Below are positions 1 through 33,864 of a stretch of 33,864 nt of DNA, one piece after another; the first letter of the stretch is position 1; each line of letters opens with the position of its first letter. The DNA lies in IMG/VR virus record IMGVR_UViG_3300044641_007043, positions 1 through 33,864 of that record; one strand, 5' to 3'. The stretch comes from a virus. The notes beneath the pieces were generated by a model. It ran no database searches and was not told the origin of the DNA. It worked only from the letters and a program-made list of their open reading frames with translations. The translations under genes and the position numbers were made by a program.

Positions 1-3000
1 AATTTTTATGTTATACTTATATACGCCTGGCGATACTATTTCTACAGCTCTATCATCACTATATACACTAGTTACAAGAGGAACTTGTAAGTTAGTAAAC
101 GTATCACGTAATTTTTCTGGTGGAAGAGTTATATTAGTTTGAAAGACTATAGGATCAGTAAAATTCTTATAACCTTCAAATATATTATAACTACTGGTAA
201 CACCATAGTCTACTAATGAAAGTCTTGCAGTTTTATTTGCTGTAGGTTCAATACTTAAAACAATTAAATCTTGGCTTTCTTGATTTAATTGCCCAAACAT
301 AAATAAATCACCAGTATTAATTAAATTGCTAGCTATAGTAACAGGTGATTGTAGTATCAAATACTTATAGTCAGATTGGGTTAACTTTATAGTTCCTGTT
401 GCTGCATTAAAACCATTAGTACCAGTAGTTGTAACTGTATAACTAATTGTTTTTGTTTGTCTATTAATACTTACTATTTTATTTGTAACATTAATACCAG
501 TATCTGTACTTTCAATAGTTATTGGATTATATTCATCAAAAGGCACAGTACCATATGTGTTTCCTAACGTAATTGATATTGTATTACCTGTTCTAGTATA
601 CCCTGAAAAAGTAAATTGAGTACCGGCCTGACTTGTAGTACTTTGTCCTGTTTTTGATCTTATACGAATAGTATATTGACTTGTATTACTTAGGGGAACA
701 GTTTCGTCTAGTTCAATAATATTTATATTATTACTAGTATCAACATATACTTCTTTTATTCTGCCACTACCTAGGCCCCAAGCAGGAACATCGTGTGTTA
801 CCTTTACACGATCTCCTCGATTACATGCTAAGTATTCTATATCTGCATTTAAAGTATATAATTCTCTACGTAGTTTTAGCTGAGCAAAATGCCACTTACC
901 ATGATCAACTACTAAGCCTTTATTAGTTACACCGGGTAGACTAATAGTTTCAAATAGTTGTGCATTATTAATGTTTTTTCCTAGATTATATACTATTGTT
1001 TCTACTTGTTGATAGTTTTGTTGTTCGTCATAAAATGTTATTTTTAAACCGTCTGGTTCTTTAGGCAGGGCTCTAGTTCCCTCAAACCCCCAACTATTAT
1101 GAGGACTAAAATGTTGAACAATTGTTGATTTAGGTTCATCTATTACAACTGTCCATTTACCATCTATCATTGCAGGACTTGCTCTGCCGGCTGCACAAAT
1201 ATCTCGTAATACTTCTAGTATACTTCTTTGCTCAGCAATTACTCCATTATATTCATACTTATACGTTGCACCAGTGTAGCTACTTATATTATAGTCAAAA
1301 TACGCAATTTCTCGTTGAGTATCACAATATGTATACCAATATTGTAATTGTTGTATATTAATTTTTTCACTAATTTCACTGTCTAGTATTCGCTGAGGAT
1401 TTGCTGGGTGCGTAAGTACATGAAAAAATAGTGCTGCAGGATTACTTGTAGTTAACGTATAGTCTGAGCCAGGAGTAGCACTAATAGGTCTACATTTACT
1501 TTGCACAATTGCATTTATACCTTCTAATTGGCCGTTTAGTTGGTCAGATGCTTGTACTATATAAACACTTCTTGCTAGATTAGTATTAGGTGGAATTTTT
1601 ATAGGATTTCTATTACTTGTATAGGTAACATTTAATAATACTACATCATGATAGTATCTGTAGCTAGGATCATCCTCTGTATTATCACCAGTTAATCTAC
1701 GGGCTTGTACTTGTATTAAACCTTCTGTACTAAAAGTTTTAGTTCTAACAATAGTATAAGCATCTTTTTTTATACCTGTAATATCAAAAGTTTCCCAGTC
1801 TTGCCATGGACCATTATTAAACTTATACTGAGTTTGTATACGTACAAGAGCCTCCTCAGAGTTTCCTGCTCCACTACCTTTAACAATAACTTTACGCATA
1901 CCTTGTGGCATATGAAAAGCTACAGAAACATCTATAGCAGTACTAGTGGAACCTGGAGGATTATAATAAATACCGGGTGAAGCTATTGGCGTATTAGTAG
2001 GACCATAAATATCAACACTATATAGAGCATCAGCCTGTTCATAAGTTACTGATTCTACTATAGCAGTTTGAAATCCAGGACTGCCATCACAAACCATAGT
2101 AACTGGATTCCACTGAGGCTGGTCTACATCTCTAGAGTATAGCTGATTAAATTTAAGAATATCTGCTGCTGAATCATTATATCCGCTAAGTGTTACACTA
2201 TCTTTTATTACATAATCTGCTATATCTGTTTCACCTATTTTAAAATTACTAAAACTAAGTGGTCCAAATCCCCAGGCTAATGCTGTTGTTAAGTAGGAAA
2301 TGCGCTCTTCTGGGTAAGTAATATAATTTTGAGCAGCAAGTGGCGGAGTCATTCGCACTTTTCCAAGTACTACGGGTATAGCTCCGTATGGATTTGGACT
2401 ATTAGCACCTCCTTGGACCATTGATTGACTCTCACTGCTGAGAGGATCTTTTGGTTCTGGTGGAGGTCTAACGGGAAATATAGCATTTGCTGCAAAACTT
2501 GCCGCGGTAGCTGCTGCAACTTGAAAAGCAGCCTTTCCAGCAGCACTCCAACCGGCTTGTGCTGCAGCATATTGTGCTGCAAAAATTACTACTGCAAGTA
2601 CTAATACTAATCTACCAAGGTCTTCGTCACCAGGTACTTGACGATATGCAACAACATCTGCATGTTGTACAGTTACTTTTTCCCATACCTCTTCAGCAAT
2701 TATAGTATCATTTAATAAAATAATAAAACTACTGGGTTTTAACCCTGTTTTTTCTGTTAGTTTATTAACAACTTCAATTAATGGTGTATTATTATTTTTA
2801 ATTTCAAAAACAATTGTTTTTGTTTCTAAGGCTAGTGGTAGTTCTTCAAGTTTAGCTTTAGTAGCCTCTACATATTTAAAGAATCCAATTAATCTACTAG
2901 CCCATCTTGTACCTTGTATACTTCCCATAGCAACATCATATCCACTACGAGAATGTATAAATTCTGTGGACGATACCATTACTGCAACGTGTGTAGCCGT

Positions 3001-3249
3001 GCCTAGACTTCTAAATAAAGCTATACATCCGGGCTCTGGAACGTCAAGCTTTTGCCAACCTTCTTTATACTGACTAATTAATTCTTCAATTCTTTTAGAA
3101 TCTTGGTGAACATATTCATCGGCAAAACTAGGTAGTTCAATACCATACTGTTCCATATACACAAGACGTACTAGTCCCCAACAATCGACGCCGGTATAGT
3201 CCCGCCCTTTAGTTTTAAATGGTATACCTATATATTTATTTGACCACAT
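1..3249 (-). CDS. Tail tip protein: NlpC/P60 + TipI-like + TipJ-like fusion (3' end outside window)
   Basis: The reading frame is open for all 1083 codons to the left edge, so the C-terminus is missing. It starts at an ATG overlapping the previous stop (TAATG). Residues 1-130 look like an NlpC/P60 cysteine peptidase: C23 in VDCWGLVRLVY, H87 in ATHVAVM and H99 in FIHS fit a Cys-His-His triad. Residues about 140-205 resemble the small domain of lambda gpI (tail assembly), and an Ala-rich hydrophobic stretch follows (about 210-260). From about 285 (PYGAIPVVLGKVRM) onward it resembles lambda gpJ, the central tip and host-specificity protein; CNRGDRVKVTHDVPAWGLG is typical. In lambda these are separate genes K, I and J. 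Inferred role: cell-wall degradation and receptor engagement at the tail tip. The receptor-binding C-terminus lies outside the window. Confidence 0.9.
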   Translation of the reverse strand, partial: MWSNKYIGIPFKTKGRDYTGVDCWGLVRLVYMEQYGIELPSFADEYVHQDSKRIEELISQYKEGWQKLDVPEPGCIALFRSLGTATHVAVMVSSTEFIHSRSGYDVAMGSIQGTRWASRLIGFFKYVEATKAKLEELPLALETKTIVFEIKNNNTPLIEVVNKLTEKTGLKPSSFIILLNDTIIAEEVWEKVTVQHADVVAYRQVPGDEDLGRLVLVLAVVIFAAQYAAAQAGWSAAGKAAFQVAAATAASFAANAIFPVRPPPEPKDPLSSESQSMVQGGANSPNPYGAIPVVLGKVRMTPPLAAQNYITYPEERISYLTTALAWGFGPLSFSNFKIGETDIADYVIKDSVTLSGYNDSAADILKFNQLYSRDVDQPQWNPVTMVCDGSPGFQTAIVESVTYEQADALYSVDIYGPTNTPIASPGIYYNPPGSTSTAIDVSVAFHMPQGMRKVIVKGSGAGNSEEALVRIQTQYKFNNGPWQDWETFDITGIKKDAYTIVRTKTFSTEGLIQVQARRLTGDNTEDDPSYRYYHDVVLLNVTYTSNRNPIKIPPNTNLARSVYIVQASDQLNGQLEGINAIVQSKCRPISATPGSDYTLTTSNPAALFFHVLTHPANPQRILDSEISEKINIQQLQYWYTYCDTQREIAYFDYNISSYTGATYKYEYNGVIAEQRSILEVLRDICAAGRASPAMIDGKWTVVIDEPKSTIVQHFSPHNSWGFEGTRALPKEPDGLKITFYDEQQNYQQVETIVYNLGKNINNAQLFETISLPGVTNKGLVVDHGKWHFAQLKLRRELYTLNADIEYLACNRGDRVKVTHDVPAWGLGSGRIKEVYVDTSNNINIIELDETVPLSNTSQYTIRIRSKTGQSTTSQAGTQFTFSGYTRTGNTISITLGNTYGTVPFDEYNPITIESTDTGINVTNKIVSINRQTKTISYTVTTTGTNGFNAATGTIKLTQSDYKYLILQSPVTIASNLINTGDLFMFGQLNQESQDLIVLSIEPTANKTARLSLVDYGVTSSYNIFEGYKNFTDPIVFQTNITLPPEKLRDTFTNLQVPLVTSVYSDDRAVEIVSPGVYKYNIKI

Positions 3250-3770
3250 TAGAATAGTCCTGGAAAATATGCTGGTGTAAAAGAATACTGCGGAAAAGGT
3301 TCCCGTTCATATCCAACCATTGACATTTCAATATTAACTCTATCTGCTGTATAAGAAAAATTAGTAATATAAAAACTACTAAAACTTGCTTCTACTACGT
3401 CAGGGGTAGATGAGACTATTAACTCTAGTTTAACTTTTGGTTGACCATCAATACTTCTTGCTACAGGCATTACATATCTAGTAACATCGTACAAAGTTAT
3501 TGAGCATTTTGGAGCATTAGTATCTGATTCATCTGGCATTGTTACTTCCATAGGTAGGAATATGTAACTATTAGATCTACTAATTACTCCATATGTAACT
3601 TCATCAGCAGTTTCACTTATACGCTGAGTAAATCCGTCGCATAGTCTTAAAACTACTTGTGTAGGATTACTAGGATCATATATAGTTAATAGTAATATTA
3701 ATTCTTTATCTGTTTCTTGTCCAAACATAGCCTGAAGTGCTGTTGGACTTAGTGCGCTTAATCTACTCAT
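3249..3770 (-). CDS. Minor tail protein, DUF1833-like
   Basis: A 173-residue beta-rich protein without membrane segments. Its sequence pattern (LILLLTIYDPSNP near the N-terminus, then SYIFLPMEVTMP) and its place directly before the tail-tip gene fit the DUF1833 family, which occupies the position of lambda gpL in many siphoviruses. Its ATG overlaps the end of the upstream gene by 4 bases and its stop overlaps the next start by one, so translation is probably coupled along 4132-1. The likely role is assembly of the baseplate-like tail tip hub. Family assignment is from recall of sequence character, not a search. Confidence 0.75.
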   Translation of the reverse strand: MSRLSALSPTALQAMFGQETDKELILLLTIYDPSNPTQVVLRLCDGFTQRISETADEVTYGVISRSNSYIFLPMEVTMPDESDTNAPKCSITLYDVTRYVMPVARSIDGQPKVKLELIVSSTPDVVEASFSSFYITNFSYTADRVNIEMSMVGYEREPFPQYSFTPAYFPGLF

Positions 3771-4132
3771 GGTAATATTTCAAAGGTAGTACTAATATTA
3801 TAGTATCCTGGAGCTATATAGCTTGCTGTATAAAGCTCACCATCTCCTTGTGGAATCATACGAGCTTCTATTACTTGACCAGTACGTGGATGTGTAAAAC
3901 CAAATCTAGCTGTACCACGTATATCATTAGTAACAAAATTTTCAAGCGTAGTAACCTGTGCACTAGTCATTATAAATGATAGTGTCATTTTTGATGGAAG
4001 TTTACCACGTCTACGTTGTTTAGCCGGCCCACTATCCATTGGAGTGCGAATTATTAATGCACCCCCAGTCTCCGTAAAGTTTTTTTGCGGAGACTGTGGT
4101 AGGGATACTGGCCATACATATGTATAGGCCAT
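3767..4132 (-). CDS. Minor tail protein (distal tail, gpM-like position)
   Basis: This 121-residue protein starts MAYTYVWPVSLPQSPQ and has a basic patch, AKQRRRGK, near residue 40. It lies just after the tape measure gene, where lambda-like phages encode the first minor tail proteins that join tube and tip. It contains alternating beta-strand-like segments (RFGFTHPRTGQVIEARMIP) and no catalytic motif. Its start is only 3 bp from the tape-measure stop and its end overlaps the next gene by 4 bp, so it belongs to the tail-tip translational unit. Role inferred mainly from position. Confidence 0.75.
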   Translation of the reverse strand: MAYTYVWPVSLPQSPQKNFTETGGALIIRTPMDSGPAKQRRRGKLPSKMTLSFIMTSAQVTTLENFVTNDIRGTARFGFTHPRTGQVIEARMIPQGDGELYTASYIAPGYYNISTTFEILP

Positions 4133-4135
4133 AAA

Positions 4136-7100
4136 TTATCTCCTAATTAATTGAGGTGCTAGTCCAAAAGTACTTCTCAGACTTTTTTGAGACGAACTAC
4201 CCGCAGTAGAAAGGTCTAGTGCAGCCGCCTCACCAATAACGACTTCTACTTTACGATTACCACGGCTATCTACAGTTTCTTTAGTTTCCGCACGTTCACC
4301 ACTATAGTTATTGATAACAACTTGAGTTTTACCTTGTTGACCAATAACTCCTAGATTCCCGTTACCGTCTCTACGTAATGGCATAATAGCTTCAGGTCCT
4401 GCTTCGCCCATTAGGCCTGTTCCACGTGCAAATTTAAATAGTGTAGGTTGATTTATTACCGAATTAGTAAACATGCCGCCTTTGGCAAATTTTTCAATAC
4501 CAAAACTATAAGCGCCGCCTTTAGCGTTTGTTATAGCAAATCCTTCTGCAGAGGCATAAGAACCTGCCATAGCAAGATCAGGCCCTCTGCCAAGTAAAGT
4601 CATAAGACCTGGCTTAATTAAGCTTGTATAAAGTTGTGAAGTTTGTGCTCTAAGTTCAAATCTTAATAAATCAGCAGTTAAACTTTTAAATAAGTCTTTA
4701 CCAGCCCATTTACCGGTTTCTGCCCACTTAACTAAAGCATCTGCTAATCCATCAAAAGTATTCTTAAACATATTACCATAAGCTATTTGGCGCTCATTTA
4801 AACTACTGGTTAAGTATATGCCTTCTTTTTTAAGATTATTTACACGAGTAAGAGTTTGAGCTTCAATATTATACTGCTCATTAACTCTTTGTTCGCGCTC
4901 ATATAATCTATCTGCATCAGCATCGCTTAAAACGCCACCAGTTGCAGCTTGAGCTAAAGTACGTTCTCCACCTATTTTTGCTAATTCTTCGCTTCTTCTG
5001 CCCTCTATTTGTCGTAATTTATTAACAGTGTCAAATTCTAGTATTCGTAAGTCTAAATTACGCTTTCTTAGCCTATACTCATCTGCTGTTAAATTGCCTA
5101 TACTATTTTGATATTCTAGTAGTTGACTTTGAGCATCTAGTTCTGCTTCTACTACAGTTTGTATTTTATCTTGTACGAAAAGATTAAATTGTCTATCTTC
5201 AGCCTCTTTAGCCAGTCCAGCTCTAATTCGGGCCTGAGCTTGTTGTATACTTAAAATTTCTAAGTCTTTTTGTTGCTGATTTTGAGTTATATTAAGAATG
5301 CTTTTAGCATATCCTAGTCTAGTAGCTAGTCCTTTTAGTATTTCAGCATCAGCTGCGGTCCCTCTATCTTTTTCTAGCTTTATTCTTAGCTCTAAATCAG
5401 CTATTTGACTATTTAATCCTAGTGTTTCAATATACTGGGATTTCTTAACTCTATTTGTTTCTAAAATTTGTGATTCTACAATCTGTTGCTCAGATAAGTT
5501 TGTAAGCACACTTTTACTTAACTCAACAAATTTTTCACGATACTGTAGTGTTTTAAGTAAATTATTTTGTATATCTAGGTCAATCTGCTGTTGCTCTTTT
5601 AGTTTATTAACCTCTTCATCAATTGCTATAATTTGTCTACGGCTGCTAAACCCTGCGCGTTGAGCTTCTAGTCCACCTCGTGTAAGTGCCATTTGAAGAG
5701 CAATTGCTCCGGCTTGGGGTCCCATTTTTTGTATTTCACCTGCACTAATAGGAGCACCTGTTTTAATACTCTGTACTAAACCAGCTAGCTCTTGATTAGA
5801 TGTACTTAATTGTTCAAGTATAGCTTCATCAGCTTGGGTTAAGTTTCCGCCCTTTTCGCGTATCTTTGCTTCTTGTAGCAAATTATTAGCTTGTTGTTGC
5901 GCTATAGTATTTAGCGTTAATTGATCTACTAGTTGGCCTTGAATATTTACCTGTTGCTCTTGAATTGCTAGCTCTTGACGAGCAAGACTTGCCTGTGCCT
6001 GTGCTACTCCAGGCCCACTAACACCACCTATAACTGCTTTACTTATCTGCAACTCGCCTTGACGTAAAGCTAAATTAGCGGTAGTGGTTAATAGTTCAAA
6101 ACCTTTTTTAACACTTTCTCCAAAAGTTTCTTTTACAGTATTAAATAAGCCTTTTATACCTGTTGCAGTTAGTTCGTCAATTTTATTAGTAGTTGCCTCA
6201 ATTTCAGCCTGACCACTAAGAATTTGTGCTTGTAGTCTACCTGCAAGTCTAGAGCTTCTTGTGCCTAAACCAGTAGCAGCCTGCTCAGGAGTAGTTAATC
6301 TACCTCCAGAAGCTCGTAAAGCTTCTCCTAGTTGACCTTGTAGACCTTCAACGCTTTTTTGTTTAGCGGCTCTTTCATTTTCAAGCCTAATTATTTCTTG
6401 TTGTGCTTTAACTGCTTCTTGATACTGACCTAATTTATTAATATCAATAAGGCTAAAAGCTCCAGGTTTTGATAAGATTTCTTTAAATGCAGCTATAGAG
6501 CCTTCCATAGTTGTAAAACTTTTTTGAATGTCTAGTGAAGCTTTTATTAAGGCTTCTGCAAATTTTGCAATAGGACTTTGATCTACAAAAGTATTTTGTA
6601 GATCTAGACTTGCTTTATTTAAGTTTGTAATACTTTCTCTGGTAGAGTTTGCCTGTACTCCAAGCTCTCGGGTACGAGTAACTGCAGGAGCTAGTGCTGC
6701 TTCACCTCTGGCAACTACATCTTTAGCTACATCCGCATCAGCTATAGCTTTTTTAATTCCTTTAACAGAAATATCAGTTATATTTAAAACTTGTTGTAGC
6801 TTTGAAATAACTGCGCTTTTTACTTCGCCTTCTGGAAGCATATCAATTTGCTTTATCCAGTTACTAGCTACAGCACCTGCAAAATCTTGTTGGGCACCTT
6901 CACCTAGTATACTTAATATTCCTTGTTTTATACCGTCCCATACACCTTGATTAGCTACTGTATCTTGAAAAGATTTGCTAAGAGCTGTTACTCCGTCTGT
7001 AAGTTCGCCTAGTGCTGTACCAACTGCTTGTAGTTGTTCAGTAGTAATAAAACTATCACGATAACGTTTTAGTACTCGTTCTGCATTATCTACAGTTTCA

Positions 7101-8848
7101 GTATTTTTTTCTAGCTCTTTATTAAATAACTCCATTTGTTTAGTATTCTTACTAGCCCAGCCATCAAATATTGCTAAACCTGCACCAGCTAAGGTTAATA
7201 ACTGTATCATGGGTGCAAGTGCGCTTAAAAACATTCCAGCACTTGTAGTAATTGCACTAAACGTTCCGGCTACTCGTGTACGAAATCTATCCCACATATT
7301 CATGTCGCGAGAACTGGAAATGCGTTTATTCATTTCTTCAATAGCTTTTCCAAATCCACTTTCTTGAACATCCTCACCTACTTGTGATAGAATGTCTAGG
7401 CGCTGTGCGCGAGCGTTAGCTTGACGAGAAATACTTCTACGTACACTTTCGCCTACTGTAAATTTTTCTTTCATTCCTACTTCTTGAGCTCGACTTTCTG
7501 CAGCTGTTAGCTGTCTGCGTGCAAGTATAACCTCTCTAATTGCAGCTTTATATTCTTGTAGCGCAATAACCTGAAGTTTTGCAGCATCTGTGCCTAGCTT
7601 ACCCTGAGCAGTAATTTCTCGCTGTGCACTAGCACTCATTTTCTTTAGTTCTTGCGTAGTTTTACTCTCTAAGCCGCCAGGATCTCTAGCCTGTTTATAG
7701 ATGAGCGATTTTCGCTTATCTGCATAATCTTTGTCTATGTTTAATAGCTGTTGTCTACTAGCTTCATATTTAGATGTGACTTCTTGTAAGTTTTGTTGTA
7801 GCTCGGGAACTTTAAAGCTTTCTTTAATTTTTTCAAAAGAACTCTTACCAAAAGCTCCATCAATTTCTTGTGCACGAGCTTTTGCAGCCTCAGCAGCATC
7901 TTTAAGCTCAGTTCTCCAGCTTGTTAGGGCAGGAATAGCCATTTTTGTTAGTTTTACAGCAATAGCTGCAAGGGCAACTGTTAATATGCCTGTATTATTT
8001 GCAACTATACTTACTATAGGAGTTAGTGCAACATTTACTACTTCTAAGATTGCTTGGGTTACATTTCGTATGGAAGCTTCTAGTTGTTGATAAGGATTAG
8101 TAGGTATATTAATTTCGCTAAATTTTTTATTTGCTTCGTCTAGGACTGCTATAGCAAAGGCTTGGCGGCGCTCAAAGTCACTTAGACTGCCACTGGCCTT
8201 ACCTACTTTTCTAGCATACTCTTCTACTGCTGGACCAATCTTAGTATAAATGCCAAGTTCATCTAGTAATTCAGGCTCTAGTTTAGTAATACCACGAACT
8301 AGTCGGTTAGTAGCATCAGCCATGTCAATACCAAGAGCTTGAGCAGCAGTTTTGGCAGCTTCACCTATTTGTAAGAATTGACGCGAGCTTAAGCCAGCAG
8401 CTGTAGATTTAGCTGCTGCACTAGCTGCTTCTCTAAATGAAACTGCTCCATCTGTTGCGGCAACAAAACCTTTGGCAAGATTACCCAGTGCAATACCGCT
8501 AGCAGCACCTAGCTGATTTAAGCCTTCACGTAGTGCAGTAGTATCAGCAGCTTGCTTTAGTACATTAAACGCACTTACAGCAGCAAAAGTATTAGCAGCA
8601 AGTGTTGCGTATACACGAACTAATCCGCCAAGGCCTTGTGCCTCATTTGCAAAATCACGAGCACCAGCACCTGTTTTACCAATAACACCACTGGCTCGCC
8701 CATAGTCTCTACTTTGAGCAGCAGCACTAGCTGTTGTGCGACCAGTAGTTGCCTTATCTAATTCTTTATTAAGTAATTTAGCTTGGTCAGTTTCGCCGCG
8801 CAGGTTGGTCTTTAGCTTTAATTCAAAATCAATGGTATTACCAGGCAT
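4136..8848 (-). CDS. Tail tape measure protein
   Basis: At 1570 residues this is the longest gene in the window. The sequence is mostly helical and coiled coil, rich in Ala, Gln, Glu and Lys, with hydrophobic segments near residues 275-300 (GILTVALAAIAVKLTK) and 540-565 (MFLSALAPMIQLLTLAGAG). Those are typical of tape measure proteins, which set tail length and may enter the membrane during DNA ejection. The C-terminal 120 residues are Gly-rich (GTGLMGEAGPEAIMPL), a motif common in this family. With the usual rule of about 0.15 nm of tail per residue, the tail would be roughly 230 nm. It has its own promoter and a strong ribosome site (GGAGATACC before ATG). Confidence 0.95.
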   Translation of the reverse strand: MPGNTIDFELKLKTNLRGETDQAKLLNKELDKATTGRTTASAAAQSRDYGRASGVIGKTGAGARDFANEAQGLGGLVRVYATLAANTFAAVSAFNVLKQAADTTALREGLNQLGAASGIALGNLAKGFVAATDGAVSFREAASAAAKSTAAGLSSRQFLQIGEAAKTAAQALGIDMADATNRLVRGITKLEPELLDELGIYTKIGPAVEEYARKVGKASGSLSDFERRQAFAIAVLDEANKKFSEINIPTNPYQQLEASIRNVTQAILEVVNVALTPIVSIVANNTGILTVALAAIAVKLTKMAIPALTSWRTELKDAAEAAKARAQEIDGAFGKSSFEKIKESFKVPELQQNLQEVTSKYEASRQQLLNIDKDYADKRKSLIYKQARDPGGLESKTTQELKKMSASAQREITAQGKLGTDAAKLQVIALQEYKAAIREVILARRQLTAAESRAQEVGMKEKFTVGESVRRSISRQANARAQRLDILSQVGEDVQESGFGKAIEEMNKRISSSRDMNMWDRFRTRVAGTFSAITTSAGMFLSALAPMIQLLTLAGAGLAIFDGWASKNTKQMELFNKELEKNTETVDNAERVLKRYRDSFITTEQLQAVGTALGELTDGVTALSKSFQDTVANQGVWDGIKQGILSILGEGAQQDFAGAVASNWIKQIDMLPEGEVKSAVISKLQQVLNITDISVKGIKKAIADADVAKDVVARGEAALAPAVTRTRELGVQANSTRESITNLNKASLDLQNTFVDQSPIAKFAEALIKASLDIQKSFTTMEGSIAAFKEILSKPGAFSLIDINKLGQYQEAVKAQQEIIRLENERAAKQKSVEGLQGQLGEALRASGGRLTTPEQAATGLGTRSSRLAGRLQAQILSGQAEIEATTNKIDELTATGIKGLFNTVKETFGESVKKGFELLTTTANLALRQGELQISKAVIGGVSGPGVAQAQASLARQELAIQEQQVNIQGQLVDQLTLNTIAQQQANNLLQEAKIREKGGNLTQADEAILEQLSTSNQELAGLVQSIKTGAPISAGEIQKMGPQAGAIALQMALTRGGLEAQRAGFSSRRQIIAIDEEVNKLKEQQQIDLDIQNNLLKTLQYREKFVELSKSVLTNLSEQQIVESQILETNRVKKSQYIETLGLNSQIADLELRIKLEKDRGTAADAEILKGLATRLGYAKSILNITQNQQQKDLEILSIQQAQARIRAGLAKEAEDRQFNLFVQDKIQTVVEAELDAQSQLLEYQNSIGNLTADEYRLRKRNLDLRILEFDTVNKLRQIEGRRSEELAKIGGERTLAQAATGGVLSDADADRLYEREQRVNEQYNIEAQTLTRVNNLKKEGIYLTSSLNERQIAYGNMFKNTFDGLADALVKWAETGKWAGKDLFKSLTADLLRFELRAQTSQLYTSLIKPGLMTLLGRGPDLAMAGSYASAEGFAITNAKGGAYSFGIEKFAKGGMFTNSVINQPTLFKFARGTGLMGEAGPEAIMPLRRDGNGNLGVIGQQGKTQVVINNYSGERAETKETVDSRGNRKVEVVIGEAAALDLSTAGSSSQKSLRSTFGLAPQLIRR

Positions 8849-8884
8849 GGTATCTCCAATTACTAAAATTTTACGTATAGGACA

Positions 8885-8913
8885 ATTCTAACATAAAGGC
8901 ATTTGTTTGTCAA
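8885..8913 (-). promoter_or_regulatory. Sigma-70 promoter of the tape measure gene
   Basis: On the minus strand the sequence reads TTGACA, 17 bp, TAGAAT, with the tape measure ATG 37 bases further on. It lies directly downstream of a bidirectional terminator, so tail-tip genes can be expressed separately from the tail tube genes. Confidence 0.75.
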
Positions 8914-8930
8914 CGTAAATTTTTTAAATA

Positions 8931-8968
8931 CTAAAAAACCCGCTAAGTATATTACTGAGCGGGTTTTT
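8931..8968 (-). terminator. Bidirectional intrinsic terminator after the tail chaperone genes
   Basis: An 8-bp stem (AACCCGCT with AGCGGGTT) with a 13-nt loop is followed by six T on the minus strand and five on the plus strand. It overlaps the stop codon of the frameshifted chaperone product. Confidence 0.8.
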
Positions 8969-9721
8969 CGTGTTTTTTATTTGTTTCTTTTTGACGTATT
9001 CTGTCTATTAGTTTAACTACGACAACTAAGAATTGTTGATCTTCTTGTGGAACTTGGGATAGATTAAGTATTTCTGTTATACCTATAAGACTTTTTCCTA
9101 GGTATATTCCATTAAAAGTATCCCACTCATCGCGAAGTAAATTATATACGCTTAATGCTTGCTGCACTTCTACGGGAAAGTCTTCGTATTCTACAGGAAT
9201 ATTTTCCTCAACAGGATCTTCTCCTAGTAACTCGCACATTTCAAAATACTGATCACGAGTCATGCCTAGGGTTTGATTTTGTATATAATTTAATATGTAG
9301 GTATCAAGTAATTCTAGTTGCTCTTGGAAAAGTTTCCCAAGTCACTTACCTGCTCACTAATAAATGCATCAAAATTACTGGAGTTTTTCATTAAGTACAG
9401 TGCGTTTTCACTTGTATACTCTAAGTAATCATCCATGTCTTGGCCAGTTAAGTCAACAGGAGCTAATTGTTCTAGATAACTAAGTTTAAGTCCGGACCAG
9501 CCACGAATTGCAGCTTCTACATAAAGTTGCAAGAATAAATCTTCGTTAAATTCTTCACTTGGTTGACGATTTTTGAAAGTAGTCTTAGTAGACTTTTTAC
9601 GAATATTAAGTAGTGTCTCACGGCTTAGAAATGCTAAGTCAATTTTAAACTCAGGCATTCCGGGATATTCTACTTGAACAGATTTGCTGGGGACGAGAAG
9701 GGTTTTCAGGGAAAGAGTCAT
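8952..9721 (-). CDS. Tail assembly chaperone, long -1 frameshift product (gpGT-type)
   Basis: The long product reads 130 codons from ATG at 9721. It slips -1 at GGGAAAC (9338-9332) and continues with LFQEQLELLDTYILNYIQ into the frame that ends at 8952, for about 256 residues in total. The downstream frame also has an ATG at 9263, but no ribosome site precedes it, as expected if it is only reached by frameshifting. In lambda, gpG and gpGT bind the tape measure protein and recruit tail tube subunits before assembly; the order chaperone then tape measure is the same here. The downstream part is acidic and ends in a basic tail (KETNKKHEKPAQ). Confidence 0.85.
9314..9721 (-). CDS. Tail assembly chaperone, short product (gpG-type)
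   Basis: This 135-residue protein (MTLSLKTLLVPSKSVQVEYP) lies between the major tail protein and the tape measure gene, the conserved place of the tail chaperone. It is helical and acidic toward its end. Translation that does not slip stops six codons past the slippery heptamer (FSKSN then TAG). A terminator-like hairpin precedes the gene and may lower its level relative to the major tail protein. Assignment rests on synteny and the frameshift architecture. Confidence 0.85.
   Translation of the reverse strand: MTLSLKTLLVPSKSVQVEYPGMPEFKIDLAFLSRETLLNIRKKSTKTTFKNRQPSEEFNEDLFLQLYVEAAIRGWSGLKLSYLEQLAPVDLTGQDMDDYLEYTSENALYLMKNSSNFDAFISEQVSDLGNFSKSN
9332..9338 (-). other. Programmed -1 ribosomal frameshift site GGGAAAC
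   Basis: In the zero frame the codons are TTG GGA AAC, so the heptamer G GGA AAC has the X XXY YYZ form. The -1 frame is open from here without a stop through to 8952. This arrangement is classic for tail chaperone genes of long-tailed phages. Confidence 0.85.
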
Positions 9722-9733
9722 TTATTACCTTTA

Positions 9734-9768
9734 GGATTAAAACATGCCTGAATGCTCAGGCATGTTTT
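9734..9768 (-). terminator. Hairpin terminator or attenuator after the major tail gene
   Basis: A 13-bp perfect stem (AAAACATGCCTGA with its complement) and a 4-nt loop are followed on the minus strand by TTTTAA. It sits between the major tail gene and the chaperone gene, so partial termination would make major tail protein most abundant. Confidence 0.75.
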
Positions 9769-9780
9769 ACACGTTAATTA

Positions 9781-11001
9781 TTAAACTACGGGTGCACCAA
9801 AATATTTAATTGTCATTTCGGTAGCTTGGTCAATATTATAGGCTGCAGTATTTCCACTATCAGTACCACCTTGAGCCATAAAGTTCATGCTCATGCTTAC
9901 AACTTGATCAGTATTTACTTCAGGTATTTGTAACATACTGTAAGGTAGATCAACTATTAGTTTATTTTCTGTGCTTGTGGTTGTAGGCACAGTTGTTGAT
10001 CCACCTAGGCCAATAGTAATAGCAAATAAGTTTTGATCATAGGTACCAGCTTGAGTTTGTAACGCGCTCATTAGTGTGGCACTATTAGTAGATCTTAAGT
10101 ATGCTGTTAGGTTGCCACTAATAGCTCTGGTTCCAGTAAAGTAATCGCAAGGCTTGTTAACAACACCAATTTGAGCTGGTATTAAGTAGGTTAGATTATT
10201 AGCTATAGTAATACTGCCACCAGTAATTGGGAAAGTATAAGTTACAGCACTTTGACCAAATGCGGCTAAAGCTGAGCTAACAATATTAATAGTACTTAGT
10301 TTATTAGAAATGTATTTTGCAGCGGTATCTTTTACTAGGTAACTACCAGTAATTCCTCCTCCTGCACCAAAAGTACCAGCACTAGCAGTCGCTGCTGTTC
10401 CTAGTGTTCGCATTTCCTGAAACTTGCCTGCCCACTGAATTGAGGCAACTTGATCAATACCAAAATCAATAGTTGCACTTTCCATAGCACAGTTATCTAG
10501 TACATAGGTTGTATTATCAAACACAATTATCATACCAAATTGTTGTAGCTTATTTTTATTACTGTTGGCAGTAGTAATTGTTGCGTATGGTGCTACACCA
10601 GTTGCACCTGCTGTTTCCGTATAAGCTGCTCCAGCAGTACCAATAGCAATATTACTTAATAGCGCATTCCAAAGTACTCGTTCTTCGCAACGTACAGTAT
10701 CGCCAGTATCGATTACACCATCTGGTACTGTGTCGCTATATTTGGGACGAATATAAGTTGAAAAACTAAAATCTCCGGCTTCTAGGCTAGTATTAAAACT
10801 ACGTTGGCCGCGACTTGCAGTTGTTCCACTTTCATTAAGTGTTACAGTTTCTGAACCAGTAGTTTGACTAAAGCTTAAGCCATCAAGTACTTGTAGTTCA
10901 AAAGTTGTAGCATTTGTATGAGTAGTTGTTTGAACCGCACCAACGCTATCTACACGAGTAGTGAAGAATACCTTGGCATTACGAATTAAATTTATTGACA
11001 T
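9781..11001 (-). CDS. Major tail (tube) protein
   Basis: This 406-residue protein is rich in Thr, Ser, Gly and Ala with little charge, as in tail tube proteins. It lies between the tail terminator and the chaperones. The N-terminus (MSINLIRNAKVFFTTRVDSVG) and the region from residue 330 (ENKLIVDLPYSMLQIPEVN) fit long major tail proteins of siphoviruses. The mid-part, about residues 95-330, may hold surface-exposed insertions. Its ribosome site is AAAGGAAATT before ATG. The terminator after the gene fits its expected role as the most abundant tail protein. Confidence 0.85.
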   Translation of the reverse strand: MSINLIRNAKVFFTTRVDSVGAVQTTTHTNATTFELQVLDGLSFSQTTGSETVTLNESGTTASRGQRSFNTSLEAGDFSFSTYIRPKYSDTVPDGVIDTGDTVRCEERVLWNALLSNIAIGTAGAAYTETAGATGVAPYATITTANSNKNKLQQFGMIIVFDNTTYVLDNCAMESATIDFGIDQVASIQWAGKFQEMRTLGTAATASAGTFGAGGGITGSYLVKDTAAKYISNKLSTINIVSSALAAFGQSAVTYTFPITGGSITIANNLTYLIPAQIGVVNKPCDYFTGTRAISGNLTAYLRSTNSATLMSALQTQAGTYDQNLFAITIGLGGSTTVPTTTSTENKLIVDLPYSMLQIPEVNTDQVVSMSMNFMAQGGTDSGNTAAYNIDQATEMTIKYFGAPVV

Positions 11002-11086
11002 AGTAATTTCCTTTGTGAGAGATATTCTATACTACTTAACAATTACTAGATCATTATCTGTATTTGTCTTTGAGTATTTATTACCT

Positions 11087-11527
11087 CTATAATAGTTCAT
11101 ATCTTACCTGTAGGCTTATCTCTCCAATTGCATACGGGGCGAGAAGCCCTTCGTCTGTGGTTATTGAAGTGACTAAAATCTCTGTAGTCTCAGCTCCTGT
11201 TTCGGTATCATAGACCAGAGTTCTATTTGCATCTATACAGCGTTCTACATCATCAAGGAGCTGTTCTAATTGTTCTTGCGAACTATCACTTTTACAATAT
11301 AACTTAAGACTAAGTGTTAACAAGCCCCAAGTAAATTCGCTAGGTAAATACTCTCGCAATTCCATACCAGGCGTTATATAAACGCTGGGAAAATCTTGTA
11401 TTTCGTCCCAGAATTTTAGCTGAGCATAGCAATTACCATAGATATTAGTTAAGTACGGTGCATCACCTGTTAGGTTTACCCTAATTTTTTCAGCAAGGGC
11501 TTCTGTGATCTTTCTACGTTTACTCAT
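11087..11527 (-). CDS. Tail terminator protein
   Basis: A 146-residue protein with the fold pattern and position of siphovirus tail terminators (lambda gpU or HK97 gp10-type region). It has an N-terminal helix (KRRKITEALAEKIRVNL), central strands with an aromatic-proline segment (FPSVYITPGMELREYLP), a helix (QEQLEQLLDDVERCIDAN) and a final strand (GEISLQVRYELL). The protein caps the growing tail tube and joins it to the head. Its ATG overlaps the stop of the neck gene by 4 bp. About 85 bp without a gene separate it from the major tail gene. Assignment from order and pattern. Confidence 0.75.
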   Translation of the reverse strand: MSKRRKITEALAEKIRVNLTGDAPYLTNIYGNCYAQLKFWDEIQDFPSVYITPGMELREYLPSEFTWGLLTLSLKLYCKSDSSQEQLEQLLDDVERCIDANRTLVYDTETGAETTEILVTSITTDEGLLAPYAIGEISLQVRYELL

Positions 11528-13137
11528 ACTAACACTGCCCTCATACGTGTTATCATTTGTTCTTGCATGATTTCCCTAATTGACTTTGATATTAGCAATT
11601 TAGGGTCTCTGCTTCTAGGAAACTCTTGTCGACCACCAGCACTAAAAGTAGCATATGGATACTTCATATAGTTGTAGTAGGCAGTTATCATACCCTCACG
11701 ACCCTGAGTCAATCTTTCTACTTGAGCACTTTCAGCAAATCTACCGGTTCTGTAATTAAGAACATCTGTCCTATCCCCGTTGCCCATATTTTGACGAATT
11801 TTTTGATGGAGCAAACTATTTATAATATTTTGAAGATTGCTAAGATTTGACTCATCAGCTACTAAAGGAGTAGGAGATGATTTTACCTTTTGTTTAGGTT
11901 TTCTAGGTAAAATGTCTTTTTTTACTTTTGGTTTAATAAAGCCTGAAAGAACTGGTGTAGTTTTTGTTGTTTTACTTTTACTATTTTTAGTTCTTTTTTG
12001 TGCAAATTTTTGTACAGGCTCACCTTTTATATTTTGAACTATATTATACAAGATATAATCTAAAGCACTGGGAGATCCTCTGCCTTTAGATAGTCTGTTA
12101 ATTATCTCTACACCTAATGTAGTTCTGCCTAAATTTTTAAATTGTTGTGCTAATTTAGTTAGTACTTGTTTTGGTAAACCTAATTTAACTCTTTTTTCTA
12201 GTATAGAACCTTTTCGTTGATTAATAACAGCATTTTCAAAAGTCACTACATTACCACCTACAAAAACAAATAAAGTCATAAACCCATCAGAAAAATCTTT
12301 TGTTATTTCTATAGATATTTCTGTTTGTCTTGTTTCTTGTAGGAACTGTGTTGTTGCTTGATTAACTTTTTGAACAGGATCTGGTCCTGCATTACTATCA
12401 TTAATTACATCAAAAATAATTTGTAATAATTTAGGACTATTAAACTGAAGCTTATACTCATCTGGGCCAGATTTATAAATAGTACTAGTATGTCCAAAGT
12501 TTAATGCTTTACCTAAACTTAAGTTTTCAAACCCCTTATTCTTCTTAATTTTATCTTTAGTATTTGCATCTAGTATAGGTGCAAATATATTTCTTATTGA
12601 ATCAAAGGTAGGAAAAATAAAATATTTTCTATTTGCGGTTGATAAATCTGTTAGCTCTATTACATCATTAAATAAATTTCCTACATTTTTTAATAACTGA
12701 CCAGGCTGAGAGTTACTAATTATAGTTTGTAATTTATTTTGTAAGGCTACACTTGTTTGCCCTTTAGTTTCTAGTGAAAGGTCATCTACCGCGGCCCGTA
12801 TAATTTCAAGTATTAACTGGGACTCTTCAAGACCAAACTGAATTTCATTGTAATCTGATTCAATAGGTTCATAGTCTGAACCAATAATTTCTTTTAAACT
12901 TTTAGGTATATTCTGATATTTTTTTAATTCATTACGAATACTATTATAGTCTATAATTAATAAACTAGGAAATTTAGCATCTATAATTTGTCTAAAGTCT
13001 AAATTTTTTCGTTGATATAGCTTTAGATCCTCTTCTGCTTTATTAGTAGCTTTATTAACGACAGTGCCTATACTATTTAATAATTCATTACCTAAATCTT
13101 TTATAAAAGGCACATTTGCAAATTGATTTATAGACAT
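11524..13137 (-). CDS. Large neck or tail-completion protein, unknown family
   Basis: This 537-residue protein lies between the connector and the tail terminator, where most siphoviruses have two proteins of 100-150 residues (head closure and tail completion). The first 370 residues are helical with many Asn, Ile and Lys. About 375-410 is a very basic low-complexity linker (KRTKNSKSKTTK). The last 85 residues (NYRTGRFAESAQVER... MKYPYATFSAGGRQEFPRS) look like a separate domain that I recall from neck proteins of other phages, ending with a helix (KSIREIMQEQMITRMRAVLV). I infer a structural neck protein with an added N-terminal module; the function of that module is unknown. Confidence 0.6.
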   Translation of the reverse strand: MSINQFANVPFIKDLGNELLNSIGTVVNKATNKAEEDLKLYQRKNLDFRQIIDAKFPSLLIIDYNSIRNELKKYQNIPKSLKEIIGSDYEPIESDYNEIQFGLEESQLILEIIRAAVDDLSLETKGQTSVALQNKLQTIISNSQPGQLLKNVGNLFNDVIELTDLSTANRKYFIFPTFDSIRNIFAPILDANTKDKIKKNKGFENLSLGKALNFGHTSTIYKSGPDEYKLQFNSPKLLQIIFDVINDSNAGPDPVQKVNQATTQFLQETRQTEISIEITKDFSDGFMTLFVFVGGNVVTFENAVINQRKGSILEKRVKLGLPKQVLTKLAQQFKNLGRTTLGVEIINRLSKGRGSPSALDYILYNIVQNIKGEPVQKFAQKRTKNSKSKTTKTTPVLSGFIKPKVKKDILPRKPKQKVKSSPTPLVADESNLSNLQNIINSLLHQKIRQNMGNGDRTDVLNYRTGRFAESAQVERLTQGREGMITAYYNYMKYPYATFSAGGRQEFPRSRDPKLLISKSIREIMQEQMITRMRAVLV

Positions 13138-13706
13138 TACTGGTAATCCGCCATGTAGAGATCAAATACTCGTCTAATATGCGCTGGTAAGTTACTAGTT
13201 TGCACATACTCAATTTGTGTATTATTAGTACCAGCAGCTTTAGTAGACTTAATAGCTGCATCATTATCTTTATAGTAGGTTAACAAATCCATACAAGCAA
13301 CTTTTAAATCTTCTGGTACAGTTTCATAACCACCAAAGTAGGCGATTTTATAACCACGAATTAGTTTTTCAAATATGCCACTGGAGTGAAGGCTAATTAT
13401 ATCATCGCCATCTTGTACCCAGTCAGTAAATTTTACTAAAGAGGTCCAAGTTTGACCATAGTCTTTACTCTGTTGAACACTAGTTACATTTGCTACTGGA
13501 ATTTCATGTAGTAGGATACGATCAAATCCACCTGTACTATACTCTATAATTGGATCATTATAGTAATCTATAAATGTACGTTTGCAATAAGTTTTTGCAA
13601 ACTGCGAAACCTTAGGAATTAAGCTATCAATTTCACCGTCAGAATTTGCGCTATTAATTCCCTTGTACGACTTATATTCTTGTCTGGTAAAAAGGCTTAA
13701 TCCCAT
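13137..13706 (-). CDS. Head-tail connector protein (gp6-like)
   Basis: This 189-residue protein has an N-terminal helical region (DGEIDSLIPKVSQFAKTYCKRTF), a beta-rich middle (ILLHEIPVANVTSVQQSKDYG) and a helical end (PEDLKVACMDLLTYYKDND). This is the pattern of the HK97 gp6 / SPP1 gp15 connector family, which forms a ring under the portal. It follows the capsid gene after a terminator and uses the ribosome site GGAGATACC, the same as the tape measure gene. Its stop overlaps the next ATG by one base. Confidence 0.8.
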   Translation of the reverse strand: MGLSLFTRQEYKSYKGINSANSDGEIDSLIPKVSQFAKTYCKRTFIDYYNDPIIEYSTGGFDRILLHEIPVANVTSVQQSKDYGQTWTSLVKFTDWVQDGDDIISLHSSGIFEKLIRGYKIAYFGGYETVPEDLKVACMDLLTYYKDNDAAIKSTKAAGTNNTQIEYVQTSNLPAHIRRVFDLYMADYQ

Positions 13707-13727
13707 GGTATCTCCTCTATGTTTCCG

Positions 13728-13777
13728 GGCTAGACTCGTTAGAATCTAGCCAAGAAACAGGGCTTTATAGCCCTGTT
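13728..13777 (-). terminator. Terminator after the capsid gene, with a second hairpin
   Basis: On the minus strand AACAGGGCT pairs with AGCCCTGTT (loop of 4) followed by TCTT. A second stem, GGCTAGA with TCTAGCC, follows at 13728-13751. Partial termination here would favour capsid over tail transcripts. Confidence 0.7.
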
Positions 13778-13795
13778 AGTTCCCATCCCTGAGAA

Positions 13796-15730
13796 TTAGG
13801 CTACGTAACGTAGAGCGCTTACGCCCTGACCAAGATTAGTAGTAACTTGAGTCATGCCAGTACGTAGGCTGGCAACCATTACGCGACGTTGTGTTTCAAC
13901 TAGGTCGTCGGTATCAACACGTAGACCACGCTGATTACCAACTAGGAAGTTACCTGGTGCAAAGCAGATTGCTCCAACAGCAGCAGCGGCTTTATCAGCA
14001 AACTCAGCACTTACTAGAACTGGAGTATTAGCAACGCTACCGATTTGACCTGTTAGTAAAGTAGCTTGTGTGCCAACTTTATCAACAGTTAGGAAGTTGT
14101 CGTCATCTAGTAGGTCGTAGTAACCGTCTGTGCTTACAATATAAACTAGCTCAGCAGGATCTAAGCCCCAAGCACCTAGGTCACGACGCATTGCACGTAG
14201 AAGTGCAACTGTTAGCTTAGCGTTATCGCTAATGTCTAGATTAACTGCGCTTGTTTCGTCGTATGTGGCAAGACCTTTAACGGGATCTCCACCAGAACCA
14301 ACACCACGTAGCATTGCGCGATCAACAGCGCGAGCAACACGGCGAACCATTGCATCACGAATAACAGGCATAATTGCTAGTAAAGCGTCTTCTTCTTCTT
14401 CGAAGGCTACGTACTCGTTTGTAGCAACTTTGTATGCGTTAAGAGTGATCTCTTTAAGAGCGTGAACAGCAGTAGTACCAGCTGAAGCTGTTGCACCAAA
14501 CTGGCTATTCTGAACCCATGTTGCAACACCTGCTTCTGGATTAACAGGAATAGTCATTACGTTAGTTTGCATTGCAATACCACGTAGGGTAGGAGCAACG
14601 ACTAAGCGACGACGAACTTCGTTTTCCATTGCTAGGCTAACTTCTAGTTCCCAAGTTGCGCTTGGCTGGTGAGGGCTTTGACCTGTACCACCATACTTTT
14701 GAACTAGTTCACGACCTAGACGTGTCTGGTCGATTGCTTTGCCGCTCATCTTGGCTAAGAGAACTGCTTTCTCTTTGTCAGCATAGCTCATTTCGCCAGC
14801 TTTGCCATCAACGAATTGCATCTTGCTTTTCTGAATAGCTTCTAGCTCTTGTGCTTTTTCTTTTAGAGCAGCTTCTAGGCCAGTGATAACACTCTTGGTG
14901 CTTTCAGCTTGCTCTTGGAAGCGCTTCTCTACTTCGGCTAGTAGCTTTTCTGCACCAGTTTCAGTAGGAGTTACAGCAGCAACAGCTGCTTTGATACGTG
15001 CTTGTAGCTCAGCTTCTGCTTGTTCACGAGCAGCTTTCTCAGCTTCTACACGAGCTTGTTCTTCTTTGATAGCCTTAGCAGCTTGCTGTGCAGCGTCTTG
15101 AGCTGTTTGGGCTAGTAATTGCTTTAATTCTTCTGGAGTCATGTCCAATTCCTCTTTGGTTGTGCTCTTTGCTTGCCTAGTGGTGTCTAGCCCTTTAGCT
15201 GACTCGCTTTGGGGTGCAAATTGCTCTATAAATTCACGATACTCCGTAATGGAGTTAAACGATTTTGAAAGATTAAAAAGTGTGTTTTGATTTGCTGGTA
15301 CCGAAACTACCGAAATTTCATGTAATTCTAAGTCTTTGACTAGGAAAACTTCTGCGGCTGTATTATATTCCGCATCTTTAATTCTAAATCCAACTGAAAA
15401 TGCTGTTAAAACTTCGTCTTTGATAAGCTGGTATACTTTTTCAGCAGCTTTTGAGATCCTAGCTTTAATCCATAATCCTTTTGCATCTACTTTGTGCTCA
15501 GTCATACGACCAACTGGTTGAGTATGGTCATGAAATGCTAGGATAACAGGATTTTTTATGTAGTTCTCTAAGCCTCTTTCCCAAACTGAGATGGGGATTA
15601 CATCGCCGTGTCTGTCAACATCCACAGTTGATGCGTATCCACTAATCTCAATTACGTCTGGTTCTGCTGGTAGCGGCTCAGCTTTAGTAAAGACACTGTT
15701 AAAGTACAGGATCTTATTTTTGTCTACCAT
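13796..15730 (-). CDS. Fused prohead protease, scaffold and HK97-fold major capsid protein
   Basis: A single 644-residue frame carries three functions. Residues 1-155 are an S78 prohead protease: H67 or H69 in FHDHTQPVGRM, S112 in FSVGF and the strand LHEISVVSVPAN are characteristic. Residues 195-300 are a charged coiled coil (EEQARVEAEKAAREQAEAE) like the delta scaffold domain. Residues 310-644 are an HK97-type capsid protein, ending GQGVSALRYVA. In HK97 the protease and capsid are separate genes. Here the protease presumably cuts in cis or trans to release the shell protein. The ribosome site is GAGGAAATT before ATG. An internal in-frame start at codon 197 could give extra scaffold-capsid subunits without protease. 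Confidence 0.92.
   Translation of the reverse strand: MVDKNKILYFNSVFTKAEPLPAEPDVIEISGYASTVDVDRHGDVIPISVWERGLENYIKNPVILAFHDHTQPVGRMTEHKVDAKGLWIKARISKAAEKVYQLIKDEVLTAFSVGFRIKDAEYNTAAEVFLVKDLELHEISVVSVPANQNTLFNLSKSFNSITEYREFIEQFAPQSESAKGLDTTRQAKSTTKEELDMTPEELKQLLAQTAQDAAQQAAKAIKEEQARVEAEKAAREQAEAELQARIKAAVAAVTPTETGAEKLLAEVEKRFQEQAESTKSVITGLEAALKEKAQELEAIQKSKMQFVDGKAGEMSYADKEKAVLLAKMSGKAIDQTRLGRELVQKYGGTGQSPHQPSATWELEVSLAMENEVRRRLVVAPTLRGIAMQTNVMTIPVNPEAGVATWVQNSQFGATASAGTTAVHALKEITLNAYKVATNEYVAFEEEEDALLAIMPVIRDAMVRRVARAVDRAMLRGVGSGGDPVKGLATYDETSAVNLDISDNAKLTVALLRAMRRDLGAWGLDPAELVYIVSTDGYYDLLDDDNFLTVDKVGTQATLLTGQIGSVANTPVLVSAEFADKAAAAVGAICFAPGNFLVGNQRGLRVDTDDLVETQRRVMVASLRTGMTQVTTNLGQGVSALRYVA
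15140..15155 (-). promoter_or_regulatory. Internal ribosome site and ATG for a protease-less capsid product
   Basis: Within the fused capsid gene, AGGAATTGGAC precedes ATG at 15142 in frame (codon 197, MTPEELKQLL), exactly at the protease-scaffold boundary. It would yield a 448-residue scaffold-capsid protein. That matches the stoichiometric need for far more capsid than protease. Inference from the sequence only. Confidence 0.6.
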
Positions 15731-15738
15731 AATTTCCT

Positions 15739-16920
15739 CTATTCATTTCCACCCTGGGGCCTACCCCCTTGGGATGGATTTGCTGCACTACCAGCAATGT
15801 TAGCTGGAATTCTTATCTCGTCGGCTCCCGCTAGCTTGTCATAGCGGAGTTCCTGGCGAGCTTCGTTAGGTGTTATAATACCGCCGTTGACCAGTGTAGC
15901 GTGGTAGCTGGCAATATCTTTAATATCTGGTTGTAAGGCCGAAACCGTTTGTGTGATGGCTTCTATGTCGTAGCCAAAGTACCGTTCTACAGCACTTACC
16001 CAGGACTTAGCAATAGGCATTACAGTTTCTAAGTAGAATAGGCGTAGGTTAGGAGCAATGTTAGCGTTGTTGCCGCCCATTAACAAGATAGGCGGAACGC
16101 CTAGTGCCTGTAAAATCTTTTCCTGATGAGTCTTGATCGATTGATCAAAGTCCATTTCTTTAAAACTGGTGTCCGTAATCTTTTGTGGCTTCAATCCACT
16201 ATCCAAGATAACCGGACGGCGACCACCCACTTTAGGATTGTACTTTTGCTGCCAGTACTGTATGGTACGCTCTTTGGCTATAGTCGATAATGTATTCTCG
16301 GTTGTAAGCACCATGCCAAACACAGCACCATTTTCAAAGAACGCATCCTGAAACTGTTCCATGTTGTACAAGGTCCGAATCGAACGCTGTGCACTTTCCA
16401 GCCTACTAGATCCCCGGTAAATACTATCACTACTCAGGTCTTTGAGTGAGAATACCTCCCCTTCCCTAAAGTCTACCAATCCGTTGTAACGGTATCCACG
16501 AATAAAGGTCTTTTCATCGGTGAGTATTTCTACACGCGAAGCGGGCAGGTGGTAGAGAAACGTACCGTCGTAGTGTACAAACACATTGCCTTCTAGTAAA
16601 TAGTCGGTAAATATGTTTTTACGAAAATCTTGTGCCGATTGGTAGGGGTTAGGTCTGTAGTTTAGCATGGTAGCTAGGGACTTTTGACGAGTACCTACAA
16701 CCACACCCTCGTACAACTTATCCTTGACGTCATAGTCTAAACCCGCACAAGCACTTACAATTAAGTTAACGCCGCGGTTAACCATTTCAACACGCTTAAA
16801 CGCTTGCTGATAGGTAAGGGGCGCAGTGGTACCAATCATGGTACCCTCTTCTTGTGCTATTCTAACCTGCGCAGGATTGAGTTTCCAGCGCAAGTCACTA
16901 AAAAATTGTTTTATTCCCAC
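15739..16920 (-). CDS. Portal protein, HK97 type
   Basis: I chose the GTG at 16920 (VGIKQFFSDLRWKL) because GGAG lies 6 bases before it; this gives 393 residues, near the usual size. Typical portal features are RVEMVNRGVNLIVSACAGLDYDV early, the segment LATMLNYRPNPYQSAQDFRK, the clip-like GVPPILLMGG and the region LRLFYLETVMPIAKSWVSAVERYF. The C-terminus is Gly/Pro-rich (NPSQGGRPQGGNE). It forms the dodecameric DNA channel at the capsid vertex and docks the terminase. It overlaps the HNH gene by 23 bp and is followed 8 bp later by the capsid gene. An in-frame extension to 17058 exists but would lie inside the HNH gene. Confidence 0.88.
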   Translation of the reverse strand: MGIKQFFSDLRWKLNPAQVRIAQEEGTMIGTTAPLTYQQAFKRVEMVNRGVNLIVSACAGLDYDVKDKLYEGVVVGTRQKSLATMLNYRPNPYQSAQDFRKNIFTDYLLEGNVFVHYDGTFLYHLPASRVEILTDEKTFIRGYRYNGLVDFREGEVFSLKDLSSDSIYRGSSRLESAQRSIRTLYNMEQFQDAFFENGAVFGMVLTTENTLSTIAKERTIQYWQQKYNPKVGGRRPVILDSGLKPQKITDTSFKEMDFDQSIKTHQEKILQALGVPPILLMGGNNANIAPNLRLFYLETVMPIAKSWVSAVERYFGYDIEAITQTVSALQPDIKDIASYHATLVNGGIITPNEARQELRYDKLAGADEIRIPANIAGSAANPSQGGRPQGGNE

Positions 16921-17356
16921 GGCTATCTCCACTGGTAAACTCACTAAACGGAGATCCCCACGTAGGCTGCTGGAAAACTTCACCACTCTGTTTCTGACGC
17001 TGCAGTTCCAACCAATGCTGCTGTTTTTGAGCAGTACCCAGACCAGGCGCTTTGCCAAATATCTGGTGTAGCCTGACGTGGTGTGGATTACATAGTGTGT
17101 ACACTAGTTCGTACAGCTCACGGTGATGCTCACTAATGAACTGATCCCGTACCCTAAGTACCTCATCATCCGTATCAAGCTCAATGCCCAGTTGTTGGCA
17201 CCAGCGTTCAAGGAGTAGGGTAATACTGTGGGTATGGTGTAGTTCAAGGTCTTGGTTGGTTCCACAAACCCAGCAAGTGGATTGCTTCTGGTAAGCACCC
17301 TTGGCACGGTCTCGGATCCATTTTACAGGTATACGTTTTTGAGTATTTTTTGCCAT
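16898..17356 (-). CDS. HNH endonuclease, packaging associated
   Basis: A 152-residue HNH nuclease. CWVCG (C28, C31) and the later YTLCNPHHVRLH (C89, H92, H93) would hold zinc, and LELHHTH (H40, H41) supplies the catalytic histidine. HNH proteins encoded next to terminase and portal are required for DNA packaging in HK97-like phages, where they assist terminase cleavage. It lies between the terminase and portal genes. A strong promoter (17366-17394) ends just before it, so the transcript is predicted to start within a few bases of the ATG, and no Shine-Dalgarno sequence is visible. Its 3' end overlaps the portal start. Confidence 0.85.
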   Translation of the reverse strand: MAKNTQKRIPVKWIRDRAKGAYQKQSTCWVCGTNQDLELHHTHSITLLLERWCQQLGIELDTDDEVLRVRDQFISEHHRELYELVYTLCNPHHVRLHQIFGKAPGLGTAQKQQHWLELQRQKQSGEVFQQPTWGSPFSEFTSGDSRGNKTIF

Positions 17357-17365
17357 AATGTTAGT

Positions 17366-17394
17366 ATTATACCACCGGGGCAGCTATAAGTCAA
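17366..17394 (-). promoter_or_regulatory. Sigma-70 promoter with near-leaderless start for the HNH-portal unit
   Basis: Minus strand TTGACT, 17 bp, TATAAT. Only nine bases separate the -10 box from the HNH ATG at 17356, so the mRNA leader would be about 2-4 nt. The -35 box overlaps the last codons of the exported-protein gene. Confidence 0.7.
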
Positions 17395-17702
17395 TGCACA
17401 TTTTCAGTCTTGGGGGTAGTGTACGTTTCACTTACAGTACCCACTCCTAGTAGGCATGCTGTACTTTTATGTACTATAACTAGCGTCCAAGCATCAGTTT
17501 TAGGGTTTTTAAATATAAGATAACTAGAGTTGGCCTCTAAATTTTGCCCACGCCACCATGGTTGCTCAGCAATATCTTTGTCACCTACTACCTCTAAGAA
17601 CCGACTAAAAGGGCCACATAGTACAGGAGTTTGTACATACCCAAAATCTTGGGCTACTGCCGCGCTGGAAACCAATCCCGCAACAAGAATAAATTTTTTC
17701 AC
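17391..17702 (-). CDS. Small exported (periplasmic) protein, unknown function
   Basis: The chosen start is GTG at 17702, preceded by AGAAGGATTACACAA; the longer in-frame extension lies inside the terminase gene. The 103-residue product has a clear Sec signal (VKKFILVAGLVSSAAVAQ, likely cut after AVA) and a compact domain with two Cys (LCGPFSRFLE and STACLLGVG) and the strand TDAWTLVIVHK. I recall similar small signal-peptide proteins with this Cys pattern in proteobacteria and their phages, with no known function. Sitting inside the packaging operon it is a moron-like insertion. A disulfide between the two Cys is plausible. Confidence 0.7.
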   Translation of the reverse strand: MKKFILVAGLVSSAAVAQDFGYVQTPVLCGPFSRFLEVVGDKDIAEQPWWRGQNLEANSSYLIFKNPKTDAWTLVIVHKSTACLLGVGTVSETYTTPKTENVH

Positions 17703-17733
17703 TTGTGTAATCCTTCTAGTTATGTTATAATTA

Positions 17734-19047
17734 TTATCTAGTAAACGAGTAGAGACAGTACCGGAGCGCATCCATAAGGTGTGAATACTTGTCGTGCTTG
17801 GGCTTTTCACGCGTCAAACCTTCACGATCATCCCACTTGTACTGGTTGAGTGCCTCGATAGTCTTGGTGCATTGCGGATCTACCCATAGCTTACCCTGTG
17901 CGACTAGGGTTTGTACATAGGCAATGCCGGGAAGCACATCTTTACGAGCACGCACAGTAGGAATATCGTATTGATAGGCAAGGTCTTGAGCGAACTGTGC
18001 TGCTGCCGAATCTATAAAGATTAGTTCAATCTGGAATTCATCCGCTAGACCCTTAATCTGCTGAGCATGATACTGGGTAGTCTGCTCGGCCTCCTCGTAC
18101 TCACGTATAACCCAGAATCGATCCTCACCAGCATCCCTGGGATCTGGCAGGTAGGCTACTACTAGGAACGCGGTCGGGTCGCGGTAGCCCGGGTCGCAGC
18201 CCCCAAGAAACTGGGTTGAAGCATCCAGCTGCAGTTTGGGGTCCCAAGGCACGATGTTGGTATCCCCTAGTTCATAGATTTGACCCTCAAATGTAGTGAA
18301 ACTAGCAAGATACTCTTGCTCAAACTCCTGCTTGCTCATAGACCTGCGGGCTTCTTCAATATCTTTAGGGCTCATCCTGGGATTTTCTTCATAATCTGCC
18401 CAGAGTGAACACCACTCGGGGAATTCTGGGGAGAACCCACGATCCCAGAATCGGGAGAACCAGTTTTGCTTGCCACGAGGTGTGGAGATAAATATAGCTT
18501 TAGCATCTACCCGGTCTAGGGTCGGACGCAGCTGGATATTAAATGCCTCCTCACCGCCGTCGCCTAAGGCAGCCTCGTCAAAGAGTATAAGCTGGTACGA
18601 TCTACCAACTGTGCTATCTACTGTGGACAGCGAACCCATCCTGACTGTAGACCCGTTGCTCAGCTCAATTACCCGGTCCTTTAGGTTATCCCGCTCCACC
18701 TCCAACTCAAAGTGTTTGATAAACCTGCGTTGCAGTTCAAAACTAATGCTGGACAGATTATAGTTGGGACTGATCACTAGGACATTGCAGTTTGGCACTA
18801 GGCTTACTAGTTGCGCAATGATATTTGCAATATAGGTTTTGCCTAGACGGCGTGCTAGTGCGGCTACAACAAAACGGTATTGTGGATTGTTGACCGCATT
18901 GATTAGTGCCAGCTGCGCGCGGTTTAGCTGATCCCAAGCTCCGATGAGCTTAAGATAGTTTTCGATTGGTAGTTTAATAAAACGGGTATGTGGGTCGAAT
19001 TCTTGAATGCCGTCCCACTCTACATCGGGTCTCGACACCTTAAGCAA
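17734..19047 (-). CDS. terL: Terminase large subunit
   Basis: This 437-residue protein combines the packaging ATPase and headful or site-specific nuclease. The ATPase domain has Walker A RRLGKT (66-71), Walker B LILFDEAA (D157, E158) and coupling motif STPRG (188-192). The nuclease domain has D285 in GGCDPGYRDPTAF, D346 in IFIDSAA and D426 in YSHLMDALRY, an RNase H-type acidic triad. The start is TTG at 19047 with GGGAG 6 bases upstream, overlapping the small subunit stop by 8 bp. It docks on the portal. Motifs are complete. Confidence 0.95.
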   Translation of the reverse strand: MLKVSRPDVEWDGIQEFDPHTRFIKLPIENYLKLIGAWDQLNRAQLALINAVNNPQYRFVVAALARRLGKTYIANIIAQLVSLVPNCNVLVISPNYNLSSISFELQRRFIKHFELEVERDNLKDRVIELSNGSTVRMGSLSTVDSTVGRSYQLILFDEAALGDGGEEAFNIQLRPTLDRVDAKAIFISTPRGKQNWFSRFWDRGFSPEFPEWCSLWADYEENPRMSPKDIEEARRSMSKQEFEQEYLASFTTFEGQIYELGDTNIVPWDPKLQLDASTQFLGGCDPGYRDPTAFLVVAYLPDPRDAGEDRFWVIREYEEAEQTTQYHAQQIKGLADEFQIELIFIDSAAAQFAQDLAYQYDIPTVRARKDVLPGIAYVQTLVAQGKLWVDPQCTKTIEALNQYKWDDREGLTREKPKHDKYSHLMDALRYCLYSFTR

Positions 19048-19507
19048 GTTTGTCTCCCAGCAATTTCTGGATTAGCTGGCCATATCGTGTACCGTCACCG
19101 CCCTCGTTGATCTGCACATTAACCTGATTTTTAGGCCCACCTTGCCGTAATTTCTCCAGCTGAATCTCACGGTCTAGCAATTCCATGCTCATTTTGTGTG
19201 AGAGTGCAAGTAGTTCCGATATGTCTTTGGTGCTGCCCGTTTGCGACTCCTCCAGCTCCTGAAACTTTTGACTAATAAGTGCGTCCATGGCACGCCGCAT
19301 GCGGAAACGGTTGTTGAAGCCTAAGTCGAAGAATACCTGGTTTATGTAGCTTTTAACATCTGGACGCTTTAGGATCTGGGCAACGTCGTGGGGTTCTAGC
19401 TGGAGGACAGTGGCTACCTCCTGGGTGTTTTGGTGTTCTAGGTAGAGATTAGCCACCTCCAATAATTCGGGGCTTATGTTGATGGTGTCGGTGGGTAGTT
19501 GGTTCAT
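19040..19507 (-). CDS. terS: Terminase small subunit
   Basis: A 155-residue protein directly upstream of the large subunit. Residues 15-60 form a helix-turn-helix-like segment (LEVANLYLEHQNTQEVATVLQLEPHDVAQILKRPDVKSYINQVF) of the type that binds packaging sites. The central helical part (residues 85-125) would make the oligomer ring, and the tail (NEGGDGTRYGQLIQKLLGDKLA) would contact the large subunit. It is the first gene of the leftward virion operon, with a promoter at 19529-19558. Identification is from position and HTH pattern. Confidence 0.82.
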   Translation of the reverse strand: MNQLPTDTINISPELLEVANLYLEHQNTQEVATVLQLEPHDVAQILKRPDVKSYINQVFFDLGFNNRFRMRRAMDALISQKFQELEESQTGSTKDISELLALSHKMSMELLDREIQLEKLRQGGPKNQVNVQINEGGDGTRYGQLIQKLLGDKLA

Positions 19508-19528
19508 GGTGATCCTGTAGTTTTTTAA

Positions 19529-19558
19529 AGTGTAACACGTTTAGCGGTTTAGGGTCAA
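19529..19558 (-). promoter_or_regulatory. Promoter of the leftward virion operon with overlapping TTTAGGGTC motif
   Basis: Minus strand TTGACC, 18 bp, TACACT, 22 bases before the terminase small subunit ATG. The -35 box is part of the recurring motif CGGTTTAGGGTCA (19545-19557 on the plus strand), so the motif could be an operator or activator site. Confidence 0.5.
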
Positions 19559-19636
19559 TGGGTAAATTTTCCTTGGTGTTACACGCGTGGGTGGGCGCTC
19601 AGATTTTTTGGTTTGTCAAGTCAAAAAACCGCCCCT

Positions 19637-19654
19637 GTTACGTTATAACATCAC
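19637..19654. promoter_or_regulatory. Zur-like palindrome, divergent promoter region
   Basis: GTTACGTTATAACATCAC has the TTATAA core and flanking half-sites of proteobacterial Zur boxes. It shares ACGTTATAACAT or ATGTTATAACAT with four other sites in the window. One position breaks the symmetry. Confidence 0.4.
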
Positions 19655-19667
19655 ATAGCCTGGCGCT

Positions 19668-19685
19668 GTTACAAATTGTTACAAT
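19668..19685 (-). repeat. GTAAC direct-repeat element, copy 1
   Basis: The exact reverse complement of ATTGTAACAATTTGTAAC, found also at 20534 and 24686. It abuts the -35 box of the rightward promoter, so it is well placed as an operator. Confidence 0.55.
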
Positions 19686-19692
19686 TCAATGC

Positions 19693-19720
19693 TTGCACAA
19701 AATTTTCAACCCTGTATAAT
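19693..19720 (+). promoter_or_regulatory. Sigma-70 promoter for the first rightward genes
   Basis: TTGCAC, 16 bp, TATAAT. Its -10 flank CCTGTATAAT is the same as in the promoter at 20596-20623, which suggests that the two are related by duplication. Confidence 0.75.
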
Positions 19721-19754
19721 TAAACACATCGAAGCACACAACCCTGGAAGCACA

Positions 19755-19907
19755 ATGCGGAACACCTATACAATCAGTTACTACTTGCAAGGCAAGCAAG
19801 GTTCTGTTACACTACAGGCTCAAAGCGAGCAAGATGCTTGCGGGCTTGTCAAGGCAATGCACAAGGGTTGCCGTATCTTCCACGTTATGAATTACAATCT
19901 TTATTGA
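19755..19907 (+). CDS. Small protein of unknown function (50 aa)
   Basis: I chose ATG at 19755 (MRNTYTISYYLQGKQGSVTL) because the promoter starts transcription near 19727 and GGAAG lies 5 bases before it; an earlier in-frame ATG at 19689 lies upstream of the -10 box. The protein alternates polar and hydrophobic residues, as in a small beta-sheet, with two Cys (DACGLVKAMHKGCR). The next gene begins 8 bp after its stop. No family recognised. Confidence 0.65.
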   Translation: MRNTYTISYYLQGKQGSVTLQAQSEQDACGLVKAMHKGCRIFHVMNYNLY

Positions 19908-19914
19908 GGCTAAT

Positions 19915-20100
19915 ATGAAAAGCGCGTTAGGTTTTGGGCTTGTGTTTTTTGGGATTGTGTTGCTTGCCGGCGTAGCCGGCGGGCTTGACCAGATACCCGC
20001 GACTGGTTCTGTGGTATACTGGCTTACCAGCGTAATGCTGGCACTTGCTGGCTTTGCTGCTGGCTTGCTTGGAATTTCATTTATTGACAAAGGGGAATAA
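19915..20100 (+). CDS. Small two-helix membrane protein
   Basis: 61 residues with two predicted membrane segments, ALGFGLVFFGIVLLAGVAGGL (about 4-24) and SVVYWLTSVMLALAGFAAGLLGISF (about 32-56), and a short charged tail (IDKGE). Its ribosome site is GAGG, 7 bases before ATG. It sits between a small unknown gene and a GcrA-like gene. A class II holin has this topology, but nothing links this gene to lysis and the wall hydrolase lies far away, so I leave its role open. Confidence 0.7.
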   Translation: MKSALGFGLVFFGIVLLAGVAGGLDQIPATGSVVYWLTSVMLALAGFAAGLLGISFIDKGE

Positions 20101-20103
20101 ATC

Positions 20104-20424
20104 ATGGCTGAAAAGACTGCGAACTACACTTCGGAACAAACCCTTAAACTTGTGGCCGATTACAAGGCTGGGGTACAGGTTGAGGATATTGCCAAGGCAA
20201 TGGGCAAATCGGTTCGGTCGATTGTTGCTAAACTGTCCCGCGAGGGTGTATACCAGAAAAAGGAATACACAACCAAAACGGGCGAGGCTCCCGTCAAAAA
20301 GGATGAGCACGCTGATATGATCGGCAAGGCACTGAACCTTTCAGAAGGGGATACCGATTCACTTGCCAAAGCAAACAAGCGCGCGCTTGCTGCGATTGCG
20401 GAGTTTATCCGCAGCAAGGCGTAG
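20104..20424 (+). CDS. GcrA-like HTH DNA-binding protein, paralogue A
   Basis: 106 residues. The N-terminal half (NYTSEQTLKLVADYKAGV... DIAKAMGKSVRSIVAKLSREGVY, about 7-52) is a trihelical helix-turn-helix resembling the DNA-binding domain of GcrA-type and other tri-helix regulators. The C-terminal half (about 65-106) is helical and acidic then basic, probably for dimerisation. Three further copies of this family occur at 24215, 25211 and 26160; A and B share the recognition segment GKSVRSIVAKLSREGVYQKK exactly. It starts 3 bp after the membrane protein gene and ends before a double hairpin and cassette copy 1. It is probably a phage transcription regulator. Confidence 0.8.
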   Translation: MAEKTANYTSEQTLKLVADYKAGVQVEDIAKAMGKSVRSIVAKLSREGVYQKKEYTTKTGEAPVKKDEHADMIGKALNLSEGDTDSLAKANKRALAAIAEFIRSKA

Positions 20425-20434
20425 CACACTACGG

Positions 20435-20487
20435 CTCGGGGCGCAAGCCCCGAGGCCTGGGAGCGTGTTGTATTTTTACAACACGCT
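20435..20487 (+). terminator. Double hairpin after GcrA-like gene A
   Basis: A GC-rich hairpin (CTCGGGG and CCCCGAG, 20435-20454) is followed by an 11-bp stem with T-rich loop (AGCGTGTTGTA... 20462-20487). Neither has a long T tract. The second also begins the transcript of antisense promoter copy 1. Confidence 0.5.
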
Positions 20488-20496
20488 GGCGCCAAA

Positions 20497-20526
20497 ATTA
20501 TATCATATAATTTTGGCCCGTGTCAA
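20497..20526 (-). promoter_or_regulatory. Antisense promoter cassette, copy 1
   Basis: Minus strand TTGACA, 18 bp, TATAAT, a perfect match to both sigma-70 boxes. The dyad CCAAAATTATAT / ATATAATTTTGG overlaps the -10 box, and GGCGCC marks the start region. The transcript would run into the 3' end of GcrA-like gene A with no leftward gene to serve. Confidence 0.75.
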
Positions 20527-20533
20527 GCATTTA

Positions 20534-20551
20534 ATTGTAACAATTTGTAAC
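20534..20551 (+). repeat. GTAAC direct-repeat element, copy 2
   Basis: ATTGTAACAATTTGTAAC: two TTGTAAC blocks 10 bp apart, between the leftward promoter copy 1 and the rightward promoter at 20596. Confidence 0.55.
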
Positions 20552-20595
20552 AGCGTGGTTTTTTGGTCATTAGGGTTTTCCTTATATGCCCTGGG

Positions 20596-20623
20596 TTGCA
20601 CAATCCCCAAAAACCTGTATAAT
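20596..20623 (+). promoter_or_regulatory. Sigma-70 promoter
   Basis: TTGCAC, 16 bp, TATAAT, driving the genes at 20655 and 20910. Confidence 0.75.
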
Positions 20624-20654
20624 TCTCTACATGGACAAAACACAAGGCAACAAA

Positions 20655-20885
20655 ATGATGAACGATCCTCAAATGATAGTTGACCATGCCATGCAATGTG
20701 GCGCGATTTGGGCTGGCATCGATAACCTTGCACTTCACAAGGATCGCAAGGCTGTTGCGGTATCGTTCTCAAGCACGCACGATGCTCAGGAATTTGTGTA
20801 CTATATACACGATTGGCTCGATGAGCATAACTTTCCTGATTTGCCTGTATCTTACGACGAAGAATTTGTTTTGGTCTGGCTCTGA
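20655..20885 (+). CDS. Small acidic protein of unknown function (76 aa)
   Basis: ATG at 20655 is preferred because AAGG lies 6 bases before it and the promoter places the 5' end near 20630. The product (MMNDPQMIVDHAMQCGAIWAG) has an N-terminal helix and a middle strand (KAVAVSFSSTHDAQEFVYYIHDWL) that resembles a small alpha/beta fold, ending EEFVLVWL. It is strongly acidic. The next gene starts 25 bp later. No family recognised. Confidence 0.65.
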   Translation: MMNDPQMIVDHAMQCGAIWAGIDNLALHKDRKAVAVSFSSTHDAQEFVYYIHDWLDEHNFPDLPVSYDEEFVLVWL

Positions 20886-20909
20886 AACTTAACCTTGAAA
20901 GGGTTTATC

Positions 20910-21239
20910 ATGAAAAAATGGGATCAAGTTTTACGGCGTAATCTTCTGTCCGACCTTGAGGGAGAAGGTGGCTCGCTGGTTTATGATGTTGAGGACGGAA
21001 TTACCGTCGCGGTTCGTCCCAGTGTGCCTGAATCATGGAGCCGGAATTCCGTGAACTGGGTTAAAATCGCAGTTGCCTATTGTGCAGACTTCGATGCCTA
21101 TGACCCGATCAAGGGTGAGATTCTGGCAATGGAACGGGCTTTTCAGGGTGAAACGGTTTCGTTTCCCCGTATGCCCGGAGAGACTACGCTGGAAGTTGCT
21201 CTGAACTTTTTGCGATTTGTCAAGGGTGACGTAAACTAG
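20910..21239 (+). CDS. Acidic protein of unknown function (109 aa)
   Basis: ATG at 20910 follows AAAGGG by 6 bases and is preferred over the upstream in-frame ATG at 20895. The product (MKKWDQVLRRNLLSDLEGEG) contains strand-like stretches (GSLVYDVEDGITVAVRPS, NWVKIAVAYCADFDAYDP) and ends with a helix (LEVALNFLRFVKGDVN). There is no catalytic motif. It is co-transcribed with the gene at 20655 and is followed at once by a perfect hairpin (21246-21275). Unknown family. Confidence 0.65.
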   Translation: MKKWDQVLRRNLLSDLEGEGGSLVYDVEDGITVAVRPSVPESWSRNSVNWVKIAVAYCADFDAYDPIKGEILAMERAFQGETVSFPRMPGETTLEVALNFLRFVKGDVN

Positions 21240-21245
21240 GGTAAA

Positions 21246-21275
21246 CCCAGGTGTTGCGGAAACGCAACACCTGGG
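21246..21275. terminator. Perfect 13-bp hairpin, end of 20910 gene
   Basis: CCCAGGTGTTGCG and CGCAACACCTGGG enclose GAAA. No T tract follows, so it may be a transcript-end stabiliser, or an operator, rather than a true intrinsic terminator. On the minus strand it is the first structure transcribed from promoter copy 2. Confidence 0.5.
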
Positions 21276-21280
21276 CGCCA

Positions 21281-21310
21281 ATTTTATCATATAAAATTGG
21301 CGGGTGTCAA
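21281..21310 (-). promoter_or_regulatory. Antisense promoter cassette, copy 2
   Basis: Minus strand TTGACA, 18 bp, TAAAAT inside the dyad GCCAATTTTAT / ATAAAATTGGC. It points back into the gene at 20910. Confidence 0.75.
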
Positions 21311-21377
21311 GGGTTTTTGCAAAAAAATTTTTCTATGGGCGTGAGCGTGTCGATAGAAAAATACAATGGCACCTGGC

Positions 21378-21406
21378 TTGCACTAGGCGCGATTTTCCTG
21401 TACTAT
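21378..21406 (+). promoter_or_regulatory. Sigma-70 promoter, predicted leaderless transcript
   Basis: TTGCAC, 17 bp, TACTAT. The ATG at 21414 begins 8 bases after the -10 box, where transcription should start, and there is no ribosome site before it. Confidence 0.6.
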
Positions 21407-21413
21407 CTTACTC

Positions 21414-21755
21414 ATGAACTCAAACCCGCTCTTAAAACCTTGGCAAGATGCTTGCCGGATTTGGCCGGAACTGGAATTGCACAACCCGCCAACCTTCAAA
21501 ATCTCGGAACGGCTAACCCGTACCGCTGGCTTGTGCATTGTGGAGACTGGCGAGATTACCCTCAGCGGCCCATACTTGCGCGAATACCGGCGTGAAATGA
21601 TGGGGCAAATTCTCACCCATGAGACTGCACATTATATCGACTACTGCCTGAACGGATGGCGAAAATATAAGCGGCATCACGGCAAACCATGGCAGGAAAT
21701 CATGTATACTCTAGGGTATGAACCGAAACCCTTTCACACAATGGAATTAAAATAA
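21414..21755 (+). CDS. SprT-like zinc metalloprotease domain protein (mini)
   Basis: 113 residues with a gluzincin-type motif HETAHYIDY (H69, E70, H73) and a downstream HHGKPW (88-93) that can supply the third zinc ligand, as in SprT/SPRTN-like and WSS1-like domains. Those families cleave DNA-bound proteins; the phage target is unknown. The start has no ribosome site and fits a leaderless mRNA. Its stop overlaps the HAD gene start (TAATG). A second such protein lies at 23595. The length is near the minimal catalytic core. Confidence 0.75.
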   Translation: MNSNPLLKPWQDACRIWPELELHNPPTFKISERLTRTAGLCIVETGEITLSGPYLREYRREMMGQILTHETAHYIDYCLNGWRKYKRHHGKPWQEIMYTLGYEPKPFHTMELK

Positions 21756-22228
21756 TGGCAATCAAGCGCGTTAGAATTTACGACATGGACGGAACCATTG
21801 TATGCTCGCTGCATCGTTACCGGACCGTCATCGATGAGCGTGGCGAGCGTATCGACCTAGACTACTGGCGCGAGAATGAATACCGCGCGCTTGACGATTC
21901 ACTCTTACCGCTGGTCGAAGAATACTGGCAAGACCTTGACGATCCTGAAACGTATACCATAATTGCGACTGCGCGCGTACTAGGCGAACCGGATCGAGAA
22001 TTTATCCGCGACACTCTAGGCGAACCCGATTATATCGTTTCGCGTAAACAGGGCGATACGCAATCAGGTCGAACCCTCAAAATCGGTGGACTAGCAAAGT
22101 TTTTCAACCTTGTCAACTTCCAGACTGACGATGTTGTTTTTTATGAGGATAATGTGGACTACCTTAAAGCAGTCTGCGACCGTTTCGGTATCCGTGGAGT
22201 TTACATTCCAAGCAAGCAGGGACACTAA
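21755..22228 (+). CDS. HAD-superfamily phosphatase
   Basis: 157 residues with all HAD motifs: motif I DMDGTI (D10, D12), motif II IIATAR (T72), a conserved Lys (K98 or K109) and motif IV FYEDN (E131, D132). The cap is small, as in phosphatases acting on nucleotides or nucleic-acid ends; the phosphatase half of T4 polynucleotide kinase is one parallel. It is translationally coupled on both sides (TAATG with 21414 and with 22228). The substrate cannot be read from the sequence; a 3'-phosphate or nucleotide is an inference. Confidence 0.8.
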   Translation: MAIKRVRIYDMDGTIVCSLHRYRTVIDERGERIDLDYWRENEYRALDDSLLPLVEEYWQDLDDPETYTIIATARVLGEPDREFIRDTLGEPDYIVSRKQGDTQSGRTLKIGGLAKFFNLVNFQTDDVVFYEDNVDYLKAVCDRFGIRGVYIPSKQGH

Positions 22229-22344
22229 TGAAAACTGCCTTTTGCTTCCTACTGGTCGGTCATCTGGTAACAACCTCTCGATACAGGGCGCGCGAATACC
22301 TTGAGGAGGAACCCGTAATGTGGCAATGGGTTGAAGGACGATAG
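22228..22344 (+). CDS. Small protein of unknown function (38 aa)
   Basis: Starts by TAATG overlap with the HAD gene: MKTAFCFLLVGHLVTTSRYR, then REYLEEEPVMWQWVEGR. The N-terminus is hydrophobic with a Lys, like a short membrane anchor or signal, and the rest is charged. The stop codon lies within the terminator hairpin stem. Coupled translation is the main support; the product is too short for family assignment. Confidence 0.5.
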   Translation: MKTAFCFLLVGHLVTTSRYRAREYLEEEPVMWQWVEGR

Positions 22345-22367
22345 GGGCATACGCCCCTATTATTTTG
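22343..22367 (+). terminator. Intrinsic terminator after the HAD operon
   Basis: TAGGGGC and GCCCCTA with a 4-nt loop, followed by TTATTTT. Confidence 0.75.
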
Positions 22368-22376
22368 CCCAGGCCA

Positions 22377-22434
22377 TGTGATGTTATAACATAACATTGT
22401 TTCACATGAAACAATGTTATGTTATAACATCACA
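22377..22434. repeat. 58-bp near-perfect palindrome: two Zur-like boxes flanking a parS-like site
   Basis: 28-bp arms flank the two central bases CA. Each outer arm contains ATGTTATAACAT. The centre (22398-22413) is TGTTTCACATGAAACA, which differs from the bacterial parS consensus TGTTTCACGTGAAACA at one base. It is the first sequence transcribed from antisense promoter copy 3 and would form a very long hairpin in RNA or a cruciform in DNA. Confidence 0.7.
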
Positions 22435-22448
22435 CCATGCTGGCGCCA

Positions 22449-22478
22449 ATTTTACTATTAAAATTGGGCCGGTGTCAA
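22449..22478 (-). promoter_or_regulatory. Antisense promoter cassette, copy 3
   Basis: Minus strand TTGACA, 18 bp, TAAAAT with dyad CCAATTTTA / TAAAATTGG. Followed by a variant GTAAC element at 22486-22503 (TTGTAA, 4 bp, TTGTAAC) on the far side. Confidence 0.75.
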
Positions 22479-22557
22479 GGACCAAATTGTAAATAATTGT
22501 AACAAAACCTGGCCCGTGTCGTATTTTGTACACAAGGGTTTGCCCCACTAGAATTTT

Positions 22558-22586
22558 TTGCATGGGGCTGGATTCTGTGCTAGAAT
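22558..22586 (+). promoter_or_regulatory. Sigma-70 promoter for exonuclease operon
   Basis: TTGCAT, 17 bp, TAGAAT with TGC before the -10 box. Confidence 0.7.
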
Positions 22587-22639
22587 CTGGGTGTGGCAAT
22601 TGCCGCGCGCGATTTCCGGCGCTTTCCGGTAAAGGGTAG

Positions 22640-23341
22640 ATGATGGCTCGCAAGCAGTTTTTTTGTATCGTTGACACTGAGACAACGATTAATGATACCG
22701 TGGCCGATTTTGGCGCGGTAATTGTTGATCGTGAGGGTAAGATTTTCACACAATGTGCTGTTCTGGTTCGCGGTGAATATGGGGATAAGACTCTATTCCA
22801 CGACAAAAACAAATCAGATATTTGGGGTTTTGCGGGTTTGCGTAAACGTGAAGCACAATATGTCGCCATGCTAGATTCTGGCGCGCGTATGCTTGCATCA
22901 GTTGCGGCAATTAATCGCTGGCTTGCGCTTGCGGTAGGCAAATATAATCCTATTCTCACGGCATATAATCTAAACTTTGATGAGGGTAAATGTCGCAATA
23001 CTGCGATTGATCTTGACCTATTCACGGATCGGTTTTGCCTGTGGCAAGCGGCAATCGGTAATATTTGCGGAACTCGCAAATATCGTCAATTCTGTTTAGA
23101 GAATCACTTATTTAATCCGCCGACTGATAAGGGTAATATGTCTTTTAAGACTACCGCTGAGGCAGTATGCGGATTTATTCAGGGTGAATTTAAGATTGAA
23201 CCCCATACCGCTATCGAGGATGCGCGCGATTTTGAATTGCCCATCCTGACCAGTATTATCAAGCGCAAACAATGGCGCGATAATCTTAAAGCGCATACAT
23301 GGTACGATTTTCAGGTCAAAAATCACTTTAAGGCAATTTAA
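22640..23341 (+). CDS. DEDDh 3'-5' exonuclease (DnaQ-like)
   Basis: 233 residues. The four exonuclease motifs are present: Exo I VDTET (D12, E14), Exo II AYNLNFDEG (D114) and Exo III HTAIEDARD (H189, D194). These bind the two metal ions of DnaQ/RNase T-type enzymes, which remove 3' nucleotides from DNA or RNA. The protein has no polymerase part, so it is a stand-alone nuclease. Its ribosome site is AAAGGG just before ATG. It is followed 2 bp later by the SemiSWEET-like gene. It may act in host DNA breakdown, proofreading or RNA turnover; the substrate is unknown. Confidence 0.85.
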   Translation: MMARKQFFCIVDTETTINDTVADFGAVIVDREGKIFTQCAVLVRGEYGDKTLFHDKNKSDIWGFAGLRKREAQYVAMLDSGARMLASVAAINRWLALAVGKYNPILTAYNLNFDEGKCRNTAIDLDLFTDRFCLWQAAIGNICGTRKYRQFCLENHLFNPPTDKGNMSFKTTAEAVCGFIQGEFKIEPHTAIEDARDFELPILTSIIKRKQWRDNLKAHTWYDFQVKNHFKAI

Positions 23342-23343
23342 TT

Positions 23344-23598
23344 ATGTCGGATGCAATCGGTATTATCGGATCGGTTGCATTTGCAACCTGTGCAATTCCA
23401 CAGGTTGTCGAATGCTACCGTAAACGATCCGCTGAGGGTTTGTCGTGGATGTTTTTAATCCTTTGGGCAATTGGCGAGATATTCACCATTATTTATATTT
23501 GGCCTAAACAAGACTGGATTTTGCTGGGCAATTATCTATTTAATTCGCTTTGCCTTGCGGTAATGATTTTTTTCAAAATTGAGGATACCAGAAAATGA
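23344..23598 (+). CDS. PQ-loop (SemiSWEET-like) membrane protein
   Basis: 84 residues with three membrane segments (about 4-24, 34-54, 59-77). The first ends in the PQ motif ATCAIPQVVECYRKRSAEGLS, typical of SemiSWEET and PQ-loop proteins. Bacterial SemiSWEETs are of this size and dimerise to move sugars or other small solutes. It is coupled to the SprT-like gene after it (ATGA overlap, 23595) and to the exonuclease before it. The substrate is unknown. It may alter host metabolite flux during infection. Confidence 0.8.
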   Translation: MSDAIGIIGSVAFATCAIPQVVECYRKRSAEGLSWMFLILWAIGEIFTIIYIWPKQDWILLGNYLFNSLCLAVMIFFKIEDTRK

Positions 23599-23939
23599 AG
23601 TTTCACAAATCAGACATTGAACTATTCCAGCGAATTGCGGAAACCGAAATTCAAATCCGCAAACCCGTAGTTTTACAGGTTTGCAAGACTATAAATCTCG
23701 GCGGTGTTTATTGTGTAGGATTATGGGAAGATGAATTCGATTATCACCTAATCCAAGTTTCACGCGCTGAAATCTGGAATCCCATGGAATTATTTGCAAC
23801 CATTGTGCATGAATATATTCACGCTTGGCAATCTGAAAATAATCTTCCAGTAAATCATTCTCCATCAGGTTATTTTGATCGGTGGCGAAAATATTTCCGG
23901 CGACATTATCAGGTTAATATTGCAGGATTCAATAAATAA
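23595..23939 (+). CDS. SprT-like zinc metalloprotease domain protein, second copy
   Basis: 114 residues with motif IVHEYIHAWQ (H72, E73, H76) and a downstream His in NHSPSGYFDRW (H88), the SprT-like zinc site. The N-terminus (FQRIAETEIQIRKPVVLQV) and strand YHLIQVSRAEI also fit the family. It is not closely similar to the copy at 21414 outside the motif. It is the last gene of the exonuclease operon and ends directly before a terminator. Target unknown. Confidence 0.75.
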   Translation: MKFHKSDIELFQRIAETEIQIRKPVVLQVCKTINLGGVYCVGLWEDEFDYHLIQVSRAEIWNPMELFATIVHEYIHAWQSENNLPVNHSPSGYFDRWRKYFRRHYQVNIAGFNK

Positions 23940-23941
23940 AT

Positions 23942-23967
23942 AAAACCCCGAAAGGGGTTTTACTTTG
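23942..23967 (+). terminator. Intrinsic terminator after the exonuclease operon
   Basis: AAAACCCC, GAAA loop, GGGGTTTT, then ACTTTG. Confidence 0.8.
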
Positions 23968-23976
23968 CCAGGCCTA

Positions 23977-24020
23977 TGTGATGTTATAACATCACACGGG
24001 TGTGATGTTATAACATCACA
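23977..24020. repeat. Two tandem Zur-like palindromes
   Basis: The 20-bp palindrome TGTGATGTTATAACATCACA occurs at 23977-23996 and again at 24001-24020, only 4 bp apart. They lie directly downstream of antisense promoter copy 4 and after a functional terminator, so neither is needed as a terminator. Confidence 0.7.
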
Positions 24021-24024
24021 CCTT

Positions 24025-24161
24025 GCTGGCGCCAAATTTTATCATATAAAATTTGCCCGTGTCAAGGGTTTTCTACAAAATATTTTTCTATCGGGGTCGC
24101 CTAGTCGATTAAAAAATACAATCGCTTGCCCAGGGCGCAGGGCTAGATTTTCGTGTAGAAT
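24025..24161. repeat. Intergenic cassette duplicate, copy II (with 21271-21406)
   Basis: Shares ordered blocks with copy I, including GTGTCAAGGGTTTT, TTTTTCTAT and AAAAATACAAT. Its rightward -10 box is TAGAAT at 24156-24161; the -35 region is weak (TTGCCC lies 24 bp upstream). Confidence 0.6.
24036..24065 (-). promoter_or_regulatory. Antisense promoter cassette, copy 4
   Basis: Minus strand TTGACA, 18 bp, TAAAAT with dyad CAAATTTTAT / ATAAAATTTG, followed by GGCGCC and the Zur-like pair. Confidence 0.75.
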
Positions 24162-24214
24162 CTTTTCTGTGGCGGGTGCATGGGGCGCTTGCCAAAACTG
24201 TGAAGGGTAGCAAA

Positions 24215-24541
24215 ATGGCAGAAAAAGCCGTGAACTACACTCCCGAGCAAACCGCGCAGGTTGTCGCGGATTATCTCGCGGGTGTTACCGTGGAAAGCAT
24301 TGCCGAAAATCTCGGCAAATCGGTTCGCTCGATTGTGGCGAAATTGTCGCGTGAAGGTGTTTACCAGAAAAAGGTTTATACCACGAAAACCGGCGAACCC
24401 GTTCAGAAAAAGGATATGACTGCGGATGCTATCGGTCGAATTCTGAACCTGAGCGAAGCTGATACCGACTCGCTTACCAAAGCGAACAAGCGCGCGCTGA
24501 AGGCGATTTTTGATGCGCTTGCCAATTCCAAGCCTATCTAA
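24215..24541 (+). CDS. GcrA-like HTH DNA-binding protein, paralogue B
   Basis: 108 residues from ATG at 24215 (AAGGG nine bases before it). It is closest to paralogue A: the HTH core, GKSVRSIVAKLSREGVYQKK, is identical, and the C-terminal halves match in pattern (NLSEADTDSLTKANKRALKA). It was probably generated by duplication together with its cassette-type upstream region. The base composition differs from A (more GC at third positions), so the duplication is not recent or one copy came by transfer. Its stop is followed at once by a sigma-54-like element and a strong terminator. Confidence 0.8.
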   Translation: MAEKAVNYTPEQTAQVVADYLAGVTVESIAENLGKSVRSIVAKLSREGVYQKKVYTTKTGEPVQKKDMTADAIGRILNLSEADTDSLTKANKRALKAIFDALANSKPI

Positions 24542-24544
24542 CTA

Positions 24545-24560
24545 GGCAAGGATTGTGCCA
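24545..24560 (-). promoter_or_regulatory. Sigma-54-type -24/-12 element, site 1
   Basis: Minus strand TGGCACAATCCTTGCC: GG and GC are 10 bp apart as required for sigma-54. Confidence 0.5.
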
Positions 24561-24586
24561 GCCCCGACTCCGGTCGGGGCTTTTTT
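24561..24586 (+). terminator. Intrinsic terminator after paralogue B
   Basis: GCCCCGACTCCGGTCGGGGC with a GC-rich stem, followed by six T. Confidence 0.9.
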
Positions 24587-24600
24587 CGGCCCGGCCCAGC

Positions 24601-24636
24601 CTGGCACAGTTCTTGCTAAGGCAAAAACTGTGCCAG
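24601..24636. promoter_or_regulatory. Inverted pair of sigma-54-type elements, sites 2 and 3
   Basis: Plus strand TGGCACAGTTCTTGCT (24602-24617) and minus strand TGGCACAGTTTTTGCC (24620-24635) face each other and form the palindrome directly downstream of antisense promoter copy 5. Two facing promoters this close could not both initiate. Confidence 0.55.
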
Positions 24637-24648
24637 GCGCTGGCGCCG

Positions 24649-24678
24649 ATTTTATCATATAAAATCGGCCCGTGTCAA
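24649..24678 (-). promoter_or_regulatory. Antisense promoter cassette, copy 5
   Basis: Minus strand TTGACA, 18 bp, TAAAAT with dyad CCGATTTTAT / ATAAAATCGG. The A-to-G change in one arm is matched by T-to-C in the other. Confidence 0.75.
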
Positions 24679-24685
24679 GCGCAGA

Positions 24686-24703
24686 ATTGTAACAATTTGT
24701 AAC
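24686..24703 (+). repeat. GTAAC direct-repeat element, copy 3
   Basis: Identical to 20534-20551, at a similar position beside the antisense promoter. Confidence 0.55.
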
Positions 24704-24722
24704 CGTGGCTTTTTTACCACAA

Positions 24723-24738
24723 AGCAAAATTCGTGCCA
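24723..24738 (-). promoter_or_regulatory. Sigma-54-type element, site 4 (full consensus)
   Basis: Minus strand TGGCACGAATTTTGCT matches the sigma-54 consensus TGGCACG-N4-TTGCW in every defined position. Confidence 0.6.
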
Positions 24739-24746
24739 GGCCTAGA

Positions 24747-24761
24747 TGAGAATGATTCTCA
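24747..24761. promoter_or_regulatory. Fur-type 7-1-7 box
   Basis: TGAGAAT-G-ATTCTCA is a perfect inverted repeat of the type bound by Fur (consensus TGATAAT-N-ATTATCA; GAGAATGATTCTC variants are common). It lies between two sigma-54-type elements with no gene start nearby. Confidence 0.55.
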
Positions 24762-24770
24762 TTCGCACCA

Positions 24771-24804
24771 AGCAAAATTCGTGCCACTAGCAAGATTCGT
24801 GCCA
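24771..24804 (-). promoter_or_regulatory. Tandem sigma-54-type elements, sites 5 and 6
   Basis: TGGCACGAATTTTGCT (24771-24786) and TGGCACGAATCTTGCT (24789-24804), both full consensus, 18 bp apart on the same strand. This spacing is too tight for two working promoters. Confidence 0.6.
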
Positions 24805-24810
24805 GCCTAG

Positions 24811-24886
24811 CGAAGTGAGCACTCACTAACCGGACCAAGTTAGTGAGCACTTACTAACCGGACCAAGTTAGTGAGCACTTACTAAC
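24811..24886. repeat. Three TetR-style operators in 28-bp tandem
   Basis: The palindrome GTTAGTGAGCACTTACTAAC occurs at 24839-24858 and 24867-24886, separated by CGGACCAA. A variant, AGTGAGCACTCACTAAC, lies at 24814-24830. The length and half-site structure fit TetR-family operators. Only 2.5 units and no spacers, so not CRISPR. Confidence 0.6.
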
Positions 24887-24900
24887 CTCCAGGGCAGGTT

Positions 24901-24980
24901 GCGCCAGTGCAAAACCTTGGCAAGTGCAAAATCTTGCGCGTGCGCCAGTGCAAAACCTTGGCAAGTGCAAAAACTTGGTC
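24901..24980. repeat. GTGCAAAA repeat block (31-bp direct repeat, 41-bp period)
   Basis: A 31-bp unit beginning GCGCCAGTGCAAAACC is present identically at 24901-24931 and 24942-24972. Inside each, AGTGCAAAA recurs 17 bp apart, giving four AGTGCAAAA sites. It looks like another multi-site binding region; the binder is not recognised. A degenerate third unit start (GCGCCAGTGCTAAAG) lies near 24987. Confidence 0.6.
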
Positions 24981-25022
24981 TTTCTGCGCCAGTGCTAAAG
25001 TGGCAAATCGAAAAATCTAGTC

Positions 25023-25051
25023 TTGCCCGCGACCGCTAAGCCATGTATAAT
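25023..25051 (+). promoter_or_regulatory. Sigma-70 promoter for the 22-residue gene
   Basis: TTGCCC, 17 bp, TATAAT. Confidence 0.65.
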
Positions 25052-25083
25052 ATTTATATTGAGTCAGCGATTAAAGGAACAAC

Positions 25084-25152
25084 ATGAACAAATTTGTGCC
25101 ACCGGATACCGTAGGCGATTTACCTGACTGGTTGAAGCCTAAAAAATCTTGA
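25084..25152 (+). CDS. Microprotein of 22 residues
   Basis: A complete frame, MNKFVPPDTVGDLPDWLKPK followed by KS, with a good ribosome site (AAAGGAACAAC) and its own promoter. The stop is followed at once by the promoter of the next gene. The arrangement looks like a real tiny gene, or a leader peptide that regulates what follows. It resembles the short proline-rich peptides phages use to bind host enzymes, but no function can be assigned. Confidence 0.5.
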   Translation: MNKFVPPDTVGDLPDWLKPKKS

Positions 25153-25153
25153 C

Positions 25154-25182
25154 TTGATTCCCAAGCCTAATCCCTGTATAAT
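25154..25182 (+). promoter_or_regulatory. Sigma-70 promoter for paralogue C
   Basis: TTGATT, 17 bp, TATAAT. The sequence around its -10 box (TGTATAATATTTATAT) is the same as in the preceding promoter. Confidence 0.7.
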
Positions 25183-25210
25183 ATTTATATAACTTGATGA
25201 GAGAACCCAA

Positions 25211-25519
25211 ATGACTGACAAAGTAATGAACTATACCCCTGAACAAGTTCAGGAACTGGTCCAGAAGTATCAGCAAGGTGTAAGTGTTGAGCAACTGGCT
25301 GAGCAAGTAGGTAAAAGTGTGCGTAGTGTGGTTGCTAAGCTTTCACGCGAGGGTGTGTACGTAGCGAAGACCCGGACTACACAGGCGGCCCGAGTCACCA
25401 AAGCTGAGCTGGTCGAGCGCATTGCTAAAGTATGTGATCGGAATAGTGAACAGTTTGAATCGCTGGAAAAAGCAAATCAGGATGTTTTGACCCGCCTGGT
25501 CGAAGTGCTCAAAGCCTGA
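25211..25519 (+). CDS. GcrA-like HTH DNA-binding protein, paralogue C
   Basis: 102 residues: NYTPEQVQELVQKYQQGVSV, then the recognition segment GKSVRSVVAKLSREGVYVAK, one conservative change (I to V) from A and B before it diverges at its end. The C-terminal half (TKAELVERIAKVCDRNSEQFESLEKANQDVLTRLVEVLKA) keeps the family pattern but is clearly diverged. It has its own promoter and a GC-rich terminator whose 3' arm contains the -35 box of the noncoding RNA promoter. It is therefore directly next to the ribozyme RNA and is a candidate regulator of it. Confidence 0.8.
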   Translation: MTDKVMNYTPEQVQELVQKYQQGVSVEQLAEQVGKSVRSVVAKLSREGVYVAKTRTTQAARVTKAELVERIAKVCDRNSEQFESLEKANQDVLTRLVEVLKA

Positions 25520-25525
25520 TCAACC

Positions 25526-25559
25526 CGGGGGCTGCAAAAATTTACTCTTGCAGCCCCCG
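25526..25559 (+). terminator. Hairpin after paralogue C, overlapping the ncRNA -35 box
   Basis: CGGGGGCTGCAA and TTGCAGCCCCCG pair perfectly with a 10-nt loop; no T tract follows. TTGCAG in the second arm is also the -35 box of the next promoter. Confidence 0.6.
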
Positions 25560-25576
25560 TTCAAACAGTGTATAAT
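25548..25576 (+). promoter_or_regulatory. Sigma-70 promoter of the ribozyme-containing ncRNA
   Basis: TTGCAG, 17 bp, TATAAT, with TG before the -10 box. Predicted start near 25583. Confidence 0.75.
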
Positions 25577-25823
25577 ATTATTATAGTTTGGGAAGGGCGA
25601 TAACACGCACAAACAGAGTCCACTTAGCCAACTACAAGTGTCGATAACCTAAGTACGAGACTCAAGTTTGATTTCCAAACTATCCCTTCAGAAAGGCAGC
25701 AGTTAGTTACTGCTAGCAGATGGTAATATTGGTCTGTAGTTTTATGATGTCTGGCTCTGATCGGTCCCTAATGTCAATTATCTAGAGGCAGTAACCGCTA
25801 GAGAACGCACTCGGGGGAATCAA

Positions 25824-25838
25824 CCTGACCCTAAACCG
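25824..25838 (+). promoter_or_regulatory. Anti-ribozyme segment complementary to the cleavage strand
   Basis: CCTGACCCTAAACCG is the exact reverse complement of 25943-25957, the strand carrying half of stem III, the cleavage triplet GTC and the first bases of stem I. If it pairs, the hammerhead cannot form. Confidence 0.6.
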
Positions 25839-25873
25839 CAGCAATCTCAACCATCGTTGCTGCCCTTCCCCCT

Positions 25874-25960
25874 ATTCCTCTGATGAGCTCACCAAGAGCG
25901 AAACCCAAACCCGAAAACTGGTGCCCCATGCCCAGCAGACTACGGTTTAGGGTCAGGAAT
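25874..25960 (+). ncRNA. Type I hammerhead ribozyme
   Basis: All core elements are present in order. Stem I strand ATTCCT (25874-25879), CTGATGA (25880-25886), stem II GCTC-ACCAA-GAGC (25887-25899), GAAA (25900-25903). Then stem III CCCAAACC (25904-25911) pairs with GGTTT-A-GGG (25944-25952, one bulged A), followed by T-C as the cleavage-site residues (GTC, 25952-25954). Stem I closes with AGGAAT (25955-25960), six perfect pairs. Cleavage is predicted between 25954 and 25955. Stem I is the open stem, so it is type I. Stem III is capped by a loop of about 32 nt. Confidence 0.85.
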
Positions 25961-25962
25961 CG

Positions 25963-25991
25963 AGCCCACCAGTGCAAGCTGGTGGGCTTTT
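25963..25991 (+). terminator. Intrinsic terminator of the ribozyme RNA
   Basis: AGCCCACCAG, loop TGCAAG, CTGGTGGGCT, then TTT. It begins eight bases after the predicted cleavage site. Confidence 0.85.
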
Positions 25992-26013
25992 GCACTTGGT
26001 CTGGTGCGCCAAT

Positions 26014-26043
26014 ATTATACAGTGCTAAACCTTTATGTGTCAA
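26014..26043 (-). promoter_or_regulatory. Antisense promoter cassette, copy 6 (facing the ribozyme RNA)
   Basis: Minus strand TTGACA, 18 bp, TATAAT, followed by TTGGCGCACCAG as in the other copies, but without the -10 dyad. The transcript would be antisense to the terminator and hammerhead. Confidence 0.75.
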
Positions 26044-26110
26044 GAGCAAGTTTATAGTGGTTCTGACCCTAAGCCGCGGCAAGTCGGTACAACTTTACAC
26101 ACCAAAGCAA

Positions 26111-26146
26111 AAACCCCCAAGGCTTCCACAGCTTTGGGGGTTTTTT
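26111..26146. terminator. Bidirectional terminator between ncRNA and leftward genes
   Basis: AAACCCCCAA with TTGGGGGTTT, flanked by T on the right and A on the left, stops transcription from both sides. It lies between two TTTAGGGTC motifs in inverted orientation (26065 and 26159). Confidence 0.75.
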
Positions 26147-26159
26147 CACTTCTAACGGT

Positions 26160-26471
26160 TTAGGGTCGGTTATTCCTACTTAATTCCCGTTCTATGACCT
26201 CAAGCACACCTTTATTGACCTTTTCCAGACTTTCGAGCAGTTCAAGGTTCATGTTGAGCAGTAGGGCGATTCGTTCGATGTATTCTGACTTCTTAACCGG
26301 GACCTCACCGCGTTTGTTTAGGTACTGTTTTTTCTGGTACACCTCTAGCGAGCTGAGCTTAGCAATTATGCTACGAGTTGGCACCTGGAGCTCTTGGGCA
26401 AGCTCCTCTACTGGCACACCTTCTCGGTATCTTTGCACTAGACGGTCAGTGATTTCTTTAGTATATTTCAT
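26160..26471 (-). CDS. GcrA-like HTH DNA-binding protein, paralogue D
   Basis: 103 residues from ATG at 26471, 4 bp after the upstream stop. It is the fourth family member and the only one on the minus strand: YTKEITDRLVQRYREGVPVE, then VPTRSIIAKLSSLEVYQKKQ in place of the SVRSIVAKLSREGVYQKK core, then the family C-terminal half (YIERIALLLNMNLELLESLEKVNKGVLEVIE). The recognition helix is the most diverged, so it may bind a different site. It ends at the motif TTTAGGGTC, which provides the stop codon. Function inferred: transcription regulator. Confidence 0.78.
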   Translation of the reverse strand: MKYTKEITDRLVQRYREGVPVEELAQELQVPTRSIIAKLSSLEVYQKKQYLNKRGEVPVKKSEYIERIALLLNMNLELLESLEKVNKGVLEVIERELSRNNRP

Positions 26472-26475
26472 GTTG

Positions 26476-27258
26476 TTAGTCGTCCCATGGCATATCTGCG
26501 ACTTTAACGTGTTTTGGACCCTCAGTCGCCACAACCGAAAAAATCTCGTCGGGTAGGAGCGGCGGTGGCATACGATCCCACTGCCAGGGGTCTAGGATTA
26601 AGTATTGTGTTCGTAGCTGTGGATGGCAAACCCAGATTTGGGTTAGCATGGTGACCGCCAGACGAGGAATCTCACGCCATATAGTGGGCAGACCAGTGAG
26701 CTGCCAAGTTGTAAGTGCACTTTTATACTGACCCTGCTTTTGTCCAGTTTTGTATAGCAACCCCTGCTGGCGAATTTCGATGAGCTCTTGTGACCCTAAA
26801 TCGCGGAAGTGTGGGTTATGGCTAGCCCACAGCAAACATTCGTAAAGTTCTTTACTAATCACACGATCCAAGCCTTCCAGCGGCCAGCTCTGGTATGGAA
26901 CTCCCCGATCTCGACGTTGTGCTAGTAGGATAGTAGGAGCTAGACTACTCCAGTTGACAGAGCTGGGATGGCTTTGACGTTTGATCAGGTGGCTGCGATT
27001 TACTCGATTAACTAGCCTCCACAAGCCCAGCTCCCAATCGCTGCAAATGTTGATACGGAGTGTTTTAGGAATGTCTACTATATTATTGGTGTCTAAAATA
27101 AGATTCCAGCGATTGTAGTGTGCTAGAATCTGAGGCCACAACCACTCCTCTTTGGTCTGGAGTTGTTGTTCGGCCACCCAAGCCTCAAGCAATTTAGGGT
27201 CGACCTGGTTGGCGATTTCGTCGAGTGGAATTGCTTCCAGTTTATTTAGTTTTTGCAT
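26476..27258 (-). CDS. Protein of unknown function (260 aa)
   Basis: A soluble protein rich in Trp, Leu and Gln (MQKLNKLEAIPLDEIANQVD; LILDPWQWDRMPPPLLPDEIF near the end). There are no membrane segments and no catalytic motif that I recognise. It begins 47 bases after the terminator of a structured sRNA and has a TATAAT at the right distance (27289-27294 on the minus strand) but a poor -35 box. It is followed by GcrA-like paralogue D in the same unit. Two copies of TTTAGGGTC fall inside it (26792 and 27193). Confidence 0.75.
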   Translation of the reverse strand: MQKLNKLEAIPLDEIANQVDPKLLEAWVAEQQLQTKEEWLWPQILAHYNRWNLILDTNNIVDIPKTLRINICSDWELGLWRLVNRVNRSHLIKRQSHPSSVNWSSLAPTILLAQRRDRGVPYQSWPLEGLDRVISKELYECLLWASHNPHFRDLGSQELIEIRQQGLLYKTGQKQGQYKSALTTWQLTGLPTIWREIPRLAVTMLTQIWVCHPQLRTQYLILDPWQWDRMPPPLLPDEIFSVVATEGPKHVKVADMPWDD

Positions 27259-27304
27259 CGAGTTTTAGCGTAAAATTGAGGGTATAAAAATTTATTATAA
27301 TTTG

Positions 27305-27338
27305 TATAAAAGAAAACAATTCGCCAATGGCCGAATTG
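27305..27338 (-). terminator. Intrinsic terminator of the small RNA
   Basis: Minus strand CAATTCG, loop GCCATTGG, CGAATTG, then TTTTCTTTTAT. Confidence 0.8.
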
Positions 27339-27487
27339 TAGTGATTAACACCTCTAGTTCCTACAACAACTGCACTAGGCTTGCTGGTACTCAGGGGCCC
27401 TCGCGAAACGTCGCCTGGTCCTGCACAGCTTGGTGCAGTTGTTTTAAACTAGGGTTTAATCACCAATTGTTTAATCTCTTTAGATAT
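27305..27487 (-). ncRNA. Structured small RNA of about 183 nt
   Basis: It lies on the minus strand between a strong promoter and a terminator and has no gene. The RNA folds on itself over nearly its whole length: GGTGATTAA, CTAGTT and ACAACTGCAC in the first third meet GTGCAGTTGT, AACTAG and TTAATCAC in the last third. Inside is a GC-rich tip (GCTG, CAGG pairing with CCTG, CAGC). The terminator is CAATTCG with CGAATTG followed by TTTTCTTTT. The rod shape and length recall 6S RNA, but the large central bubble of 6S is not obvious. Unknown family. Confidence 0.65.
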
Positions 27488-27493
27488 AACAAT

Positions 27494-27522
27494 ATTATAT
27501 CATACTTTTTTGTGTTTTGCAA
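27494..27522 (-). promoter_or_regulatory. Sigma-70 promoter of the small RNA
   Basis: Minus strand TTGCAA, 17 bp, TATAAT with TGA before the -10 box. Confidence 0.75.
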
Positions 27523-27549
27523 GCGTATTTTTAGTTGAGGTGGTAGTTA

Positions 27550-27741
27550 TCAGTCGTGTTGGACCCGCACATAGCAATCTGTGTATAGTGGAGTGCTGGT
27601 AAATACGTAGACTTCTTTGCCGGGGAATAGCTGGTTAAAATAAAGCCTAACCTGTTCGGTGTTGACAGGTTCGTGGTCCAGGTTCTTGACCCACCACGTA
27701 TTGTGGTTGAGGACCTCGATGAGTTGTGGGTGGTTATTCAT
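27550..27741 (-). CDS. Small protein of unknown function (63 aa)
   Basis: ATG at 27741 overlaps the stop of the upstream gene (ATGAATAA), which favours this start over in-frame codons up to 27903 inside that gene. Product MNNHPQLIEVLNHNTWWVKN, with a central strand-rich part ending in CYVRVQHD. The gene ends 28 bp before the sRNA promoter and is the last of the 28763-27550 unit. No family recognised. Confidence 0.65.
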   Translation of the reverse strand: MNNHPQLIEVLNHNTWWVKNLDHEPVNTEQVRLYFNQLFPGKEVYVFTSTPLYTDCYVRVQHD

Positions 27742-27916
27742 TGGGTTGGTCCTCGAAGTTAAACCATGCATCCAATTCTGCCCAGACGGCTTGGTAGATC
27801 TGGGTGTGGATCTCGTCTTGGCTGGGAGTGCTTGTATGCTTATGTGCACGTTGCCAGCCCAGCTGAATGCCGGTTTCAATGCACTGGTCGAGTACGGGGA
27901 CAATTTTAGGTTTCAT
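27734..27916 (-). CDS. Small helical protein of unknown function (60 aa)
   Basis: MKPKIVPVLDQCIETGIQLG, then WQRAHKHTSTPSQDEIHTQI and QAVWAELDAWFNFEDQPNE: amphipathic helices and an acidic end. It begins 1 base after the stop of the preceding gene (TAAAATG) and overlaps the next start, which supports translation as part of a tight operon. Function unknown. Confidence 0.65.
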   Translation of the reverse strand: MKPKIVPVLDQCIETGIQLGWQRAHKHTSTPSQDEIHTQIYQAVWAELDAWFNFEDQPNE

Positions 27917-27917
27917 T

Positions 27918-28112
27918 TTATGCGCTCACATCAAAGTTAGGGGGATAAACGATCTGGTACAGTTGGTCATAGGCTTTACCAATCTGGCCGGACTCTAGTA
28001 GTTGGAGAACTTGCTCCAGCTCGTGTAGTTGGACTGTGTATAGTGCTTGTGTGATTTCAGTTCGCCATAGGTTATTATCGAAATCAGGTTTTTTATAGTT
28101 ATCATCCCACAT
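27918..28112 (-). CDS. Small acidic helical protein (64 aa)
   Basis: MWDDNYKKPDFDNNLWRTEI followed by a leucine-rich helix (VQLHELEQVLQLLESGQIG). It overlaps the preceding gene by 11 bp. The Leu spacing suggests a short coiled coil or protein-binding helix. Function unknown. Confidence 0.65.
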   Translation of the reverse strand: MWDDNYKKPDFDNNLWRTEITQALYTVQLHELEQVLQLLESGQIGKAYDQLYQIVYPPNFDVSA

Positions 28113-28383
28113 AGTGATACCTCTCTAGGATAGTTCTGATACAATCGCTGATAGCGTTTAGTTCTACAGTAGCTTGTGGTTCTTCTAGGTGTTGCATAGG
28201 TAGCATGGCCAGTTGGGTAGCACAGTCACGAGCTACTAGCTGTACTAGGTGTTTAACACACTCCTGCTGGTAGGGGTCTAGTTCATCCCAGCCACCTTGG
28301 GCGATGAGGCCGCTACTATATAACAGATCTTCAAATGGATGGTGTGGAAAGTCTACGGGATTTGTGGTGTTTGTCTGGTGCAT
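28102..28383 (-). CDS. Protein of unknown function (93 aa)
   Basis: I take the ATG at 28383 (MHQTNTTNPVDFPHHPFEDL); an upstream ATG at 28416 is possible, but no ribosome site precedes either. Predicted mostly helical (QQECVKHLVQLVARDCATQL). It overlaps the 3' end of the upstream zinc-ribbon-like gene by 53 bp, an unusually long overlap, so one of the two boundaries may be wrong. Unknown family. Confidence 0.55.
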   Translation of the reverse strand: MHQTNTTNPVDFPHHPFEDLLYSSGLIAQGGWDELDPYQQECVKHLVQLVARDCATQLAMLPMQHLEEPQATVELNAISDCIRTILERYHYVG

Positions 28384-28549
28384 TGTTAGTCTCGTCGTCT
28401 GGAAGTTGTTCGCCATAGGGGTCTATAATATCAAATCGCCTACCACACCTTTGACACCACCACCAAGACCAGCCTAAGCCGTTGTAGTGAAAAAGCTTTT
28501 GGCCAGTGTGGTTGTTGGGCGAACAAGGGTTAATTATGGTTTTAGTCAC
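28331..28549 (-). CDS. Small protein with a CxxC zinc-ribbon-like motif (72 aa)
   Basis: A GTG start at 28549 overlaps the previous stop and has GAGG nine bases before it. The middle, GLGWSWWWCQRCGRRFDIID, has a CxxC knuckle preceded by Trp, with NPCSPNNH upstream as a possible second ligand set. The C-terminus is basic (DKHHKSRRLS). Zinc-ribbon microproteins are common in phage early regions and often bind nucleic acid or host polymerase, but no partner can be named here. Confidence 0.55.
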   Translation of the reverse strand: MTKTIINPCSPNNHTGQKLFHYNGLGWSWWWCQRCGRRFDIIDPYGEQLPDDETNNAPDKHHKSRRLSTPSI

Positions 28550-28763
28550 CAAAGTATGCCTCAAATTGGTGTTTGTGGATTAGACATTTAAACCACACAG
28601 TATGTTCGTAGACGTTGGTCCACTCACGAATGTGCCACTGGTGCGGGGGAACATTGGCCCGTAGCCATCCCTTTACTTGCCACAGCAAGTCGCTGTGAAA
28701 TGGAGCTTGATACGCTTGGGGAATCCACCTCTGCTTATAACTCCACTGTTCTTGCGGCGTCAT
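28542..28763 (-). CDS. Small Trp-rich protein of unknown function (73 aa)
   Basis: ATG at 28763 follows AAAAGGACAAACC, a good ribosome site, and lies 28 bases after a consensus -10 box; the longer in-frame extension crosses the promoter. Product MTPQEQWSYKQRWIPQAYQA, ending HKHQFEAYFGD, with seven Trp residues. It is the first gene of the 28763-27550 operon. Function unknown. Confidence 0.7.
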   Translation of the reverse strand: MTPQEQWSYKQRWIPQAYQAPFHSDLLWQVKGWLRANVPPHQWHIREWTNVYEHTVWFKCLIHKHQFEAYFGD

Positions 28764-28791
28764 GGTTTGTCCTTTTCTCAAATTATATAAT

Positions 28792-28820
28792 ATTATAGCA
28801 GAAAAGAAAAGGGCATTCAA
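28792..28820 (-). promoter_or_regulatory. Sigma-70 promoter for the 28763-27550 operon
   Basis: Minus strand TTGAAT, 17 bp, TATAAT. The -35 box lies in the second arm of the terminator hairpin just upstream. Confidence 0.7.
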
Positions 28821-28846
28821 CACAAAAATAATTGTGGTGAATGCCC
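28801..28846 (-). terminator. Intrinsic terminator between leftward operons
   Basis: Minus strand GGGCATTCA pairs with TGAATGCCC (with CACAA / TTGTG inside), followed by TTTTCTTTTC. Confidence 0.75.
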
Positions 28847-28856
28847 CGGTGGTATT

Positions 28857-29192
28857 TTACAGCTGAATCCAGCTAATGTCGTCTTTGTAGACTACACACT
28901 CTAGGCCATCATACTCTTGTACAAAGAACTTACGACGCCGGTCGGTCCAGCAGACTTCAAGTTGTTGCATGTCGGCTACTGTAGTTGTATCTAGGAATAC
29001 GGTGCCTTCATTTTCAGCAATATCCTTGGCTAGTTGTAGCGCAAGTTCCCAGTCCTCTTCATCAACAGCTCTACACAACTCGGCATCCACACAAAGTCGC
29101 CAGATCCAGTGGTAGGTAAACCAACCACTACCGTACCGGTGTGTGACTAGTACCCCAACCTGCCCATGTTCGTTTATGTAGTAATTACCCAT
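28857..29192 (-). CDS. Acidic protein of unknown function (111 aa)
   Basis: MGNYYINEHGQVGVLVTHRY begins a beta-rich domain, with helix CRAVDEEDWELALQLAKDIA and strands RRKFFVQEYDGLECVVYKDD at the end. It overlaps the upstream gene by 8 bp and is the last gene before a terminator. No motif recognised; the mix of strands and helices suggests a small globular alpha/beta protein. Confidence 0.7.
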   Translation of the reverse strand: MGNYYINEHGQVGVLVTHRYGSGWFTYHWIWRLCVDAELCRAVDEEDWELALQLAKDIAENEGTVFLDTTTVADMQQLEVCWTDRRRKFFVQEYDGLECVVYKDDISWIQL

Positions 29193-29424
29193 GAAATACC
29201 CACTCCTTTACCCTCAACCGGGCTAGCTCAATAGCCTCGGCACATTGTGGTAGTGGGCCACCATAGCTGTTGGCAAGAATTTGGTCAATCTGTTCTACCA
29301 GTTGGTTAACAAACCAGTCTACTGGACTGGTATTAATTGGGGCCGCTAGTTGAGATTTAACCCACAGGTCCCAAACCCCTTCACTTATATGCTGAGCTTG
29401 ATTGTTCACTGCAGTGCCATCCAT
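29185..29424 (-). CDS. Small protein of unknown function (79 aa)
   Basis: The frame starts at ATG 29424 inside the preceding gene (44-bp overlap); GTG at 29409 is an alternative start, and neither has a clear ribosome site. The product has an amphipathic helix (VDWFVNQLVEQIDQILANSY) and a basic-aromatic end (LARLRVKEWVFHG). It overlaps the next gene by 8 bp. Function unknown. Confidence 0.6.
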   Translation of the reverse strand: MDGTAVNNQAQHISEGVWDLWVKSQLAAPINTSPVDWFVNQLVEQIDQILANSYGGPLPQCAEAIELARLRVKEWVFHG

Positions 29425-29575
29425 GTTGAGTTTTGATTACTACACCGCCGCGGGTAAAGCAGTCTTGGTGTGGGTCTAGGTGGTATTTGATGGTGTTTGC
29501 TACATAGGCTAGTGTGACCAGCACAAACATACCAATCAGTGTCCAGTGTAGTATGGTTCTATTTTCTTCGTTCAT
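29381..29575 (-). CDS. Small single-pass membrane protein (64 aa)
   Basis: MNEENRTILHWTLIGMFVLV continues the membrane segment (about 9-27), followed by a polar domain with two Cys (DCFTRGGVVIKTQHGWHCSE) that could be disulfide-bonded outside the inner membrane, giving an N-in topology. It overlaps the preceding zinc-finger gene by 4 bp (ATGA). Function unknown; small inner-membrane morons of this type sometimes act in superinfection exclusion. Confidence 0.65.
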   Translation of the reverse strand: MNEENRTILHWTLIGMFVLVTLAYVANTIKYHLDPHQDCFTRGGVVIKTQHGWHCSEQSSSAYK

Positions 29576-29790
29576 ACCGTTTCCATGTTGTGATACTTGC
29601 CAAGACCCTTGAGCAGTTCGGGATTAATAATAGGCTGATAAGCACCTTTAGAGAGCGGAACTACGCAGTGTGTTTGTTGGCGTGCTCGTTTTTCGCCACA
29701 CACTAGGCACAGCTTGCTGATGTGGAGATACCGCTCACGTGGCACATCATCTTGACACTGTGGATTAACGCAGAAAAACATTGTAGTCAT
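29572..29790 (-). CDS. Zinc-finger protein, DksA/TraR-like pattern (72 aa)
   Basis: MTTMFFCVNPQCQDDVPRER: Cys at 7 and 12, then C28 and C31 in KLCLVCGEKRAR, make a four-Cys zinc finger with the spacing and following basic residues seen in the C-terminal finger of DksA/TraR-like phage proteins. The coiled-coil arm of DksA is absent. A role in binding host RNA polymerase is possible but not shown. Confidence 0.65.
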   Translation of the reverse strand: MTTMFFCVNPQCQDDVPRERYLHISKLCLVCGEKRARQQTHCVVPLSKGAYQPIINPELLKGLGKYHNMETV

Positions 29791-29841
29791 TGCCTTTTTA
29801 ATTTTGCAAAGAATATATTATACACAGTTAGTCGCACACAA

Positions 29842-30048
29842 TCAAGTGCGAATTCCTAGAGCTTGTTCTACTAGGAGTTTGCCATCGTCCGGGTTTAAGA
29901 ATCGGCCTAGGCTACGACCCTCAGCCATAGCGATCCAGTCCCTACTATGCACACCAGGTCGCATAACCTGTGCTTGAATACGGTTCATGGTATCTACCAG
30001 AATCCAAGTGTTGCCAAGTAGGATCTTCCAAGTAAGTTTTTCGTTCAT
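29842..30048 (-). CDS. Small protein of unknown function (68 aa), paralogue of the upstream gene
   Basis: ATG at 30048 has AAGG before it and follows the upstream stop by one base. Product MNEKLTWKILLGNTWILVDT. It matches the protein at 30050-30310 in pattern: M-x-EKLxW, then NT plus a strand, a basic centre, and a hydrophobic acidic helix near the end (DDGKLLVEQAL). The two probably arose by tandem duplication. Function unknown. Confidence 0.65.
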   Translation of the reverse strand: MNEKLTWKILLGNTWILVDTMNRIQAQVMRPGVHSRDWIAMAEGRSLGRFLNPDDGKLLVEQALGIRT

Positions 30049-30049
30049 A

Positions 30050-30310
30050 TTAGCCTTGTTGACTATTAATCCAAGTTTCAATTGCTGCTTGAGCATCTGT
30101 TAGTTGTTCAAATGAAAGTAGAGTTTTATTATCTTCTTGATAAAGCGGTATAATTGCTTGAGGAGTACACCGATAAGGAATCCAACCGCTATTGGAGTCT
30201 GGATTTAGCTTTCTACTAACTAAGGCTACTATAGTGTCGCCACTACTTCCTATATAAGTATTGCCGCCAGTATTTGGAGGATCTTCTCGCCAGTTAAGTT
30301 TTTCAGTCAT
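30050..30310 (-). CDS. Small protein of unknown function (86 aa), paralogue of the downstream gene
   Basis: MTEKLNWREDPPNTGGNTYI, then strands (DTIVALVSRKL) and a C-terminal helix (TDAQAAIETWINSQQG). It overlaps the upstream gene by 8 bp and resembles the next protein in pattern. Its DNA is more AT-rich than that of its neighbours. No family recognised. Confidence 0.65.
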   Translation of the reverse strand: MTEKLNWREDPPNTGGNTYIGSSGDTIVALVSRKLNPDSNSGWIPYRCTPQAIIPLYQEDNKTLLSFEQLTDAQAAIETWINSQQG

Positions 30311-30674
30311 TGCGATTCATTGCCTTTTTAAGCATATAAACAAGGTTATTAATAGTTTGCTTGTAGTTGTTGATACTAGCACGTTGTCCTGGCAGCCAGT
30401 CGGGCTTGAGTACTAGTGCTAACTCATCATCTTGTGTAACAATAATAGGTTTTTGAGTGCCATCCGACCAGCGCAGCCTGTAGCACTCTAAGACCACAGT
30501 TTTGGGCTGGTGTGGGGTAGTGGGATCTGCATCAGTCATCCATTGGGTAAGGGGCGGCTCTTGTACCGCTACCCGTACTCGGCCCTGTTTTTCCATTTGT
30601 TCGATTAACCAGACCGGAAGGTCAAGGATTGTGATAGGCTCAAAGTCACGGGTATAAAGTACTATGTTCACCAC
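30303..30674 (-). CDS. Protein of unknown function (123 aa)
   Basis: MVNIVLYTRDFEPITILDLP starts a beta-rich region; VRVAVQEPPLTQWM and KTVVLECYRLRWSDGTQKPI follow, then a C-terminal helix (YKQTINNLVYMLKKAMNRND). It overlaps both neighbours (7 and 8 bp). I recall proteins with this N-terminal pattern (nucleotide-free small alpha/beta) in freshwater phages but no function. Confidence 0.65.
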   Translation of the reverse strand: MVNIVLYTRDFEPITILDLPVWLIEQMEKQGRVRVAVQEPPLTQWMTDADPTTPHQPKTVVLECYRLRWSDGTQKPIIVTQDDELALVLKPDWLPGQRASINNYKQTINNLVYMLKKAMNRND

Positions 30675-31447
30675 AATCTCCTGTAGATGTCAACTACACG
30701 GTGTAGCTGTTGCTTGTCTTCGGCTAGATAGGCCACCTCTAGCCTGTTAAGCTCGTCTAGCATTTGTTCAACTCGAGCCTTGGTGTCCGGATCAAACTCA
30801 CGACTAGTAAAGCCTAGCCCTCGATTATTTGCCGACCATTTGTTCCAGCCGGTGACCTCGTAGGGATCAGGCCGGTTGGGTCGCACCTGAGTCCACCAGA
30901 GGTAGAGTTCTTTAAGCTCTTGTGCAGCGTGAGCTTGATCTGGACTCTCCGAACCCAGTTGGATCTCCCAGTCTAGGTAGTCTAACCCCGCTTTGGGACA
31001 CCGCCAGCCACGAATGTGCGGCCACTTGAACAACCACCACGGTGCCTGATACCGTTTACCGGCCTCCCGATCCCAGCGTACTTGATCTAGTGCTTTATCA
31101 ATCTCCACAAAGTCGACCAGCTCACTCATTACACAGGGTAGGAGTCTGTCACAGAAATCCCAGCCAGTTCCGGGCCGAATATGTTCTTTGTGTGCACGGA
31201 GTACATGAGTAGGTCTCTGCCAGCGAGTGTACACCCAGTATACTAGGCTATCAATCCGATCCGGAATCCAGTGGATAGTGGCTTGTACCTTATCTAGAAG
31301 TGTTTCAGCAATCCAGTAGCGAACGGGATGTTTTTGCTTAGCTTCTACCTTCCAGCCTTCCCACTCGTCCCAGCCCAAGGCTGTGGGCTTAGGTGTACCA
31401 CGAATCCTGTCCGCTAGTGGTGTACACGACCAGTAGTGAGTTCTCAT
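30668..31447 (-). CDS. Conserved phage protein of unknown function (259 aa)
   Basis: A Trp- and Asp-rich soluble protein. DEWEGWKVEAKQKHPVRYWI, THVLRAHKEHIRPGTGWDFC and DRLLPCVMSELVDFVEIDKA are segments that I recall from a widespread phage family without assigned function. Residues 160-250 are helical and acidic (QAHAAQELKELYLWW; KARVEQMLDELNRLEV). It is coupled to the gene before it by sharing the base at 31447. No catalytic motif is evident. Confidence 0.7.
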   Translation of the reverse strand: MRTHYWSCTPLADRIRGTPKPTALGWDEWEGWKVEAKQKHPVRYWIAETLLDKVQATIHWIPDRIDSLVYWVYTRWQRPTHVLRAHKEHIRPGTGWDFCDRLLPCVMSELVDFVEIDKALDQVRWDREAGKRYQAPWWLFKWPHIRGWRCPKAGLDYLDWEIQLGSESPDQAHAAQELKELYLWWTQVRPNRPDPYEVTGWNKWSANNRGLGFTSREFDPDTKARVEQMLDELNRLEVAYLAEDKQQLHRVVDIYRRLW

Positions 31448-31647
31448 TATGCCTTACTCCAGGTATGTGCAATTTTAACAAAAACACCAGCAATGCTAAG
31501 CAACCAAGCACCAGTAAACTTTTGAGAATCCCATTCCACAATAAATGTAGTGTCCAGCATAATTAGTGCCCACAAATCAACAACGCCTACTAATATTGGT
31601 AAAAAAAGTAGTAGGGCTAATAGATTAAATCCAATATTTTTTACCAC
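31447..31647 (-). CDS. Two-helix membrane protein, possible holin (66 aa)
   Basis: I chose GTG at 31647, which has AGGAG seven bases before it; it overlaps the end of thyX. The product (VVKNIGFNLLALLLFLPILV) has two membrane segments (about 5-31 and 44-60) and a short charged end (HTWSKA). This is class II holin topology, and the SleB-type hydrolase lies two genes upstream, so a holin is a fair guess. A non-lytic membrane role cannot be excluded. Confidence 0.6.
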   Translation of the reverse strand: MVKNIGFNLLALLLFLPILVGVVDLWALIMLDTTFIVEWDSQKFTGAWLLSIAGVFVKIAHTWSKA

Positions 31648-32540
31648 TTTGCTTCTCCTGGAATAAGTTTGCGGTATTGAACCCAACCGCAGAAGTTGCC
31701 CGACCATAGCTGACCATACCTGTCCTGATGCGATACACCAATACGCTCTAGGGTATCCCACTGCGTAATAGGAGTGGCCTGATGCTCAACTGGACTAGCG
31801 TGTGCTGGCTTAGACTCTACTAATTGATCATAGATGCGAATAGCCTTGTCTAGTGAGGTATCCTGCTTGCGATAGCTTACCTGTGCACAACAACTAGCAC
31901 TAATCTTGATAGCGTCGGCCAGCTTGATTTCTAGGCCTGTTTGTTCATCAATAAACATCTGTGTATGATTAGCAGCGCGTGTACTTTTAACATAGGGTAG
32001 GTGCCATTCGTCTGGCTGTAGAGGCTGTGGTTGCGATGCCTTGTAAAGCTGATGCATAATATGTGCTAACTCTCTAAACTCAGGCTGTGCCATCTCATGA
32101 TCTCGTAGCCAGAAGAAGTTTTCCCATTCGGTAGCAGTTACTACAGTTTTAACAATCTGAAACGGCTCTGTGAGCCGGTTAGTAATCTGCTTGTGTACAT
32201 CAAAATCTGCTAACAACCTGCTGTAACGAATAGCACTATCTCGGGCTTCCATCCAAGTTAGCTTGGCATAGTTTTGCATATCCGGCAGGATTTCTTCGTC
32301 TGCTTGCATACCTGCTTTATTCTGACCCCAAACCACAGGAACCGCAGTGTTATCACGAATGTGTTCGTGCATTTTTTGTACAGGAATTGCACGCGAACTA
32401 GCTGTATTGCGCGATAGCATACGGTGAGTATTAAACTCAGCTAGGATAAAGCGTGGGTACTCAATTTCAAATGTAGTAATTCTGGACTTAGTGGGAGTAT
32501 ATACACTGTCCCTGATAATAGTAGCTTTTATATTGCTCAT
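31641..32540 (-). CDS. thyX: FAD-dependent thymidylate synthase ThyX
   Basis: This 299-residue protein makes dTMP from dUMP with FAD and methylene-tetrahydrofolate. The signature THRMLSRNTASSRAIP (38-53) is the phage-type variant of the ThyX motif RHRxxSxNxxSxR. FEIEYPRFILAEF before it and CCAQVSYRKQD with SPVEHQATPI toward the end are also family segments. It is somewhat longer than bacterial ThyX (about 220-250) by a central helical insert. It starts one base after the hydrolase stop. It would supply thymidylate for phage DNA synthesis. Confidence 0.92.
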   Translation of the reverse strand: MSNIKATIIRDSVYTPTKSRITTFEIEYPRFILAEFNTHRMLSRNTASSRAIPVQKMHEHIRDNTAVPVVWGQNKAGMQADEEILPDMQNYAKLTWMEARDSAIRYSRLLADFDVHKQITNRLTEPFQIVKTVVTATEWENFFWLRDHEMAQPEFRELAHIMHQLYKASQPQPLQPDEWHLPYVKSTRAANHTQMFIDEQTGLEIKLADAIKISASCCAQVSYRKQDTSLDKAIRIYDQLVESKPAHASPVEHQATPITQWDTLERIGVSHQDRYGQLWSGNFCGWVQYRKLIPGEAKW

Positions 32541-32541
32541 T

Positions 32542-32967
32542 TTAGTGGTAAAATGTGTGCCGACCTATAGTAGCCAGCTTGCGGTGTTGCCAACGTGGAC
32601 GAACTGTGTGATTGTGAAAGTATAGTGCAGGAAAGTGTTTTGCATACTCATGTGCAAACTCTTGTGCAATAAGTGCTACTAGGATGCTATCATTCCAAGC
32701 CGGTATATCAGTTATCCTAAGATGTTTGTTTCTAGTCCAGTGAAACTGTCCGGGTTGATAAACTACTTTACAAATAGTTTTAGGAAACTGCCAGTGATTA
32801 GTACGATTTATGGTAGTTATAGCCACTGCCATCTTACCCTGCCAAGATTCACCACGAGCTTCGTGGTAAACATTACGGGCCAAGCACTGTGTTTCTGGAT
32901 CCGTGGGCTTTGCCCCAGCAGCAGAAATTAGCACTGCGCCACACAACACAACAAAAAACTTTTTCAT
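32542..32967 (-). CDS. Secreted cell wall hydrolase, SleB type
   Basis: 141 residues with a Sec signal (MKKFFVVLCGAVLISAAGAK) and a SleB (Hydrolase_2) domain: CLARNVYHEARGE with the catalytic Glu (E36), then AVAITTINRTNHWQFPKTIC and VVYQPGQFHWTRN. SleB-type lytic enzymes cleave peptidoglycan. With a signal peptide it could be a Sec-exported endolysin, which needs only membrane depolarisation by a holin or pinholin. The ribosome site AAGGAGG is strong. It is followed by thyX and then a small membrane protein. Confidence 0.9.
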   Translation of the reverse strand: MKKFFVVLCGAVLISAAGAKPTDPETQCLARNVYHEARGESWQGKMAVAITTINRTNHWQFPKTICKVVYQPGQFHWTRNKHLRITDIPAWNDSILVALIAQEFAHEYAKHFPALYFHNHTVRPRWQHRKLATIGRHTFYH

Positions 32968-33006
32968 TTGAGCCTCCTTGGTGGATTGCTCAAATCACAC
33001 ACTAGT

Positions 33007-33153
33007 TTAGTCTACAATTTGCCATACTTGCCAGTTCTTTCGTTGGATTCGGTTAAGATCAATTTGATTTTTGTAACAATGAAGCCATGCGTCTAGATAG
33101 AATAGGAATTCGTTAGCTAGAAGCGGCACTTTATCCATTTTTACGATTTGCAT
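33007..33153 (-). CDS. Small basic protein of unknown function (48 aa)
   Basis: A complete short frame, MQIVKMDKVPLLANEFLFYL, ending RKNWQVWQIVD, between the promoter at 33219-33247 and the hydrolase gene. It is rich in aromatic residues and Asn, with one amphipathic helix. No strong ribosome site is visible, and the frame stays open upstream for 15 codons, so the start is uncertain. It may be the first gene of the lysis-thyX unit. Confidence 0.45.
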   Translation of the reverse strand: MQIVKMDKVPLLANEFLFYLDAWLHCYKNQIDLNRIQRKNWQVWQIVD

Positions 33154-33218
33154 TTTTGGTGTGATTTGGTAAAGGTTATTAATGGGTTCTAGCCTAAAAA
33201 GTAATGACTAGATTATAT

Positions 33219-33247
33219 ATTATACTCTATCAACAAAAATAAATCAA
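33219..33247 (-). promoter_or_regulatory. Sigma-70 promoter for the 33153-28857 leftward unit
   Basis: Minus strand TTGATT, 17 bp, TATAAT. Confidence 0.7.
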
Positions 33248-33292
33248 GTCCGAAATATAACCAGGTCCTTGATGGGCAATAAAAATTTTGTG

Positions 33293-33322
33293 TTGCACAA
33301 GGTTCTGCTAGAGTGCTATAAT
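33293..33322 (+). promoter_or_regulatory. Sigma-70 promoter for the small rightward gene
   Basis: TTGCAC, 18 bp, TATAAT. Confidence 0.7.
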
Positions 33323-33346
33323 TATAAAAATTGTGGAGGATTTACT

Positions 33347-33529
33347 ATGCAAACAGATTACACTAAAAACCTAGAACAGGTTATTAGACAAGAATTGCTT
33401 CCTACGTATTTAAAGTATAATAGAGAACACACCATAGAAACTAGTCCTAAAGTAAATGAACTTATAGAAACACTTGCGGTTCGTCGTGAACAGCAGGTTC
33501 CCGCACTATTTAAACCACCAAAAAAGTAG
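33347..33529 (+). CDS. Small charged protein of unknown function (60 aa)
   Basis: ATG at 33347 follows GTGGAGG by 8 bases; earlier in-frame ATGs lie before the transcript start. Product MQTDYTKNLEQVIRQELLPT, a helical protein with a basic end (FKPPKK). It has its own promoter and ends next to the promoter of a putative ncRNA. Unknown function. Confidence 0.65.
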   Translation: MQTDYTKNLEQVIRQELLPTYLKYNREHTIETSPKVNELIETLAVRREQQVPALFKPPKK

Positions 33530-33531
33530 CG

Positions 33532-33560
33532 TTGACATAATCTTCCACAAATGCTATAAT
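33532..33560 (+). promoter_or_regulatory. Strong sigma-70 promoter of a putative ncRNA
   Basis: TTGACA, 17 bp, TATAAT, perfect match to both consensus boxes. Confidence 0.8.
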
Positions 33561-33566
33561 ATTACT

Positions 33567-33755
33567 TTGCGTGGTGTTCAAGGATTTGACCACGAACTGC
33601 TAGTTGCAAGAAACAACTCAAATGCCTTAATCCACTATATAATCTGGGCCGTACACGGCTTGGAGGTACAAGTTGGATGCTACACTATAAGTCCTGTGTA
33701 CAGGTAAGTGTGTTCCCGCGGCCAAGTTCTCCTACGAGACTTGGCCGCCTTTGTC
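33567..33755 (+). ncRNA. Putative structured noncoding RNA of about 190 nt
   Basis: It lies between a perfect promoter and a strong terminator with no convincing gene inside. It begins with a hairpin (CGTGGT and ACCACG) and contains further complementary stretches (AGTTG with CAACT; CTGTGTACAG). The terminator makes up the last 38 nt. It could instead be an unusual leader of the gene at 33768, which begins after the terminator. Confidence 0.5.
33718..33755 (+). terminator. Intrinsic terminator of the putative ncRNA
   Basis: GCGGCCAAGT and ACTTGGCCGC with an 11-nt loop, then CTTTGTC. Confidence 0.75.
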
Positions 33756-33767
33756 TATACTACAACC

Positions 33768-33864
33768 ATGACAACTATAAATTTTACACAAACACCACTA
33801 TACTCGCAAGAAGAAGTAGACAAAATGAAGCAGGCTATAGAAACAAATCAGTTTTTTGGGCCTG
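33768..33864 (+). CDS. Start of a gene of unknown function (runs off right edge)
   Basis: ATG at 33768 opens 32 codons to the edge: MTTINFTQTPLYSQEEVDKM, continuing KQAIETNQFFGP. A TATACT box ends 6 bases before the ATG, so a leaderless transcript is possible, and there is no ribosome site. Too little is present to assign a family. Confidence 0.5.
   Translation, partial: MTTINFTQTPLYSQEEVDKMKQAIETNQFFGP

Follow-up and report, generated by a model that had tools for sequence, protein, structure and literature searches.

The DNA analysed here (the window) comprises the 33,864 nucleotides of IMGVR_UViG_3300044641_007043, a phage record of 33.9 kb in IMG/VR. The capsid encoded in the window is akin to those of T5-like phages, with ~39% identity to Vibrio phages, and the head and tail genes lie on the minus strand. 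A GcrA-like gene on the plus strand, gcrA-A (25211–25519; Pfam GcrA PF07750, E = 7e-7), converges with a second GcrA-like gene on the minus strand, gcrA-B (26160–26471), and the 640 bp between them hold no convincing gene. Named phages and plasmids yielded no relative in a nucleotide search, and a protein search with the GcrA-like protein likewise led to no named relative. Relatives were gathered by a search with the gcrA-A protein, which yielded 80 phage loci (L numbers below). The gcrA-A gene adjoins the locus in all relatives fetched with it, and in most of the phage group a convergent GcrA-like pair frames a noncoding RNA (ncRNA), as in L157 (7977–8288 and 9847–10158). A phage-borne relative of a cell-cycle regulator is here found next to a predicted self-cutting RNA.

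Within the gap, a putative, consensus-like sigma-70 promoter (TTGCAG, 17 nt, TATAAT) was located on the plus strand at 25548–25576, with the -10 box at 25571–25576. It is the third copy of a 49-nt promoter-like repeat, the others being at 25011 and 25142. The predicted ncRNA then consists of a 5′ structured part (25583–25873, start approximate), a type I hammerhead ribozyme (25874–25960) and a hairpin that is probably an intrinsic terminator (25963–25988). The RNA from 25581 to 25995 folds better than shuffled sequences (z = -4.8), and the 5′ domain of the window is conserved in L122 and L125–L128. The first-pass annotation had described a host RNA of about 370 nt without a known family; the length agrees with the position of the -10 box, and no Rfam match was obtained. 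It had also placed a terminator eight bases past the cut. The hairpin does lie at that distance, but its T run counts only four and the hairpin was absent from the output of the terminator scan; longer T runs follow the hairpin in the homologues L126 and L128. A consensus promoter facing the ncRNA (TTGACA, 18 nt, TATAAT) is present on the minus strand at 26014–26043, with a similar sequence at the corresponding place in L157, L171 and L178.

The type I hammerhead was complete as first annotated, with every element in its place. Stem I pairs ATTCCT (25874–25879) with AGGAAT (25955–25960) over 6 bp. The core sequence CUGAUGA (25880–25886) leads into the 4-bp stem II hairpin GCUC-ACCAA-GAGC (25887–25899; GCTC at 25887–25890 and GAGC at 25896–25899), followed by the core sequence GAAA, i.e., GAA plus A15.1 (25900–25903). 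Stem III (25904–25952) is built from CCCAAACC (25904–25911) and GGTTTAGGG (25944–25952), with A25949 bulged, and has an extended arm with a CCCA-containing end loop. TC (25953–25954) follows stem III, the GUC triplet occupying 25952–25954, and the predicted cleavage site GUC/A (25952–25955) falls between 25954 and 25955. The triplet fits the NUH rule with an A15.1–U16.1 pair. When the segment was folded in isolation, the RNAfold minimum was exactly the hammerhead three-way junction, with stem I open at its ends.

A descriptor specifying at least 5 bp in stem I and 4 bp each in stems II and III gave one match on the two strands of the window. Over 1000 dinucleotide-preserving shuffles of the entire window, the strict descriptor matched neither strand, and a much looser one gave one match in 300 shuffles. 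A covariance model (R3), trained on 34 more distant relatives with the window and its close kin left out, scored 47.7 bits on the window hammerhead (E = 4.9e-13) and recovered all tested members of the window's group. When nine phage records were searched whole, one match above noise was returned in eight of them; the record of L178, searched in the same way, gave no hammerhead match above noise.

In most of the 80 loci the hammerhead lies a few hundred bases past the gcrA-like gene. Both flanking gcrA-like genes are present in 55 loci; of these, 47 have a hammerhead, three a variant (L171, L180 and L184) and five none, and these five absences speak against a working hammerhead. Related phages were also checked for loss of core residues. 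In an alignment of 40 homologues the catalytic letters are invariant, both in CUGAUGA, apart from its N position (U or C), and in GAAA. At position 17, the cleavage base, only C and A occur and G is absent, giving a GUC or GUA triplet, and the A15.1–U16.1 pair is present in 40 of 40. RNAalifold returned all three hammerhead stems without structural guidance. Counted against the named structure, 83.6% of cells were paired, versus 23–46% in slid-strand controls, and double changes were found in 89 cells, versus 28.7 in shuffles, at 14 of 19 pairs and across all three stems. For stem II, 96.8% of cells were paired, with changes on both sides in four of five pairs. This conservation and covariation supports the type I assignment, the phage setting and the noncoding host RNA of the first-pass annotation, as well as its proposed cleavage after GTC at 25954/25955. 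Because the motif is held at a fixed place in dozens of related viruses with matching base-pair changes, we conclude that the hammerhead is almost certainly real.

Several loci depart from the consensus. An extra U stands between the core (CUGAUGA or CUGACGA) and stem II in L171 (8822–8952), L180 (8792–8907) and L183/L184 (8731–8867), and the first (closing) pair of stem II is mismatched in a variant in L161 (11467–11579). Such variants would suit a hammerhead that is decayed or inactive, or a junction kept solely as a scaffold. Against this, divergent phages keep the catalytic letters unchanged, obey the H rule at the cleavage base and show covariation, and we consider it very improbable. A further point against a working hammerhead concerns the loops. 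Contact between stem I and the stem II loop speeds other hammerheads. Relatives keep UGNAA in the stem II loop plus an A beside stem I, and the window's group has the shorter ACCAA. As this loop is short and stem I is a plain 6-bp helix, the contact may be weak in the window.

At gathering level, Rfam gave no hammerhead match in the window or its relatives. The window core and stem II scored 17.2 bits against Hammerhead_HH9 (RF02275; gathering score 52), and L157 scored 20.6 bits against Hammerhead_3 (RF00008; gathering score 48.5). These low scores are probably due in large part to the long stem III, with its arm of 30–60 nt. In 18 relatives the arm is a conserved, covarying hairpin with a conserved, CCCA-containing loop, and its distal helix shows both-sided changes in at most 10 sequences per pair; the arm of the window is shorter and shares the CCCA motif. 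The gathering thresholds also miss canonical phage hammerheads in the control loci L003, L004, L219, L249 and L288. Since ordinary phage hammerheads are thus missed too, the silence of Rfam is no sign of novelty. Phage contigs with three to five hammerheads each were observed in L003, L004, L040, L053, L062, L067, L249 and others, spaced by a few hundred to a few thousand bases; those tested were below the Rfam gathering thresholds.

Upstream of the ribozyme, CCTGACCCTAAACCG (25824–25838, plus strand) is a perfect complement of the ribozyme 3′ arm (25943–25957). The resulting 15-bp helix disrupts stems I and III; RNAfold, in which the tertiary core is left unscored, favors it over the hammerhead fold by ~4 kcal/mol. 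This alternative helix also counts against a working hammerhead, and could slow cutting in the window. It might even constitute an RNA switch, in which CCTGACCCTAAACCG would sequester the 3′ arm and keep the RNA uncut until the arm is freed. Besides the computed energy and the 15-nt perfect complement, this proposal is favored by the 10–11 nt of upstream complement kept in L125–L128. Against it, the complement is mostly at shuffle level among those more distant relatives that were scored (part of the list), and the word belongs to a dispersed repeat with many other copies, leaving the switch a doubtful proposition.

The repeat, GACCCTAA(A/G)YYG..GCAA, occurs in both orientations and is enriched around the ncRNA. 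Its copies in the window are at 25827, 25947 (minus), 26065, 26160 (minus) and 19549 (minus), with many more in L125–L196. With a looser tail, ~10 copies were counted per 10–16 kb locus, versus ~1 expected from word-length arithmetic. It is possibly an operator or origin repeat. A conserved switch acting through the GACCCTAA word was mostly rejected, the long complement being found only in the window group among the relatives scored. The 3′ strand of stem III together with GUC is itself one copy of the repeat on the opposite strand, which raises the idea that the hammerhead is a chance resemblance built from the repeated word GGTTTAGGGTC. None of the 1000 shuffles reproduced the motif, however, and dozens of phages conserve it, including some whose arms are unlike the repeat and still pair. 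With the R3 match and the named-structure counts also contradicting it, a chance origin was rejected as having a negligible probability.

The RNA that carries the hammerhead is considerably longer in other phages. In L157 it extends from ~8540 to 9650 (~1.1 kb), its first half containing the hammerhead; in most relatives the hammerhead is mid-RNA, several hundred bases 5′ of the terminator. Past the cut site, L157 and similar loci continue into a long conserved 3′ domain, which reaches ~700 nt in some relatives. In L140, L150, L163 and L190, the ribozyme core begins 5–7 bases past the 3′ end of a tRNA-Glu. The host transcript of relatives opens, after the promoter, with an element of 55–88 nt, termed M1 (L130 8553–8640; L131 1675–1736; L157 8554–8618; other loci), with the strict sequence GGGUGACAGCGG, hairpin, ACGUCUUAAUUGUGG, GAA, CCGAGCCACAGCCC. 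M1 is consistent with a three-way junction that contains the pseudoknot CGG:CCG; the pseudoknot is supported by both-sided changes at two of its three pairs (CAG:CUG in L130 and L141, CGA:UCG in L156), although these few change events do not settle it. M1 was found in 47 viral contig stretches and matched no Rfam family; a scan of 84,980 genomes of bacteria and archaea gave no instance of its pattern. A second element, M2 (e.g., L144 7323–7391), is close to the hammerhead and follows the plan of M1; its helix covaries strongly (98.8% of cells paired, 57 double-change cells versus 16.5 in shuffles). The window is devoid of M1 and M2, the M2 model (R2) finding no copy in it, and has another 5′ domain. 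L125 combines this domain with M1, which indicates that the RNA is modular. In L178 and L182, M1 is kept and the hammerhead is absent.

From this arrangement we infer a transcript that would start near 25583 from its own promoter and contain the structured domains, then the ribozyme, then the terminator hairpin. The ribozyme would make a single cut in the RNA that carries it, at the C25954/A25955 junction, soon after synthesis. The upstream product would be ~370 nt long and end in the folded ribozyme with a 2′,3′-cyclic phosphate, and the downstream product would be a short 3′ piece holding the terminator. The first-pass annotation had seen the removal of the terminator as a consequence of cleavage. 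This suits the short version of the RNA, as carried by the window and its close kin. The ribozyme of most relatives is mid-RNA or directly follows the tRNA-Glu, and terminator removal is therefore not a conserved feature. Across the phage group, the single cut would detach an upstream module, made of pseudoknotted junctions and in some phages a tRNA-Glu, from a downstream part whose length varies widely, so that the conserved job is most likely the formation of the 3′ end of the upstream RNA. Alternatively, the cut may serve mainly the downstream RNA by giving the 3′ domain a clean 5′-OH start, the window being a shortened version that has lost this domain. The long conserved 3′ domain past the cut in L157 and similar loci points this way, but in the window and its near kin the ribozyme persists with almost nothing but the terminator after it, and we regard this option as unlikely. 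Judged from sequence comparison, we are fairly confident of a working type I hammerhead that makes one self-cut at C25954/A25955 and most likely gives the upstream RNA a defined 3′ end.

Type I hammerheads are known from prophages and phages, often as multiples flanking genes, and have been proposed to cut phage transcripts (Perreault et al. 2011, PMC3088659). The window ribozyme shares their topology, core, cleavage site and phage setting, and thus belongs to a kind already reported in 2011. In contrast to those, it occurs once per genome in the records searched whole, resides in a dedicated ncRNA and has a long structured stem III arm. It is set apart by the conservation of its structured stem III arm, by having a single fixed location and by its noncoding host RNA. 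To our knowledge, no settled biological role has been assigned to bacterial and phage hammerheads; the role of this one is directly testable, owing to the fixed place across a phage group and an ncRNA with a clear before and after.

As large structured phage RNAs located near or with a tRNA, GOLLD and ROOL (PMC12286853) are the known RNAs closest to the host RNA, in style and way of working only. The host RNA differs from them in sequence and in containing a hammerhead. In L157 8300–9900, the GOLLD and ROOL Rfam models gave no match even with E values up to 5 admitted. It appears to be undescribed in Rfam 15 and in the literature searched. It is about as likely as not that the transcript belongs to a new class of large phage RNA that is modular in build, repeats pseudoknotted three-way junctions, may include a tRNA-Glu and is matured by its own hammerhead, on the scale of GOLLD and ROOL but self-processing. 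The finding brings to light a sizeable family of structured phage RNAs that Rfam lacks, one of whose domains is highly conserved and probably pseudoknotted.

Elsewhere in the window, five near-identical promoters were observed on the minus strand, at 20497–20526, 21281–21310, 22449–22478, 24036–24065 and 24649–24678. They read TTGACAC ... TAAAAT or TATAAT; an AT-rich palindrome occupies the space between the boxes, and GGCGCC lies past the -10 box. Strong hairpins follow them, and these units look like small RNA genes or operators that face ORFs of the plus strand.
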